DNA of 41,567 bases from a virus. The stretch lies in IMG/VR virus record IMGVR_UViG_3300013306_000779, positions 1 to 41,567 of that record; one strand, 5' to 3'. Below, piece by piece: positions 1 through 41,567 of this stretch. How positions within the stretch are numbered: the first letter of the stretch is position 1; every line of letters begins with the position of its first letter. The notes below the pieces were generated by a model. That model was not told where the DNA came from. It ran no database searches and was given only the letters and a program-made list of their open reading frames with translations. Made by a program: the position numbers and the translations under genes.

Positions 1-141
1 TTACTGACTGGCGCGCGCGGCGCGCACCGCGCGGACGAACGCCGTGCTGCTCTGGTTGTAGACGTAGGCGCCGCCGTAGCTGAAGTTGACGCTCCACGCG
101 TAGCCAGCCGGCGACGAGGCGACGGGAGTGCTCGACCAATA
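1..141 (-). repeat. DGR-type variable repeat VR1
   Basis: The 141 nt at the 3' end of the first DUF1566 gene align without gaps to 4643-4783. 122 positions are identical and 19 differ, in 13 codons. Every difference falls on codon position 1 or 2. Twelve of the 13 codons end in C in both copies, and the other is ACT versus TCT. The distal 48 nt, next to and including the stop codon, are identical and very GC-rich, as expected for an initiation-of-mutagenic-homing segment. In known DGRs template AAC codons become NNC by adenine-specific mutagenesis. In VR1 many variable codons are AAC, TAC or AGC. Confidence 0.85.
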
Positions 142-474
142 CCACGACGATTCGGCCTTGAAGAACGCGGTTTCGATCGCGGGGCTGAACCGCTCGTAGT
201 CGACCAGGCTGAGCAGCTCCTTGATCGTCGGAAGGCGCCAATCGGAGTGCTTGCCGATGCGCACCGACGCGGCTGCAACTTTTGCTTCTGACCACTTGTA
301 AGGCGTGCCAGCGCCGACCGTATCGGCCATCCAGATCAGGCCGGTTTCGCGATCGAGGACCTGCGACCAGGATTTGGCTGTCGGAGCGAGCTCCTTGCCC
401 GTGCTGCTTAACTTGATGAAGCGAACGGACGCCGATTTTGACTTCGCGGCTTTTTTCTTCGGTGAGGATTTCAT
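1..474 (-). CDS. DUF1566 (Lcl C-terminal) protein, probable DGR variable protein 1
   Basis: A 157-residue protein with a Lys/Ser-rich N-terminal stretch (about residues 1-20) followed by one DUF1566 domain. Family hallmarks seen are GLIW, DWRLPTIKEL, YWSS and the C-terminal FVRAVR. DUF1566 proteins adopt a C-type-lectin-like fold and are known targets of diversity-generating retroelements. The last 47 codons, including the stop, match the end of the gene at 4643-5056 except at 13 codons that differ only at bases one and two. The upstream halves of the two proteins are clearly diverged, so the match is local. I chose ATG 474, which overlaps the ParB-like gene stop as ATGA; a longer open frame upstream runs through that gene and is spurious. 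It is the last gene of the leftward operon and its stop is the first base of the window. The protein has no signal peptide. Its ligand or virion location is unknown. Confidence 0.9.
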   Translation of the reverse strand: MKSSPKKKAAKSKSASVRFIKLSSTGKELAPTAKSWSQVLDRETGLIWMADTVGAGTPYKWSEAKVAAASVRIGKHSDWRLPTIKELLSLVDYERFSPAIETAFFKAESSWYWSSTPVASSPAGYAWSVNFSYGGAYVYNQSSTAFVRAVRAARASQ

Positions 475-2429
475 GAGCGATCCTTGGTTTTTGCGACGGT
501 GGATTCGGCAGCGCCGAACCGCAGCGGTTTCGGCAGCCAGGTCTTGAGCAGCGGCTGCGCCAGATCGGCGAGCTCGGATTTCTTGAGCTTCTCGGCCTTG
601 CCGATGACGGCCTTGTCGACTTTGGCCTCCTTGAGCGCGGCCAGGATGGTGGCGGCGTTGACGCGGCCGAGGTAGTTGTCGCGCTTGGCCGTCCATCTCG
701 GCCGCATGTTCAGCTTGAGCGCTGCGGCGAGCGGCAATGCGCGATGATCTCTCTCGTCGCCAGCGATAACATCGATGGATTCGGCCACGCAATAGACGAG
801 CAGGCGCTGTACGGTCTTGCCCGCATCCTTGATCAACCAAGCGAGCAGCTCATCCGACTTCTTCGGCAACATGGCCTGCAGCGCGACGCGTTCGGCGCCG
901 AGCTTGGCGATGTCAGCATTGCCGTCGACGGCCATGCTGAGGCGTTCGGCGCGCAGCGCCTGGTTGGGCGCCTGAGTGTGCTCATGCTCGATCTTTACCG
1001 GATGACTATGCGCCGACGTCGTCGGGTAGAACTGTTTCAAGGCAAGCCGATGTGTCAAGGCGATTACGGCGCTGCCTGGCTGGGCGATCATCTCGGCGGC
1101 GATCGCGAATGTGGCGGCCGCAGTGAGCTCGCGCAGGAGCGCCTCACTATGGCCTGGCTGCTGCGCGACCGTTGCGCCGGCGCCCGCTTTGCCTTTCTTC
1201 GCGTCCTTCTCCTGGCGCAGCTTGCCCTTGACCAGGCCGCGATAGATGACCAGGTTGCCGCTGTTACGATCGAGGCCAATCATCGCGCCGCCCTTGGCGA
1301 GGATCTTCGGATCCCACTTGGCGTGCGCGTCTTCGATCAGGCGCAGCTCGGCCTCGATCGCGCGGCAGCGATCGCGTAATTCGCCGGCCTCATCCTGCCG
1401 CTCGGTATCCCAGATCTTGCGCGACATCTTTCCGGCTTCGTCGCGCTCGAGCTTCAGCGCAGCGACCTGTTTTTTCTCGGCGTCGTCGGGCTTCGTGAAC
1501 CCGATCGGCTCGGCGCGCGAATATTCGTTTAGATCCTCATATTGGGAGATCGTCTCGCGCACGATGACGAACGACCAGCCTTCCTTGCGCACGCGTTCCT
1601 CGACCTCCGCGAGCTTCTTCGTGGCGAGCTCCTGCAGGAGGCGTTTGTCGGTGATGTAGCCGGCATCCTTGTCGCTGAAAAGATCGCGGTGCACGTGGCC
1701 GCCGGCGCGCTCGTATTCGCGCAGACCGACGAAGCGGGCGACCGGATCCTTGGCGATATCGATTTCGCCCTTCGTGAGGGCCTCGCGCAGCTTGTCCGGC
1801 GCGCGGCTCCATTCGTCTTTTGACTTGCCCCAGGCCTTCTCCTGCGCGGCATGATCGTCGACGATCGCGAGCGCCATCATCTGCGCGAGCGTGATCTTAT
1901 CGTTGCGGAATTGCTCGAACAGGCTTGGCGCGACGTTGGCCAGCTTGAGGCGGCGCTGCACGACTTGCGGCGTGACGCCGAAGCGCGCGGACACGTCGTC
2001 GACGGACTTGCCCTGCGCGATCATGTCGCGGAAGGCGACGAACTCGTCGGCCGGGTGCATGGCCTGGCGCACGGTATTCTCGGCCAAGCTGGCGGTGAGG
2101 GCTTGCGATTCATCGATCAGGCGGCAGGGGATGCCGTCGCGCAGCTCGGCCGGCAAACGGTTTTCTTTCGCGAGCAGGCGCAGCGCGCGCGTGCGGCGGC
2201 AGCCGGCGACGACAGTGTAATGCTCGAACTCGCTGGCGCCGGCGAGCGGCGAGGTCGTGTCGCCGACGACGGTGAGGTTCTGCAGCAGGCCTTCGGCAGC
2301 GATGGAGGCGGCGAGCTCGGTGATGCTGATGCCGTTCGTCTTCCGCACGCCATGCGTGGCTTCGCTGAGGCGCTCGATCGGCACGGTGATCAGGCGCGGT
2401 TCGATGGCGGGTGTGGCGAGCTTGTTCAT
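471..2429 (-). CDS. ParB/RepB/Spo0J-family protein, large phage type
   Basis: A 652-residue protein. The N-terminal quarter has the ParB/sulfiredoxin-like domain: an AGCRRTRAL box (the family GxRR motif) and then an EN..R..MHPADE segment. A helix-turn-helix follows (SVDDVSARFGV..QVVQRRLKLA). ParB proteins bind centromere-like sites, and many are CTPases that slide on DNA; large phage and plasmid homologues often have unknown roles. The last 400 residues are helical, charged and unassigned. ATG 2429 is preceded by AAAGG at good spacing; the TTG at 2447 is less likely. There is no ParA gene in the window, so a complete partition system is not shown. It lies between a zinc protein and the terminal DUF1566 gene, overlapping the latter by 4 bp. 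A parS-like palindrome occurs at 16610, but this helix-turn-helix is not obviously of the chromosomal parS-reading type. Alternatives are a transcription or silencing factor. Confidence 0.85.
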   Translation of the reverse strand: MNKLATPAIEPRLITVPIERLSEATHGVRKTNGISITELAASIAAEGLLQNLTVVGDTTSPLAGASEFEHYTVVAGCRRTRALRLLAKENRLPAELRDGIPCRLIDESQALTASLAENTVRQAMHPADEFVAFRDMIAQGKSVDDVSARFGVTPQVVQRRLKLANVAPSLFEQFRNDKITLAQMMALAIVDDHAAQEKAWGKSKDEWSRAPDKLREALTKGEIDIAKDPVARFVGLREYERAGGHVHRDLFSDKDAGYITDKRLLQELATKKLAEVEERVRKEGWSFVIVRETISQYEDLNEYSRAEPIGFTKPDDAEKKQVAALKLERDEAGKMSRKIWDTERQDEAGELRDRCRAIEAELRLIEDAHAKWDPKILAKGGAMIGLDRNSGNLVIYRGLVKGKLRQEKDAKKGKAGAGATVAQQPGHSEALLRELTAAATFAIAAEMIAQPGSAVIALTHRLALKQFYPTTSAHSHPVKIEHEHTQAPNQALRAERLSMAVDGNADIAKLGAERVALQAMLPKKSDELLAWLIKDAGKTVQRLLVYCVAESIDVIAGDERDHRALPLAAALKLNMRPRWTAKRDNYLGRVNAATILAALKEAKVDKAVIGKAEKLKKSELADLAQPLLKTWLPKPLRFGAAESTVAKTKDRS

Positions 2430-2456
2430 CGGTATACCTTTGCGCAATTTGCGCGG

Positions 2457-2693
2457 TTAAAGGACGGTGTCGCGCGTGATCTGGTGACGTTTCACGGTGG
2501 CGAGGGTGGAAAGATGGCGCCGGCCGGCGTTCCATCGCTCGAGGTAGCGATCGCATCCGCAGCAGACGCCGACCGACTCACCGCGGTCGACGACGAGCCA
2601 GAAGCACGGCTTGCCCGTCGCCGGATTCGTGCAGGCATGGAAGTCGTCGCAGCCGCAGCCGATGCAAATGGCCAGTTCGATCAGCTGGAACAT
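2457..2693 (-). CDS. Small cysteine-rich, probably zinc-binding protein
   Basis: A 78-residue protein with clustered cysteines: CIGCGC, then HAC, a lone C, and VCCGC, giving two pairs that could hold one or two metal ions. Such small zinc proteins are common in phage early operons, and no function is known for this one. I chose ATG 2693, one base after the upstream gene's TGA; the open frame extends further but only as overlap of that gene. The gene is 27 nt upstream of the ParB-like start and is presumably co-transcribed with it. Confidence 0.7.
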   Translation of the reverse strand: MFQLIELAICIGCGCDDFHACTNPATGKPCFWLVVDRGESVGVCCGCDRYLERWNAGRRHLSTLATVKRHQITRDTVL

Positions 2694-2694
2694 G

Positions 2695-3342
2695 TCAGAG
2701 CGTTGACTCGATCGCGCCGAGCACTGCGGACTTGAGGCCGTCGGGCATCGGATCCGGATGCAGGTGCATGAGCGCAAGCGCCATTGTGCGCAAGGAGCCG
2801 CGCTCGACGACGACGCCCTTGGTGACCAGCGCGCTTTCTGCGGCCGTCATCACGTAAGCGCCAACGGTGAGACCGCGCGTCACAGTCGCCGACGCAGCTT
2901 TCTGTGCGATCGCGATTGCCTTGGCGGGGGGGGCAGACTTACGGCCAGCTTTGCGGCCTGGCTTGGCTTTGCCGGATCCAGATGGGCGTCCGCGTTTCTT
3001 CGGCGCCGGCGCATGCGCGATTGGTTCGGCCGAGCGCTGTTTCGCGACCGCGGCCTTCGCCGTCTTCGCGATCTTGCTGACGATCTTCTCGGCGACGTTC
3101 TCGGCGATATCCTGTTTCGGCGCGCGCTTGGGAACGTAGCTCGGATCGATCAGATAGGTTCCGCTGCCGCTCTCTGTCGGCGCCTCGCGCATTACCTCCC
3201 CCGATTCGCACATGGCGAACAGTGGGCTTGCGACATTCGCGGATGTAACGCTGTCGTCGTCAAGTGCTTCGCGCACCTCGCGCGCGGTCATGGGTCCGGA
3301 AGCGGCGCGGAGTACTTCGCGAATGCGATCGGCAAGCGTCAT
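2695..3342 (-). CDS. DNA-binding protein with winged-helix-like N-terminus and AT-hook-like centre
   Basis: A 215-residue protein. Residues 1-70 resemble a winged-helix domain of the kind that begins with ADRIREVL and TAREVREAL. Residues 75-145 are Lys/Ala/Pro-rich and include KKRGRPSGSG, an AT-hook-like core, plus further basic repeats. The C-terminal 60 residues are a small helical domain. This suggests a nucleoid-type or regulatory DNA-binding protein; the target is unknown. The ATG has a usable purine-rich leader and the gene follows the cell-wall hydrolase by 15 nt in the leftward operon. The basic low-complexity middle is visible directly; the regulatory role is inference. Confidence 0.7.
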   Translation of the reverse strand: MTLADRIREVLRAASGPMTAREVREALDDDSVTSANVASPLFAMCESGEVMREAPTESGSGTYLIDPSYVPKRAPKQDIAENVAEKIVSKIAKTAKAAVAKQRSAEPIAHAPAPKKRGRPSGSGKAKPGRKAGRKSAPPAKAIAIAQKAASATVTRGLTVGAYVMTAAESALVTKGVVVERGSLRTMALALMHLHPDPMPDGLKSAVLGAIESTL

Positions 3343-3357
3343 GGTTTGGCCCTCGGG

Positions 3358-3846
3358 TTAATTAGCCGCGACGATCGGCGGCGCGGCATAAAAGGTGTGC
3401 GCGCCCAGGCGGCAGACGATGCCGGCGCGATCGATATGCGCGTCCTGGTCGAACGCGGTGGCGGCACTGCAGGCGAACGGCACCGGCGCGGTGCCGGCGA
3501 TCACCTGGTCGGCGATATCGAGCGCGCGGGACCAGGAGGCGGCATCGATGCGCTCGGGATGGCGCGGCGTTGGCCAGCGATCGAGGCCGACGAACTGGCC
3601 CGGCTGCAGGGCGACGTCGCACAGCGTGCGCGGCCAGCGGCCGGCGGGATCGATCGCGCGATTGATGACGACTTGCATCGTCGCGGCCATGCCGGCGTCG
3701 CCCTGGTCGCGCGCTTCGCTGAAACCGACGAGCGCAAGGCACGTGCGGCCACTGAAATCGACGAGCGGCGCCGGCGGGCGGTCTTCGTTGAAGTCGAGGC
3801 CGGCGGAGATAATGGCCGCGAAGCCAAGGAGCTTGGCGAGGGCCAT
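3358..3846 (-). CDS. Cell-wall hydrolase, SleB/Hydrolase_2 family
   Basis: A 162-residue protein. It has a hydrophobic N-terminus (about residues 1-16) that could be a signal-arrest or cleavable signal, then the family core with glutamate 44 in SEARDQGDAGM, VVINRA, CDVALQPGQF and a C-terminal GAHTFYA. Hydrolase_2 enzymes cleave peptidoglycan glycan strands, as in spore cortex lysis and phage lysis. The open frame extends upstream, but ATG 3846 begins the coherent domain and lies just past the stop of the upstream membrane or secreted gene. A second, unrelated peptidoglycan enzyme (M15, 23693-24202) lies in the rightward lysis cassette. This one may therefore act in entry, superinfection or remodelling rather than classical lysis; that is inference. 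Its expression should follow the repressor-controlled leftward promoter. Confidence 0.8.
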   Translation of the reverse strand: MALAKLLGFAAIISAGLDFNEDRPPAPLVDFSGRTCLALVGFSEARDQGDAGMAATMQVVINRAIDPAGRWPRTLCDVALQPGQFVGLDRWPTPRHPERIDAASWSRALDIADQVIAGTAPVPFACSAATAFDQDAHIDRAGIVCRLGAHTFYAAPPIVAAN

Positions 3847-3847
3847 C

Positions 3848-4093
3848 TCAGCGATCGAACCCGTTGGAGGAAATACGATCGACGCTGCATGTGGCAGGCA
3901 GAGCGAATACGCCGGAGGCATATTTGCCGCCGGCCGGCCCGCACACGTACACGTTGCCGCATGCCAGAACGACCATGCCGCGCTGCCATGCGACGGGGCC
4001 GGAGAACGTGCAGGATTTGCCGGCGAGCTGGATGATCACTGTCGGCGCTGTGATGAGAATGAGCATCACGGCGAGAGCGAGCCAGGTCTTCAC
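3848..4093 (-). CDS. Small secreted or membrane protein upstream of the hydrolase
   Basis: An 81-residue protein. Residues 1-24 are a strong hydrophobic segment after MKTW, reading as a signal peptide or single membrane anchor. The rest contains four cysteines that could form disulfides in the periplasm. I do not recognise the family. It overlaps the upstream gene by 4 bp (ATGA) and ends one base before the hydrolase start, so translation is probably coupled. A helper or inhibitor role for the hydrolase is possible from position only. Confidence 0.7.
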   Translation of the reverse strand: MKTWLALAVMLILITAPTVIIQLAGKSCTFSGPVAWQRGMVVLACGNVYVCGPAGGKYASGVFALPATCSVDRISSNGFDR

Positions 4094-4404
4094 GCGACGC
4101 GCCTTTGCGTGGCGATGCGCGCGCGCTGTGGATTGGTTTTTGGCAAGCGCTCACGCGCCAGGCGCAGCAGCTCGAAGGCTTCGCGGCCAGCGGCGGTGAT
4201 CGAATAATGGCGCATGCCGCCACGGTCGATGCGCAGCGAAACGTGCCCGCGCGCGGTGGCGACATAGAGGATCGCGCCAGCGCGGCCCTGCTTGGAATCG
4301 GCGGCATGCGAGCACTCGGCCAGCGTGAGCTCGCCACGCTCGAGCAACGCGGCCATGATCGCATCGGTCGCTGCGCTGGTACGGTCGGCTCTTACGCGCG
4401 GCAT
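4090..4404 (-). CDS. Winged-helix-like small DNA-binding protein
   Basis: A 104-residue protein. The N-terminal 70 residues look like a winged helix: DAIMAALLERGELTL, ECSHAADS, then a wing-like GHVSLRIDRGGMRHYSIT stretch typical of small phage regulators that end in YSIT..GRE. The C-terminus is basic. This suggests a local transcription regulator, with no identifiable operator. It overlaps the following gene by 4 bp and the preceding gene by 13 bp, so it belongs to the same leftward transcript. Confidence 0.7.
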   Translation of the reverse strand: MPRVRADRTSAATDAIMAALLERGELTLAECSHAADSKQGRAGAILYVATARGHVSLRIDRGGMRHYSITAAGREAFELLRLARERLPKTNPQRARIATQRRVA

Positions 4405-4616
4405 GCGTCGGCGTCCAGCGCTTCCGCCGGCGACTGCTCGGCGATGGTAATAAAGCTGCGCTCATGCATGGTGATTGAGATCGACTCGCCCGGCGCGAGA
4501 TCCTGGAACTGCTGCAGCGCGGCCGGCTCGCCTGGCGCGATGTCGGTGCGATTGATTGCAATGACGAGCTTGCGCGATGCATCTGCGCTCAGAGCCATTT
4601 GAAGTTTTGCGGGCAT
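4392..4616 (-). CDS. Small conserved-looking phage protein, unknown function
   Basis: A 74-residue acidic-to-neutral protein beginning MPAKLQMALSAD. No known motif was recognised. ATG 4616 has an AGAGG ribosome site nine bases upstream, which decides this start over the longer open frame that runs back into the DUF1566 gene. It lies 26 nt downstream of the second variable-protein gene. Accessory proteins of DGRs (Avd) are larger helical-bundle proteins of about 120 residues. This protein does not look like one, so I do not call it Avd. Confidence 0.65.
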   Translation of the reverse strand: MPAKLQMALSADASRKLVIAINRTDIAPGEPAALQQFQDLAPGESISITMHERSFITIAEQSPAEALDADACRA

Positions 4617-4642
4617 CGCCGATCCTCTTGCCAAAAGTCCAA

Positions 4643-4783
4643 TTACTGACTGGCGCGCGCGGCGCGCACCGCGCGGACGAACGCCGTGCTGTCCTGGCCG
4701 CTGACGCCGGCGACGCCGCCGTAGAAGCTGACGCCCCACGCGCAGTCAGCCGGCGACGAGGCGTCGGGAGAGCTCGACCAATA
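4643..4783 (-). repeat. DGR-type variable repeat VR2
   Basis: Ungapped 141-nt partner of positions 1-141. The 19 differences are confined to bases 1 and 2 of 13 codons lying within a 27-codon stretch, and the third bases of all 47 codons are identical. Ordinary divergence would put most changes at third positions, so this is the reverse of drift under purifying selection. Similarity stops abruptly upstream of 4783. Confidence 0.85.
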
Positions 4784-5056
4784 GAAATCGGATTTCAGCC
4801 TGAGCTCAGGATCGGCGGCAGGATTGAAGCGCGAGCGATCGCGAAGCGTTTCAAGCTCTTCGATCGTCGGCAAGCGCCAGTCGTCGAATCCCGCGCTGCG
4901 AAACGATGCCGCTGCCTCCTTGGCATCCTTCCAGTTCATTCGCTTTTCGGAGACGTCAATCGCGGCCCACATCAGGCCGTTTTTCTCGTCGAGGAATGCG
5001 GCCAAAGTTGGCGCGCCGATCGGCCGACCGTCGCTTCCAATTTTTATCATCTGCAC
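4643..5056 (-). CDS. DUF1566 (Lcl C-terminal) protein, probable DGR variable protein 2
   Basis: A 137-residue protein consisting almost wholly of one DUF1566 domain: GLMW, WKDAKEAAASF, DWRLPTIEEL, YWSSS and the terminal FVRAVR. Its N-terminal 85 residues are only moderately similar to the protein encoded at 1-474, yet the last 47 codons are nearly the same apart from 13 scattered codons. That is the pattern expected when one DGR template serves two targets. GTG 5056 sits six bases after AAGGAG and is preferred; ATG 5050 is possible. There is no signal peptide. It lies in the middle of the leftward operon. The lectin-like fold and ligand-display role come from the family; the actual ligand is unknown. 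Confidence 0.88.
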   Translation of the reverse strand: MQMIKIGSDGRPIGAPTLAAFLDEKNGLMWAAIDVSEKRMNWKDAKEAAASFRSAGFDDWRLPTIEELETLRDRSRFNPAADPELRLKSDFYWSSSPDASSPADCAWGVSFYGGVAGVSGQDSTAFVRAVRAARASQ

Positions 5057-5071
5057 TGGTTTCTCCTTGGG

Positions 5072-5374
5072 TCAGGCGCGCGGCATGGCGCGGTAAACTG
5101 AAGACAGTTCGCGGATGCGCAGCTGCTCGGCGCGCAACTTGCCGGCGCGGATGCAGGACAGCGTGTCGTGCCCGACGCGAATGCCCCAGGCGACGGCCGC
5201 GGTGGCGTTGCTGTCGGTGCATCCAATCTCGAGCGCGTGCCGCGTGACGACGCTGCCAACGGCTTCGGCATCGAGGCGATCGGCAGGCTTGGGCGCTTCG
5301 ATCGCGACGTCGGTTTCGAACGCGGCGCGGAATGCCTGGCCGATCATGGAATCGATCATGGCGTCGTCGATCAT
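5072..5374 (-). CDS. Small phage protein, unknown function
   Basis: A 100-residue protein with a methionine-rich start (MIDDAMIDSMIG), giving several possible starts. I chose ATG 5374 because it overlaps the upstream gene's stop as ATGA. The body has two cysteines and a helical C-terminus (KLRAEQLRIRELSSVY). No family was recognised. It is followed closely by the DUF1566 gene at 5056 in the same operon. Confidence 0.65.
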   Translation of the reverse strand: MIDDAMIDSMIGQAFRAAFETDVAIEAPKPADRLDAEAVGSVVTRHALEIGCTDSNATAAVAWGIRVGHDTLSCIRAGKLRAEQLRIRELSSVYRAMPRA

Positions 5375-5481
5375 TGCGTGATGCCCGCGAGGAACAGGCC
5401 CCAACCGGCCACGGCTATGCCGATGCCTATGCAGGCAAGCAGGAAAAAGAACAGGGTGCGGCGCGAGGGCTGGCTGCTCAT
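5371..5481 (-). CDS. 36-residue single-span membrane peptide
   Basis: A very short gene read directly from the minus strand: MSSQPSRRTL, then one hydrophobic helix of about 24 residues and a short polar tail ending in ITQ. It is joined by ATGA overlaps at both ends to the 40-residue peptide gene before it and the 100-residue gene after it, which is the main evidence that it is real. N-in, C-out topology is suggested by the RR before the helix. It could be a holin-like, superinfection or toxin-like micropeptide; nothing decides between these. Confidence 0.6.
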   Translation of the reverse strand: MSSQPSRRTLFFFLLACIGIGIAVAGWGLFLAGITQ

Positions 5482-5600
5482 GGCAGCGCACCGAAACAGC
5501 GCGAAAGGCCAATGAGCAGGCCGAGAACTACGCCGATGATGGCTGCGGCGTAGGGGTGGGTACGAGCGTTCGGATCGTAGACCCAGAAAGGACGAGGCAT
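5478..5600 (-). CDS. 40-residue single-span membrane peptide, first gene of the leftward operon
   Basis: A short gene beginning MPRPFWVYDP with a hydrophobic helix from about residue 18 to 33 containing GVVLGLLIG, ending in CFGALP. GGAG stands seven bases before the ATG, and the gene begins about 21 nt after the predicted start of the repressor-controlled leftward promoter. Its stop overlaps the next membrane-peptide gene by 4 bp. Two consecutive one-helix peptides at the head of an operon containing a cell-wall hydrolase suggest a membrane-active pair. The function is not shown. Confidence 0.65.
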   Translation of the reverse strand: MPRPFWVYDPNARTHPYAAAIIGVVLGLLIGLSRCFGALP

Positions 5601-5627
5601 TTTGCGCTCCGCTGCTATGCGGTGCGC

Positions 5628-5671
5628 ATATTAGGTCCGGCCTAATTTATTTGTCAATAGGCACAGCCTAA
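5628..5671 (-). promoter_or_regulatory. Leftward promoter with two repressor operators
   Basis: Read leftward, -35 TTGACA (5652-5657) and -10 TAATAT (5628-5633) are 18 bp apart. One inverted repeat, TTAGGCCGGACCTAA, fills 5631-5645 between the boxes. A second, TTAGG-N5-CCTAT, fills 5657-5671 and touches the -35. Repeat centres are 26 bp apart. The module closely matches the rightward one at 6827-6870, so the same regulator should bind both. A bound dimer at either site would block RNA polymerase. Confidence 0.75.
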
Positions 5672-5680
5672 TATTTGTTC

Positions 5681-6121
5681 TTATTCCTGAATGGTGGTCA
5701 GCACGTCGTTTTCAAAGTAGAGGTAATGGCGATCACTATACGAGCTGCCAAAGACCCATTGCTCGCGCACGCCGCGCGAAGTCTCAGTTCGATTTTTGCT
5801 AGGCCAGCTGCCAAGCCATGGGTTGTATTTTATTTTCCCCTCATCGATTTGCCTTAACCTCGTCGGGAAATCGACTTTCTTATTTTCTTCGATCGATTGA
5901 AGCAATACCGCCTCAACTTCGGACTTCTTCATTCCTACGCGTGGCCGCCAATCGCTAATATCAGCAGCGAGTGCCGGCGCCGGCGGGGGCGCTGCGGCAC
6001 CCGTGCATGCGGCCTCGGTCCAAGCGCCATTGGCGTCCTTACATTTGTAAGATGCGGCGAGCGCACTTAATCCGGCGATAGAGGCTAATAACGCGATCGC
6101 GGCGATAGATATCGTTCGCAT
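5681..6121 (-). CDS. Secreted protein with DUF4124-like start and BamE/SmpA-like C-terminus (candidate moron)
   Basis: A 146-residue protein. Residues 1-23 are a clear Sec signal peptide (hydrophobic core, then ALAAS). YKCKDANGAWTEAAC follows, as in small periplasmic DUF4124-like proteins, then an Ala/Pro linker. The C-terminal half resembles the BamE/SmpA fold: VGMKKSEVEAVL, then EQWVFG and YLYFENDVL. AAGGA lies seven bases before ATG 6121. The gene shares orientation with the repressor and is separate from the leftward early operon by position. A possible -10 (TAAAAT, 6160-6165) lies upstream. It could therefore be expressed in the lysogen and alter the host envelope; that is inference from position and secretion. 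Confidence 0.75.
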   Translation of the reverse strand: MRTISIAAIALLASIAGLSALAASYKCKDANGAWTEAACTGAAAPPPAPALAADISDWRPRVGMKKSEVEAVLLQSIEENKKVDFPTRLRQIDEGKIKYNPWLGSWPSKNRTETSRGVREQWVFGSSYSDRHYLYFENDVLTTIQE

Positions 6122-6260
6122 GGCCTAATCCTTCGACCTTGGTCGTCTCCAAAAATGCGATTTTAGCGTGTTCAACTGCGCTGCCACACAACCGACAGGG
6201 GGTTGGTAATGGTAGATTTCGACAAGTCTGATCCTGTGTTCCTTGCATGGATGGGGAAGC

Positions 6261-6294
6261 AAAAAAGGGCGGCTGTGCGAACTAGCTCGCCTTT
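6261..6294 (-). terminator. Possible terminator after the repressor gene
   Basis: On the minus strand AAAGGCG at the end of the repressor gene can pair with CGCCCTTT (one bulge) across a 16-nt loop, followed by six T's (6261-6266). The stem is short and partly inside the coding sequence, so this is a weak call. If real, it separates the repressor from the secreted gene. Confidence 0.3.
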
Positions 6295-6803
6295 GCCCCT
6301 TTACGACGATCTTGTTCGACGATACCGAGCAATTCTGCAAGCAGGCCCGTCTTCAGTGACGCGCCTTCAGCTGCCGCTCTGTTTCGAAGATGCTCGGCAA
6401 AGGACGTCGCTGCGGCTGGTATATTCGCGGCCAGCGCAGTGATCAAGCTAGCCGCGACCATGCCCAATTCATCGGCGGTCGGCTCAGCTTGATCGCGTAC
6501 TCGACCTGGCGCCTGCGGAGAAATTTCGTAGGCTCCAATTCCGGGTGCGAATGATGGCCCTTTGCCTTTTCCCCAATAAAGCCACTCGAAGCTCAAATCC
6601 CAGATTGTGCACATGCGTTGGGCTTTGCGCGTCGATGGAAGGTGATTGCCGGACAACCAAGCCGAGACGGTTGGCGGCTTAACGCCGAAAAGCTTCGCGA
6701 GCCTCTCTTGGCCACCGCGATCAGCGAAACCCTTTGCAGTCAGCACCTTGCGTAGACGTGCAGCAAATTCGCCAGCGTCCGGTAGCTCGTCTTTGGTAGG
6801 CAT
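6282..6803 (-). CDS. CI-type phage repressor, HTH XRE, no S24 peptidase domain
   Basis: A 173-residue protein with an XRE/lambda-repressor-like helix-turn-helix at about residues 14-68 (QERLAKLFGVKPPTVSAWLSG) and a WLYWGKG segment common after this domain in phage repressors. The C-terminal 95 residues are helical and alanine-rich. They show no Ala-Gly cleavage site or Ser-Lys dyad of the LexA/CI peptidase, so RecA-triggered self-cleavage is not expected. It faces the Cro-like gene across a 75-bp region with two operators, the classical immunity layout. AGGA precedes ATG 6803. It should repress both operator-bearing promoters and may control its own. How induction occurs is unclear: an antirepressor or another route would be needed. 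Confidence 0.85.
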   Translation of the reverse strand: MPTKDELPDAGEFAARLRKVLTAKGFADRGGQERLAKLFGVKPPTVSAWLSGNHLPSTRKAQRMCTIWDLSFEWLYWGKGKGPSFAPGIGAYEISPQAPGRVRDQAEPTADELGMVAASLITALAANIPAAATSFAEHLRNRAAAEGASLKTGLLAELLGIVEQDRRKGAKAS

Positions 6804-6826
6804 CGCCTAATCCTATCGAAATAAAA

Positions 6827-6870
6827 TTAGGGCCGTCCTATTGACACAAAACTTAGGACGGACCTAACAT
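6827..6870 (+). promoter_or_regulatory. Rightward promoter with two repressor operators
   Basis: -35 TTGACA (6841-6846), an 18-bp spacer, and a -10-like TAACAT (6865-6870). Operators are TTAGG-N5-CCTAT at 6827-6841 and TTAGGACGGACCTAA at 6853-6867, with starts 26 bp apart. The inner operator differs from the inner operator of the leftward promoter by one base, and CCTATTGACA is shared exactly. The predicted start is about 6877, only one or two bases before the Cro-like ATG. Confidence 0.75.
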
Positions 6871-6878
6871 GCGCGGCC

Positions 6879-7094
6879 ATGAGCTACGAAGCCCTCGACC
6901 GAGCTATCGCGAAATTCCCGAGCCAGAAGGCTTTCGCCGATGCGCTTGAGGTGAAATCGCCGTCTGTCTCTGAATGGCGGGCGCGCGAACGCGTGCCTGC
7001 TGAGCGTTGCCGAGACATTGAGAAGCTCACTGGCGTCACTGCCGCCGAGCTTCGTCCTGATCTATTTGGCGACGACGAGGCGAGAGCGGCTTGA
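6879..7094 (+). CDS. Cro/YdaS-type transcription regulator
   Basis: A 71-residue helix-turn-helix protein: QKAFADALEVKSPSVSEW is the HTH, followed by RVPAERCRDIEKLTG and ELRPDLF, the signature of the YdaS/Cro_C1 family. Such proteins oppose the CI repressor at shared operators and open the lytic route. It is the first gene of the rightward transcript. There is no Shine-Dalgarno before ATG 6879, and the predicted transcript begins almost at the ATG, suggesting a leaderless message. No N or Q antiterminator was recognised downstream. Confidence 0.85.
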   Translation: MSYEALDRAIAKFPSQKAFADALEVKSPSVSEWRARERVPAERCRDIEKLTGVTAAELRPDLFGDDEARAA

Positions 7095-7219
7095 AAATGA
7101 AGCGCAAAGAATTGGCCGTTTCTAGCGGCCCTGAAATTATTCGAGGTAGGTTTTCTCCGAGATGGACGGCTGAAATAGCCAAGCATCTGCAGCGAGGCCA
7201 CCACCGCAAGGTCGCCGCG

Positions 7220-7423
7220 CTATTTTCCGAACGACCGCCGCAGCTTCTCCATCGCTTCCTCGACCGGCTTGATCGCCTTCTCGCGCTGCGTGGCGAGGAA
7301 CTTGTCGAGGTTGAATCTGTGGCCGCACTTCGCGCAAATACGGTGCGCCTGCGTGTTACGTGCCGGCTTGAGAAATTCGTCGCTGCCGCACTTATTGCAG
7401 CGAATCGTGATCTTCGTTCCCAT
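7220..7423 (-). CDS. Small zinc-ribbon protein
   Basis: A 67-residue protein with CNKC and CAKC pairs 20 residues apart, a classical zinc ribbon (TIRCNKCGS...RICAKCGHRF), followed by a basic helical tail. GGAG lies about eight bases before ATG 7423. It points against the flanking early genes on the plus strand, and open frames on the plus strand here have no motif. It could bind nucleic acid or be a protein adaptor. No terminator with a T-run was found after it. Confidence 0.6.
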   Translation of the reverse strand: MGTKITIRCNKCGSDEFLKPARNTQAHRICAKCGHRFNLDKFLATQREKAIKPVEEAMEKLRRSFGK

Positions 7424-7599
7424 CGCGGATCTCCGGTATGTGGATGACGTTGCACTCGGAAGTATACCGGCCGATCCGCGGCCAATTCACGACGGTAGAT
7501 CGCAGGGCCTTGCCGTACTTTGGCCGCCGAGCTTGGGCCGTCTTTTTCTCCCCGTTGCCTGCTCATGCGGGCATTCCATCACTTTGCCTGGAGTAGGGC

Positions 7600-8223
7600 A
7601 TGTCAATCATTGACCAAGGCGGCATAGGCGCGCTGCCAACGCGATCGAAACTGATCGCACGGCGAACAGAGCAAGCGATCGCGGTCAGCGGATTGAACGT
7701 TCTCAAGTTCGCTTCGCGCGTAGCCGAGAAGTTCATCGCCAAGGTGCCGCAGTTCCAACGTTGCGTACAGTTCTACGAGCCAGGTGCGACGCTGGAAAGC
7801 GCGCTGCATGCGGAGCTGTCTAACGGAAAGCTGGTCGACCGATTCCTGAAAGGTATCGTGAAGTTTCCCGCGGATCTCGAGGAATGCTGGGTGGACTCAT
7901 TGCCCGAGCCGCATCGCAGTGATCTCGTGCGCGAGCTCGCGTGGCGATACGGGTTGCTCGGCGCCAAGCTGCCAGACGCAGCGCATCATGAACATATTGC
8001 GCGCTTGGCTGATGTCCTGGCCGACGCGGGCCGCACGGCCGTCGCACTCGCACCGCTATTCGAGAAGGGCCAGCTGAACGTCGAAGGCGAGAGCGGCCCA
8101 CGCATTGCGCAGTCGATGCTGTCGATCGACAAGTCGATCGGCGATCTGATTGGACTGAGAGAACAGATTGCGGCGCAGATGCGAGGCACCAAGACCAGCA
8201 CGCCATCGAAGCGTAGCCGGTAA
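7600..8223 (+). CDS. Early phage protein, unknown function
   Basis: A 207-residue, mostly helical protein with no recognised motif. GGAG lies before ATG 7600, and its stop overlaps the next start (TAATG), so the two are coupled. The 176 bp before it show no clear promoter. It lies between the immunity region and the primase-helicase, where many temperate phages keep replication-accessory or host-takeover genes. The sequence does not say which. Confidence 0.7.
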   Translation: MSIIDQGGIGALPTRSKLIARRTEQAIAVSGLNVLKFASRVAEKFIAKVPQFQRCVQFYEPGATLESALHAELSNGKLVDRFLKGIVKFPADLEECWVDSLPEPHRSDLVRELAWRYGLLGAKLPDAAHHEHIARLADVLADAGRTAVALAPLFEKGQLNVEGESGPRIAQSMLSIDKSIGDLIGLREQIAAQMRGTKTSTPSKRSR

Positions 8224-8426
8224 TGCCGCCATGGGGTGAGGCAGCCCGCACGCTTGATGCGCTGCGTTGGTTGGCAGATGACTCGCGCAAGCCAACCAGG
8301 CAGCAGCTCGCCGAAGCGGAAGCGATCCTTGCCGAGCCGCCGGCGAACGATCCTCAAGCATCGCTCGCGTTCCCGAATCCCTTCCCCCCTTTGATTGAAA
8401 AAGAAACTCGCGCGCCTCGGCGTTAG
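8223..8426 (+). CDS. Small early protein, unknown function
   Basis: A 67-residue protein with a helical N-terminal half (ALRWLADDSRKPTRQQLAEAEAIL) and a Pro-rich tail. Start and stop of the two genes share TAATG, the best evidence that it is expressed. It ends 72 bp before the terminator that closes this small operon. Confidence 0.6.
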   Translation: MPPWGEAARTLDALRWLADDSRKPTRQQLAEAEAILAEPPANDPQASLAFPNPFPPLIEKETRAPRR

Positions 8427-8497
8427 CGAGTCATCACGATGCGCACAAGTATACAAATAGAAGCAAGCCGGTCAAAAGGTACTCCCGTGCCGCCTTG

Positions 8498-8523
8498 AAC
8501 GCGGGTAAAAAGACCGCGTTTTT
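8498..8523 (+). terminator. Intrinsic terminator
   Basis: AACGCGG (8498-8504) pairs perfectly with CCGCGTT (8514-8520) around a 9-nt loop, and the stem ends in a T5 run (8519-8523). It closes the early pair of genes and separates them from the primase-helicase, which must have its own promoter or depend on antitermination. The interval 8524-8607 has only a weak promoter candidate (TTGAAA at 8540). Confidence 0.65.
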
Positions 8524-8607
8524 GCCGTAGTTAGTGGGGTTGAAAGTTACTGAAATCGGGGAGTTTAGTCGGTCGTTTTCGCCAGCGACGTCGGACATTA
8601 GAACAAG

Positions 8608-11037
8608 ATGATCGCAACGAACTACGACGACGTCCTCGATCAGCTCCGCGCCGCCGGCCTCATCGTCGACCGCATCGAGCTAGATCGCTGGATCCGCGTC
8701 CGCGTCGAAGGCCGCGGCCGTGAGAAATGTGGTTGGTATCGCCTGGTCGAATGGTACTCGCCGTCCGGCGAGACGCTCATCGTCGGCAGCTTTGGCTTTT
8801 GGGAAGGCACCGGCAACAACGCCAGGCGCGTCGAGCTGCCCAAGCGCGACGGCGGCAAGCGCCAGGAGCTGACCGACGACCAGCGCGACGCATTCAAGCG
8901 CCGCCTGGCCGAGGATCGCAAGAAAGCCGACCAGCTCCGCGCCGCCGACGCACGCCGGGCCGCCGATCGCGCCTCGAAGGCCTGGGCGCAATGCGCGCCG
9001 ACCGGCGAATCCGATTACCTCGCACGCAAGGCCGTCCAGGGCTACGGCGTGCGCTACTCGCCGTCGGGTGCGCTCGTCATTCCGATGATCGACACCGCCG
9101 GCAAGCTGCACGGCCTGCAGGTGATCCGATCACGCAAGGTCGCCAAGGCCGATGGCGCGCCAGAGAAACAGTACTGGCCCGCCGGCGTCGTCACGCGCGG
9201 GCATTTTCACCTGATTGGCTCGCCGCAATGGATCCTGCTCATCGCCGAGGGCTACGCAACGGCGGCCACGCTTCACCAGGCCACCGGCTACCCGGTCGCC
9301 GTCGCCTTCGATGCGAACAACCTCGGCCCCGTCGCCACCGCGCTGCGCAAGCGCTACCGCCGCGTGCAGATCCTCATCTGCGCCGACGACGACATCCTGC
9401 GCAAGTGCAAGCATTGCAAGGCGCGCTTCGTCCTGGCGCCCGGCGTGCCGCTGCTCTGCATCGCGTGCGGCAAGGAACACGGCCAGGACAATCCCGGCGT
9501 CAGCGCCGCCAGCACCGCGGCCGTCGAGGTCGGCGGATCCTTCATCGTCCCGCAGTTCCCGGATCCGGCCGCGCGCGCCGCGCTGTTCATCGACAAGGGC
9601 GTCAAGCTCACCGACTTCAACGACCTCTACGCGCTTCCCGAAGGCGGCGGCACGTTCGTCGTGCGCAGCCAGGTCGAGGCCCGCATGCTGGAGCTTGGTA
9701 TGCGCGCTCGATACGAGCTCGCGGCGATCAGCAACGAGAACGGGGCCGGGGGGCGGCAGAGGTTACGGCCAATCGGCACCGTCGACGAGCTCATGCACCG
9801 TTTTGCACTTGTATACGGCCAGGGCGGCGCCGTCTTCGATCGCAACGAGCACCAGCTCGTCTCGCTCAAGGACATGTCCGACGCCTGCGCCTACAAGTAC
9901 CTGCACCGCACCTGGATGGAGTCGGCCGACCGCGCGATCGTGCGCATGGATGAAGTCGGCTTCGATCCCGGCGGCGAAGACGCGAAGATCACCTGCAACC
10001 TATGGGCCGGCTGGCCGACAACGCCGTCGACCGAAGGCAAGTGCGACAAGCTGCTCGATCTGCTGCGCCACATGTGCCGCGGCGAGGATCGCGCAGAGCC
10101 GCTCTATCGCTGGGTGCTGTCCTGGCTCGCCTATCCGCTGCAGCATCCCGGCGCGAAGATGAAGACCACGCTCGTGTTGCACGGTCCGCAGGGCACCGGC
10201 AAGAATCTGTTCTTCGAAGCGATCATGGCCATCTACGGCCCCTACGGCCGCATCATCGACCAGGGCGCGATCGAGGACAAATTCAACGAGTGGGCCAGCC
10301 GCAAGCTATTCCTCATTGCAGACGAAGTCGTCGCCCGATCCGACCTCTACCACATCAAGAACAAGCTCAAGGGCTTCATCACCGGCGAGTGGATCCGGAT
10401 CAACCCGAAGAACATCGCCGCCTACGACGAGCGCAACCACGTCAACATGGTGTTCCTAAGCAACGAGGCCGTGCCTGTCGTGCTCGAGGAAGACGACCGC
10501 CGGCACACCGTCATCTGGACGCCACCGAAGATGTCGCAGAAAGCCTACGACGACGTCCTCGCCGAGCTGCGCGCCGGCGGCGTCGAAGCCTTGCACGATT
10601 TCCTCCTGCACTACGATTGCGGCGAATTCAACCCCGGCACTGCGCCGATCGGCACCGACGCCAAGACTGAACTGATCAACCAATCGCTCGACAGCACAAC
10701 GCGCTTCGTCTACGCCCTGCAGACCGGCGACATCGGCGCCGTCAAGTATCAGCCCGCGCTCGCGACCGAGGTCTACGCGCTCTACAAGTTCTGGTGCGCT
10801 CAGGTCGGCGAGCGCCATGCGCCGCTGCGACGCCTCGAGAACGCGCTCGCGCGCAAGCACGAAGTATACAAATCGCGCAAGCGCTACCTCGACAAGGGCA
10901 TCGCCAAAAACCCGCAGGCCTTTTTCATGTTCACTACCGAGCAGCCGGAAGGCTTCGTCGAGCAGGCCTGGCTCGGCAACTGCGTCGAAGAGTTTCGCGA
11001 CGCGGTCAAGGAATTCCGAGGTACGGCCAGTGACTAG
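8608..11037 (+). CDS. Phage primase-helicase (TOPRIM plus DUF5906-type helicase)
   Basis: An 809-residue replication protein. The TOPRIM domain has glutamate 214 in LIAEGYATA, AFDANN and the triple aspartate at 260-262. It carries an inserted CxxC-x13-CxxC zinc ribbon (Cys 267, 270, 284, 287) just after the aspartates. The C-terminal half is a helicase: Walker A GPQGTGKN (526-533), Walker B LFLIADE (Asp 572, Glu 573), a sensor-like VFLSNE, and EEDDRRH as a likely arginine finger. Homologues prime and unwind DNA for theta-type replication of P4-like and related phages. ATG 8608 has only a weak ribosome site. The stop overlaps the next gene's GTG. No separate replication initiator gene is seen, so the origin may be nearby, perhaps in the repeats at 11319-11598. 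Confidence 0.9.
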   Translation: MIATNYDDVLDQLRAAGLIVDRIELDRWIRVRVEGRGREKCGWYRLVEWYSPSGETLIVGSFGFWEGTGNNARRVELPKRDGGKRQELTDDQRDAFKRRLAEDRKKADQLRAADARRAADRASKAWAQCAPTGESDYLARKAVQGYGVRYSPSGALVIPMIDTAGKLHGLQVIRSRKVAKADGAPEKQYWPAGVVTRGHFHLIGSPQWILLIAEGYATAATLHQATGYPVAVAFDANNLGPVATALRKRYRRVQILICADDDILRKCKHCKARFVLAPGVPLLCIACGKEHGQDNPGVSAASTAAVEVGGSFIVPQFPDPAARAALFIDKGVKLTDFNDLYALPEGGGTFVVRSQVEARMLELGMRARYELAAISNENGAGGRQRLRPIGTVDELMHRFALVYGQGGAVFDRNEHQLVSLKDMSDACAYKYLHRTWMESADRAIVRMDEVGFDPGGEDAKITCNLWAGWPTTPSTEGKCDKLLDLLRHMCRGEDRAEPLYRWVLSWLAYPLQHPGAKMKTTLVLHGPQGTGKNLFFEAIMAIYGPYGRIIDQGAIEDKFNEWASRKLFLIADEVVARSDLYHIKNKLKGFITGEWIRINPKNIAAYDERNHVNMVFLSNEAVPVVLEEDDRRHTVIWTPPKMSQKAYDDVLAELRAGGVEALHDFLLHYDCGEFNPGTAPIGTDAKTELINQSLDSTTRFVYALQTGDIGAVKYQPALATEVYALYKFWCAQVGERHAPLRRLENALARKHEVYKSRKRYLDKGIAKNPQAFFMFTTEQPEGFVEQAWLGNCVEEFRDAVKEFRGTASD

Positions 11038-11317
11038 CGCGCTGAACTTCGTCACGTGCACCGGCCGCGTCGACGCCGTCCCGGCGGATCTGCCGCGCTT
11101 GCACATCCTGATCCCGAAGGGCAGCTATCTCGGCCAGGTCCGCGGCATCGGCTGCCGGCGCTGGCGCACGGTCACCGGGAACTGCCGATCGGCGCAATCC
11201 GCGCTTTCGAGGGCCGTCTCGGCGATGGGCAAGCGCGACAAACGCGCCCGGGCGCTGTTCATCGATAGCTCGCCGTACTACGAACCTCACGTCGCGATGG
11301 AGGCGCACCGCCGATGA
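11030..11317 (+). CDS. Small conserved phage protein downstream of primase
   Basis: A 95-residue protein starting at GTG 11030, inside the end of the primase gene. The open frame extends upstream but is antagonised by the primase frame. It has a compact pattern: TVTGNCRSAQSALSRAV..MGKRDKRARALFIDSSPYY. I associate similar proteins with the position just after phage primases, but no function is known. Basic residues near the centre would allow nucleic-acid binding. After its stop comes the gene-free repeat region. Confidence 0.7.
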   Translation: MTSALNFVTCTGRVDAVPADLPRLHILIPKGSYLGQVRGIGCRRWRTVTGNCRSAQSALSRAVSAMGKRDKRARALFIDSSPYYEPHVAMEAHRR

Positions 11318-11318
11318 C

Positions 11319-11598
11319 GTGCCGGATGTGCCGGATTCAATGGCCAATGTGCCGGATTTCAAAAACTGCCGCAGACCGCACGGCAGCATGGTTTGTGCGG
11401 CTTGTGCCGGAAGTGTCGCGCCCACTAGATGCGCGCGTAGTGATTCCGGCTATCTATCCATCACGCGCACCTTGCGCGCGCACGTACCCCCGCACATCCG
11501 GCACATCCGGCACATCGCATCCAACGTCGCGCCGCGCTTGCGTTTTTCGGCGACTCGCATCCGGCACACAACCCGGCACGTCGTCGCGAACCCGGCAC
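11319..11598 (+). repeat. Opposed blocks of 9-bp repeats in a gene-free stretch (candidate cos/pac or origin)
   Basis: The interval 11318-11669 holds no convincing gene. It has GTGCCGGAT at 11319, 11328 and 11349 and a variant at 11404. It then has the inverted form ATCCGGCAC at 11496, 11505 and 11559, plus AcCCGGCAC variants at 11571 and 11590. Copies at 11319/11328 and at 11496/11505 are head-to-tail with no gap. The stretch lies between replication genes and the small terminase. In lambda this is where cosB repeats recognised by gpNu1 lie. Iterons of a replication origin are the other reading. Open frames through it encode only the low-complexity consequences of the repeats. Confidence 0.65.
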
Positions 11599-11669
11599 AA
11601 ATGGCGTCCGCGCGCGCGCGCGATCGGTTTTTTCCTTTGCTGTCCGAAAAAAAGGGAAGTGGTAGCGCC

Positions 11670-12296
11670 ATGACTTCCCTGCCAGAAACCGCCACGCTGC
11701 GCCAGTTCGCCGACCTGGTGCCCTGCAAGCCGTCCTGGGTCACCCAGCTCAAGGCCGACGATCGCCTCGTTCTCACCGAAGACGGCAAGCGGGTCAGGGT
11801 GCGCGAATCCCTGCAGCGCATCGAGGACACGCGCGACCTCACGCGCGAAGGCGTCACCCGCCGCCACGCCGCCGGCCGCGCCGCCAAGGCCGCGCACGCC
11901 GCGCCGGCGGCCGCCGCTGCGCCGCCGGCAGGCGAGGGCGACGCATCCCCGCCGCCGGCGGCAGAGCCTGACAGCGACGCGCCGGCGCCGGCGAAGGAGT
12001 CTTCCACGTTCCAGCACTGGCGCGAACGCGGCGAGCGCGCGAAGGCCCTCGCCGCCGAGCGCGAGAACGCGATCGCCGAGGGCAAGCTCATGGACGCCGG
12101 CGCCGTCGTCGACGCCGTCAAGTCGCACTACGCCACATTGCGCGCCGGCCTCGAGGGCCTGCCGGATTTCCTCGCCCCGCAGCTCGTCGGCGTGCGCGAA
12201 GAGCCCAAGGTCCGCGCGCTCATCGCCGAAGCCATCGAAAGCAAACTCACCGAACTGTCGCGCGCGTTCGGCGCCGCCGCAAAGGAGCCAGCATGA
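11670..12296 (+). CDS. Terminase small subunit, Nu1-like
   Basis: A 208-residue protein. The N-terminus has a Nu1-type winged HTH (TLRQFADLVPCKPSWVTQL, then VRVRESLQRIEDTRD). An Ala/Pro-rich linker runs from about 75 to 112. A helical C-terminal half (HWRERGERAKALAAERENAI and later) probably contacts the large subunit. Small terminases bind the packaging site and position the motor. ATG 11670 begins the conserved HTH. A 117-residue upstream extension in the same frame is repeat-derived and rejected. It is followed by a gene overlapping by 4 bp and, 2.3 kb on, the GpA-type large subunit. The opposed 9-bp repeats just upstream are candidate binding sites. Confidence 0.75.
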   Translation: MTSLPETATLRQFADLVPCKPSWVTQLKADDRLVLTEDGKRVRVRESLQRIEDTRDLTREGVTRRHAAGRAAKAAHAAPAAAAAPPAGEGDASPPPAAEPDSDAPAPAKESSTFQHWRERGERAKALAAERENAIAEGKLMDAGAVVDAVKSHYATLRAGLEGLPDFLAPQLVGVREEPKVRALIAEAIESKLTELSRAFGAAAKEPA

Positions 12297-12787
12297 ACCA
12301 TATCTCGCGAACGGTAAGCGACCTCGAGGACTATGAAGAGGCCGAACGCATTGCCGCGAAAATCCATGCGCTCGCTGCCGCGAACGTGCGCGCTTTTTTC
12401 CTGCGAAAAATGAGCAGGCTGCTCGGTTTTGCAGAAGCGATGCCGAAGCCAATGAGCCGCCGCAGGCGAGCTGCTCTGGCATTCCTCTATCGGTATCTGC
12501 AGACGTGTATTCGCGGCGCCGAACACATCTATATCGATCAAAGCGTGCAGCGCGCGCGACACGCTTATATCGCCGCGCGCCTTCGCGACACGTTTGAAGC
12601 GCGGCCAATACGCGTTGCAAACATTGTCGCCATCCGCTTCGCGCGCCGCCAGCGTGACGAACTCGATGCATGCCGCATCGGCTGCCAGAACGAATCCCGC
12701 CAGGCCTGCATCAAGCGCCTGGTTAGCGCCGAGCATTCGCACCTGCAGATCCTGCGCACGCTCATGTCGCCGGAGCTGCGGCCATGA
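12293..12787 (+). CDS. Unknown protein with a portal-like N-terminal segment
   Basis: A 164-residue basic protein joined to both neighbours by ATGA overlaps. Residues 9-23 (SDLEDYEEAERIAAKI region) closely match a helix of the portal protein encoded near 18568 (DLKDYEESERIAAKI). About 37 of 45 nt match there, with mostly third-base differences. The remainder is not portal-like and contains an RRRR run and several cysteines and histidines (YLQTCIRGAEH, CRIGCQNE). It may be a chimera that captured a fragment of a related portal gene, or a chance helix match. Local base composition is less GC-rich than its neighbours. No function is assigned. Confidence 0.55.
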   Translation: MNHISRTVSDLEDYEEAERIAAKIHALAAANVRAFFLRKMSRLLGFAEAMPKPMSRRRRAALAFLYRYLQTCIRGAEHIYIDQSVQRARHAYIAARLRDTFEARPIRVANIVAIRFARRQRDELDACRIGCQNESRQACIKRLVSAEHSHLQILRTLMSPELRP

Positions 12788-13029
12788 GCGAGCTCAATCC
12801 GAATCATCCGGTGCTCACGACTATGCACGACCACTGGCACAAGATCGCCGCGATCCTCATGAGCAAGTTCGGCCTCGAGCACGTGGTCATAACCTCGGTT
12901 GATATCGGACGGATGCCGGAAGGCATGTTCATCACAGTGCAGGAACTCGACGACGGCCTGCATCTGAAATTCGTTGACGAGAAAACAGCGATCGCGCTCG
13001 AGCGCCGCGAGGGAGGGCTGCCAACGTGA
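12784..13029 (+). CDS. Small phage protein, unknown function
   Basis: An 81-residue acidic protein overlapping its neighbours by 4 bp at each end (ATGA, GTGA). Pattern: HDHWHKIAAILMSKFGLEHVVIT, a short alternating beta region, then an acidic stretch. Similar small proteins accompany terminase modules. No activity was recognised. Confidence 0.65.
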   Translation: MSELNPNHPVLTTMHDHWHKIAAILMSKFGLEHVVITSVDIGRMPEGMFITVQELDDGLHLKFVDEKTAIALERREGGLPT

Positions 13030-13547
13030 AAAATATACTTCGGTGGATCAGCGATCGCTGGGTCAAGAAAGAACCCTGCGTTTGCCTGACCGATGGCCGT
13101 CCGGTTCCGGAAGACGGATCGCATCGCATCGCAAGGTTATGCCGAAATGGCCAGCATGCGGGCTACGTGGTGCTGTGCGATGAAGAGCGCGCAAAGGGGT
13201 TCGTAAGGCCCGTGCGTATGTCCTACATTCACGTCGGCGTGCGGCCTGAGTTTCCGACGCGTGATCTGACTGCAGAGGAAATCGAGCGCTGCTCCGGTGA
13301 GGACTATATGGCGTTCGAACCGTATCCGCCTGAGCGTGCGCCGGCGATGGGCCGCTATTGGACCGCCGCTCAGCTCAGATCCGGCTGCGGTTCGCTCACG
13401 ACCATGTGCCGCGCGCTCTCCGAAACATATGCTCGTGATCCTGGCTTCTATGGCGCGACGTTTTGCTGCCGCTGCGGCGCGCACTTCCCGGTCGGCGCGG
13501 ATGGCGAGTTCATTTGGGAAGAAGACGGCACGAGAGTCGGGACGTGA
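13026..13547 (+). CDS. Unknown phage protein with C-terminal zinc-ribbon-like motif
   Basis: A 173-residue protein starting at GTG 13026, overlapping the previous stop. It has CVC and C near the N-terminus and ends with FCCRCGAHFPVGADGEFIW, a treble-clef-like terminal module common in small phage proteins. The middle (EERAKGFVRPVRMSYIHVG) looks like a short beta domain. No known family was named. It is coupled to the DUF1643 gene by a GTGA overlap. Confidence 0.65.
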   Translation: MKNILRWISDRWVKKEPCVCLTDGRPVPEDGSHRIARLCRNGQHAGYVVLCDEERAKGFVRPVRMSYIHVGVRPEFPTRDLTAEEIERCSGEDYMAFEPYPPERAPAMGRYWTAAQLRSGCGSLTTMCRALSETYARDPGFYGATFCCRCGAHFPVGADGEFIWEEDGTRVGT

Positions 13548-14017
13548 ACGCCGGCGCCACAATCTCCCGCTGCGGAAAATTCCGCTACTCGCTCACGCGC
13601 GAATGGCTCGGCGGTGACGGCGTCGTCGCGTTCATCATGCTCAACCCGAGCACGGCCGACGCGATGCAGGACGATCCGACCATCCGCCGCTGCATCGGCT
13701 TCGCGAAGGCCTGGCGCTATGCCGGCCTGGAGGTCGTTAACCTCTACGCCTTCCGCGCGACTAGGCCGGCCGACATGTTCGCCGCCGAGGATCCGGTCGG
13801 GCCCGAGAATGATGCGCATATCGTCGAGGCCTGCGCGCGCGCCAGCATGGTGATCGTGGCCTGGGGTGCTATCGCTGCGCTGCGCCGCGACCGAGTCGCT
13901 GCAGCGCGCGCCATGATACGGCGCGGCATCTATGCTCTGGGGCTGACCAGCGCCGGCGAGCCGCGCCATCCGCTCTACGTGCGCGGCGACGCGCAGCCGA
14001 TCCGGTGGCCCGTATGA
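13544..14017 (+). CDS. DUF1643 family protein
   Basis: A 157-residue protein with DUF1643 hallmarks: FIMLNPSTADAMQDDPTIRR, NLYAFRATRP and VIVAWG. The biochemical role of the family is unknown; it is frequent in phages and mobile DNA. The start is GTG 13544, four bases into the previous stop. Upstream frame continuation is a shadow of the zinc-ribbon gene. Its stop overlaps the next ATG (ATGA). Confidence 0.8.
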   Translation: MNAGATISRCGKFRYSLTREWLGGDGVVAFIMLNPSTADAMQDDPTIRRCIGFAKAWRYAGLEVVNLYAFRATRPADMFAAEDPVGPENDAHIVEACARASMVIVAWGAIAALRRDRVAAARAMIRRGIYALGLTSAGEPRHPLYVRGDAQPIRWPV

Positions 14018-14208
14018 CGCCGCTGGTTTGTCCGCGCTGTTGGACCGTCGCCATCGTCGACGCGCCGCCGAAACTCGGCGAGCCGCCGCACACGTGCCCT
14101 TGCCTGGATCGGCCGCCTATCACGAAGCCGATCGCGCTCGTGCGCCTGCGGCTGCCCGATGACTACGAACTGAGGAAAAAGAATGAGCCTGCACAACCTG
14201 CTCAATAG
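14014..14208 (+). CDS. Small zinc-binding phage protein
   Basis: A 64-residue protein with CPRC near the start and CPC about 20 residues on, enough for a small zinc knuckle. It ends in a short acidic/polar tail. ATG 14014 is in an ATGA overlap. Its end overlaps the start of the next gene by 26 bp. No function was recognised. Confidence 0.6.
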   Translation: MTPLVCPRCWTVAIVDAPPKLGEPPHTCPCLDRPPITKPIALVRLRLPDDYELRKKNEPAQPAQ

Positions 14209-14626
14209 GATTTTCGGCGTTGCCGAAGAAATCGACGGCGACGGCCGCTGCGCGACCTATCTCTTTCGCTGGGTATTGCTCGTCACGAACCGCGGCAAGC
14301 TCTATCTGCACAAGTTCATCGGCGACGATTGGTCGCTCGATCTGCACGATCATCCCAAGCGATTCGTGAGCATAGGCCTGTGGGGAAGTTACCTCGAGGA
14401 AACGCCGGCCGGTACGCGGCGCTGGCGCGCACCCTGGGTGCGCACGTTCCCGGCGGTCTATCAGCATCGCCTGACGACGCCGTGGGGCACCTGCTGGACG
14501 CTCGTTTGGGTCGGCCGCGTTGAGCGCGACTGGGGTTTCTGGCATGAGGGAAAGTTCTACGAATGGCGCGACTACGTGTGGGGCAAGGACCGCGCGATCG
14601 CCGACAAGATGAAGGCGTGCGACTGA
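14183..14626 (+). CDS. Phage protein with cupin-like features
   Basis: A 147-residue, Trp- and His-rich protein: YLHKFIGDDWSLDLHDHPKR, then YQHRL, WTLVWVG and WHEGKFYEW. The H-x-H-P spacing and beta-rich pattern resemble a cupin barrel, which would bind a metal. The substrate is unknown. GAGG stands before ATG 14183. It directly precedes the large terminase. Confidence 0.65.
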   Translation: MSLHNLLNRIFGVAEEIDGDGRCATYLFRWVLLVTNRGKLYLHKFIGDDWSLDLHDHPKRFVSIGLWGSYLEETPAGTRRWRAPWVRTFPAVYQHRLTTPWGTCWTLVWVGRVERDWGFWHEGKFYEWRDYVWGKDRAIADKMKACD

Positions 14627-14632
14627 GATTCC

Positions 14633-16684
14633 ATGAACGCCGCCGCCCAATCCTTCGCCCAAGCCTCGACCCTCGTCGACGCCAACCGCGCGATCGCCGC
14701 TGCGATCGCCCGCGCGATCGCGCCACGCAAGGTGCTCACCGTCTCGCAATGGGCCGATGCCGAGCGCAAGCTGTCGTCGAAGGAAGGGCCGATCACCGGC
14801 GACTGGGTCACCGCGCGCAACCCGCCGCTGCGCGAGCCGATGGATAACCTGTCACGCGGCAGCGGCGTGCACGAGGAGGTTTGCCTGCTGCCGATCCAGC
14901 TCGGCAAGACGGCGATCGAGCTCAACGCAATCGGCTACACCATGGATCACGATCCATGCCCGATCATCGTCTTCCTGCCCGACGACATCACCAAGGACGC
15001 GTGGACGTTGTCGAAGTTCAACCCGATGCTCGAGAACACGCCGGCCGTGCAGCGTGCGCTAACGACGACGAACAGCCGCGACAGCGCCAACCAGCGCGCG
15101 TTCAAGGATTTCGCCGGCGGCCAGATCTTCGTCGAGCATGGCAAGACCGCGTCGCGCATGTCGCTGCGCACAGCGAAAAAGGTCTACGTCGACGAGCTCG
15201 ACAAGTTCGCCAATGAGCTGAAGTCCGGCGAGGATCCGCTCGAGCTGATCCGCGGCCGCGTCAGCGCGTACCCGTCGAGCTACCAGATCTGCTACATCGG
15301 CTCGCCCGGCATCAAGGGCGTCTCGCGCCTGGACGAACTGTGGGACAAGTCCGACCAGCGCGAGTACCACGTGCCGTGCCCGCACTGCGGCCACGAGCAG
15401 CCGCTGCTGTGGGCCGGCCTGCAGTGGGAAAGCGATCGCAGCCGATGCTGGTATGTCTGCGCCGCCAACGGCTGCATGATCGACGAATCGCACAAGACCG
15501 AGATGATCGCGCGCGGCCGCTGGGTGCCCAAGCACCTCGAGATGAAGATCCGCGGCTATCACCTCAACTGCCTCTACTACCCGGTCAACATGGGCCCGCG
15601 CTGGCTCGACCTGGTCAACATGTGGCTCGATGCGCAAGGCGACCTGGCCAAGCTGCAGGTGTTCGTGCAGGAGCGCCTGGCCGAGGCCTGGGAAAACGCT
15701 GCCACGCGCAACGTCAAGGCCGCGACGGTGAAGGAACGCGCGGAGAGTTATCCGCTCAAAATCGCGCCGCGCGGCGTGCTCGCCGTCGTCGCCGGCGTCG
15801 ACGTCCAGGACAACCGCTTGCCGATGCACATCCTCGGCATCGGCCGCGGCCCTCGCCCTGGCCAGCTGCGTGTGTGGACGCTCGACTATGACGAGCTGCC
15901 CGGCGATCCCGCCGAGGACTACGTCTGGAGCCTGCTCACCGATCGCCTCAACCAGACGATCGAAGTCGAAGGCGGAGGCATCCTGCGCGTCGAAGCCACC
16001 GCGATCGACCTCATGGGCCACAAGACCGAAGCCGTCAAGGCCTACGTGCGCCGCAAGGCCATCCGCCGCCCGATGGCCGTCTACGGCGCCAAACAGGCCA
16101 CAGCTGTCGCGCTGTCGCGACCAAAGCTCGCCGACGTCAACTGGCGCGGCCTCAACGACAAGCGCGGCGTTCAGATATGGCAGGTCGGCACCGTCGCAAT
16201 CAAGGATCTGCTCTTCTCCTGGCTCGCCGCCGACGCGGATCCGGAGAAGGTCGGCGACGACGGCCGCACCAAGGTCCCGCGCGAGCTCGCCGATCGCCGC
16301 GTGCACTTCTCCGATCAGCTCGACGACAGTTTCTTCAAGGGCATCGTCAGCGAAGTTTTCAACCCGCGCACCAACCGCTACGAAAAGCGCAAAGGCGGCG
16401 GACGCAACGAGCCGCTGGATACCTGGGTCTACGCCTACGCCGCCGCCTGCCATCCCGAGCTGCGCCTGCACCGCCGCTCGAAGGTCGAATGGGACCAGGC
16501 CGAAGCGCGCCTTGTCGCGACGGGCGGTTCAGTTGAGACGTCGACGCCGGCGCTGCCTCAGCAGCCGCCATCGCCCGCGGAATCTACGAAAAGTACACAA
16601 GTGCAAAAAGTTCCACGTGGAACGGGTGGCGGCCATGGCGGCGCAGGCGGGTTCGGTTCGAGCGAGTGGAGTGGGCGGTTATGA
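14633..16684 (+). CDS. Terminase large subunit, GpA family
   Basis: A 683-residue DNA-packaging motor and nuclease. It has a degenerate Walker A (LPIQLGKT, about 86-93), Walker B VYVDELDKF (Asp 187, Glu 188), a zinc cluster (CPHC at 249-252 with a later CWYVC) and a nuclease core beginning GVDVQDNR (Asp 390). The C-terminal LDTWVYAYAA segment is followed by a Pro/Ser/Gly-rich tail. The family cuts concatemers at cos and pumps DNA through the portal. The tail contains the parS-like palindrome at 16610-16623. The gene ends 12 bp from a convergent minus-strand gene. Confidence 0.93.
   Translation: MNAAAQSFAQASTLVDANRAIAAAIARAIAPRKVLTVSQWADAERKLSSKEGPITGDWVTARNPPLREPMDNLSRGSGVHEEVCLLPIQLGKTAIELNAIGYTMDHDPCPIIVFLPDDITKDAWTLSKFNPMLENTPAVQRALTTTNSRDSANQRAFKDFAGGQIFVEHGKTASRMSLRTAKKVYVDELDKFANELKSGEDPLELIRGRVSAYPSSYQICYIGSPGIKGVSRLDELWDKSDQREYHVPCPHCGHEQPLLWAGLQWESDRSRCWYVCAANGCMIDESHKTEMIARGRWVPKHLEMKIRGYHLNCLYYPVNMGPRWLDLVNMWLDAQGDLAKLQVFVQERLAEAWENAATRNVKAATVKERAESYPLKIAPRGVLAVVAGVDVQDNRLPMHILGIGRGPRPGQLRVWTLDYDELPGDPAEDYVWSLLTDRLNQTIEVEGGGILRVEATAIDLMGHKTEAVKAYVRRKAIRRPMAVYGAKQATAVALSRPKLADVNWRGLNDKRGVQIWQVGTVAIKDLLFSWLAADADPEKVGDDGRTKVPRELADRRVHFSDQLDDSFFKGIVSEVFNPRTNRYEKRKGGGRNEPLDTWVYAYAAACHPELRLHRRSKVEWDQAEARLVATGGSVETSTPALPQQPPSPAESTKSTQVQKVPRGTGGGHGGAGGFGSSEWSGRL
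16610..16623. promoter_or_regulatory. parS-like palindrome inside the terminase gene
   Basis: GTTCCACGTGGAAC is a perfect 14-bp palindrome and equals the core of the bacterial parS consensus TGTTNCACGTGNAACA (14 of 16 matches, since both outer bases differ). It lies in the sequence encoding the disordered C-terminal tail (KVPRGTG), where codon constraint is weak. I found no second copy in the window. It could be bound by host ParB or by the phage ParB-like protein. Confidence 0.6.
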
Positions 16685-16696
16685 GAATTCGACTTG

Positions 16697-17017
16697 CTAT
16701 TGCTTGGTTCGTTCTCGCGTGTCTCTTTCCAGGTCGGCTAGGTCGAGCGCCTTGCGCAATTGTGCGACGGCCTCTTTCGTCATCCCGACCATCAAAGGGG
16801 GAGATTGACTACCATCTTTTTTTCGAAGCACAACTTCTACTGCCAGGGTTTCCTGCAGAAAGTCCCAACGGGCGAGTCGAAACTCTTGCACAGTTACTAG
16901 CGGGTCGACCGCTTCAAATTCCACGCCGGCGCTCCTTACGCGATCGAGACGATCGGCATCATAGCGGGCAAGCGCGTACCAAAGAAAACGGAAAAATTTC
17001 CAAATGAAGGGCCGCAT
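16697..17017 (-). CDS. Minus-strand protein opposite the Mor-like gene, unknown function
   Basis: A 106-residue protein if started at ATG 17017; ATG 17053 would give 118. The body is protein-like with alternating strands (VEFEAVDPLVTVQEFRLARW, LAVEVVLRKK) and a helical end (MTKEAVAQLRKALDLADLE). It is more coherent than the plus-strand frame on the same DNA. It is convergent to the terminase and divergent, with a small overlap, to the Mor-like gene. Local base composition is less GC-rich than the structural genes, suggesting a moron. Its start is uncertain. Confidence 0.55.
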   Translation of the reverse strand: MRPFIWKFFRFLWYALARYDADRLDRVRSAGVEFEAVDPLVTVQEFRLARWDFLQETLAVEVVLRKKDGSQSPPLMVGMTKEAVAQLRKALDLADLERDTRERTKQ

Positions 17018-17333
17018 CCAATCCGGTGCGGCGCTGAAAGCAGAGCTGATCACAGCGGCCTGCGAGGCGACAGGTCAGTCGGCCGAAGCCGTCGCCGTGA
17101 TCGTCGGCCCAGTTGTTCGCCACCTGCAGGAGAGCTACGGCGGCGACCGCATATATATCCCCAAGCCTGGAAGGGTGCTGGACCTCGAGCAGGTCTATGC
17201 CGATTACCTGGGAAGACTGCCCGAGCGGGAGATCTGCCGGCGCCATGCAATAAGCCGGCGCACGCTCAGTCGCATCATTGATGAAGGGGTCGACAGCGGC
17301 TCGCTCAAGCCGAGACGTTTCGGCACGAAATAG
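17004..17333 (+). CDS. Mor-family transcription regulator
   Basis: A 109-residue protein that fits the Mor/C family: a helical N-terminus, then YGGDRIYIPK in the usual strand position, and a C-terminal HTH (REICRRHAISRRTLSRIIDEG). In phage Mu, Mor and C activate middle and late promoters. Here the gene stands alone between packaging and head genes, with palindromic DNA immediately downstream (17340-17423), so it may activate the head-tail operon. ATG 17004 lacks a strong ribosome site. It faces a minus-strand gene with overlapping starts. Confidence 0.7.
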   Translation: MKGRIQSGAALKAELITAACEATGQSAEAVAVIVGPVVRHLQESYGGDRIYIPKPGRVLDLEQVYADYLGRLPEREICRRHAISRRTLSRIIDEGVDSGSLKPRRFGTK

Positions 17334-17339
17334 CGAAAA

Positions 17340-17423
17340 CCGCATTCCAATGCGGCAAGTGCGTCCCAAACTGTACAAAGATTGGCGCAAAACGCGTCCC
17401 TTTTTGCCTTACTTGGGACGCAC
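17340..17423. promoter_or_regulatory. Palindrome cluster before the head genes
   Basis: CCGCATT-CC-AATGCGG (17340-17355) is a near-continuous palindrome. GTGCGTCCCAA (17359-17369) and TTGGGACGCAC (17413-17423) form a perfect 11-bp inverted repeat with 43 nt between, and another GCGTCCC lies at 17394-17400. The cluster sits between the Mor-like gene and the connector gene, a natural place for a late promoter and activator sites. A transcription start is not identifiable by eye. Confidence 0.5.
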
Positions 17424-17499
17424 CTTTGCGTAGATAGTTTCGTTCGCCCATACGAACGCCGGCGTGGAACAGTTCCGGCGGATTCCAGAGCGAACGCTT

Positions 17500-17778
17500 T
17501 TGAGCCAAGCCACAGACATGCTCGCCGCCTACATCGCGGCCGAGGCCGCGGTACTTAAAGGCCTGAGCTATCGCATTGGCGATCTCATGCTCACGCGGGC
17601 GAATCTCCCCGAGATCATCGAGGGCCGCAAGGACTGGGAACGCAAGGTCGCTGCGGAAAACGAGATTGCGCTCGGCCTGCGGCCTGGCATCGCGCTCGCT
17701 AATTTCGGCGACCGCTATCGCTTTGGCAATGGCTGCGAAGGATGGGGCGGTTATGGCTGCGGTGGTGGCTGGTGGTGA
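17500..17778 (+). CDS. Head-tail connector, gpW-like
   Basis: A 92-residue protein with the gpW-type helical core DMLAAYIAAEAAVLKG, the hairpin YRIGDLMLTRANLPEI, and RKDWERKVAAENE, followed by a Gly/Trp-rich tail that ends WGGYGCGGGWW. gpW plugs the portal and receives the tail. The TTG at 17500 places the usual short N-terminus before MLAAYI. ATG 17518 and GTG 17464 are alternatives, and none has a strong ribosome site. It overlaps the portal gene by 4 bp. Confidence 0.75.
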   Translation: MSQATDMLAAYIAAEAAVLKGLSYRIGDLMLTRANLPEIIEGRKDWERKVAAENEIALGLRPGIALANFGDRYRFGNGCEGWGGYGCGGGWW

Positions 17779-19421
17779 GCCGCGCTCCCGAAATCAACGT
17801 CTTCGAACGCGCGATCGCCGCGATAGCGCCGATCCATGCGGCCAAGCGCGTTCGCGCGCGTATGCAAATCCTCGCTTTCAACAATGCCGCCTATGAGGCC
17901 GCAGACATCACGCGTCTGCGCAAGCGCGCGCGTGATTTCGGCAGCGGCAACACGGCTGTTGGTAGCAGCGCGTATCACACGCGCCTGCAGGCGCGTCACC
18001 TCGGGCGCAACCATGACATCGTCGTCGGCGGGTTGCGCACGATGGTGCAGAACATCATCGGCGCCAACGGCATCGGCGTCGAACCGCAACCGCGCGACCA
18101 GAATGGCGACATCATCGAATCAGTCGCGCAGCAGCTCAAGACCGGCTGGCGTGAATGGTGCAAGCGCCCGGAAGTCACGCGGCAGCACGACTACGCGAGC
18201 ATGTCGCGCCTCAAGGCGCTCACTCTGTTCCGCGACGGCGAAGTGTTTCACCAGGACCTGGTCGGCCCTGTGCCATACCTCGAGCATGGCACCAGCGTGC
18301 CTTACTCTGTCGAGCTGATCGAACCAGATCTGCTGCCGCTCGATTTTTCCGACACGTCGCGCAACATTCTGCAGGCGGTCGAGTGCAACACCTGGGGCCG
18401 ACCTGTCGCGTACTGGGTGTACAAGACGCATCCGGGCGATCCCGGCGTGTTCATTCCGGACATGAAGCGCATGTCCGCAGACATGATCCGCCATACCAAG
18501 CTGATCGACCGCATTGGCCAGCGCCGGGGTATGAGCATCCTCGCCTCAGTACTTACGCGCCTGGAGGATCTGAAGGACTATGAGGAATCCGAACGCATCG
18601 CCGCCAAAATCGCGGCGTGCTTCGCGGCAGCAATCATCAAGGGCGATAAGACCGACTACACCTCGCCCAGTGACGGCAATACGCCATATGCGCAGCGAGA
18701 ACTGCGCATGCAGCCCGGCATGGTTTTCGATGACCTTCGCCCCGGCGAAGACGTCAAGACGATCGACAGCAAGCGCCCGAATGCGCAGCTTGAGCCCTAC
18801 CGCAATGGTCAGCTCCGCGCTGTCGCCGGCGGCATGGGCGTGTCGTTCTCATCGCTCGCAAAAAACTACATGGGCACATATAGCAGTCAGCGGCAGGAGC
18901 TCGTCGAGCAATATGGCGGATACGGCGTCCTTGCATGGGAAATCATCGCGACTGATACACGTCCTGTCTACGAGCGGTACGCCGCTGTTTCGCTCGCCGC
19001 CGGTGAGCTAGTCGTGCCGCGTGGCGTGCGCATCGCCTCAATCGGCGACGCGCTCTATCTGCCTGTGCAGATGCCGTGGATCGATCCGCTCAAGGAAGCG
19101 GAGGCGATGGCTCTGATGGAAGACCATTGCTTCATGAGCGGCCAGGAGATCATCCGGCGCCGCGGCGCAGATCCCAATGATGTGCTCGACCAGCAAGCCG
19201 CATGGCTTGAACGCAAACGGCTGTGGGGGATTCCCGAGCCATCGAATCGCGACGGTTTCCGTCTCGGCGCAGATCCCGGCGCAGCTGGCGCGCCGGATCC
19301 GAATGCGGATCCCAACACGCCACCGCCTGGCGTCGACCCGAATGCCAGCCACGCACTGTCGCCGCGCGCGTTCGCGCGTCGCCGATTCCTTTCCGATAAG
19401 TACCCCGAGGAAACCGTATGA
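17775..19421 (+). CDS. Portal protein, lambda gpB family
   Basis: A 548-residue protein. Family features include NVFERAIAAIAP, AYEAADITRLRKRARDF, IIGANGIGVEPQ, WREWCKRPEV, the LFRDGEVF box and the LEDLKDYEESERIAAKI helix. A Pro/Asp-rich C-terminus follows. It forms the dodecameric DNA channel at the capsid vertex. GTG 17775 overlaps the gpW-like stop. The next gene starts in its stop (ATGA). Confidence 0.9.
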   Translation: MSRAPEINVFERAIAAIAPIHAAKRVRARMQILAFNNAAYEAADITRLRKRARDFGSGNTAVGSSAYHTRLQARHLGRNHDIVVGGLRTMVQNIIGANGIGVEPQPRDQNGDIIESVAQQLKTGWREWCKRPEVTRQHDYASMSRLKALTLFRDGEVFHQDLVGPVPYLEHGTSVPYSVELIEPDLLPLDFSDTSRNILQAVECNTWGRPVAYWVYKTHPGDPGVFIPDMKRMSADMIRHTKLIDRIGQRRGMSILASVLTRLEDLKDYEESERIAAKIAACFAAAIIKGDKTDYTSPSDGNTPYAQRELRMQPGMVFDDLRPGEDVKTIDSKRPNAQLEPYRNGQLRAVAGGMGVSFSSLAKNYMGTYSSQRQELVEQYGGYGVLAWEIIATDTRPVYERYAAVSLAAGELVVPRGVRIASIGDALYLPVQMPWIDPLKEAEAMALMEDHCFMSGQEIIRRRGADPNDVLDQQAAWLERKRLWGIPEPSNRDGFRLGADPGAAGAPDPNADPNTPPPGVDPNASHALSPRAFARRRFLSDKYPEETV

Positions 19422-21748
19422 AGCGCACGTCGCTTGCTGTTGCAGTGATGGTTGCAGGGCTCTCCGGAATCTTCGCCGCCGCTGATGGCGGCGAACGTTC
19501 ACACCCGACCAAGTCGGTGATGCGCGTCACCGCACTCTCCAATGGGGAGGCCGAACTGATCATCTATGGATTCATCGGCGACACGTGGTTCGGCGAGGGC
19601 AATCTCGCCAGCGCCATCGTCACGCAACTCGGCCAGATCAGCGCCAGCACGATCCAGGTGCGCATCAATAGCCCTGGCGGTTCCGTGCCCGACGGCCTGG
19701 CGATCTACAACGCGCTGCGCCGGCATCCCGCACGCAAGGTCGTCACAGTCGACGGCGAGGCCTGCAGCATCGCGAGCCTTATCGTCCAGGCCGGTGACGA
19801 ACGCATCATGCCGGACAACACGCTGCAGATGATCCATGCGCCGTCGACGATCGTATCCGGCAACGCGATCGATCTGCGCGAGTATGCCGATCAGCTCGAT
19901 ACCTGGGCGACCGCGATCATGGCCAGCTACCTCGCCAAGGCACCCACGAAAGCGACCGAACTCAAGAACGTCCTTACCGACGGCAAGGATCACTACTTCA
20001 CAGCCGAAGAAGCCGTCGCTTTCGGAATCGCCGACAAGGTCCTTTCGTCCGCGCCGGCGCCTGCGCCGGATGAAGCCGCGGCCACCGCGGCCCTTCTCGG
20101 CTACATCGACGCCATCTCCAAGGCGCCCGCGCCGATCGTCGCGCGCCTGCGCCGCCACATCGCTACCGCGGCCCAGCCGCAGATTTTCGCCTCACTTCCG
20201 GAGGCCAACCAACGGGCAGTGCTCGCCCACATCGAGGATCCAACCATGCGTCAGAATCTTCTGAGTTTGATCGTCGCGAATGCTGCAGGCGCCGCAGCGG
20301 CGGCGCCCGCCGCTGGTGCGGCCACGACAACTGCCGCGGCAGCAGCGCCGGCCGCTGCTACCACGGCAGCAGTGCCCGCAGCCACTACTTCCGTCGCCGC
20401 CGGTGGCACTGCCACCGATCCGATCGCTGCGCTCGAGGAGCGCAATCGAGAGATTCGCACCGTTTTCGACAATTTCCGCGAAAGCGAAGGCATTCGTGAG
20501 CTCGAAGCGACGTGCTTGGCCAATCCGCGCATGACGGTCGAGGCGGCACGTCAATCTCTTCTCAACAAGATCGGTGGGCGGCAGCAACCGGCGCGACCGG
20601 CTGGCGGCGATACGAGCCAAATGCAGGCTGGCCAGGACGAAGCAGAGAAACTTCGCGAAGCTGGGGTCAATTACCTTATGGCGCGCTCGGGCATGTTGCC
20701 CGTCGCCGAAGCCGAGCGTGCGCGCCAGGGCAATCCGTATCTCAATACGTCGCTCGTGCAGATGGCGGAGCGTTCGCTGATCCGCGCCGGCGTCAACACG
20801 CGCGAGCTCGATCGTGAGCAGATCATCATTCGCGCGCTGCATCCGAACGTCACCGCGGCGCAGACGACCAGCGATTTCCCGATCCTGCTCGAGAACACGC
20901 TGCACAAGATGTTGCAGGCAGGTTATCGCCTGACGCCGTTCACCTGGAACCGCTTCTGCGCGACCGGAACTCTGGCCGACTACCGACCGCATCCGCGCTA
21001 CCACCTGTCGTCGTTCTCCGACCTCAAGGTCGTCAATGAACATGGCGAATATGAGCAGGGCGTGCTCGGGGATGGCGAGAAGGAAACGATTCAGGGCGCT
21101 CGCAAGGGCCGCATCCTGAATATCACGCCGGAGGTGCTCATCAATGACGATCTGGGTGCGATCTCGCGGCCCGTTGTCGCGCTCGGCCAGGCAGCGGGGC
21201 GTTCGATCGAAAAGGACGTCTATGTCGTGCTCGCCGCCAACCCGGTGATGAGCGATGGCACCGCGCTGTTCCATGCGGATCACAACAACCTCCTGGCGTT
21301 AGGCGGTTCCGCGCCAACGGCTGGCGCATGGGATGTGGGGCGCCAGGCGCTGGGTTCGCAGAAGGATCCGGGTGGCAATGACTATCTGGACATTTCGCCG
21401 GCGTTGTGGCTCGGACCGCAGTCACTCGGTACGCAGGCGCGCGTCGTGAACACGTCCGAGTTCAATCCGGATGACACGAAGAATCAGAAGTACGCGCCCC
21501 CGAACACGTCCCGCGGCATGGTCCGCGATGTAATCGATACGCCGCGCCTGACCGGCACGGCCTGGTATCTGTTCGCCGATCCGGCTGTCGAGGCAGTGCT
21601 TGAGGTCGCTTTCCTCAATGGCGTGCAGACACCGACGATCGAACAGGAAATCAACTTCCGCACGGACGGCCTGGCATGGAAGGTCGTGCACCGCTATGGC
21701 GTCGATGCCGTGGGCTGGCGCGGCGCCTGGAAGAACCCCGGCGCGTGA
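19418..21748 (+). CDS. ClpP-type prohead protease fused to major capsid protein
   Basis: A 776-residue fusion. Residues 40-215 are a ClpP/S14-like protease with Ser 117 (ACSIAS), His 140 (LQMIHAPS) and Asp 191 (KDHYFTAEEA). An Ala/Thr/Pro-rich linker runs from about 285 to 335. The rest is a capsid protein with LLENTLHKMLQAGY, FCATGTLADYRPHPRY and IINxD-like strands (LINDDLGAISRP). GAGGAA before ATG 19418 decides the start. The N-terminal 22 residues are hydrophobic and may be an artefact of start choice or a processed leader. Protease and shell from one polypeptide imply self-cleavage in the procapsid and one-to-one supply of protease, or another expression trick such as an internal start. 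Fusions of this type are known in some phages. Confidence 0.88.
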   Translation: MKRTSLAVAVMVAGLSGIFAAADGGERSHPTKSVMRVTALSNGEAELIIYGFIGDTWFGEGNLASAIVTQLGQISASTIQVRINSPGGSVPDGLAIYNALRRHPARKVVTVDGEACSIASLIVQAGDERIMPDNTLQMIHAPSTIVSGNAIDLREYADQLDTWATAIMASYLAKAPTKATELKNVLTDGKDHYFTAEEAVAFGIADKVLSSAPAPAPDEAAATAALLGYIDAISKAPAPIVARLRRHIATAAQPQIFASLPEANQRAVLAHIEDPTMRQNLLSLIVANAAGAAAAAPAAGAATTTAAAAAPAAATTAAVPAATTSVAAGGTATDPIAALEERNREIRTVFDNFRESEGIRELEATCLANPRMTVEAARQSLLNKIGGRQQPARPAGGDTSQMQAGQDEAEKLREAGVNYLMARSGMLPVAEAERARQGNPYLNTSLVQMAERSLIRAGVNTRELDREQIIIRALHPNVTAAQTTSDFPILLENTLHKMLQAGYRLTPFTWNRFCATGTLADYRPHPRYHLSSFSDLKVVNEHGEYEQGVLGDGEKETIQGARKGRILNITPEVLINDDLGAISRPVVALGQAAGRSIEKDVYVVLAANPVMSDGTALFHADHNNLLALGGSAPTAGAWDVGRQALGSQKDPGGNDYLDISPALWLGPQSLGTQARVVNTSEFNPDDTKNQKYAPPNTSRGMVRDVIDTPRLTGTAWYLFADPAVEAVLEVAFLNGVQTPTIEQEINFRTDGLAWKVVHRYGVDAVGWRGAWKNPGA

Positions 21749-21791
21749 AGCGCATCCGTAACTGCTGACCAACTTCGAAGAGGAAAAAGTC

Positions 21792-22286
21792 ATGGCAAAG
21801 AACATCGTTCACGAAGGCGGTCCCGGCAGCGTGATGCCGTGGACCAACAACACTGGCAGTGTCGTCGCGTCTGGCGCACTTGTCATCGCAGGCAACACCA
21901 TCGGCGTCGCGCTCGTCAATATTGCCAACGGCGATGTCGGCAGCGTTGCGATCGAAGGCGTCGTCAGTGGCGTTCCGAAGACTGCCGGCCATGCGTGGGG
22001 CCAGGGCGAGAAAGTCTTGTGGGATAGCTCGGCCGCAGCCTTCGATTACCGCAGCGCCACGCCCGCCGCGAACGACGTCGCCGGCGGAGCGATCGCATGG
22101 ATTGCCGCAGCATCCGGCGACACGACCGGAACGATCAAGCTCACGCCGGGAAACACGGCTGTTGGTGCCGACTCTGTCGCTGGCCAGGTGGCCAACCTCA
22201 ACACATGGGCTGCTGCCCTGGCGACGAAGTTGAACGCTGACGCCGGCGTAACCGATACGAACTACGACACCGACCCGCAGGCGTAA
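21792..22286 (+). CDS. DUF2190-type capsid decoration protein
   Basis: A 164-residue protein. The N-terminal 110 residues have the DUF2190 pattern: VASGALVIAGNTIGVALVNIANGD, VAIEGVVSGVPK and WGQGEKVLWD. This beta-tulip fold is used by head-stabilising proteins such as gpD-like decoration proteins. AGAGGAAAA precedes the ATG. It directly follows the capsid fusion and is probably highly expressed. A strong hairpin follows at 22358. Confidence 0.8.
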   Translation: MAKNIVHEGGPGSVMPWTNNTGSVVASGALVIAGNTIGVALVNIANGDVGSVAIEGVVSGVPKTAGHAWGQGEKVLWDSSAAAFDYRSATPAANDVAGGAIAWIAAASGDTTGTIKLTPGNTAVGADSVAGQVANLNTWAAALATKLNADAGVTDTNYDTDPQA

Positions 22287-22357
22287 TGCATCGAGTACTC
22301 GCCGCGCGTCGACGTGATGGGGCGGCGCGCGGCGGGGAAAGATTCCGGACCTTGCAA

Positions 22358-22381
22358 TTGCGCACGCGCGAGCGTGCGCAA
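22358..22381. other. Perfect hairpin, 10-bp stem with GCGA tetraloop
   Basis: TTGCGCACGC, loop GCGA, GCGTGCGCAA. The loop fits the GNRA type. No T-run follows, so it is not a standard terminator. It sits in the 155-bp gap between the decoration gene and the next gene and could protect or process the 3' end of the abundant capsid transcript. Confidence 0.6.
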
Positions 22382-22441
22382 CTTGGAGGGCCTGAAACAC
22401 AAGGCACTCACGCACACAACCCTCACACGGAGCAATCAGTC

Positions 22442-23116
22442 ATGAAACGATTCGGAATTTTCAGCCTTCTCGCGATCGGCATGCTCGCCGTCGCGGCATT
22501 CGCGTTCCCAATGGACATCCTCGCCGCCCAGGTCACGCCTGGCATCCATGCCGGCGCCCTGGCGATCGCGCAGCCCTTCACCGATCCCGGCTTCGGCCTG
22601 GTGATGGCAGGCGCTGCGTTCGGTACTCACGACTACTGGCATCCGATCCGCCAGGTGCACAAGCATCCTGCGGTCGTGCCGAATTTCGTCATCGCCGCGA
22701 CGAGCGCAGATTGCCCCGACGGTATCCTCGAGATCGACCAGGCCACCGGCTTCTCCAAGCTCCTCGCGTTCGAAAGCCTGCGCCAGCAGTGCGCCGGCTC
22801 GGCCGATCCGAACGTGCGCCAGCTCGCCCAGGGTATGCCAGCACTCTGGTCCTACGATCCTGCCGTCGATCGCGACGACTTGACCGAGGAGCAGAAGTTC
22901 AACGTCGTGACGAACTGCGCCAAGGCGACGACGCTTTCGGGCAGCACGAGCTACTGGACGGCGCCGACGATGAACACACCGGATCCCAGTGGCACTTCGC
23001 GCTGGATCGAAGGCGACGTCATCCCGAATGCCGGCGCTCTGCCGACGAACATCGGGTTGAACGATCTGCCGGGCTTCGCGCAGGCGATGCTCAAGCGTTC
23101 GGCGCTGGCGCTCTGA
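22442..23116 (+). CDS. Unknown protein in the head module, hydrophobic N-terminus
   Basis: A 224-residue protein. Residues 1-29 form a hydrophobic segment (KRFGIFSLLAIGMLAV..), and a second mildly hydrophobic stretch follows at about 37-62. The rest is soluble, with CPDGILEIDQATGF and a Trp/Ser region. GGAG precedes ATG 22442, which decides it over a longer frame. By position it may be a virion or scaffold-associated protein. The family was not recognised. Confidence 0.7.
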   Translation: MKRFGIFSLLAIGMLAVAAFAFPMDILAAQVTPGIHAGALAIAQPFTDPGFGLVMAGAAFGTHDYWHPIRQVHKHPAVVPNFVIAATSADCPDGILEIDQATGFSKLLAFESLRQQCAGSADPNVRQLAQGMPALWSYDPAVDRDDLTEEQKFNVVTNCAKATTLSGSTSYWTAPTMNTPDPSGTSRWIEGDVIPNAGALPTNIGLNDLPGFAQAMLKRSALAL

Positions 23117-23120
23117 CGGC

Positions 23121-23321
23121 GTGAAGCACTGGGCCGACAAGGTCGACTGGTGGCGGGCGCTGGGTGCGTCCGCTGCCCTTGTCGGCAGCGTCGGCTTCTT
23201 TCAGGAACGACTCACTCGTCTCGATGTGCGCCAGGACGGCAGCGCATCGGAAACCTCGCAGCTGCGCGCCGACGTGCGGGACCTGCGCAACCAAGTCATC
23301 GACTGTGGGCGGAATCGATGA
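23121..23321 (+). CDS. Small membrane-anchored coiled-coil-like protein
   Basis: A 66-residue protein (GTG start) with WWRALGASAALVGSVGFF as a likely membrane segment, then a heptad-like SETSQLRADVRDLRNQV. It lies four bases after the previous stop and directly before the next start. No family was recognised. It may belong with the following coiled-coil protein and the lysis genes. Confidence 0.6.
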   Translation: MKHWADKVDWWRALGASAALVGSVGFFQERLTRLDVRQDGSASETSQLRADVRDLRNQVIDCGRNR

Positions 23322-23696
23322 ATGACGTACTCACTGATCTCTCGATCACAGGATCTGCTGCAGCGAGCGCAGGCGACGGACGAGCTTTCGCATCGTCACC
23401 ACGAGCGCATGCACAACCTGCTCGAAGAGCGCAAGGAAGCCCTGCAGCTGATGCGGCAGCTGCTCGAGGACTCGGAGACGAAGAAGCTGGAATTCGTCGC
23501 GCTCGAATCGAGAGTCTTCGAGATTGTTGGTCGTCTCGTCCGTGGACCGAATGGACACGTCTGGAAGAAAGAATTTCCGGACGGGCAGAGCGCGTCGCAG
23601 TTCTATCAGGACATGCACGGCCTGGTGAAGTGGATGGCCGAACGCGCGCGCATAGCGCAGACGACGCCAACGGATAAGGCCACGCCCAAGCCATGA
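23322..23696 (+). CDS. Coiled-coil protein before the endolysin, unknown function
   Basis: A 124-residue protein. Residues 5-60 are strongly helical and charged (LLQRAQATDELSHRHHER, EERKEALQLMRQLLEDSE), then comes a small domain with WKKEFPDGQSASQFY. The start abuts the previous stop, and its end overlaps the endolysin start (ATGA). It could be a structural or lysis-accessory protein. Confidence 0.65.
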   Translation: MTYSLISRSQDLLQRAQATDELSHRHHERMHNLLEERKEALQLMRQLLEDSETKKLEFVALESRVFEIVGRLVRGPNGHVWKKEFPDGQSASQFYQDMHGLVKWMAERARIAQTTPTDKATPKP

Positions 23697-24202
23697 CGAT
23701 GCTCTCCGACTACTTCTCCCTCGAGGAACTGATCCATTCGCAGTATGCCGCGCGCCATGGCATCGACAACGTGCCGCCGCCGGACGTGCTCGCGAACCTC
23801 GGTCGCACCGCGCATCGCATGGACGACGTGCGAAAGCGCCTCGGCGCGCTGCCGATCATCGTCTCGAGCGGCTACCGCAGCACGCGCGTCAACTCGGCGA
23901 TCGGCGGCGTCACGTTTCCGCCGAGCGCGCACACGCTCGGCTATGCCGTCGACTTCACCTGCCCGACGTTCGGGCCGCCGCTCGAAATCTGCCAGCGCCT
24001 GGCCGCGCAGGCGGATCTCGCGTTCGACCAACTGATCTTCGAATACGGCGCCTGGGTGCATATCAGTTTCGATCCGCGCAACCGCCGCGAACTGCTCACG
24101 ATCCGCAGCTCGGCTGAAGGCTACGTGCGCGGCATCGTCGATTTGCCGCCGATAGAACGCGCGCCGGTCAGCGCCGCGATCGCGCGTCGGAGTGCCGCAT
24201 GA
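23693..24202 (+). CDS. Endolysin, M15-type peptidase
   Basis: A 169-residue protein with the M15 fold: SSGYRS, zinc ligands His 80 and Asp 87 (SAHTLGYAVDF), and the C-terminal WVHISF giving His 123. M15 endolysins cut the peptide stem of peptidoglycan. There is no signal peptide, so export would depend on the holin-like protein encoded next. It starts the rightward lysis cassette with holin, Rz and Rz1. Confidence 0.87.
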   Translation: MTMLSDYFSLEELIHSQYAARHGIDNVPPPDVLANLGRTAHRMDDVRKRLGALPIIVSSGYRSTRVNSAIGGVTFPPSAHTLGYAVDFTCPTFGPPLEICQRLAAQADLAFDQLIFEYGAWVHISFDPRNRRELLTIRSSAEGYVRGIVDLPPIERAPVSAAIARRSAA

Positions 24203-24634
24203 ATGGGCGCCTGGCTGGAGGGCCTTCACGCGGGAACGGCCTTCATGGCGCTTTCGCTGCTGATGGGCGTCGTCTTCATTCTGTGGATCCTGTTTCGCGT
24301 GCAGCGCGAGACCAGCGACCTGGACTTTTCCGACTGGTTGCGTGGCACGGACCGCAAGGCCAGCTGGTCGAAGGCCGCGGCGATCGGCGGCTTCGTAGTT
24401 GGCAGCTGGTGCCTGATCATGATCACGCTCGCCGGCAAGGTGCCGGACGGCTACTGGCTGCTGTTCCTCACGTATTTCGCGATCGTCATCGGCAACCCGG
24501 CGGCGATCGAGCTTGTGAAGCAGCGCGACCCGCGGCCGCCGCCAGTACCTCCGACCACTGCCACGGTCACGGCGGAATCCGGCCAGGCAGTAAATGTGCA
24601 AATAGGGCAGCCACCAGCCGGCGGGAGCACCTGA
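24203..24634 (+). CDS. Holin-like membrane protein
   Basis: A 143-residue protein with three hydrophobic spans (about residues 12-33, 59-79 and 85-103), a charged loop WLRGTDRKASW between the first two, and a Pro-rich soluble tail. The position between endolysin and spanins supports a holin or a regulator of lysis. The start abuts the endolysin stop. The exact holin class is not decided. Confidence 0.65.
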   Translation: MGAWLEGLHAGTAFMALSLLMGVVFILWILFRVQRETSDLDFSDWLRGTDRKASWSKAAAIGGFVVGSWCLIMITLAGKVPDGYWLLFLTYFAIVIGNPAAIELVKQRDPRPPPVPPTTATVTAESGQAVNVQIGQPPAGGST

Positions 24635-24635
24635 C

Positions 24636-25106
24636 ATGATCGGCGCAATCTTTGGTGCAGTCTTCCGCGGCGCGTTCGGCTTTGTCGCGCCGATCTTCGC
24701 TGCGATCCCGCCGAAGGCTTGGATGATCATCGCCGGCGTCGTCGCGGTGCTGATCGCCGTGCTGTTCTGGAACCATCACGAGCGCGCGATCGGCGAGGCG
24801 CGCAGCAAGGACGCGATCGCCACGCTCGACAAGACGATCGCCGACCTGCAGGGCCAGCTCGGCGATGCGCAGAGCGCCAACCAGGCCTGCGACGGCTCGA
24901 TCACGCGCCTCGAGCTCGACAAGGCAACCTGTGAGAAAGGACGCCTCGCAGACCAGCAGTTGCAGGCGACCACGATCGCCGCGCACAACGCGAGCGAGAT
25001 CAAGCTCAAGCAAGCCGCCGCCGTGGCGCGCACGAAGCTGCAGGAACTGTTGGCGGGCCGCTGCAAGGCGTGGGCTGACGAACCGGCATGTGGGGTGGAA
25101 CCATGA
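24636..25106 (+). CDS. i-spanin, Rz-like
   Basis: A 156-residue protein. A single membrane helix (about 27-46) is followed by a long periplasmic coiled-coil (KTIADLQGQLGDAQSANQAC and onward) ending CGVEP. This is the layout of Rz inner-membrane spanins, which join with the outer-membrane Rz1 to fuse membranes at lysis. The Rz1-like gene starts inside its stop codon. Confidence 0.75.
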   Translation: MIGAIFGAVFRGAFGFVAPIFAAIPPKAWMIIAGVVAVLIAVLFWNHHERAIGEARSKDAIATLDKTIADLQGQLGDAQSANQACDGSITRLELDKATCEKGRLADQQLQATTIAAHNASEIKLKQAAAVARTKLQELLAGRCKAWADEPACGVEP

Positions 25107-25549
25107 AGATCTCGGCCGCGATCGCGCTGGTCATTCTCTTACTGTTCGCGCCGCCGGCGCGCTTCCTGTTCTACGTGCGCCTGGCGCTGGTATCAGCGTT
25201 CGTGTTCGTCGCGAGCGGGTGCGCGCCGGCGCCCGCGAAGCAGCTCATCAAGACGCGCGACGTCGAGGTCACCAAATACGTGCGCGCACCGATTCCGGCC
25301 GATCTGATCCAGGACCGCATCGTCGTCGAGCCCGCGCCGAAGTGCACGCTCGACGGCAAGCCGCGGCTATGCAACGGCCAGACGGCGACCGTGCTGCAGG
25401 ATTATCGCGACACGCTCAAGCAATCCAACGCCGACAAGGCCTCGCTGCGCGAGCTCAACGCCGCGCAATTGAATATACCGCCGACCGACCATGGCCAGCC
25501 CGGCGCGGGGGAGCCCGCGCCGGTGCCGGCCGAGGGCCATCGGCCATGA
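25103..25549 (+). CDS. o-spanin, Rz1-like lipoprotein
   Basis: A 148-residue protein with an N-terminal hydrophobic signal and lipobox VASGC (Cys 40), followed by APAPAK and a Pro-rich C-terminus, as in Rz1 lipoproteins. It is longer than lambda Rz1. ATG 25103 overlaps the Rz stop, and 15 bases upstream is a spurious in-frame ATG. It completes the lysis cassette. Confidence 0.75.
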   Translation: MKISAAIALVILLLFAPPARFLFYVRLALVSAFVFVASGCAPAPAKQLIKTRDVEVTKYVRAPIPADLIQDRIVVEPAPKCTLDGKPRLCNGQTATVLQDYRDTLKQSNADKASLRELNAAQLNIPPTDHGQPGAGEPAPVPAEGHRP

Positions 25550-25692
25550 CGCAATCTCATAAAAACATGAGCTCGCGTCGATCCATTTCGGGCAGTTCCC
25601 GTAGGTCGATAAGCCATATAAGCAGCCGGCAGTGCGATCAAGCCTGCGGCGGGAATATGGCCTGCCCGGATATTTCAGTGGAAACGTCGTGA
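25546..25692 (+). CDS. Possible 48-residue Ser/Arg- and Cys-rich peptide
   Basis: MTQSHKNMSS, then an SRRSIS repeat and CDQACGG. The only support is the ATGA overlap with the Rz1-like stop and a GTGA overlap at its own end; no ribosome site stands out. Base composition is less GC-rich than nearby genes. It may be non-coding spacer. Confidence 0.3.
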   Translation: MTQSHKNMSSRRSISGSSRRSISHISSRQCDQACGGNMACPDISVETS

Positions 25693-25790
25693 TCCGCTGG
25701 TTCTGGTGGGCGCTATTCCACTGCTGGCATCGCGACCATCTGCGCGCCTACGTTTTTTTCGTCAAGCCCACTCACCGGAGATTGAAACTC

Positions 25791-26114
25791 GTGAACCCGA
25801 TCAATACCACCGCACCCGTCCAGGCCGTCGTCGTTTTGCAGGACAACGGCACCACCGTCGCTCCCAATTCTGTCGCGTGGGCCAGCTCCGATGCGACGAT
25901 CGCCACCGTCAACGCGTCGACCGGCGTCGTTACGCCGGTTGCCCCAGGCGCCGCGATGATCACTGCGACGTGCACCTTCGTCAACGCGTCGGGCGACACG
26001 CTCACGGCCGTCGGAACCGGCACTGTCACGGTGACAGCGATCGGCGACAACCTGGTCGCGACGGTCGACTTCCAGCCGATCGCCACTGCGCCTGCGGCCG
26101 CCGCGGCCGCCTGA
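25791..26114 (+). CDS. Ig-like (BIG2-type) domain protein
   Basis: A 107-residue protein starting at GTG 25791 (GGAG ten bases upstream). GTG 25689 would add 34 hydrophobic Trp-rich residues. The body is one bacterial Ig-like domain: VAWASSDATIATVNASTGVVTPVAPGAAMITATC, here split by description only. It ends in an Ala run. Such domains decorate capsids or tails. It lies between lysis and head-tail joining genes. Confidence 0.7.
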   Translation: MNPINTTAPVQAVVVLQDNGTTVAPNSVAWASSDATIATVNASTGVVTPVAPGAAMITATCTFVNASGDTLTAVGTGTVTVTAIGDNLVATVDFQPIATAPAAAAAA

Positions 26115-26126
26115 TAGCAGACGAAC

Positions 26127-26450
26127 GTGGCCCAGCTCGCCTTTCGCCAGCAGATCGCCTCCGATATGTTCGAGGGCCTGGTCGATGCTGGCATGGCCGA
26201 CAACGGCACCTACACGCCGCCCTATCCACCGGGCGGCAGTCCGGTTCCGTGCCGCGTCGTCATCAATCGCGGGCAGGCGCCGTTCGGCACGTTCGGCACG
26301 GTAATGGGCGAGAAGACGACGATCCGCTTGCTGCTGGCCGAGGTGCCGGCGCCATTGCGCGATGCAACGATCGTTGCGGACGGCCGCACGTTCAGTCTGG
26401 TGAAGGAACTGGAGAACGATGGCGCGCTTTCGACCTGGAGCGTGAAGTGA
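26127..26450 (+). CDS. Head-tail joining protein
   Basis: A 107-residue protein, GTG start. Beta-rich with PCRVVINRGQAPFGTFGTVMG and TIRLLLAEVP, the pattern of small stopper or joining proteins in the lambda FII position. It overlaps the next gene (GTGA). Function is inferred from position and length. Confidence 0.6.
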   Translation: MAQLAFRQQIASDMFEGLVDAGMADNGTYTPPYPPGGSPVPCRVVINRGQAPFGTFGTVMGEKTTIRLLLAEVPAPLRDATIVADGRTFSLVKELENDGALSTWSVK

Positions 26451-26962
26451 GCGCTCCGACCGCCGATCCGATCCTGCTGCAGATCATGACGGCTTTCGCC
26501 GCGGCGCTCGCGAAGATCTCCCTGGCCAACGGCTTCTACAACGACGTCATCGCCGCCGGCGTCGAGCCGCTCGCGTTCAACGAGCAGGACAGCTATCCGC
26601 AGATCGTCGTGCAGATCGAATCGAGCACGCTCAGCGATTCGAAGGCGAGTGCCTGCCAGGATACCGCCGTGCTCACTGCGCACGGTTTCCTTGCAGTCGC
26701 CCCGGGATCGGCTTACTCGACCGCGTGCAAGTTGCTGGACGACATGACACGCGTGGTGCGCTCGATCACGCCAAAGACATTTCGCGTCGGGCCGGAGCCG
26801 GATCTGGGTTATGTCAATGGCAATCCGTCGCTCGTCGAAAAGTGGGACTTCGAGCTCGGCCGTGAAATCGTGCCGAGCGAAATTGCAGAAGGGTTTCTCG
26901 AGGTGATCGTGCGCGCGAGCGTCACGTATCGCGATTTTTCACCGCCCCTAGTGGGCATCTAA
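26447..26962 (+). CDS. Minor tail or tail-terminator-like protein
   Basis: A 171-residue protein, GTG 26447. Pattern: LLQIMTAFAAALAKI, FNEQDSYPQIVVQIESS, then LTAHGFLAVAP and WDFELGREIVPSEIAEGFLEV. It looks like the tail-completion or terminator proteins that follow head-tail joiners and precede the tail tube. The longer frame upstream belongs to other genes. Confidence 0.6.
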   Translation: MSAPTADPILLQIMTAFAAALAKISLANGFYNDVIAAGVEPLAFNEQDSYPQIVVQIESSTLSDSKASACQDTAVLTAHGFLAVAPGSAYSTACKLLDDMTRVVRSITPKTFRVGPEPDLGYVNGNPSLVEKWDFELGREIVPSEIAEGFLEVIVRASVTYRDFSPPLVGI

Positions 26963-26980
26963 CTTCAAGAGGTATACGTC

Positions 26981-27760
26981 ATGGGTGCGCACGTTTTTTC
27001 GGGCAATTTCCGCATCGCCAAGGTCGACAAGAACGGCGTCGTCCAGGGCGGATTCCTCGGCATCTTCAACACGACGAAGGCAGAGCTCGTCGTTCCCGCG
27101 CCGGACAAGATCCAGCAGATCAGCCGCATGAACGGCACGGCCGGCCAGATCGTCTCCTCGGCGCAGCTGCCGAAGCCGACGTCGCTCAATCTGTCGATCG
27201 ACGACACCGACGACCAGCGCGTGCTGGCCTACGCGCTCAACGGCCTGTCCGCGGCCTTCAGTCAGTCCTCCGGCTCGATTGTCGATGAAGTGATCACGGC
27301 GCCGGCTACGCTGGGCGACTGGGTCGCGGTCGCCAATCGCCAGATCAGCACTGTCGTCCTCACGAATAGCGGCGGCACGACAACCTACGCCGCGGGCACG
27401 GACTATGTGGTCGACGCGGCCGCTGGCTTCATCCGCATACTCGCCACGGGCACCATCACTGCAGCCCAGTCGCTCAAGGTCGATTACGCCGCCGCGGCGA
27501 TCGCCGGCCACGACGTGCAGGGTGCTCTCGTCACCTCGACGTTGCTGCGCATCGATGCGGAGCTGCAGAGCCTCGTCGACAACAGCAAGGCGCGCCTGGT
27601 GGTGCCGATCTACAACGCGTCTTCGAGCGGCAACCAGGACTTCCTCGGCAAGAACATGCTCGTCGCCGGTCTTTCGGGTGACATGTTCATTCCGCCGCAG
27701 GGCTCGGCCGCGAACACCGAGACCGGCGGAGCACCGTTCCTGCTGCGCCGCTACGGCTGA
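26981..27760 (+). CDS. Major tail tube protein
   Basis: A 259-residue protein with a repeated beta pattern: GHDVQGALVTSTLLRI, IVDEVITAPATLGDW and a Gly/Ser-rich end. Position before the Z-like and tape-measure genes, and the absence of a sheath gene, identify it as the tube of a flexible non-contractile tail. A strong ribosome site (AAGAGG) precedes the ATG. A hairpin follows at 27793. Confidence 0.75.
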   Translation: MGAHVFSGNFRIAKVDKNGVVQGGFLGIFNTTKAELVVPAPDKIQQISRMNGTAGQIVSSAQLPKPTSLNLSIDDTDDQRVLAYALNGLSAAFSQSSGSIVDEVITAPATLGDWVAVANRQISTVVLTNSGGTTTYAAGTDYVVDAAAGFIRILATGTITAAQSLKVDYAAAAIAGHDVQGALVTSTLLRIDAELQSLVDNSKARLVVPIYNASSSGNQDFLGKNMLVAGLSGDMFIPPQGSAANTETGGAPFLLRRYG

Positions 27761-27792
27761 CGCTTTGCCAGTAGCGAGATCCATACGAATCC

Positions 27793-27810
27793 GCGGCCAC
27801 GGATGGCCGC
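27793..27810. other. Perfect 7-bp hairpin after the tail tube gene
   Basis: GCGGCCA, loop CGGA, TGGCCGC in the 68-bp gap between tail tube and Z-like genes. There is no T-run. Together with the hairpin at 22358 it may tune expression of the two most abundant virion transcripts. Confidence 0.5.
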
Positions 27811-27828
27811 ACATGCTTATGAGCCGCC

Positions 27829-28425
27829 ATGCCGTTTCGCATCGAAAACCTCAGCGCACTCGCCCGCGGTATCGATCGCCTAGCGCGGCTCGCCGACGGT
27901 CAGACCAAGCTCATCGACAGGGCGACCGTAACGGTCTTTCGCCGGCTTCCTCCGCAAGCGAAGCGGGACATCGGAGCGCAATATGCGCTGTCGTCGCGCG
28001 AGATAGGCAAGCGCCTGTCCTGCAAGGTTGACAGGACCAGCGTCACGCTCAAGGGCCTGGGCCGGCCGCTGACGCTGATCAAGTTCAAGGCCAAGCAAGA
28101 CGCCGCCGGCGTCACTGCGCAGATCGAGAAAGGCAGCACCGTCAGCATTCCGCACGCTTTCATTCGCGTGCCCGCCGGCGCGCCGGGTGTGGGCCCGCAG
28201 GTGATGATGCGCGACGCCGCATACACCACGCTGCCCGACAAGGTCTACGACATCGCTCTCGTCGGTCGCAACAAGCACGGCTACCCGATCCTGTTGCTCG
28301 GCGGTCCATCGACCGCCGACATGCTGCGCGACCCTGGGCGAGAAGATCGCCTGAGCGATTTCGTGCAAACGCTGTTCGCCGCGGAAGTCGATCGCCTGGC
28401 CGAGGTCGCGCGAAATGGCCAGTAA
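27829..28425 (+). CDS. Minor tail protein Z-like
   Basis: A 198-residue protein of the gpZ/HK97-gp10-like family: basic N-terminal helix, VFRRLPPQAKRDIGAQYALSS, SIPHAFIRVPAGAPGV and a helical end. gpZ-type proteins close the head-proximal tail end. The end overlaps the tape measure by 11 bp. No G/GT-type chaperone pair lies between it and the tube gene. Confidence 0.75.
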   Translation: MPFRIENLSALARGIDRLARLADGQTKLIDRATVTVFRRLPPQAKRDIGAQYALSSREIGKRLSCKVDRTSVTLKGLGRPLTLIKFKAKQDAAGVTAQIEKGSTVSIPHAFIRVPAGAPGVGPQVMMRDAAYTTLPDKVYDIALVGRNKHGYPILLLGGPSTADMLRDPGREDRLSDFVQTLFAAEVDRLAEVARNGQ

Positions 28426-31400
28426 CACGCGCGACGAAATCATCAAATATATTTTCGACGCCGTCGGCGGCGAGAAGATCGATGCGATCAAGGATTCGAT
28501 CAAGAAGGCCGGCGAGGAATCGCAGAACGCCGGCACGCTATTCGGCTTCCTCGAGGACCATCTCGGAAAAATTGCAATTCTCGCCGCGGCCGCCGAAGCA
28601 GCGTTCAAGACGATCGAGTTCGGCAAGGAATCGCTCAAGGGCGCCGAAGACGTCGAGGCCTCGCTCTCTCGCGTCAAGGCGCTAGCTGGCCAGGCGGCCG
28701 ACACGTTCGGCGAGATGGATGCTGCGGTCGAGAATGCCGCGCAGGCCGTAAACGTTACCTCGCAGACGTCTGCCGCCGGCCTGGCCGCGCTGGTATCGCA
28801 GGGCCTCGCCGCAAAGGATGCGCTCGATGCGCTCGTGCCAACGCTGCAGCTGGCGAAGATCGCGAACATCGACGTATCGAGCGCCGCGCAGCTCGTCGCC
28901 GAATCGCTCAAGGCGTTCAACATTCCCGCGAGCGACGCGCAGACGGTCGTCGACCAGCTCACCGCCTCGAGCCACGGCGCCGCCGGCGGCCTGGGCGCGA
29001 TGTCGAGCGCGGCCGTACAGCTCGCGCCGGATGCGAAGACTCTCGGCCTCGCGTTCACCGATATCGTCTCGATCCTGGGCCTGCTCAACAGCAAAGGCCT
29101 CGATACGGAAAAATCCGTGCGCGGCCTGCGTACCGTATTCCAGGATCTCGAGAACCCGACCAGCAGCCTGCGCGGGCAGCTGCTCGCCCTCGGCGATGGC
29201 ACGAACGACTTCGGCGCCGCGATCGCCGCGCTCACGTCCGGCACGCCGCGCGCAAACGAGGCGCTCCTCACGCTCAACGGCCCGGCGCGTAGCCTGGTCG
29301 AGACGCTCGGCCAAGCGGGCCCCGATGCAGTCGCCAAATTCAACGCACAGCTGCAGCAGACGCAGGGCATTGCGGCAACCACCGCGGCCGTGCTCGACGA
29401 CAACCTGCGCGGCGCGGCGACGAAGTTCGACAATGCGATCGCGCTGATCGGCGAGAAGCTGGCCAAGCCGGTCCTCGCGCCATTCAAGGACGAGCTCGAG
29501 AAGCTCGCGAAGCAGCTCAGCGATTTCGCCGAATCGCCCGACTTCAAGGAGATTGAAGACGAAGCGGTGAAGATGGCGACCAACGCCGCGAAGGCGATCG
29601 ACGATTTCCTGCAGGGCATCGACTGGAAAACATTCGCCAGCGACGGCAAGGAAGCGATCAAGAGTCTGGCAGCCGATATGAGCGCGCTGGCCGAGTCGGC
29701 CTCGACGGTCGCTTCGGTCATCGGCAAGACTAGCGACGTCCTCGGAGGCTCCTATCATCTGCTCGCCGCGACGGTCGACGACGTGGTCGCCGGCGCGGCA
29801 AAGGGCGCCGACGCGCTCGTCACGCTCGGGGAAAAGGCCGTCGGTGCCTCGAAAGGAAGCGAAGCGCTGCGTGACACGTTGCAGGATGTCGGCGATATCG
29901 CTGCAGCACAAGCCAGCGGCCATATCGTCAAGCTCGGCACGGATCTGGAAGATCTCGCCGGCGCCTCGGAAAAATCCGCCGAGGCAACGCGTGCCGAGGG
30001 CGATGCGCACGCAGCCGCGGCACCGAAGATAGAGCAGCATGCGGCCGCGACCGACAAGTATGCAGAGGCGCAGGAGCGCTTCGCGCAGGCAGAGCGCGAC
30101 GCGACGGTCGAGCTGCCGAATATGGCGGTGCGATTCGGTCAGGCATCAACGGCCGTGCAGGGTTTCGCGCAGGAGCTTGATGCCGCTTCGAAGACGTCGG
30201 CAACGTTCAAGGACAAGAGCGGCGGCGTTATCGACGGCGTGGACGCAATCAAGACTGCGATGGACAAGCTGCACCTGAGCAGTCAGCAGGTGCTGCAGCA
30301 GACGGCCAAGGACTTCGCGACATTCTTCGCGACCGTCGACCAGGGCTCCGCGAATACCGCGGCGGGCCTGGCCGATCGGCAAAACGCGTTCCTCGCTTAC
30401 GCGAAAGCCGCCCTCGCTGCATCCGCCCAGGCCGACGAAGGCACGCGCGCGACGATCGAGGCGCAGCTCGAGCAGAAGGCCTCCGTCCTCGGCGTCACCG
30501 AGGCGCTCGCGGATCTCGAGAAGCAATCCGACTCGAGTCAGGCGGCGCTCGTCAGCGATGCGAATCGCGGTGCGGATGCGCTCAACAAAGAACTGGATGC
30601 CGCGGATCGCCTTGCCGGTAAGCTGCATGGCGGCTCGGGTTCCGTATCTGATTCCGCCGATCAAGCCGGAAATTCAATAAAGGGCGTCGCGGTAGATACG
30701 TCGCATGCCTACGACGAGATGGGCAAGCTCGTGCAGGAAATGGCGAGCATGCGCGCTGGCTTCGCGGCGATTTCCGACGCTGCGGCCAAGGCATTCGATA
30801 AACGCGTACTCCAAGATTTCAACGACGAGTTCGACGATACCGGCATCGGCCTAGCGAAATATGCCGGTGCGCTTGCCGATGCATTCCAGCAGACGAATAC
30901 CGATATCGTCACGCAGCGCACCGAGCTCGCGGGGATGATCGACAACATCAACACGCTCGGCGACGTCGCCTCAAGAAACTTCGGCGGCTTCGGCCGCGAC
31001 GCCGCGACGGCCGCCGCGCGCATGCAGCAGCTTTCCGCGCAGATCACACAAGGTAACTATGACGCTGGACTGCTGGGACAGCAGGAGCTGCAGCCGCTGC
31101 AGGCGGCGCTAGATGCTGCGCGGGCGAAGGTGCAGGCGCTCGCACAGGATGCGCTCGAGGCGAAGGCCAAGCTCGTCGACATGGCGAAGCAAGTGCACGA
31201 CTCGCTGCTGCAGGCGCAGGGCGACGAGCGCGCGCTCGAGGACGAGCGGCACCAGCAGCAGCTCGCCGACCTGCAGGCTGCGGCGCAAGCTGCCGGCGAT
31301 CTCAACGACGCCAACTATACGAAGGCCGTCAACGACGAAAACACGCTGCACAACCTGAAGCTGAAAGATCTCGAGGCGCAGCAAAAGCAGCAACAGCAGG

Positions 31401-31663
31401 CGGCAGCGCCGCCGCAGTCGGCGCCCCCGCCTGGTTCTGGCTCAGGGATCGGCAATATCAGTGTGGCGACGCCTTCGCCCGTCAATGGCGGTTCGCAATT
31501 CACGTCGCCTGTCGGTGGCGGCGCGCCAGGCGCTGGCATTACGCACCAGGTCACGATCAACCTCGGCGAGATTTCATCGACGGTCTATGCCGATCAGGCA
31601 AACGCCGATGCGCTTGTGCGCGCGCTCGCGCAGGGCCGCAACAATTCGATCATCGGGCACTGA
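28415..31663 (+). CDS. Tail tape measure protein
   Basis: A 1082-residue protein. The N-terminal part is the TP901-type phage tape-measure domain (AAQLVAESLKAFNIPASDAQ, SSHGAAGGLGAMSSAAVQL, SILGLLNSKGLDTEKSVRGL). A long helical Ala-rich middle follows, then a coiled-coil (LQAALDAARAKVQALAQDAL) and a Gln/Pro/Gly-rich end. Tail length is set by this protein at about 1.5 Angstrom per residue, so roughly 160 nm. Antisense open frames over it are artefacts of its GC-rich codons. Confidence 0.88.
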   Translation: MASNTRDEIIKYIFDAVGGEKIDAIKDSIKKAGEESQNAGTLFGFLEDHLGKIAILAAAAEAAFKTIEFGKESLKGAEDVEASLSRVKALAGQAADTFGEMDAAVENAAQAVNVTSQTSAAGLAALVSQGLAAKDALDALVPTLQLAKIANIDVSSAAQLVAESLKAFNIPASDAQTVVDQLTASSHGAAGGLGAMSSAAVQLAPDAKTLGLAFTDIVSILGLLNSKGLDTEKSVRGLRTVFQDLENPTSSLRGQLLALGDGTNDFGAAIAALTSGTPRANEALLTLNGPARSLVETLGQAGPDAVAKFNAQLQQTQGIAATTAAVLDDNLRGAATKFDNAIALIGEKLAKPVLAPFKDELEKLAKQLSDFAESPDFKEIEDEAVKMATNAAKAIDDFLQGIDWKTFASDGKEAIKSLAADMSALAESASTVASVIGKTSDVLGGSYHLLAATVDDVVAGAAKGADALVTLGEKAVGASKGSEALRDTLQDVGDIAAAQASGHIVKLGTDLEDLAGASEKSAEATRAEGDAHAAAAPKIEQHAAATDKYAEAQERFAQAERDATVELPNMAVRFGQASTAVQGFAQELDAASKTSATFKDKSGGVIDGVDAIKTAMDKLHLSSQQVLQQTAKDFATFFATVDQGSANTAAGLADRQNAFLAYAKAALAASAQADEGTRATIEAQLEQKASVLGVTEALADLEKQSDSSQAALVSDANRGADALNKELDAADRLAGKLHGGSGSVSDSADQAGNSIKGVAVDTSHAYDEMGKLVQEMASMRAGFAAISDAAAKAFDKRVLQDFNDEFDDTGIGLAKYAGALADAFQQTNTDIVTQRTELAGMIDNINTLGDVASRNFGGFGRDAATAAARMQQLSAQITQGNYDAGLLGQQELQPLQAALDAARAKVQALAQDALEAKAKLVDMAKQVHDSLLQAQGDERALEDERHQQQLADLQAAAQAAGDLNDANYTKAVNDENTLHNLKLKDLEAQQKQQQQAAAPPQSAPPPGSGSGIGNISVATPSPVNGGSQFTSPVGGGAPGAGITHQVTINLGEISSTVYADQANADALVRALAQGRNNSIIGH

Positions 31664-31666
31664 CGA

Positions 31667-32101
31667 ATGCCGACCTTCCAGGACATCACGCTCGTCTCCG
31701 GCGCGACAACGGTCACGTTGCCAGGCCAGATGGTTTGGACCGATCGTCGCGCGTACAACCTCGTCGCGCAACAGCGTGACTTTGGCGCGAACGGTGCGCA
31801 GATCATCGAGGAATGGCAGCAGCAGGGCGGCTACCCGATCACGCTCGTCGCCGGCGGCGCAGGCGATACGTGGATCACGGAATCGGTCGTCGATGCGCTT
31901 CGCGCACTCGCCGCCGCACCGCTCACGGCGCCGATGACGCTGACCTACAACGACGGATCCACCTATAGCGTGCGCTTTCGCTACACCGATGGCATCGCCG
32001 TCGACGCTCAGATGATCCGTCCGCAGTATCCGTCCGATTCCAGCGAGCTGCTCTCGCAGGCGTATTCGCTCACCCTTCGACTTCTGCAGGCCTCCGCATG
32101 A
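31667..32101 (+). CDS. Tail protein, distal-tail-like
   Basis: A 144-residue protein with beta character (PTFQDITLVSGATTVTLPG, MTLTYNDGSTYSVRFRY). It lies between tape measure and the first large fibre-like protein, the position of distal tail or baseplate adaptor proteins. It overlaps the next gene by ATGA. The exact role is inferred. Confidence 0.6.
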   Translation: MPTFQDITLVSGATTVTLPGQMVWTDRRAYNLVAQQRDFGANGAQIIEEWQQQGGYPITLVAGGAGDTWITESVVDALRALAAAPLTAPMTLTYNDGSTYSVRFRYTDGIAVDAQMIRPQYPSDSSELLSQAYSLTLRLLQASA

Positions 32102-35100
32102 CCGCTCTCAACGTCGCACTGCTCGCCACGCAACGCCTCAGCGATGCCGCCAATGGCGGCGGCGAGATGACGAGCAACATCATTCCGGACAACCAGGCCG
32201 ACAACCTGTTCCTCGACATCAGCCGCGAGGATCACACCGCCGGGCGAGTAAACCTGCGCAAGGCCATGATGATGGCGCTGAGCGCGGACACGAAGGTCTA
32301 CCTCGGCGCGCACGCGATCATCTCGGCGCCGCCGGCCGACGCGGACGTTTCCGTCTGCATGTTCGATCCCGGCGGCACAGACGCCTGGACGAACGTGCGC
32401 ACCGACGCGCGAGACTTCATCGAATCCTACCTGGTGCAAGGCCCGGCGATGCAGTGCTGGCTCTACGGCACGCACGTCGCCGGCCAGCGGTCAATCCTGA
32501 TCTTCCAGAAGCCGGACCGGCCGTTGCCGTCGATCGGCGACACGATCGTTCTGGACGACACGACCACGGATCCCGAGGACATCCAATTCCTGCGCATCGC
32601 GTCGATCCACGACCGCGGCGTGCAGACATTCACCGATAGTGTCGGCGATTTTTCGCTGCGTGTTATCACAGTAGACATCAGCGCGCCGCTCGCCTTTCGA
32701 TTCGCCGGAGCGCAACCTCAACGCTATAGCACACCGCCATCGCCGACGCTGATCTGTCAGACCACCGTCGCGGATGCGGCCAAGTATTACGGCGTGACGA
32801 AACCGACGCTCGACATCGACGCCGGCAGCGTCGACGCGACCGTCGATAGCATTTTCGGCCAGCTGGTTCCGGCGACACAGTCGGAAGTCCCGATTACCGA
32901 TGCCAGCCCGCAGGGCGTCCAGGCGATCGTTCCCGCCGGGCCGTCTCAGGTTTCTTTGGCAGCGTGGTCCTTTACATCGTCCGCAAGAACCTGGAACACA
33001 GAGCGCGCGATGGCGCCTGGAACGGTGAAGGTCGCCGTAATGGTTGGCGGTTCCATATCCGCCATCGTCGCCATCGATGACGGCGCCGGCATCATGCATG
33101 CCGGCACGACGACGACCGGCACGCAGGTCGGAACGGTCGACTACAACGGCTCGGTCACACTCACCACAAATGTTACGGGCGGCGCCGAAGGCGCGATCTT
33201 CGCAATACCGGCGGCCGTTGTTACGCAGTCCCCGTACACGAAGCAGCAGCCAGTCACCGAAGGCACGCGCGGCTACGTTTACGTCGACACGCTCGATCCG
33301 GTCCCGAATCCTGGCAGCCTGGTAGTCAGCTACCGCTCGCAAGGCAGCTGGTATGACCTGACCGATGACGGCAGCGGCACTCTGGCCGGCGCGACGGGCG
33401 CCGGCACCGGCGTCGTTCGCTTCGATTCCGGTTCGGTCAACGTCACGCTCGGCGCGCTGCCGGACATCGGCAGCAACGTCATTTTCGCGTGGGGCCAGGC
33501 GGTGCAGTACGACATCCGCACGGCCGACGTCGACATCCAGATACCGGCCGTCAGCCTGACTCTGAGCCAGCCGGCGAAGCCGAGCAGTATCACGATCACC
33601 TACGTTGTCGGCGTCACCACGAAGACGATCGCCGACGACGGCAGCGGCGGCCTGAATGGCGACGGCACCGGCACCGTGGTCTATGGCGCCGGCATTTTGA
33701 CGTTCCGGCCGACCGCGCTGCCTAGCTCGATCACCGGCTTCGCGGTCGCCTACGACAACAACCCGCAGACCGTACAGAACCTCACGCCAAGCAAGAGCGG
33801 CAGCACCATCAGCTTCACGCTCAGTGCCGCGCCGATCGCGCCGAGGTCAGTGCTGATCAGGTACAACATAGTTGCGCCTTCAACGTATCTGACTCTATTC
33901 GGCGGCAATCCGAACATCGCACGCACGATCCTCGACGATGGCGCCGGCGGACTGGTCGCTGAAATATCTCCTGGATCCTTTAGCACGATCGTCGGCAGCG
34001 TCAATTACACGACCGGAGTCGTGTCGTTCAATCCAGATCTTTCAGCGATCCTTTCGACGCCTGTCTATCAGACCTTTACGCAGACGGTCTACGATTCCGG
34101 CTCTCACAGCGGGCCGCCGCCGACGCACACTGTCACGTACACGCAGATGGTCGGCTGGACAAATTCAACCGTCACCGCCCCCTTCGTCGACGGCAGCGCC
34201 GTCACGGTTGCTTCGACCGCCGCATCGGCTAGCAGTTCGGCGCAGAGCGAGAATTTCCCGGCGCCGGGCATCAAGATCGACCTGACGCCGACGACCGTCG
34301 AGCCGATCGTTCCCGGCTCGATCCTGTTCACCTACGCGGGTAATGACTATATCGACCGATCGGGAATCCTCTACCGATCGTTCTCTCCTACAACCGCCGC
34401 AGCAGTCAACGCCGGAACCGTGGACTACATCACCGGCCACGCCACTATTACGGACTGGACGACCGCGGGGGCGCAGACGCTTACGGTCAAATCCTTGCTC
34501 GCAGAGCACGGCGTCAACCCGATCGCATTCCTGACTTCGCGCGTGCCTGGTCCGTCCGTTCGGCCGGCGAGTTTCAGCATCAGGGCTAATCGAAAGTCAG
34601 ACGGCGCGCTGATCACGGCAACGGCTGACATCAATGGTGATTGGTCGACGGCCGACATGACCGGCCGCATCGAAACGTCGACCGGGTTCTATACCGTGCA
34701 GTTCGGTCAAACAGTGGCGGATTCTTCATTTGACTGGCTGATCGGATCGACTTACACGCCGGGCGATCTCAAGCGCAAGTCTGGCATCTTCTACGATTGC
34801 ATCGCCACAACGACCGGCGATGACCCTTCGACCGATGCCGGCGTGCACTGGAAGGTATCCTCGCAACCGTGGTACGACTCCGACAATATCGACGGCAGCG
34901 GTAACATCTGGTGGCCGAACGAGGCGCTGGCCGGAACTGTCCGCTATTCCTGCGTCGTCGATTCGTTCCTGCCGTTGGATCCGGCAATCCTGGGTATCGA
35001 CCCTGTTCGCCTTCCGCTCGATGGACGCGTGCCGATCACGCGTGCCGGCGACACGCTGGTCTTCCGCGAGCCGCTCACCTACACGCTGACGAATCCGCTC

Positions 35101-35853
35101 GTCGCCAGTCACACGTATTCGCTGCCGCGCGATGGCCTCGAGGACGTCGTTCTCTACGACCAGCTCGGCGTCGCTGTCGACACGGCAAATTACACCACCG
35201 ATCCGACCGCCGGAACTGTCACCACAACGTCCGGCATGGACCTGAGCTCGTACACGCAGCCGATCGTTGCCGTGCATACGCGCGCTGACATGGTGCTTTG
35301 CGTAGACGCGCAGATCACCGGACAGATCTCCTGGAACCGTCCGCTGACGAACGCCTATCCGGCCGCCTCGAGCTACGTGAGCAGCGCGCTCATCGCCGGC
35401 GATCTGCAAGCGCAGTATTCCAACCTGTTCACGCAGGTCACCTGGAACCTGCATCCGGCGACACTGTGGGAAGACGTCGTCCAGGGCACGAACACGACCG
35501 CCGCCTTCGACGACGTCACCTATCCGATCGAAGTCATTGACCGCGATTGCATCACGCAGCGATGGGCGCTGATCTTCACCAGCGCCACGGCATTCAACAT
35601 TGTTGGAGAGCACAAGGGCGTCATCGCCACCGGCAACACGTCGACGAACGTCGCGCCGATCAATGGCGCGACCGGCAATCCGTACTTCGTGATCAATCAT
35701 CTCGGGTTCGGCGGCGGCTGGTCGACCGGTAACGCCATCCGGTTCAACACGACCGGCGCCGGCAAGCCGATCTGGTTCGCGCGCACGACGCTCGCCGGCG
35801 CGGCCGTGAGCACCGAGGACAAGTTCTCGACTCAGCTGCGTTGGGACGAGTAA
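32098..35853 (+). CDS. Large modular tail adhesin-like protein
   Basis: A 1251-residue protein. Residues 1-270 are a distinct N-terminal domain with FLDISREDHTAGRVN and FDPGGTDAWTNVRTDARDF. From about 300 to 860 there are roughly six related beta-modules, each with P(G/S)S-Φ-x-Φ-x-Y, DDGxGxL and GTVxYxxGxVxF elements, clearest near VAIDDGAGI, LTDDGSGTL, IADDGSGGL and LDDGAGGL. The C-terminal 350 residues are a different domain. This suggests a fibre or baseplate protein that binds the host surface. Antisense frames are artefacts. Confidence 0.7.
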   Translation: MTALNVALLATQRLSDAANGGGEMTSNIIPDNQADNLFLDISREDHTAGRVNLRKAMMMALSADTKVYLGAHAIISAPPADADVSVCMFDPGGTDAWTNVRTDARDFIESYLVQGPAMQCWLYGTHVAGQRSILIFQKPDRPLPSIGDTIVLDDTTTDPEDIQFLRIASIHDRGVQTFTDSVGDFSLRVITVDISAPLAFRFAGAQPQRYSTPPSPTLICQTTVADAAKYYGVTKPTLDIDAGSVDATVDSIFGQLVPATQSEVPITDASPQGVQAIVPAGPSQVSLAAWSFTSSARTWNTERAMAPGTVKVAVMVGGSISAIVAIDDGAGIMHAGTTTTGTQVGTVDYNGSVTLTTNVTGGAEGAIFAIPAAVVTQSPYTKQQPVTEGTRGYVYVDTLDPVPNPGSLVVSYRSQGSWYDLTDDGSGTLAGATGAGTGVVRFDSGSVNVTLGALPDIGSNVIFAWGQAVQYDIRTADVDIQIPAVSLTLSQPAKPSSITITYVVGVTTKTIADDGSGGLNGDGTGTVVYGAGILTFRPTALPSSITGFAVAYDNNPQTVQNLTPSKSGSTISFTLSAAPIAPRSVLIRYNIVAPSTYLTLFGGNPNIARTILDDGAGGLVAEISPGSFSTIVGSVNYTTGVVSFNPDLSAILSTPVYQTFTQTVYDSGSHSGPPPTHTVTYTQMVGWTNSTVTAPFVDGSAVTVASTAASASSSAQSENFPAPGIKIDLTPTTVEPIVPGSILFTYAGNDYIDRSGILYRSFSPTTAAAVNAGTVDYITGHATITDWTTAGAQTLTVKSLLAEHGVNPIAFLTSRVPGPSVRPASFSIRANRKSDGALITATADINGDWSTADMTGRIETSTGFYTVQFGQTVADSSFDWLIGSTYTPGDLKRKSGIFYDCIATTTGDDPSTDAGVHWKVSSQPWYDSDNIDGSGNIWWPNEALAGTVRYSCVVDSFLPLDPAILGIDPVRLPLDGRVPITRAGDTLVFREPLTYTLTNPLVASHTYSLPRDGLEDVVLYDQLGVAVDTANYTTDPTAGTVTTTSGMDLSSYTQPIVAVHTRADMVLCVDAQITGQISWNRPLTNAYPAASSYVSSALIAGDLQAQYSNLFTQVTWNLHPATLWEDVVQGTNTTAAFDDVTYPIEVIDRDCITQRWALIFTSATAFNIVGEHKGVIATGNTSTNVAPINGATGNPYFVINHLGFGGGWSTGNAIRFNTTGAGKPIWFARTTLAGAAVSTEDKFSTQLRWDE

Positions 35854-37266
35854 ATGCCTAGCTCGAGTACCTTCCCGGTATCGCTGGATAGTTTCAGCGA
35901 TCCGACAAGCACCACGCGGACCGACACAGGCATCCCGCATGGTGCGCTGCACGCGCTCGAGAATGATGCGATCGCCGCACTCGAGGCGAAAGTCGGCATC
36001 GACGGCAGCACGGATCACGCCTCGATCGACTGGAAGCTTGGCGACGCGCGCTCGCGCCTGACGACGGTCGAAGCAGATATCTCGACCAATGCTTCGGACA
36101 TCACGACCGAGGCGGCCGCGCGAGCTGCGGCCGATTCGACGATCAATTCGACGCTCGCGACGAAAGCCGATCTCGTCAGCGGCAAGGTGCCGAGCAGCCA
36201 GCTCCCTGCCTACGTCGACGACGTCGTCGAATATGCGAACTTCGCCGGGCTGCCTGGAACGGGCTCGACCGGCATCATCTACGTCACGCTCGACACGAAC
36301 TACGAATACCGCTGGTCTGGCAGCACCTACGTGCGGCTCGTCGCCTCGCCTGGCAGCACCGACGATGTCGCCGAGGGCACGACGAACCTCTACTTCACGG
36401 CCGCGCGTGTGCTCGCCGTCGTGCTCACCGGGATCTCGCTCGCGACCAATGCCGCGATCACGGCGACCGATACCATCCTGGTCGCGCTCGGCAAGCTGCA
36501 GAAGCAGATCACCGATCTGATCACTACCGTTTCCGGCAAGGTCGACAATACGACGACGGTCAACGGCCACGCGCTGAGCAGCAACGTCACCGTCACGAAG
36601 GGCGACGTCGGCCTCGGCAACTGCGACAACACCAGCGATGCGAACAAGCCTGTCAGCACCGCGCAGGCCGCAGCAGACGCCGCAGTGGCCTCTGCGGCCG
36701 CCAGCGATGCCACGACTAAGGCGAACGCCGCCCAGGCCGCCGCGATCGCGTCGGCGCAGTCCTATACCGACACCGCCGTGATCGGCCTGCTCGAGTTCAA
36801 GGGTACGACGAACTGCAGCGGCAATCCGAACTATCCGGCGGCGAACAAGGGCGACGCCTACATCGTTTCGGCCGCCGGCAAGATTGGCGGCGCGAGCGGC
36901 ACGAGCGTCGATATCGGCGACTGGTACGTCGCGGAGGCGGATAACGCGGGCGGCACTGAGGCTAGCGTTGGCAGCTCGTGGGGGCATATCGAGCACAACC
37001 TGGTCGGCGCGCTGCTCGCGTCGAACAACCTTTCGGATCTGGGGAATGCTGGGACCGCGCGCTCGAACCTCGGCGTGCCGTCCGGCAGCGGCAGCAGCAC
37101 CGGCACGAACACCGGCGACCAAACGAACATCAGCGGCAACGCCGTGACGGCGACTGCGCTGCAGACGCCGCGGAACATCAACGGCCAGCCGTTCGATGGC
37201 ACGGCTGACATCACGATCGCCGCCGGCGGCGGCAGTGGCGGATCAATATCGATTTACTTTGCGTAG
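35854..37266 (+). CDS. Tail fibre protein
   Basis: A 470-residue protein. The N-terminal domain has a pattern seen in fibre attachment (GIPHGALHALENDAIAALEA). VTKGDVGLGNCDNT and DANKPVSTAQ are typical shaft repeats, and an Ala-rich coiled stretch follows. The C-terminus has NLSDLGNAGTARSNLG, TNTGDQTNIS and FDGTADITIA, a common receptor-binding fibre ending. The start directly follows the previous stop. No fibre-assembly chaperone was recognised next to it. Confidence 0.8.
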   Translation: MPSSSTFPVSLDSFSDPTSTTRTDTGIPHGALHALENDAIAALEAKVGIDGSTDHASIDWKLGDARSRLTTVEADISTNASDITTEAAARAAADSTINSTLATKADLVSGKVPSSQLPAYVDDVVEYANFAGLPGTGSTGIIYVTLDTNYEYRWSGSTYVRLVASPGSTDDVAEGTTNLYFTAARVLAVVLTGISLATNAAITATDTILVALGKLQKQITDLITTVSGKVDNTTTVNGHALSSNVTVTKGDVGLGNCDNTSDANKPVSTAQAAADAAVASAAASDATTKANAAQAAAIASAQSYTDTAVIGLLEFKGTTNCSGNPNYPAANKGDAYIVSAAGKIGGASGTSVDIGDWYVAEADNAGGTEASVGSSWGHIEHNLVGALLASNNLSDLGNAGTARSNLGVPSGSGSSTGTNTGDQTNISGNAVTATALQTPRNINGQPFDGTADITIAAGGGSGGSISIYFA

Positions 37267-37275
37267 GAGCAAGCG

Positions 37276-37782
37276 ATGACCACGAGCGTTAATACATCGC
37301 AAACACTGTCGAAGATCGGCTATGCGGGAAGCTGCAAGCTCCAGGCAGCCAATACTGCAACAGACGGCACGGGCACGCTTGATGCGGCTGGAACGGCGAC
37401 GACGACGACAGGCCATATGGGCACGCTGGCCAGCGGCGGCGCGGCTGGCAAACGCATAGAGCGCGTCCGGTTCATGGCCGAGGGCACGAACGTGGCCACC
37501 GTCTGCAGGCTGTTTTTGAATAACGGCAGCAGCAATGGCACTGCGGGGAACAATACGCTAATCGCTGAAATCGCTTTACCTGCGACGACGGCCAGCAACA
37601 GTTCGCCGATCAATTCGACGGTCAAGGAGTTGCCGACATCGCCACTCGATACCCAATATGACATGACGATCTTCCCGATCGTTATCCCGCCGAGCTATGT
37701 GCTCATGGCGTGTCTCGGGACCGCCGTCGCCTCCTTTTGGGACGTGACGGCTACCGGAGGGGATATCAGTGCTTCCGCTTGA
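37276..37782 (+). CDS. Unknown tail-region protein
   Basis: A 168-residue beta-rich protein with a Ser/Thr/Ala-rich N-terminal third. GGAG precedes the ATG. It shares its end with the start of the LamG-like protein (14-bp overlap). It is probably a tip or fibre-associated protein. The family was not recognised. Confidence 0.6.
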   Translation: MTTSVNTSQTLSKIGYAGSCKLQAANTATDGTGTLDAAGTATTTTGHMGTLASGGAAGKRIERVRFMAEGTNVATVCRLFLNNGSSNGTAGNNTLIAEIALPATTASNSSPINSTVKELPTSPLDTQYDMTIFPIVIPPSYVLMACLGTAVASFWDVTATGGDISASA

Positions 37783-38755
37783 TATTGGAGGCTTTCCGGC
37801 GCGCGGCGTGCCGGTGATCGTCAATCCGGCAACGGGCTTCCCTTTCGGCCTGTTCCATCGCGTCGACGAGGTCGTTGCAGGAAACCTCGACCAGTCATTC
37901 ACTTTGGGCGCGGTTCCTTATCAGAACGGCCTCACGATCACGCGCATTCGTTCCGGTGTCGCGTATCGAATGAGGCTCACCACCGACTATACGATCTCCG
38001 GCGTCAATGTGACGCTCACCTCTGGCGCGACAGCGCTGGACGTTTATGTGTTCGACCTATGGACGGCTACGCCGAACCCGGCCGCCGCATCAAACCCGAA
38101 CCCCGTCGATCCGCTATTCGCGAACGTCACCTCGTTGCTTCACCTCGATGGCGCGAACAATGCCACGACCACGACGGACGTTATCGTCGCGAGCACTTGG
38201 ACCTTCACCGCTGCGGCAAAACTTGCAACTGCCTGGTCGAAGTTCGGGGCGAGCTCGCTTTTCCTGGACACCGGCGGTTACATTGGATCGAATAGTCACG
38301 CAAATTTCGGCTTTGGCTCCGGCGACTATTGCGTCGAGATGTTCACGAATTTGGGTTCGCAGGGCGGCGGCGGGATATCGCGCGTGCTTTACGAAGGGCG
38401 TGGCGGCGGGGCGACAGGCATTGTGCTTTATAGCACCGTTGGTGGCGATTCCAAGCTGCAAGCATGGAGCAATTCCAGCCTGATCATCGCGTCGAGCGCG
38501 CAAACGTATTCGGCTGGCGATCACATTGCTCTTTACCGCGCCAGCGGAATCATCTACATCGCGAAAAATGGCGTTGTCGTTGCGACCGCCGCTGACTCGC
38601 GGACGTATTCATCAACCGCTACGGCTGTTTTCGGCGGCAACCCAACCCCCCAATACGAAACCGGATACCTGGACGAGATCCGAATAACGAAGGGGAATGC
38701 GCGTTATTCGACCAGCGGATTTACGCCGCCGTCAGCATCGTTCCCGAATCACTAA
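37769..38755 (+). CDS. LamG/concanavalin-like tail adhesin
   Basis: A 328-residue protein, GTG 37769 with a strong GGAGG nine bases upstream. The N-terminal part resembles phage tip proteins (FTLGAVPYQNGLTITR). The C-terminal 200 residues are a LamG/ConA-like domain: LLHLDGANN, WSKFGASSLFLDTGGYIG, DYCVEMFTN and GYLDEIRITKGNARY. Such domains bind glycans. The DGR-type proteins elsewhere are unrelated to it in sequence. Confidence 0.75.
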   Translation: MLPLDIGGFPARGVPVIVNPATGFPFGLFHRVDEVVAGNLDQSFTLGAVPYQNGLTITRIRSGVAYRMRLTTDYTISGVNVTLTSGATALDVYVFDLWTATPNPAAASNPNPVDPLFANVTSLLHLDGANNATTTTDVIVASTWTFTAAAKLATAWSKFGASSLFLDTGGYIGSNSHANFGFGSGDYCVEMFTNLGSQGGGGISRVLYEGRGGGATGIVLYSTVGGDSKLQAWSNSSLIIASSAQTYSAGDHIALYRASGIIYIAKNGVVVATAADSRTYSSTATAVFGGNPTPQYETGYLDEIRITKGNARYSTSGFTPPSASFPNH

Positions 38756-38756
38756 A

Positions 38757-40412
38757 ATGGGCCAGCTCTACGACAGCGCTGCGATCTACGACTGGGACGG
38801 CACCTACGACGGTGGCGTCGACATGCCGATCGGTCCGCCAGGCTTTGGCACCGTCACGCGCGGGCCGTGGAATGGTGGAACGTTGACGCAATCGCTGCAG
38901 CGCGCACCATTCGGCGAGGCCGACCCGATCGAGGCGGTCATCAGGTTTACCGGCACCGCCGCGGCGCCGATGTTCTACGACGCGCGCGTGCCCTGGGGCG
39001 AGGCGATCGCGCACGAGTCCAACGTGCGCATCGTCTATGGTGATGGCAGCCCGCGCGAGCGCGTAGTCCGCGGTAAGTGGCGCAAGGCAATCCCGAAGGA
39101 AACGGTCACGCGGATCCGCTGGCTCAAGGCGCAGCGGCTTGTGCAATCCGTATTCGGAATCGAGTGGGGCGTCGCCGACCCGCGCAACGACATCACCGCT
39201 ATCGTGTGGGGCGTTGGCGAGCCGCATGAACAGATTGAGCATGCGCCGTGGGGCAACGCAACGCCGCGCGAGATCATCGTCCGCATCCGCTGGAAGGCTG
39301 GCGCGCAGCACGCCGGCGGTTACACGACTCCCTGGAACAATGTTCCACCACTACCGCCGGGCTCGACCATCGTCATCCCGCCGCGCGAGGTTTATTTCAT
39401 GATTCCGAGTCTCACCATCATCCGCACGTCCGACAGCGCAGATCTCAACGCGATCGATTGCCAGCTGCGCTACGACATCTCGAGCTACGCGTGGACTTTC
39501 CAGGCGAACATTCCGCGCGCGTCACTCGCGCTGGTCGATCCGAAGACGCATGACGAGCCAGTGCTGGTGCAGATCAGCGTCAATGGCTATCTGTTCAATG
39601 TGATCGTCGAGGCCTATACCGACAGCCGCAAGTTCGGCGTCTCGAGTGTGCAGATTACCGGCAGGTCGCGCTCGGCACTTCTCGGGCCGCCCTATGCGCC
39701 GCTCACGACGTTCACCGAGACGAGCAGCAAGGATGCCAGCCAGCTGGCCACCGACGCGCTCGCCGACACCGGCTGGACACTGATCTGGAACGCACCGGAC
39801 TGGCTGGTGCCCGGTAGCACTTTCACCTACGCCGACAAGACGCCGATCGAGGCGGTCGCCCAGGTAGTCAATTCCATCGGCGCCGTGCTGTATTGCGATC
39901 CGGAAGAACTGACGCTCACGGTGAATCCAATGTATCCGACAAGCCCCTGGGCATGGGGTGACGCGACACCGTTCGCCAGCATCCCGAACGCCTTCTGGAC
40001 GAACATCGACGGCCAATGGGAAGGGCAAGGAGCACCGGACTACAACGGGGTATATGTGAGTGGTCAGAACGGCGGCGTCGTCGGCCTGGTGAAGCTGACG
40101 GGCACGGACGGTGCGAAGCAGCTGCCTGCGGTGAATGACCCGCTGATCACGGATATCGACGCCGGACGCGAGCGCGGCCGCATCGAGATAGCCAAGGGCA
40201 CGAAGCAGAAAACAGAGACGGTCAGTATGCCGGTCCTGCCGGCGCCAGCGAGCGATGTGAACCCTGGGATCATTCCGCCAGGCACGTTGCTCGAGATCGA
40301 CGATATAGACGGTTCAACTTGGCGCGGTCAGGCGATGAGCGTCGAGATCAACGCGCAACGCTCTAGCGGGTTCTCTGTTCGGCAGCTCTTGCCGATTGAG
40401 CGGCACGCATGA
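38757..40412 (+). CDS. Tail hub-like protein with N-terminal repeats
   Basis: A 551-residue protein. Residues 30-190 carry about five degenerate repeats built on a W/F-G-x-A-x-P-x..x-R-I-x-W theme (APFGEADP, VPWGEAIA, GKWRKAIP, IEWGVADP, APWGNATP). The remaining 350 residues resemble baseplate hub or gp27/gp44-like proteins (FQANIPRASLALVDP, SVQITGRSRSALLGPPYAP, ADKTPIEAVAQVVNSIGA). ATG 38757 lacks a clear ribosome site and stands one base after the previous stop. It is followed by a short baseplate-type gene with an ATGA overlap. Confidence 0.7.
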   Translation: MGQLYDSAAIYDWDGTYDGGVDMPIGPPGFGTVTRGPWNGGTLTQSLQRAPFGEADPIEAVIRFTGTAAAPMFYDARVPWGEAIAHESNVRIVYGDGSPRERVVRGKWRKAIPKETVTRIRWLKAQRLVQSVFGIEWGVADPRNDITAIVWGVGEPHEQIEHAPWGNATPREIIVRIRWKAGAQHAGGYTTPWNNVPPLPPGSTIVIPPREVYFMIPSLTIIRTSDSADLNAIDCQLRYDISSYAWTFQANIPRASLALVDPKTHDEPVLVQISVNGYLFNVIVEAYTDSRKFGVSSVQITGRSRSALLGPPYAPLTTFTETSSKDASQLATDALADTGWTLIWNAPDWLVPGSTFTYADKTPIEAVAQVVNSIGAVLYCDPEELTLTVNPMYPTSPWAWGDATPFASIPNAFWTNIDGQWEGQGAPDYNGVYVSGQNGGVVGLVKLTGTDGAKQLPAVNDPLITDIDAGRERGRIEIAKGTKQKTETVSMPVLPAPASDVNPGIIPPGTLLEIDDIDGSTWRGQAMSVEINAQRSSGFSVRQLLPIERHA

Positions 40413-40636
40413 CCGTCCGGCTTTGGGAACAGTTCGCCGGCCTGATCGCGCGAGCGCCGTTGCGCATCGGTACAGTGACGGCCGTCAACTCAGGCACAGT
40501 TACCGTAACGCTGAGCAATGGCGGCACATTCGTCGCACGCGGATCCGCCAGCGTCGACGACGTCGTCTTCATTCAAGACGGTGAAGTGCGATCGCAGGTG
40601 AGCGGGTTGACGCCGTTCGCGGATCAGGACGTTTAG
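40409..40636 (+). CDS. Short baseplate or tail-tip protein
   Basis: A 75-residue protein: a short N-terminal helix (WEQFAGLIARAP), then beta strands (IGTVTAVNSGTVTVTLSNGG, VDDVVFIQDGEV), an OB-like pattern also found in small baseplate proteins. It overlaps the hub-like gene by 4 bp. A 133-bp gap with a 14-bp CTCCGCG/CGCGGAG palindrome at 40726-40739 follows. Confidence 0.6.
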   Translation: MTVRLWEQFAGLIARAPLRIGTVTAVNSGTVTVTLSNGGTFVARGSASVDDVVFIQDGEVRSQVSGLTPFADQDV

Positions 40637-40769
40637 AACAAAAAGACGAGCGACCGGCGCGAGTGTTGAAGCACACGCGACGGCCGCCGAACCGCGAATA
40701 CGCGCGGACCAGCCGAGGCTCGCCACTCCGCGCGCGGAGCCGGCGCAGCCTACACCGAGGTCTGCAGCA

Positions 40770-41567
40770 ATGGAAAGCGTCCCGATCATCCCCTGGCTCG
40801 GCGGTAAGCGCCGCCTTGCCGATCGCCTGCTCAAGTTATTCCCGCCGCATGATTGCTATGTCGAAGCGTTCGCCGGCGGCGCGGCTCTGTTTTTCCTGCG
40901 GCCGTTGCCTGCCAAAGCCGAGATCCTCAACGATGCGAATGGCGACCTGGTCAACCTCTATCGCTGCGTGCAGCATCACCTCGAGGAGTTCGTGCGGCAG
41001 TTCAAATGGGCGCTCAGCTCGAGGCAGATGTTCAAATGGCTGCAGGACACGCGGCCGGAAACGTTGACCGATATCCAGCGAGCGGCGCGCCTGTTCTATC
41101 TGCAGCATCACGCTTTTGGCGGCAAGGTCACCGGCCAGGCCTTCGGCACGGCGACGACGTCGCCGACCGTCAACTTGCTGCGCATCGAGGAGACGCTGAG
41201 CGCGGCGCATTTGCGCCTCGCCGGCGTGACGATCGAGCACGCGCATTGGCTTGAATGCGTGCAGCGCTACGATCGCGCGCACACATTGCATTACCTCGAT
41301 CCGCCTTATTGGGAGACGGAAGGGTATGGCCTGCCGTGGGAATTTGCCGAATACGAGCGCATGGCCGAGTTTGCGCGCAAGGCGAAGGGCAGGGTGATGA
41401 TCTCGATCAATGACCATGCAGCGATTCGGACGGTGTTCGATGGGCTGCACCTAGAGCGAACGGAACTGCGCTATTCGGTCGGCAAGGTCGAGACTGATGC
41501 CCGTGTGGCGGCGGGCGAATTGATCCTTACGAACTGGAAACCGGAGCTCATGGGCGGGCTGTTCTGA
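40770..41567 (+). CDS. dam: DNA adenine methyltransferase, Dam (D12 class)
   Basis: A 265-residue protein. N-terminal WLGGKRRL, SAM-binding YVEAFAGGAALFF (30-42), and the catalytic motif DPPY (177-180) in HYLDPPYWETEG place it in the Dam/D12 class of adenine methylases that methylate GATC or related sites. GAGG lies nine bases before the ATG. Its stop is the last base of the window. It would mask phage DNA from restriction or alter regulation. Confidence 0.9.
   Translation: MESVPIIPWLGGKRRLADRLLKLFPPHDCYVEAFAGGAALFFLRPLPAKAEILNDANGDLVNLYRCVQHHLEEFVRQFKWALSSRQMFKWLQDTRPETLTDIQRAARLFYLQHHAFGGKVTGQAFGTATTSPTVNLLRIEETLSAAHLRLAGVTIEHAHWLECVQRYDRAHTLHYLDPPYWETEGYGLPWEFAEYERMAEFARKAKGRVMISINDHAAIRTVFDGLHLERTELRYSVGKVETDARVAAGELILTNWKPELMGGLF

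Follow-up and report, generated by a model that had tools for sequence, protein, structure and literature searches.

The window analysed here is the whole 41,567-base viral record IMGVR_UViG_3300013306_000779, in which profile searches recognise a lambda-type portal, a GpA-type terminase and tail genes. Two of its genes, both of the DUF1566 family, end in nearly the same sequence, which raises the question of whether these ends are the variable repeats (VRs) of a diversity-generating retroelement (DGR) and, if so, where the rest of the element is. The features discussed below are collected in Table 1.

When recomputed, the alignment of positions 1-141 with 4643-4783 was gap-free and identical at 122 of 141 positions. 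The 19 differences fell in 13 codons, every one at codon position 1 or 2, and 12 of these codons ended in C in both copies, the exception being codon 5 (ACT/TCT). All these counts agree with the preliminary description, which had also claimed identity around the stop, found here to extend over the final 49 nt, stop included, and clear divergence outside the 141 nt. The latter holds as well: counted with the repeat, the proteins share 51% identity overall, and they approach identity in the C-terminal repeat only. The chance that 19 differences among 141 positions miss all third positions is P = 2e-4, so that the codon pattern is not accidental.

The length of 141 nt is a lower limit, because the copy at 1-141 is cut at its stop codon by the end of the record and its downstream side is invisible. 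The initial 15 nt (starting Tyr-Trp-Ser-Ser) probably belong to conserved coding sequence outside the mutated repeat, since homology to the template of a related phage (locus L005, see below) begins at about codon 6. The codon 5 difference is the sole one outside this homology, and also the sole one that does not fall on a template adenine. Counted from codon 6 to the stop, the working repeat is approximately 126 nt.

Table 1. Coordinates, strand and annotation of the features of the window.
Feature	Position	Strand	Remarks
Target gene B, free-standing Lcl_C (DUF1566), 157 aa	1..474	-	Pfam PF07603, E=4.6e-32
Target B variable repeat, working part from codon 6 through the stop	1..126	-	
IMH-like 3' end of repeat, ends GCCAGTCAGTAA, GTCAGT form	1..32	-	Identical copy at 4643-4674
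ParB-like protein, between the two targets	471..2447	-	Pfam PF02195, PHROG 7783; in L028 and L110 the orthologue is next to the DGR core
Conserved neighbour gene	3358..3921	-	Also near ParB and targets in L028 and L110
Post-repeat element TTGGACTTTTGGC	4630..4642	-	From comparison with relatives' VR ends
Target gene A, free-standing Lcl_C (DUF1566), 137 aa, GTG start	4643..5056	-	Pfam PF07603, E=7.8e-25
Target A variable repeat, working part from codon 6 through the stop	4643..4768	-	
DNA adenine methylase-like gene, right end of record	40770..41567	+	76% orthologue in L110

Within the 41,567 bases of the record, we found no reverse transcriptase (RT) and no third copy of the repeat that could be a template repeat (TR). 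Avd was not found either, the record ending short of the site where it is expected. A 32-nt inverted near-match to the repeat at 15781-15812, in the terminase gene, is 84% identical and GC-rich, and was judged to be due to chance. The predicted third copy, carrying A at the variable positions, is therefore missing from the record, but such a copy is present in relatives. No exact 24-mer of the repeat was matched in viral contigs. Searching with target B brought up phage contigs that have related targets, and four of these contained an RT. In L004, L005, L028 and L110, an RT of the DGR type stands beside genes orthologous to those of the window.

L004, L005 and L006 each have two variable repeats and, after them, a template repeat where an RT gene begins. 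The L005 template reads ...GAC TAC GCA TGG AAC GTC AAC TTC AAC AAC GGC AAC GCC AAC GTC AAC AAC CAG AAC AAC ACA... It is the nearest template compared and serves as a proxy, the target of that phage being 55% identical, and when the window copies were read against it from codon 7 onward, 18 of 18 in-register differences fell on its adenines (30 A in 123 positions, P = 5e-14), mostly within AAC codons. Wherever the window copies agree and the template base is not A, the same base is found at 59 of 60 positions. The templates of L108, L109, L110, L112 and L117 placed respectively 17, 17, 15, 16 and 16 of the 18 differences on A (P 3e-7 to 3e-11). This comparison, above the codon pattern, is the decisive test of the repeats, and it bears out the adenine-directed mutagenesis of AAC codons initially proposed: judged by a relative's template, the changes in the putative 3' variable repeats of the target genes are confined to adenines. 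Target B differs from the L005 template at A in codons 7, 13, 17, 21, 22, 24, 26, 28, 31 and 32. Codon 32, AAC in that template, is probably a 14th mutated codon, hidden when the two copies alone are compared because both read AGC.

These data bear on two explanations that do without mutagenesis from a template. Two paralogous genes of the same family near each other might result from a recent duplication or conversion, after which positive selection would have acted on surface residues, with no retroelement involved. Such a process would have had to put every one of the 18 differences on adenines of an independent template while leaving third bases frozen, and to restrict near-identity to the C-terminal repeat, which we consider extremely improbable. 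The location of one copy at the very end of the record could also evoke an assembly artefact, in which two population variants of one gene were placed twice. However, the two genes differ in their N-terminal parts and in their neighbours, and relatives have two or three distinct targets, so that hardly any credence can be given to an artefact.

A scan with the RT gave 61 loci, and in most of them a TR and one to four VRs could be recognised. Over 45 gap-free TR-VR pairs, 628 of 1181 template adenines were changed (53%), versus 116 of 4006 other bases (3%), and 53 of these 116 were G-to-C changes, chiefly one fixed marker near the 3' end. Adenines were replaced by G more often than by T, and by T more often than by C (353, 199 and 76), an order also followed by the adenine changes of the window copies (G 25, T 6, C 0). 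The 3' marker reads GTGAGT in the TRs and GTCAGT in the VRs of the window-clade members examined. Both window copies have the VR form, GTCAGT, and therefore neither is the template; by these letters, the putative IMH at the VR 3' end is distinct from the IMH* of the TR. Immediately after the VR stop, a motif YGG.CTTTTKG is present for most VRs of the nearest relatives and at target A of the window, the only target whose post-VR sequence is visible, target B being cut by the record end. As for the GC-rich hairpin of the BPP-1 type (7-10 bp stem, GRNA loop), no stem of at least 7 bp was found shortly after target A, and the stem was missing after 15 of the 16 relatives' VRs examined; the hairpin is missing also in relatives that possess RT and TR.

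Where the core of the element should lie can be read from the relatives, in which Avd, RT (PF00078) and targets form one block. Their Avd-like gene matches the NCBIfam model DivGenRetAVD with E-values of 2e-10 to 2e-8, under the curated cut-off, and where examined (L004-L006 group) it sits between the VRs and the template/RT. Gene order in L110 is neighbour gene, ParB, target, target, Avd, TR/RT and serine recombinase, with a methylase and a tail gene on the other strand. Compared with the window, its neighbour gene is at 63%, its ParB at 53% and its methylase at 76%. Between target B and the methylase, the window is without an interval that in L110 spans approximately 4.2 kb (5479-9721) and holds the second target, Avd, the template/RT and the serine recombinase. 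It is this recombinase-RT/TR-Avd-target block, missing from the record, that the L110 methylase orthologue adjoins. In L028/L109 (ParB 55%), three targets, Avd, TR/RT and ParB are followed by an integrase. In the syntenic relatives, the core is encoded in cis, with hundreds of bases between it and a target. An RT or template near position 1, as the preliminary description foresaw, is absent from the record itself, but relatives of the same gene order have both at the predicted place.

The stop codon of target B (position 1) and that of the methylase-like gene (41567) form the two ends of the record, which suggests a provirus trimmed at gene boundaries, and no terminal repeat denoting circular ends was found there. 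As stop codons bound the record on both sides, the DGR core was probably trimmed off, and its loss through trimming would be the simplest reading. Several other methylase-bearing records likewise end directly after the methylase gene. In a separate case, L111 and L167 belong to one contig, IMGVR_UViG_3300046694_000166 (43,280 bases), with the RT at one end and TR and VRs at the other; this is a DGR split through linearisation of the record. A scan with the terminase reached only relatives at 51-54%, with the DGR region out of reach, and a search of 84,980 species genomes did not find the host or parent genome. In named phages, all relatives of the RT were below 60% identity.

The missing RT and TR could also mean that the VRs are a relic, written by a DGR since lost and now frozen. 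However, the record is cut at gene ends on both sides, the core of L110 occupies exactly the missing interval, and copies devoid of third-position or other drift imply that mutagenesis or homogenisation was recent. We therefore regard a relic as improbable. Alternatively, a DGR at another site of the host, or in a different prophage, might act on the VRs in trans, which would equally account for a record lacking the core, and DGRs with distant targets have been described (PMC4159848). The cis arrangement in syntenic relatives makes this very unlikely. We conclude instead, with high confidence, that a DGR of a temperate tailed phage diversifies at least two targets, of which the repeats are the VRs, the core having most likely been trimmed. 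This DGR interpretation accounts for every feature, passed the independent template test, and is supported; we infer that the phage probably has a DGR core, as its gene order would suggest, and that the DGR may be active.

The relatives show how the missing core may be organised. At 38 loci, among them L005:1150-2415, L004:8633-9880 and L110:6398-7672, the TR lies within the RT open frame. An in-frame ATG, nearly always ATGA, precedes the TR at these loci, one of which is truncated there, whereas no ATG was found between the TR and the RT core in any of them. By eye, the ATGA was seen to overlap the Avd stop in L004, L005, L028 and L110. The TR is read in the VR frame in 35 of the 38; in the other three the frame is open and the TR marker is in another frame. 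The TR may thus double as coding sequence for an Asn-rich RT N-terminus. That a TR inside the RT would be a wholly new layout was ruled out, as DiGReF group 3 already describes such an overlap.

Both targets are proteins of the Lcl_C family (PF07603, formerly DUF1566). The start codon of target B overlaps the end of the ParB gene. Its AlphaFold2 model has a pLDDT of 91.7, and in Foldseek the top solved match of this model was the Legionella Lcl C-terminal domain 8q4e (E=7e-5), other matches being C-type lectins. The structure is predicted with high confidence, and the fold predicted for the diversified domain is that of C-type lectins. Residues 128/130 and 137/139, each changed in at least one copy, alternate along the predicted strands 125-130 and 135-140, and the invariant W127, V129 and F131 stand beside mutated strand residues. 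Such an alternation along the strands would be expected if the mutated residues lay on one exposed face. Bacterial best matches to the target are DUF1566 proteins, at most about 49% identical and mostly from Desulfobacterota, and no phage record was found that matched the Lcl protein. Because the targets have no recognised tail domain and are grouped with ParB and other non-structural genes, we only infer a receptor-binding role for them.

In the proposed mechanism, a TR-bearing RNA would be reverse-transcribed by the DGR RT with Avd, adenines being copied with errors into the cDNA. This cDNA would then replace the 3' end of either target gene, beginning at the IMH-like 3' end, to yield an Lcl_C domain of C-type-lectin fold in which some ten AAC-derived residues would be randomised. 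Approximately 4 kb between 41567 and 1 would be occupied by the core, with Avd, a TR inside the RT frame, RT, recombinase and perhaps another target. From each AAC codon of an L005-like template, 15 amino acids but no stop codon can arise; when its remaining A-bearing codons are counted too, the computed capacity of the L005 template is about 6e14 proteins.

This scheme follows the one established for Bordetella phage BPP-1 (PMC3240598), where errors arise at A during reverse transcription of the TR RNA and the resulting cDNA takes the place of the VR, beginning at the 3' end of the latter. As in BPP-1 (mtd, avd, TR, brt), the VR is C-terminal, changes are adenine-directed in AAC-rich codons, and the target has a C-type-lectin fold (PMC3240598); relatives of the window phage also have an Avd-TR-RT core, and VR and TR 3' ends differ in both systems. 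Unlike BPP-1, with its tail protein Mtd, the window has at least two targets, which are small free-standing Lcl_C proteins. The BPP-1 TR is 144 nt outside brt, whereas that of the relatives is inside the RT frame, and the VR of target A is not followed by a hairpin like the one that BPP-1 requires there. In a survey of human-microbiome DGRs, DUF1566 was the commonest named target domain, and several VRs per template have been described (PMC4159848, PMC6642488). This literature confirms the earlier statement that DUF1566 proteins are known DGR targets. Unlike the bacterial and metagenomic DUF1566 DGRs, the window system belongs to a tailed phage that has relatives among other IMG/VR contigs. 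In DiGReF group 3, the TR overlaps the annotated RT ORF (PMC3521204), and the relatives' TR is likewise inside the RT ORF; they differ from that group in that the TR is fully inside the ORF across a 38-locus clade, with an ATGA start overlapping the Avd stop in the members viewed. The DGR of Burkholderia phage Magia (NC_070954) likewise has a lectin-fold target and Avd, its TR sits within the annotated RT CDS, and an integrase is nearby, but its RT is 42% identical to that of L004 and it has one annotated target.

DUF1566 targets and several VRs per TR were thus already known, and the window is another member of the DGRs. Tentatively, it might belong to a distinct phage DGR lineage, a view we find possible though doubtful, in which the TR would also code for an Asn-rich extension at the RT N-terminus, a short conserved motif would replace the BPP-1 hairpin, and the targets would be small, soluble single-domain lectins instead of tail proteins, encoded near ParB and integrase or recombinase genes and perhaps not receptor-binding. 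Two variable repeats suffice to diagnose a DGR whose core is absent from the record. Cutting viral records at gene boundaries can drop the RT and template and keep the targets, and such phages would be overlooked in DGR counts that demand an RT within the record. The 38-locus clade poses two questions for the biology of these phages: does the translated RT include the TR, and what are the ligands of a temperate phage's free-standing lectins?

Follow-up and report, generated by a model that had tools for sequence, protein, structure and literature searches.

A probably truncated temperate-phage record with two Lcl_C variable genes and a diversity-generating retroelement predicted to continue beyond its edge

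The diversity-generating retroelement (DGR) of BPP-1 (mtd-avd-TR-brt) carries a variable repeat (VR) at the 3' end of the gene for a C-type-lectin-like target, shows adenine-specific variation and is arranged in the order target, Avd, template repeat (TR) and reverse transcriptase (RT). Its target site is given as a GC-rich hairpin with a GRNA loop in PMC3240598. Two surveys (PMC6642488 and PMC3521204) report DUF1566 as the commonest Pfam domain among DGR targets and describe several VRs per template; a TR overlapping the RT ORF is their 'group 3'. TR/RT-ORF overlap, several VRs and inactivated RTs are already described in PMC3521204. A-biased mismatches across DGR clades are documented by Roux et al. 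(PMC8144416). The C-terminal domain of Legionella pneumophila Lcl (PDB 8q4e) belongs to the same Pfam family and has the same fold as the two target proteins described here.

The present locus resembles that of BPP-1 in its 3' VRs in C-type-lectin-like targets and in the adenine specificity of their variation, and the target-Avd-TR-RT order recurs in its relatives. It differs from BPP-1 in having at least two targets, which are Lcl_C proteins rather than Mtd, in a template that in the relatives lies inside the RT ORF, in showing a sequence motif after the VR instead of a GC-rich hairpin, which was not consistent among the short pieces folded, and in an engine that would lie outside the record. 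Compared with published DUF1566 DGRs, the targets belong to a leftward gene cluster that also includes a repressor and a ParB-like gene; the relatives have a 20-nt end motif in common.

The stretch analysed, hereafter the window, is the whole IMG/VR record IMGVR_UViG_3300013306_000779, 41,567 nt in length and classed as linear. Target gene 1 (positions 1–474, minus strand) encodes a 157-residue Lcl_C/DUF1566 protein (PF07603, E-value 4.6e-32), and its TAA stop is the complement of record bases 1–3, which bears out the preliminary description, where the stop of this edge gene had been placed at base 1. Target gene 2 (4643–5056, minus strand; 137 residues; PF07603, E-value 7.8e-25) is located 4.6 kb upstream of the VR of gene 1 in transcription order. 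The two genes end in 141-nt repeats, VR1 (1–141, minus strand) and VR2 (4643–4783, minus strand), that are 87% identical and both have a VR-type end (...GTCAGTAA in VR1). The repeats differ at 19 positions in 13 codons, with eight differences in the first codon position, 11 in the second and none in the third. The repeat pair behind the preliminary description is confirmed. No third copy is present in the window, as had been reported, the next ungapped match retaining 58 of the 118 invariant bases against 118 for the two copies.

An AlphaFold2 model of the VR1 protein (pLDDT 85) predicts a C-type-lectin-like fold. It superimposes on 8q4e with Z 11.8 and r.m.s.d. 2.7 over 113 residues (26% identity) and on a BPP-1 Mtd variant with Z 7.9 and r.m.s.d. 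3.4 over 122 residues. A profile search of PDB sequences returned nothing at an E-value of 0.001, and the assignment of the window proteins to Lcl is based on Pfam and fold. Unlike Legionella Lcl, the window proteins are phage-borne, consist of little more than the domain (137–157 residues) and carry DGR-type VRs.

The window's own template is missing, and the templates of three relatives (L001, L002 and L041) were used to examine the adenine specificity of the variation over a 118-nt core of the repeat. With the template of L001 or of L002, each of the 17 core differences between VR1 and VR2 faces a template A (hypergeometric P = 1.5e-13); with that of L041 the count is 15 of 17 (P = 2.2e-9). 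Where the templates of L001 and L002 have a base other than A, the two window copies agree at all 90 positions. The outermost difference between the copies, ACT/TCT, is at the 5' border of the repeat, where the L002 template has T. The preliminary description counted 13 variable codons; that number of codons does differ between the copies, but the L001 and L002 templates carry 28 A in the matching 118 nt, and at 22 of these one or both window copies have another base. Two genes that lie on one strand and belong to a single Pfam family might instead be paralogues that have stayed similar through gene conversion or because they were duplicated recently, with no DGR involved. Such processes would not confine differences to template-A sites, and the parts of the target proteins 5' of the repeat are identical at only 39 of 90 aligned residues, against a nearly unchanged 3' 141 nt; this origin is considered exceedingly improbable.

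The VRs of the relatives read GTCAG before the stop codon and their templates GTGAG, so that the putative IMH at the VR end is distinct from the IMH* at the TR end. Because both window copies carry the VR form, both are recipients. RT, Avd and repeats occur together in L001, L002, L021 and L041, with nearly all mismatches opposite A in one copy. One VR of L003, one of L142 and one of L156 were out of register in the end-anchored comparison (75–81 apparent differences) and were left out; repeat pairs from the scan of L006, L010, L018 and L019 lacked a DGR-like A bias. In L143, the template ending at 8807 has 9 A, compared with 23–31 elsewhere, and one VR looks as if copied from this spent template. 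This locus is possibly a burnt-out DGR.

A search of the whole 41.6 kb with RVT_1 found no RT, in agreement with the earlier statement that none lies inside the window. The bAvd profile also gave no match, but neither did its control, and matches in the relatives are below the curated cut-off; a custom Avd profile likewise found nothing in the window. Repressor and CII-like genes are present, and neither a tyrosine nor a serine integrase (PF00589, PF00239) was matched within the 41.6 kb. A ParB-like protein of 658 residues (471–2447, minus strand; PF02195, 5.8e-6; phrog_7783, 1.9e-77) adjoins VR1. A 57-nt inverted repeat (77%; 5624–5680 and 6818–6874) with CCTAAT-like boxes flanks a repressor-like gene, and these boxes are possibly operators. 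Towards the right end lie a tail protein (38697–40412, plus strand; phrog_6079) and a D12-class adenine methyltransferase (40770–41567, plus strand; PF02086), whose stop codon closes the record. Since each end of the record is the stop of a frame 80 or more residues long, a property of 0.32% of the tested interior positions, the record was likely trimmed at gene borders. The idea that the record is a closed circle whose right end contains the RT was rejected, as no RT is found anywhere in it; the first and last 20 bases, moreover, are not common to both ends.

The right-end methylase led to L041 (76% identity over 265 residues; 76% at the nucleotide level over 940 nt), a single 16.4-kb contig with a relative of the tail protein, the methylase, a recombinase, RT/TR, Avd, VR genes and a ParB-like gene. 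Its methylase (5897–6694, plus strand) adjoins the recombinase-RT/TR-Avd-VR block, which comprises a serine recombinase (6729–9050, minus strand), an RT whose ORF contains the template (8744–10018, minus strand), an Avd gene (10015–10452, minus strand; phrog_3206, 'Avd protein of DGR') and, between the Avd gene and the ParB-like gene (11706–13604, minus strand; 53% to that of the window), two Lcl_C VR genes. L002, with a VR gene 88% identical to window VR1 over 235 nt, shows the order VR gene, VR, Avd, RT/TR and serine recombinase, followed by a convergent tail relative (45% to that of the window). Because L041 and L002 join the counterparts of the two ends of the window through this block, the DGR engine would lie between those ends on a circular map. 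The RT ORFs of four relatives (L001:8633–9880, L002:1150–2415, L021:8772–10022 and L041:8744–10018) harbour the template repeat in their 5' ends, and the ATG of each overlaps the Avd stop. Those of L001, L002 and L021 contain YVDD and IGNLSSQ, which we take to be marks of DGR RTs.

The comparison suggests that the window represents, in truncated form, a temperate tailed phage with a DGR that has at least two Lcl_C target genes and an engine beyond base 1, a reading to which we assign a probability of about 0.8. Avd, template and RT would probably be found within about 3 kb beyond base 1. The preliminary description had placed a template repeat and an RT just beyond that base, and this position is the best supported, on the L041 and L002 order; the details of the layout differ. 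Judging from the relatives, base 1 should be followed by Avd, possibly together with another VR gene, and then by the RT with the template repeat in the 5' end of its ORF. Instead of the separate 141-nt template foreseen, a repeat of about 118–126 nt is expected there, with the TR-type end GTGAGT in place of GTCAGT and a stop. A serine recombinase would probably follow the RT, and after it, on a circular map, the methylase end of the record (base 41567).

A different line of evidence comes from the end of VR2, where a 20-nt motif, GTCAGTAATTGGACTTTTGG (4631–4650, minus strand), spans the stop codon and is the only match in the window when up to three mismatches are allowed. The corresponding motif of VR1 is incomplete in the record; its remainder (TYGGMCTTTTKG) is expected directly after the stop and would fall off the record. 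IMG/VR was searched for the VR-end motif GTCAGTARTYGGMCTTTTKG without requiring an RT, giving 35 stretches in 32 records with 45 exact sites, all 45 of which end an Lcl_C gene and span its stop codon; the reversed pattern was found in one stretch. An RVT_1 domain is present in 23 of the 32 records, typically at about 0.8 or 1.3 kb from the VR. In 27 records with at least 3 kb after the last motif-bearing VR, RVT_1 starts within 3 kb of that VR in 19 and at 5.7–6.4 kb in two, and is not seen in six. These six are G044, which has Avd at its left edge, G050 (RT deleted), G048 (RT replaced) and G049, G052 and G053, in which neither Avd nor RT was seen in the record. The spacing of VR2 and VR1 (4642 nt) has parallels: among 13 records that carry two motif-bearing VRs, six space them by 4105–5208 nt. 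A natural control is provided by G040, which resembles the window in lacking an RT and in ending shortly after a VR, 77 nt past the VR-end motif. In G024, with 98.3% identity to it over 1025 nt, Avd and RT follow directly beyond this point.

These records also bear on whether RT and template might be supplied in trans by a host element or a co-resident phage, the genes of the window being remote targets. In favour of this, VRs at 3–5 kb from the core are common in the relatives, but in all 23 RT-bearing motif records the RT is in cis, downstream and on the strand of the VR (once across the record ends), and no case of supply in trans was seen. Such an arrangement is judged very unlikely.

The ParB-like gene served as an anchor for finding relatives and gave 36 loci in 35 records, L041 and L121 being in the same record; no DGR part was detected in 26 of the 35. 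In six (L021, L135, L138, L142, L143 and L147) the order is VR-Avd-RT-ParB, which puts the RT on a flank of ParB that carries no RT in the window; L136, with an RT and no Lcl_C VR, was not counted with these. L041 is the only ParB-anchored record with a window-like order. Because no RT is present between VR and ParB, the window must either follow the order of L041 or have lost its RT. A tblastn search of the phages collection with VR1 gave no match, and a scan of contigs with the ParB-like alignment added three distant relatives, none with an Lcl_C VR, Avd or RT by custom profiles.

Loss of the RT does occur among the relatives. L131 has VRs and a cut Avd and lacks an RT. In L131 (8982–10007) and in L183 (9060–9940; G048), Avd is cut short and RT and template are replaced by related ORFs of about 200 residues that are 64% identical to each other and have no Pfam match. 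By eye, we take these ORFs to be HNH-homing-like; if so, a mobile gene would have displaced the DGR engine in both. G050 (L155 with L186), a circular record with a 123-nt end repeat, keeps its VRs, Avd and template, but comparison with L159 reveals a deletion of about 1.4 kb that takes in most of the RT. The window could likewise be a remnant from which RT and template were recently lost, with both targets frozen and no DGR part hidden by the edge. The absence of an RT from its commonest position, between VR and ParB, the retention of VRs in L131, G048 and G050, and the A-only differences that, according to PMC3521204, inactivated DGRs retain after recent loss are all in keeping with this. Against it, the 41.6 kb hold no remnant of Avd, RT or template, the engine of L041 and L002 falls in the stretch that is missing from the window, and the 90 non-A sites show no difference. 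Third-position changes in the RT-less G048 (4 of 24 differences) and L131 (2 of 18) count in the same direction with little weight, since RT-bearing relatives show them too (L001, 1 of 22; L135, 3 of 21; L138, 2 of 17; L161, 3 of 20, twice). Recent loss is therefore thought unlikely, and an engine just beyond base 1 remains the preferred reading. A lack of third-position differences was rejected as proof of activity, as the RT-deleted G050 also shows none.

In this reading, the template RNA would be copied by an error-prone RT together with Avd, template adenines would become random bases in the cDNA, and the cDNA would take the place of the 3'-terminal ~120 nt in each target gene. The recipient would be marked by its IMH-like end and the adjoining GTCAGTARTYGGMCTTTTKG motif. 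The A-specific variation and the VR-type ends are observed in this phage and the engine in its relatives; for the phage itself we infer the engine, its order and retrohoming. When 27-nt pieces at seven VR ends were folded, a clear hairpin was obtained in three, and the VR2 piece of the window formed none that was stable (−0.2 kcal/mol); a conserved hairpin after the VR was consequently rejected as a uniform feature. The BPP-1 hairpin is not evident in these short pieces, and the 20-nt motif stands in about its place. It is tempting to suggest, tentatively and at somewhat less than even odds, that DGRs of the Lcl_C branch find their targets by a 20-nt address, GTCAGTARTYGGMCTTTTKG, across the stop codon and not by a GC-rich hairpin of the BPP-1 kind. 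If true, any gene given a GTCAGTARTYGGMCTTTTKG end would become a target, and the service of several genes up to about 5 kb apart by one template would be explained. One open-paper library, queried for 'diversity-generating retroelement' with GTCAGT, gave no match, a result that applies to that library only.

Several records end inside or near a VR or TR: L002 at its left end, L155 and L161 at their right ends, and L199/L200, the ends of G046. The end repeats of G046 (127 nt; ends inside the template) and G050 (123 nt) indicate that such phage records are in some cases circular, with the cut falling inside the DGR. VR/TR repeats probably break assemblies at these ends, and DGR engines may be under-counted as a result.

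What the truncated record shows is part of a conventional DGR, whose mechanism and parts are already known. The end motif is the more useful by-product. It offers a means of listing DGR targets in RT-less fragments, and surveys that start from the RT miss both this record and G040. The A-site comparison with the template of a relative works without the phage's own template, and the missing engine of a virus record cut at its edge can be predicted from comparative anatomy. The RT-less relatives indicate that in this phage group the engine is sometimes lost while the targets persist.
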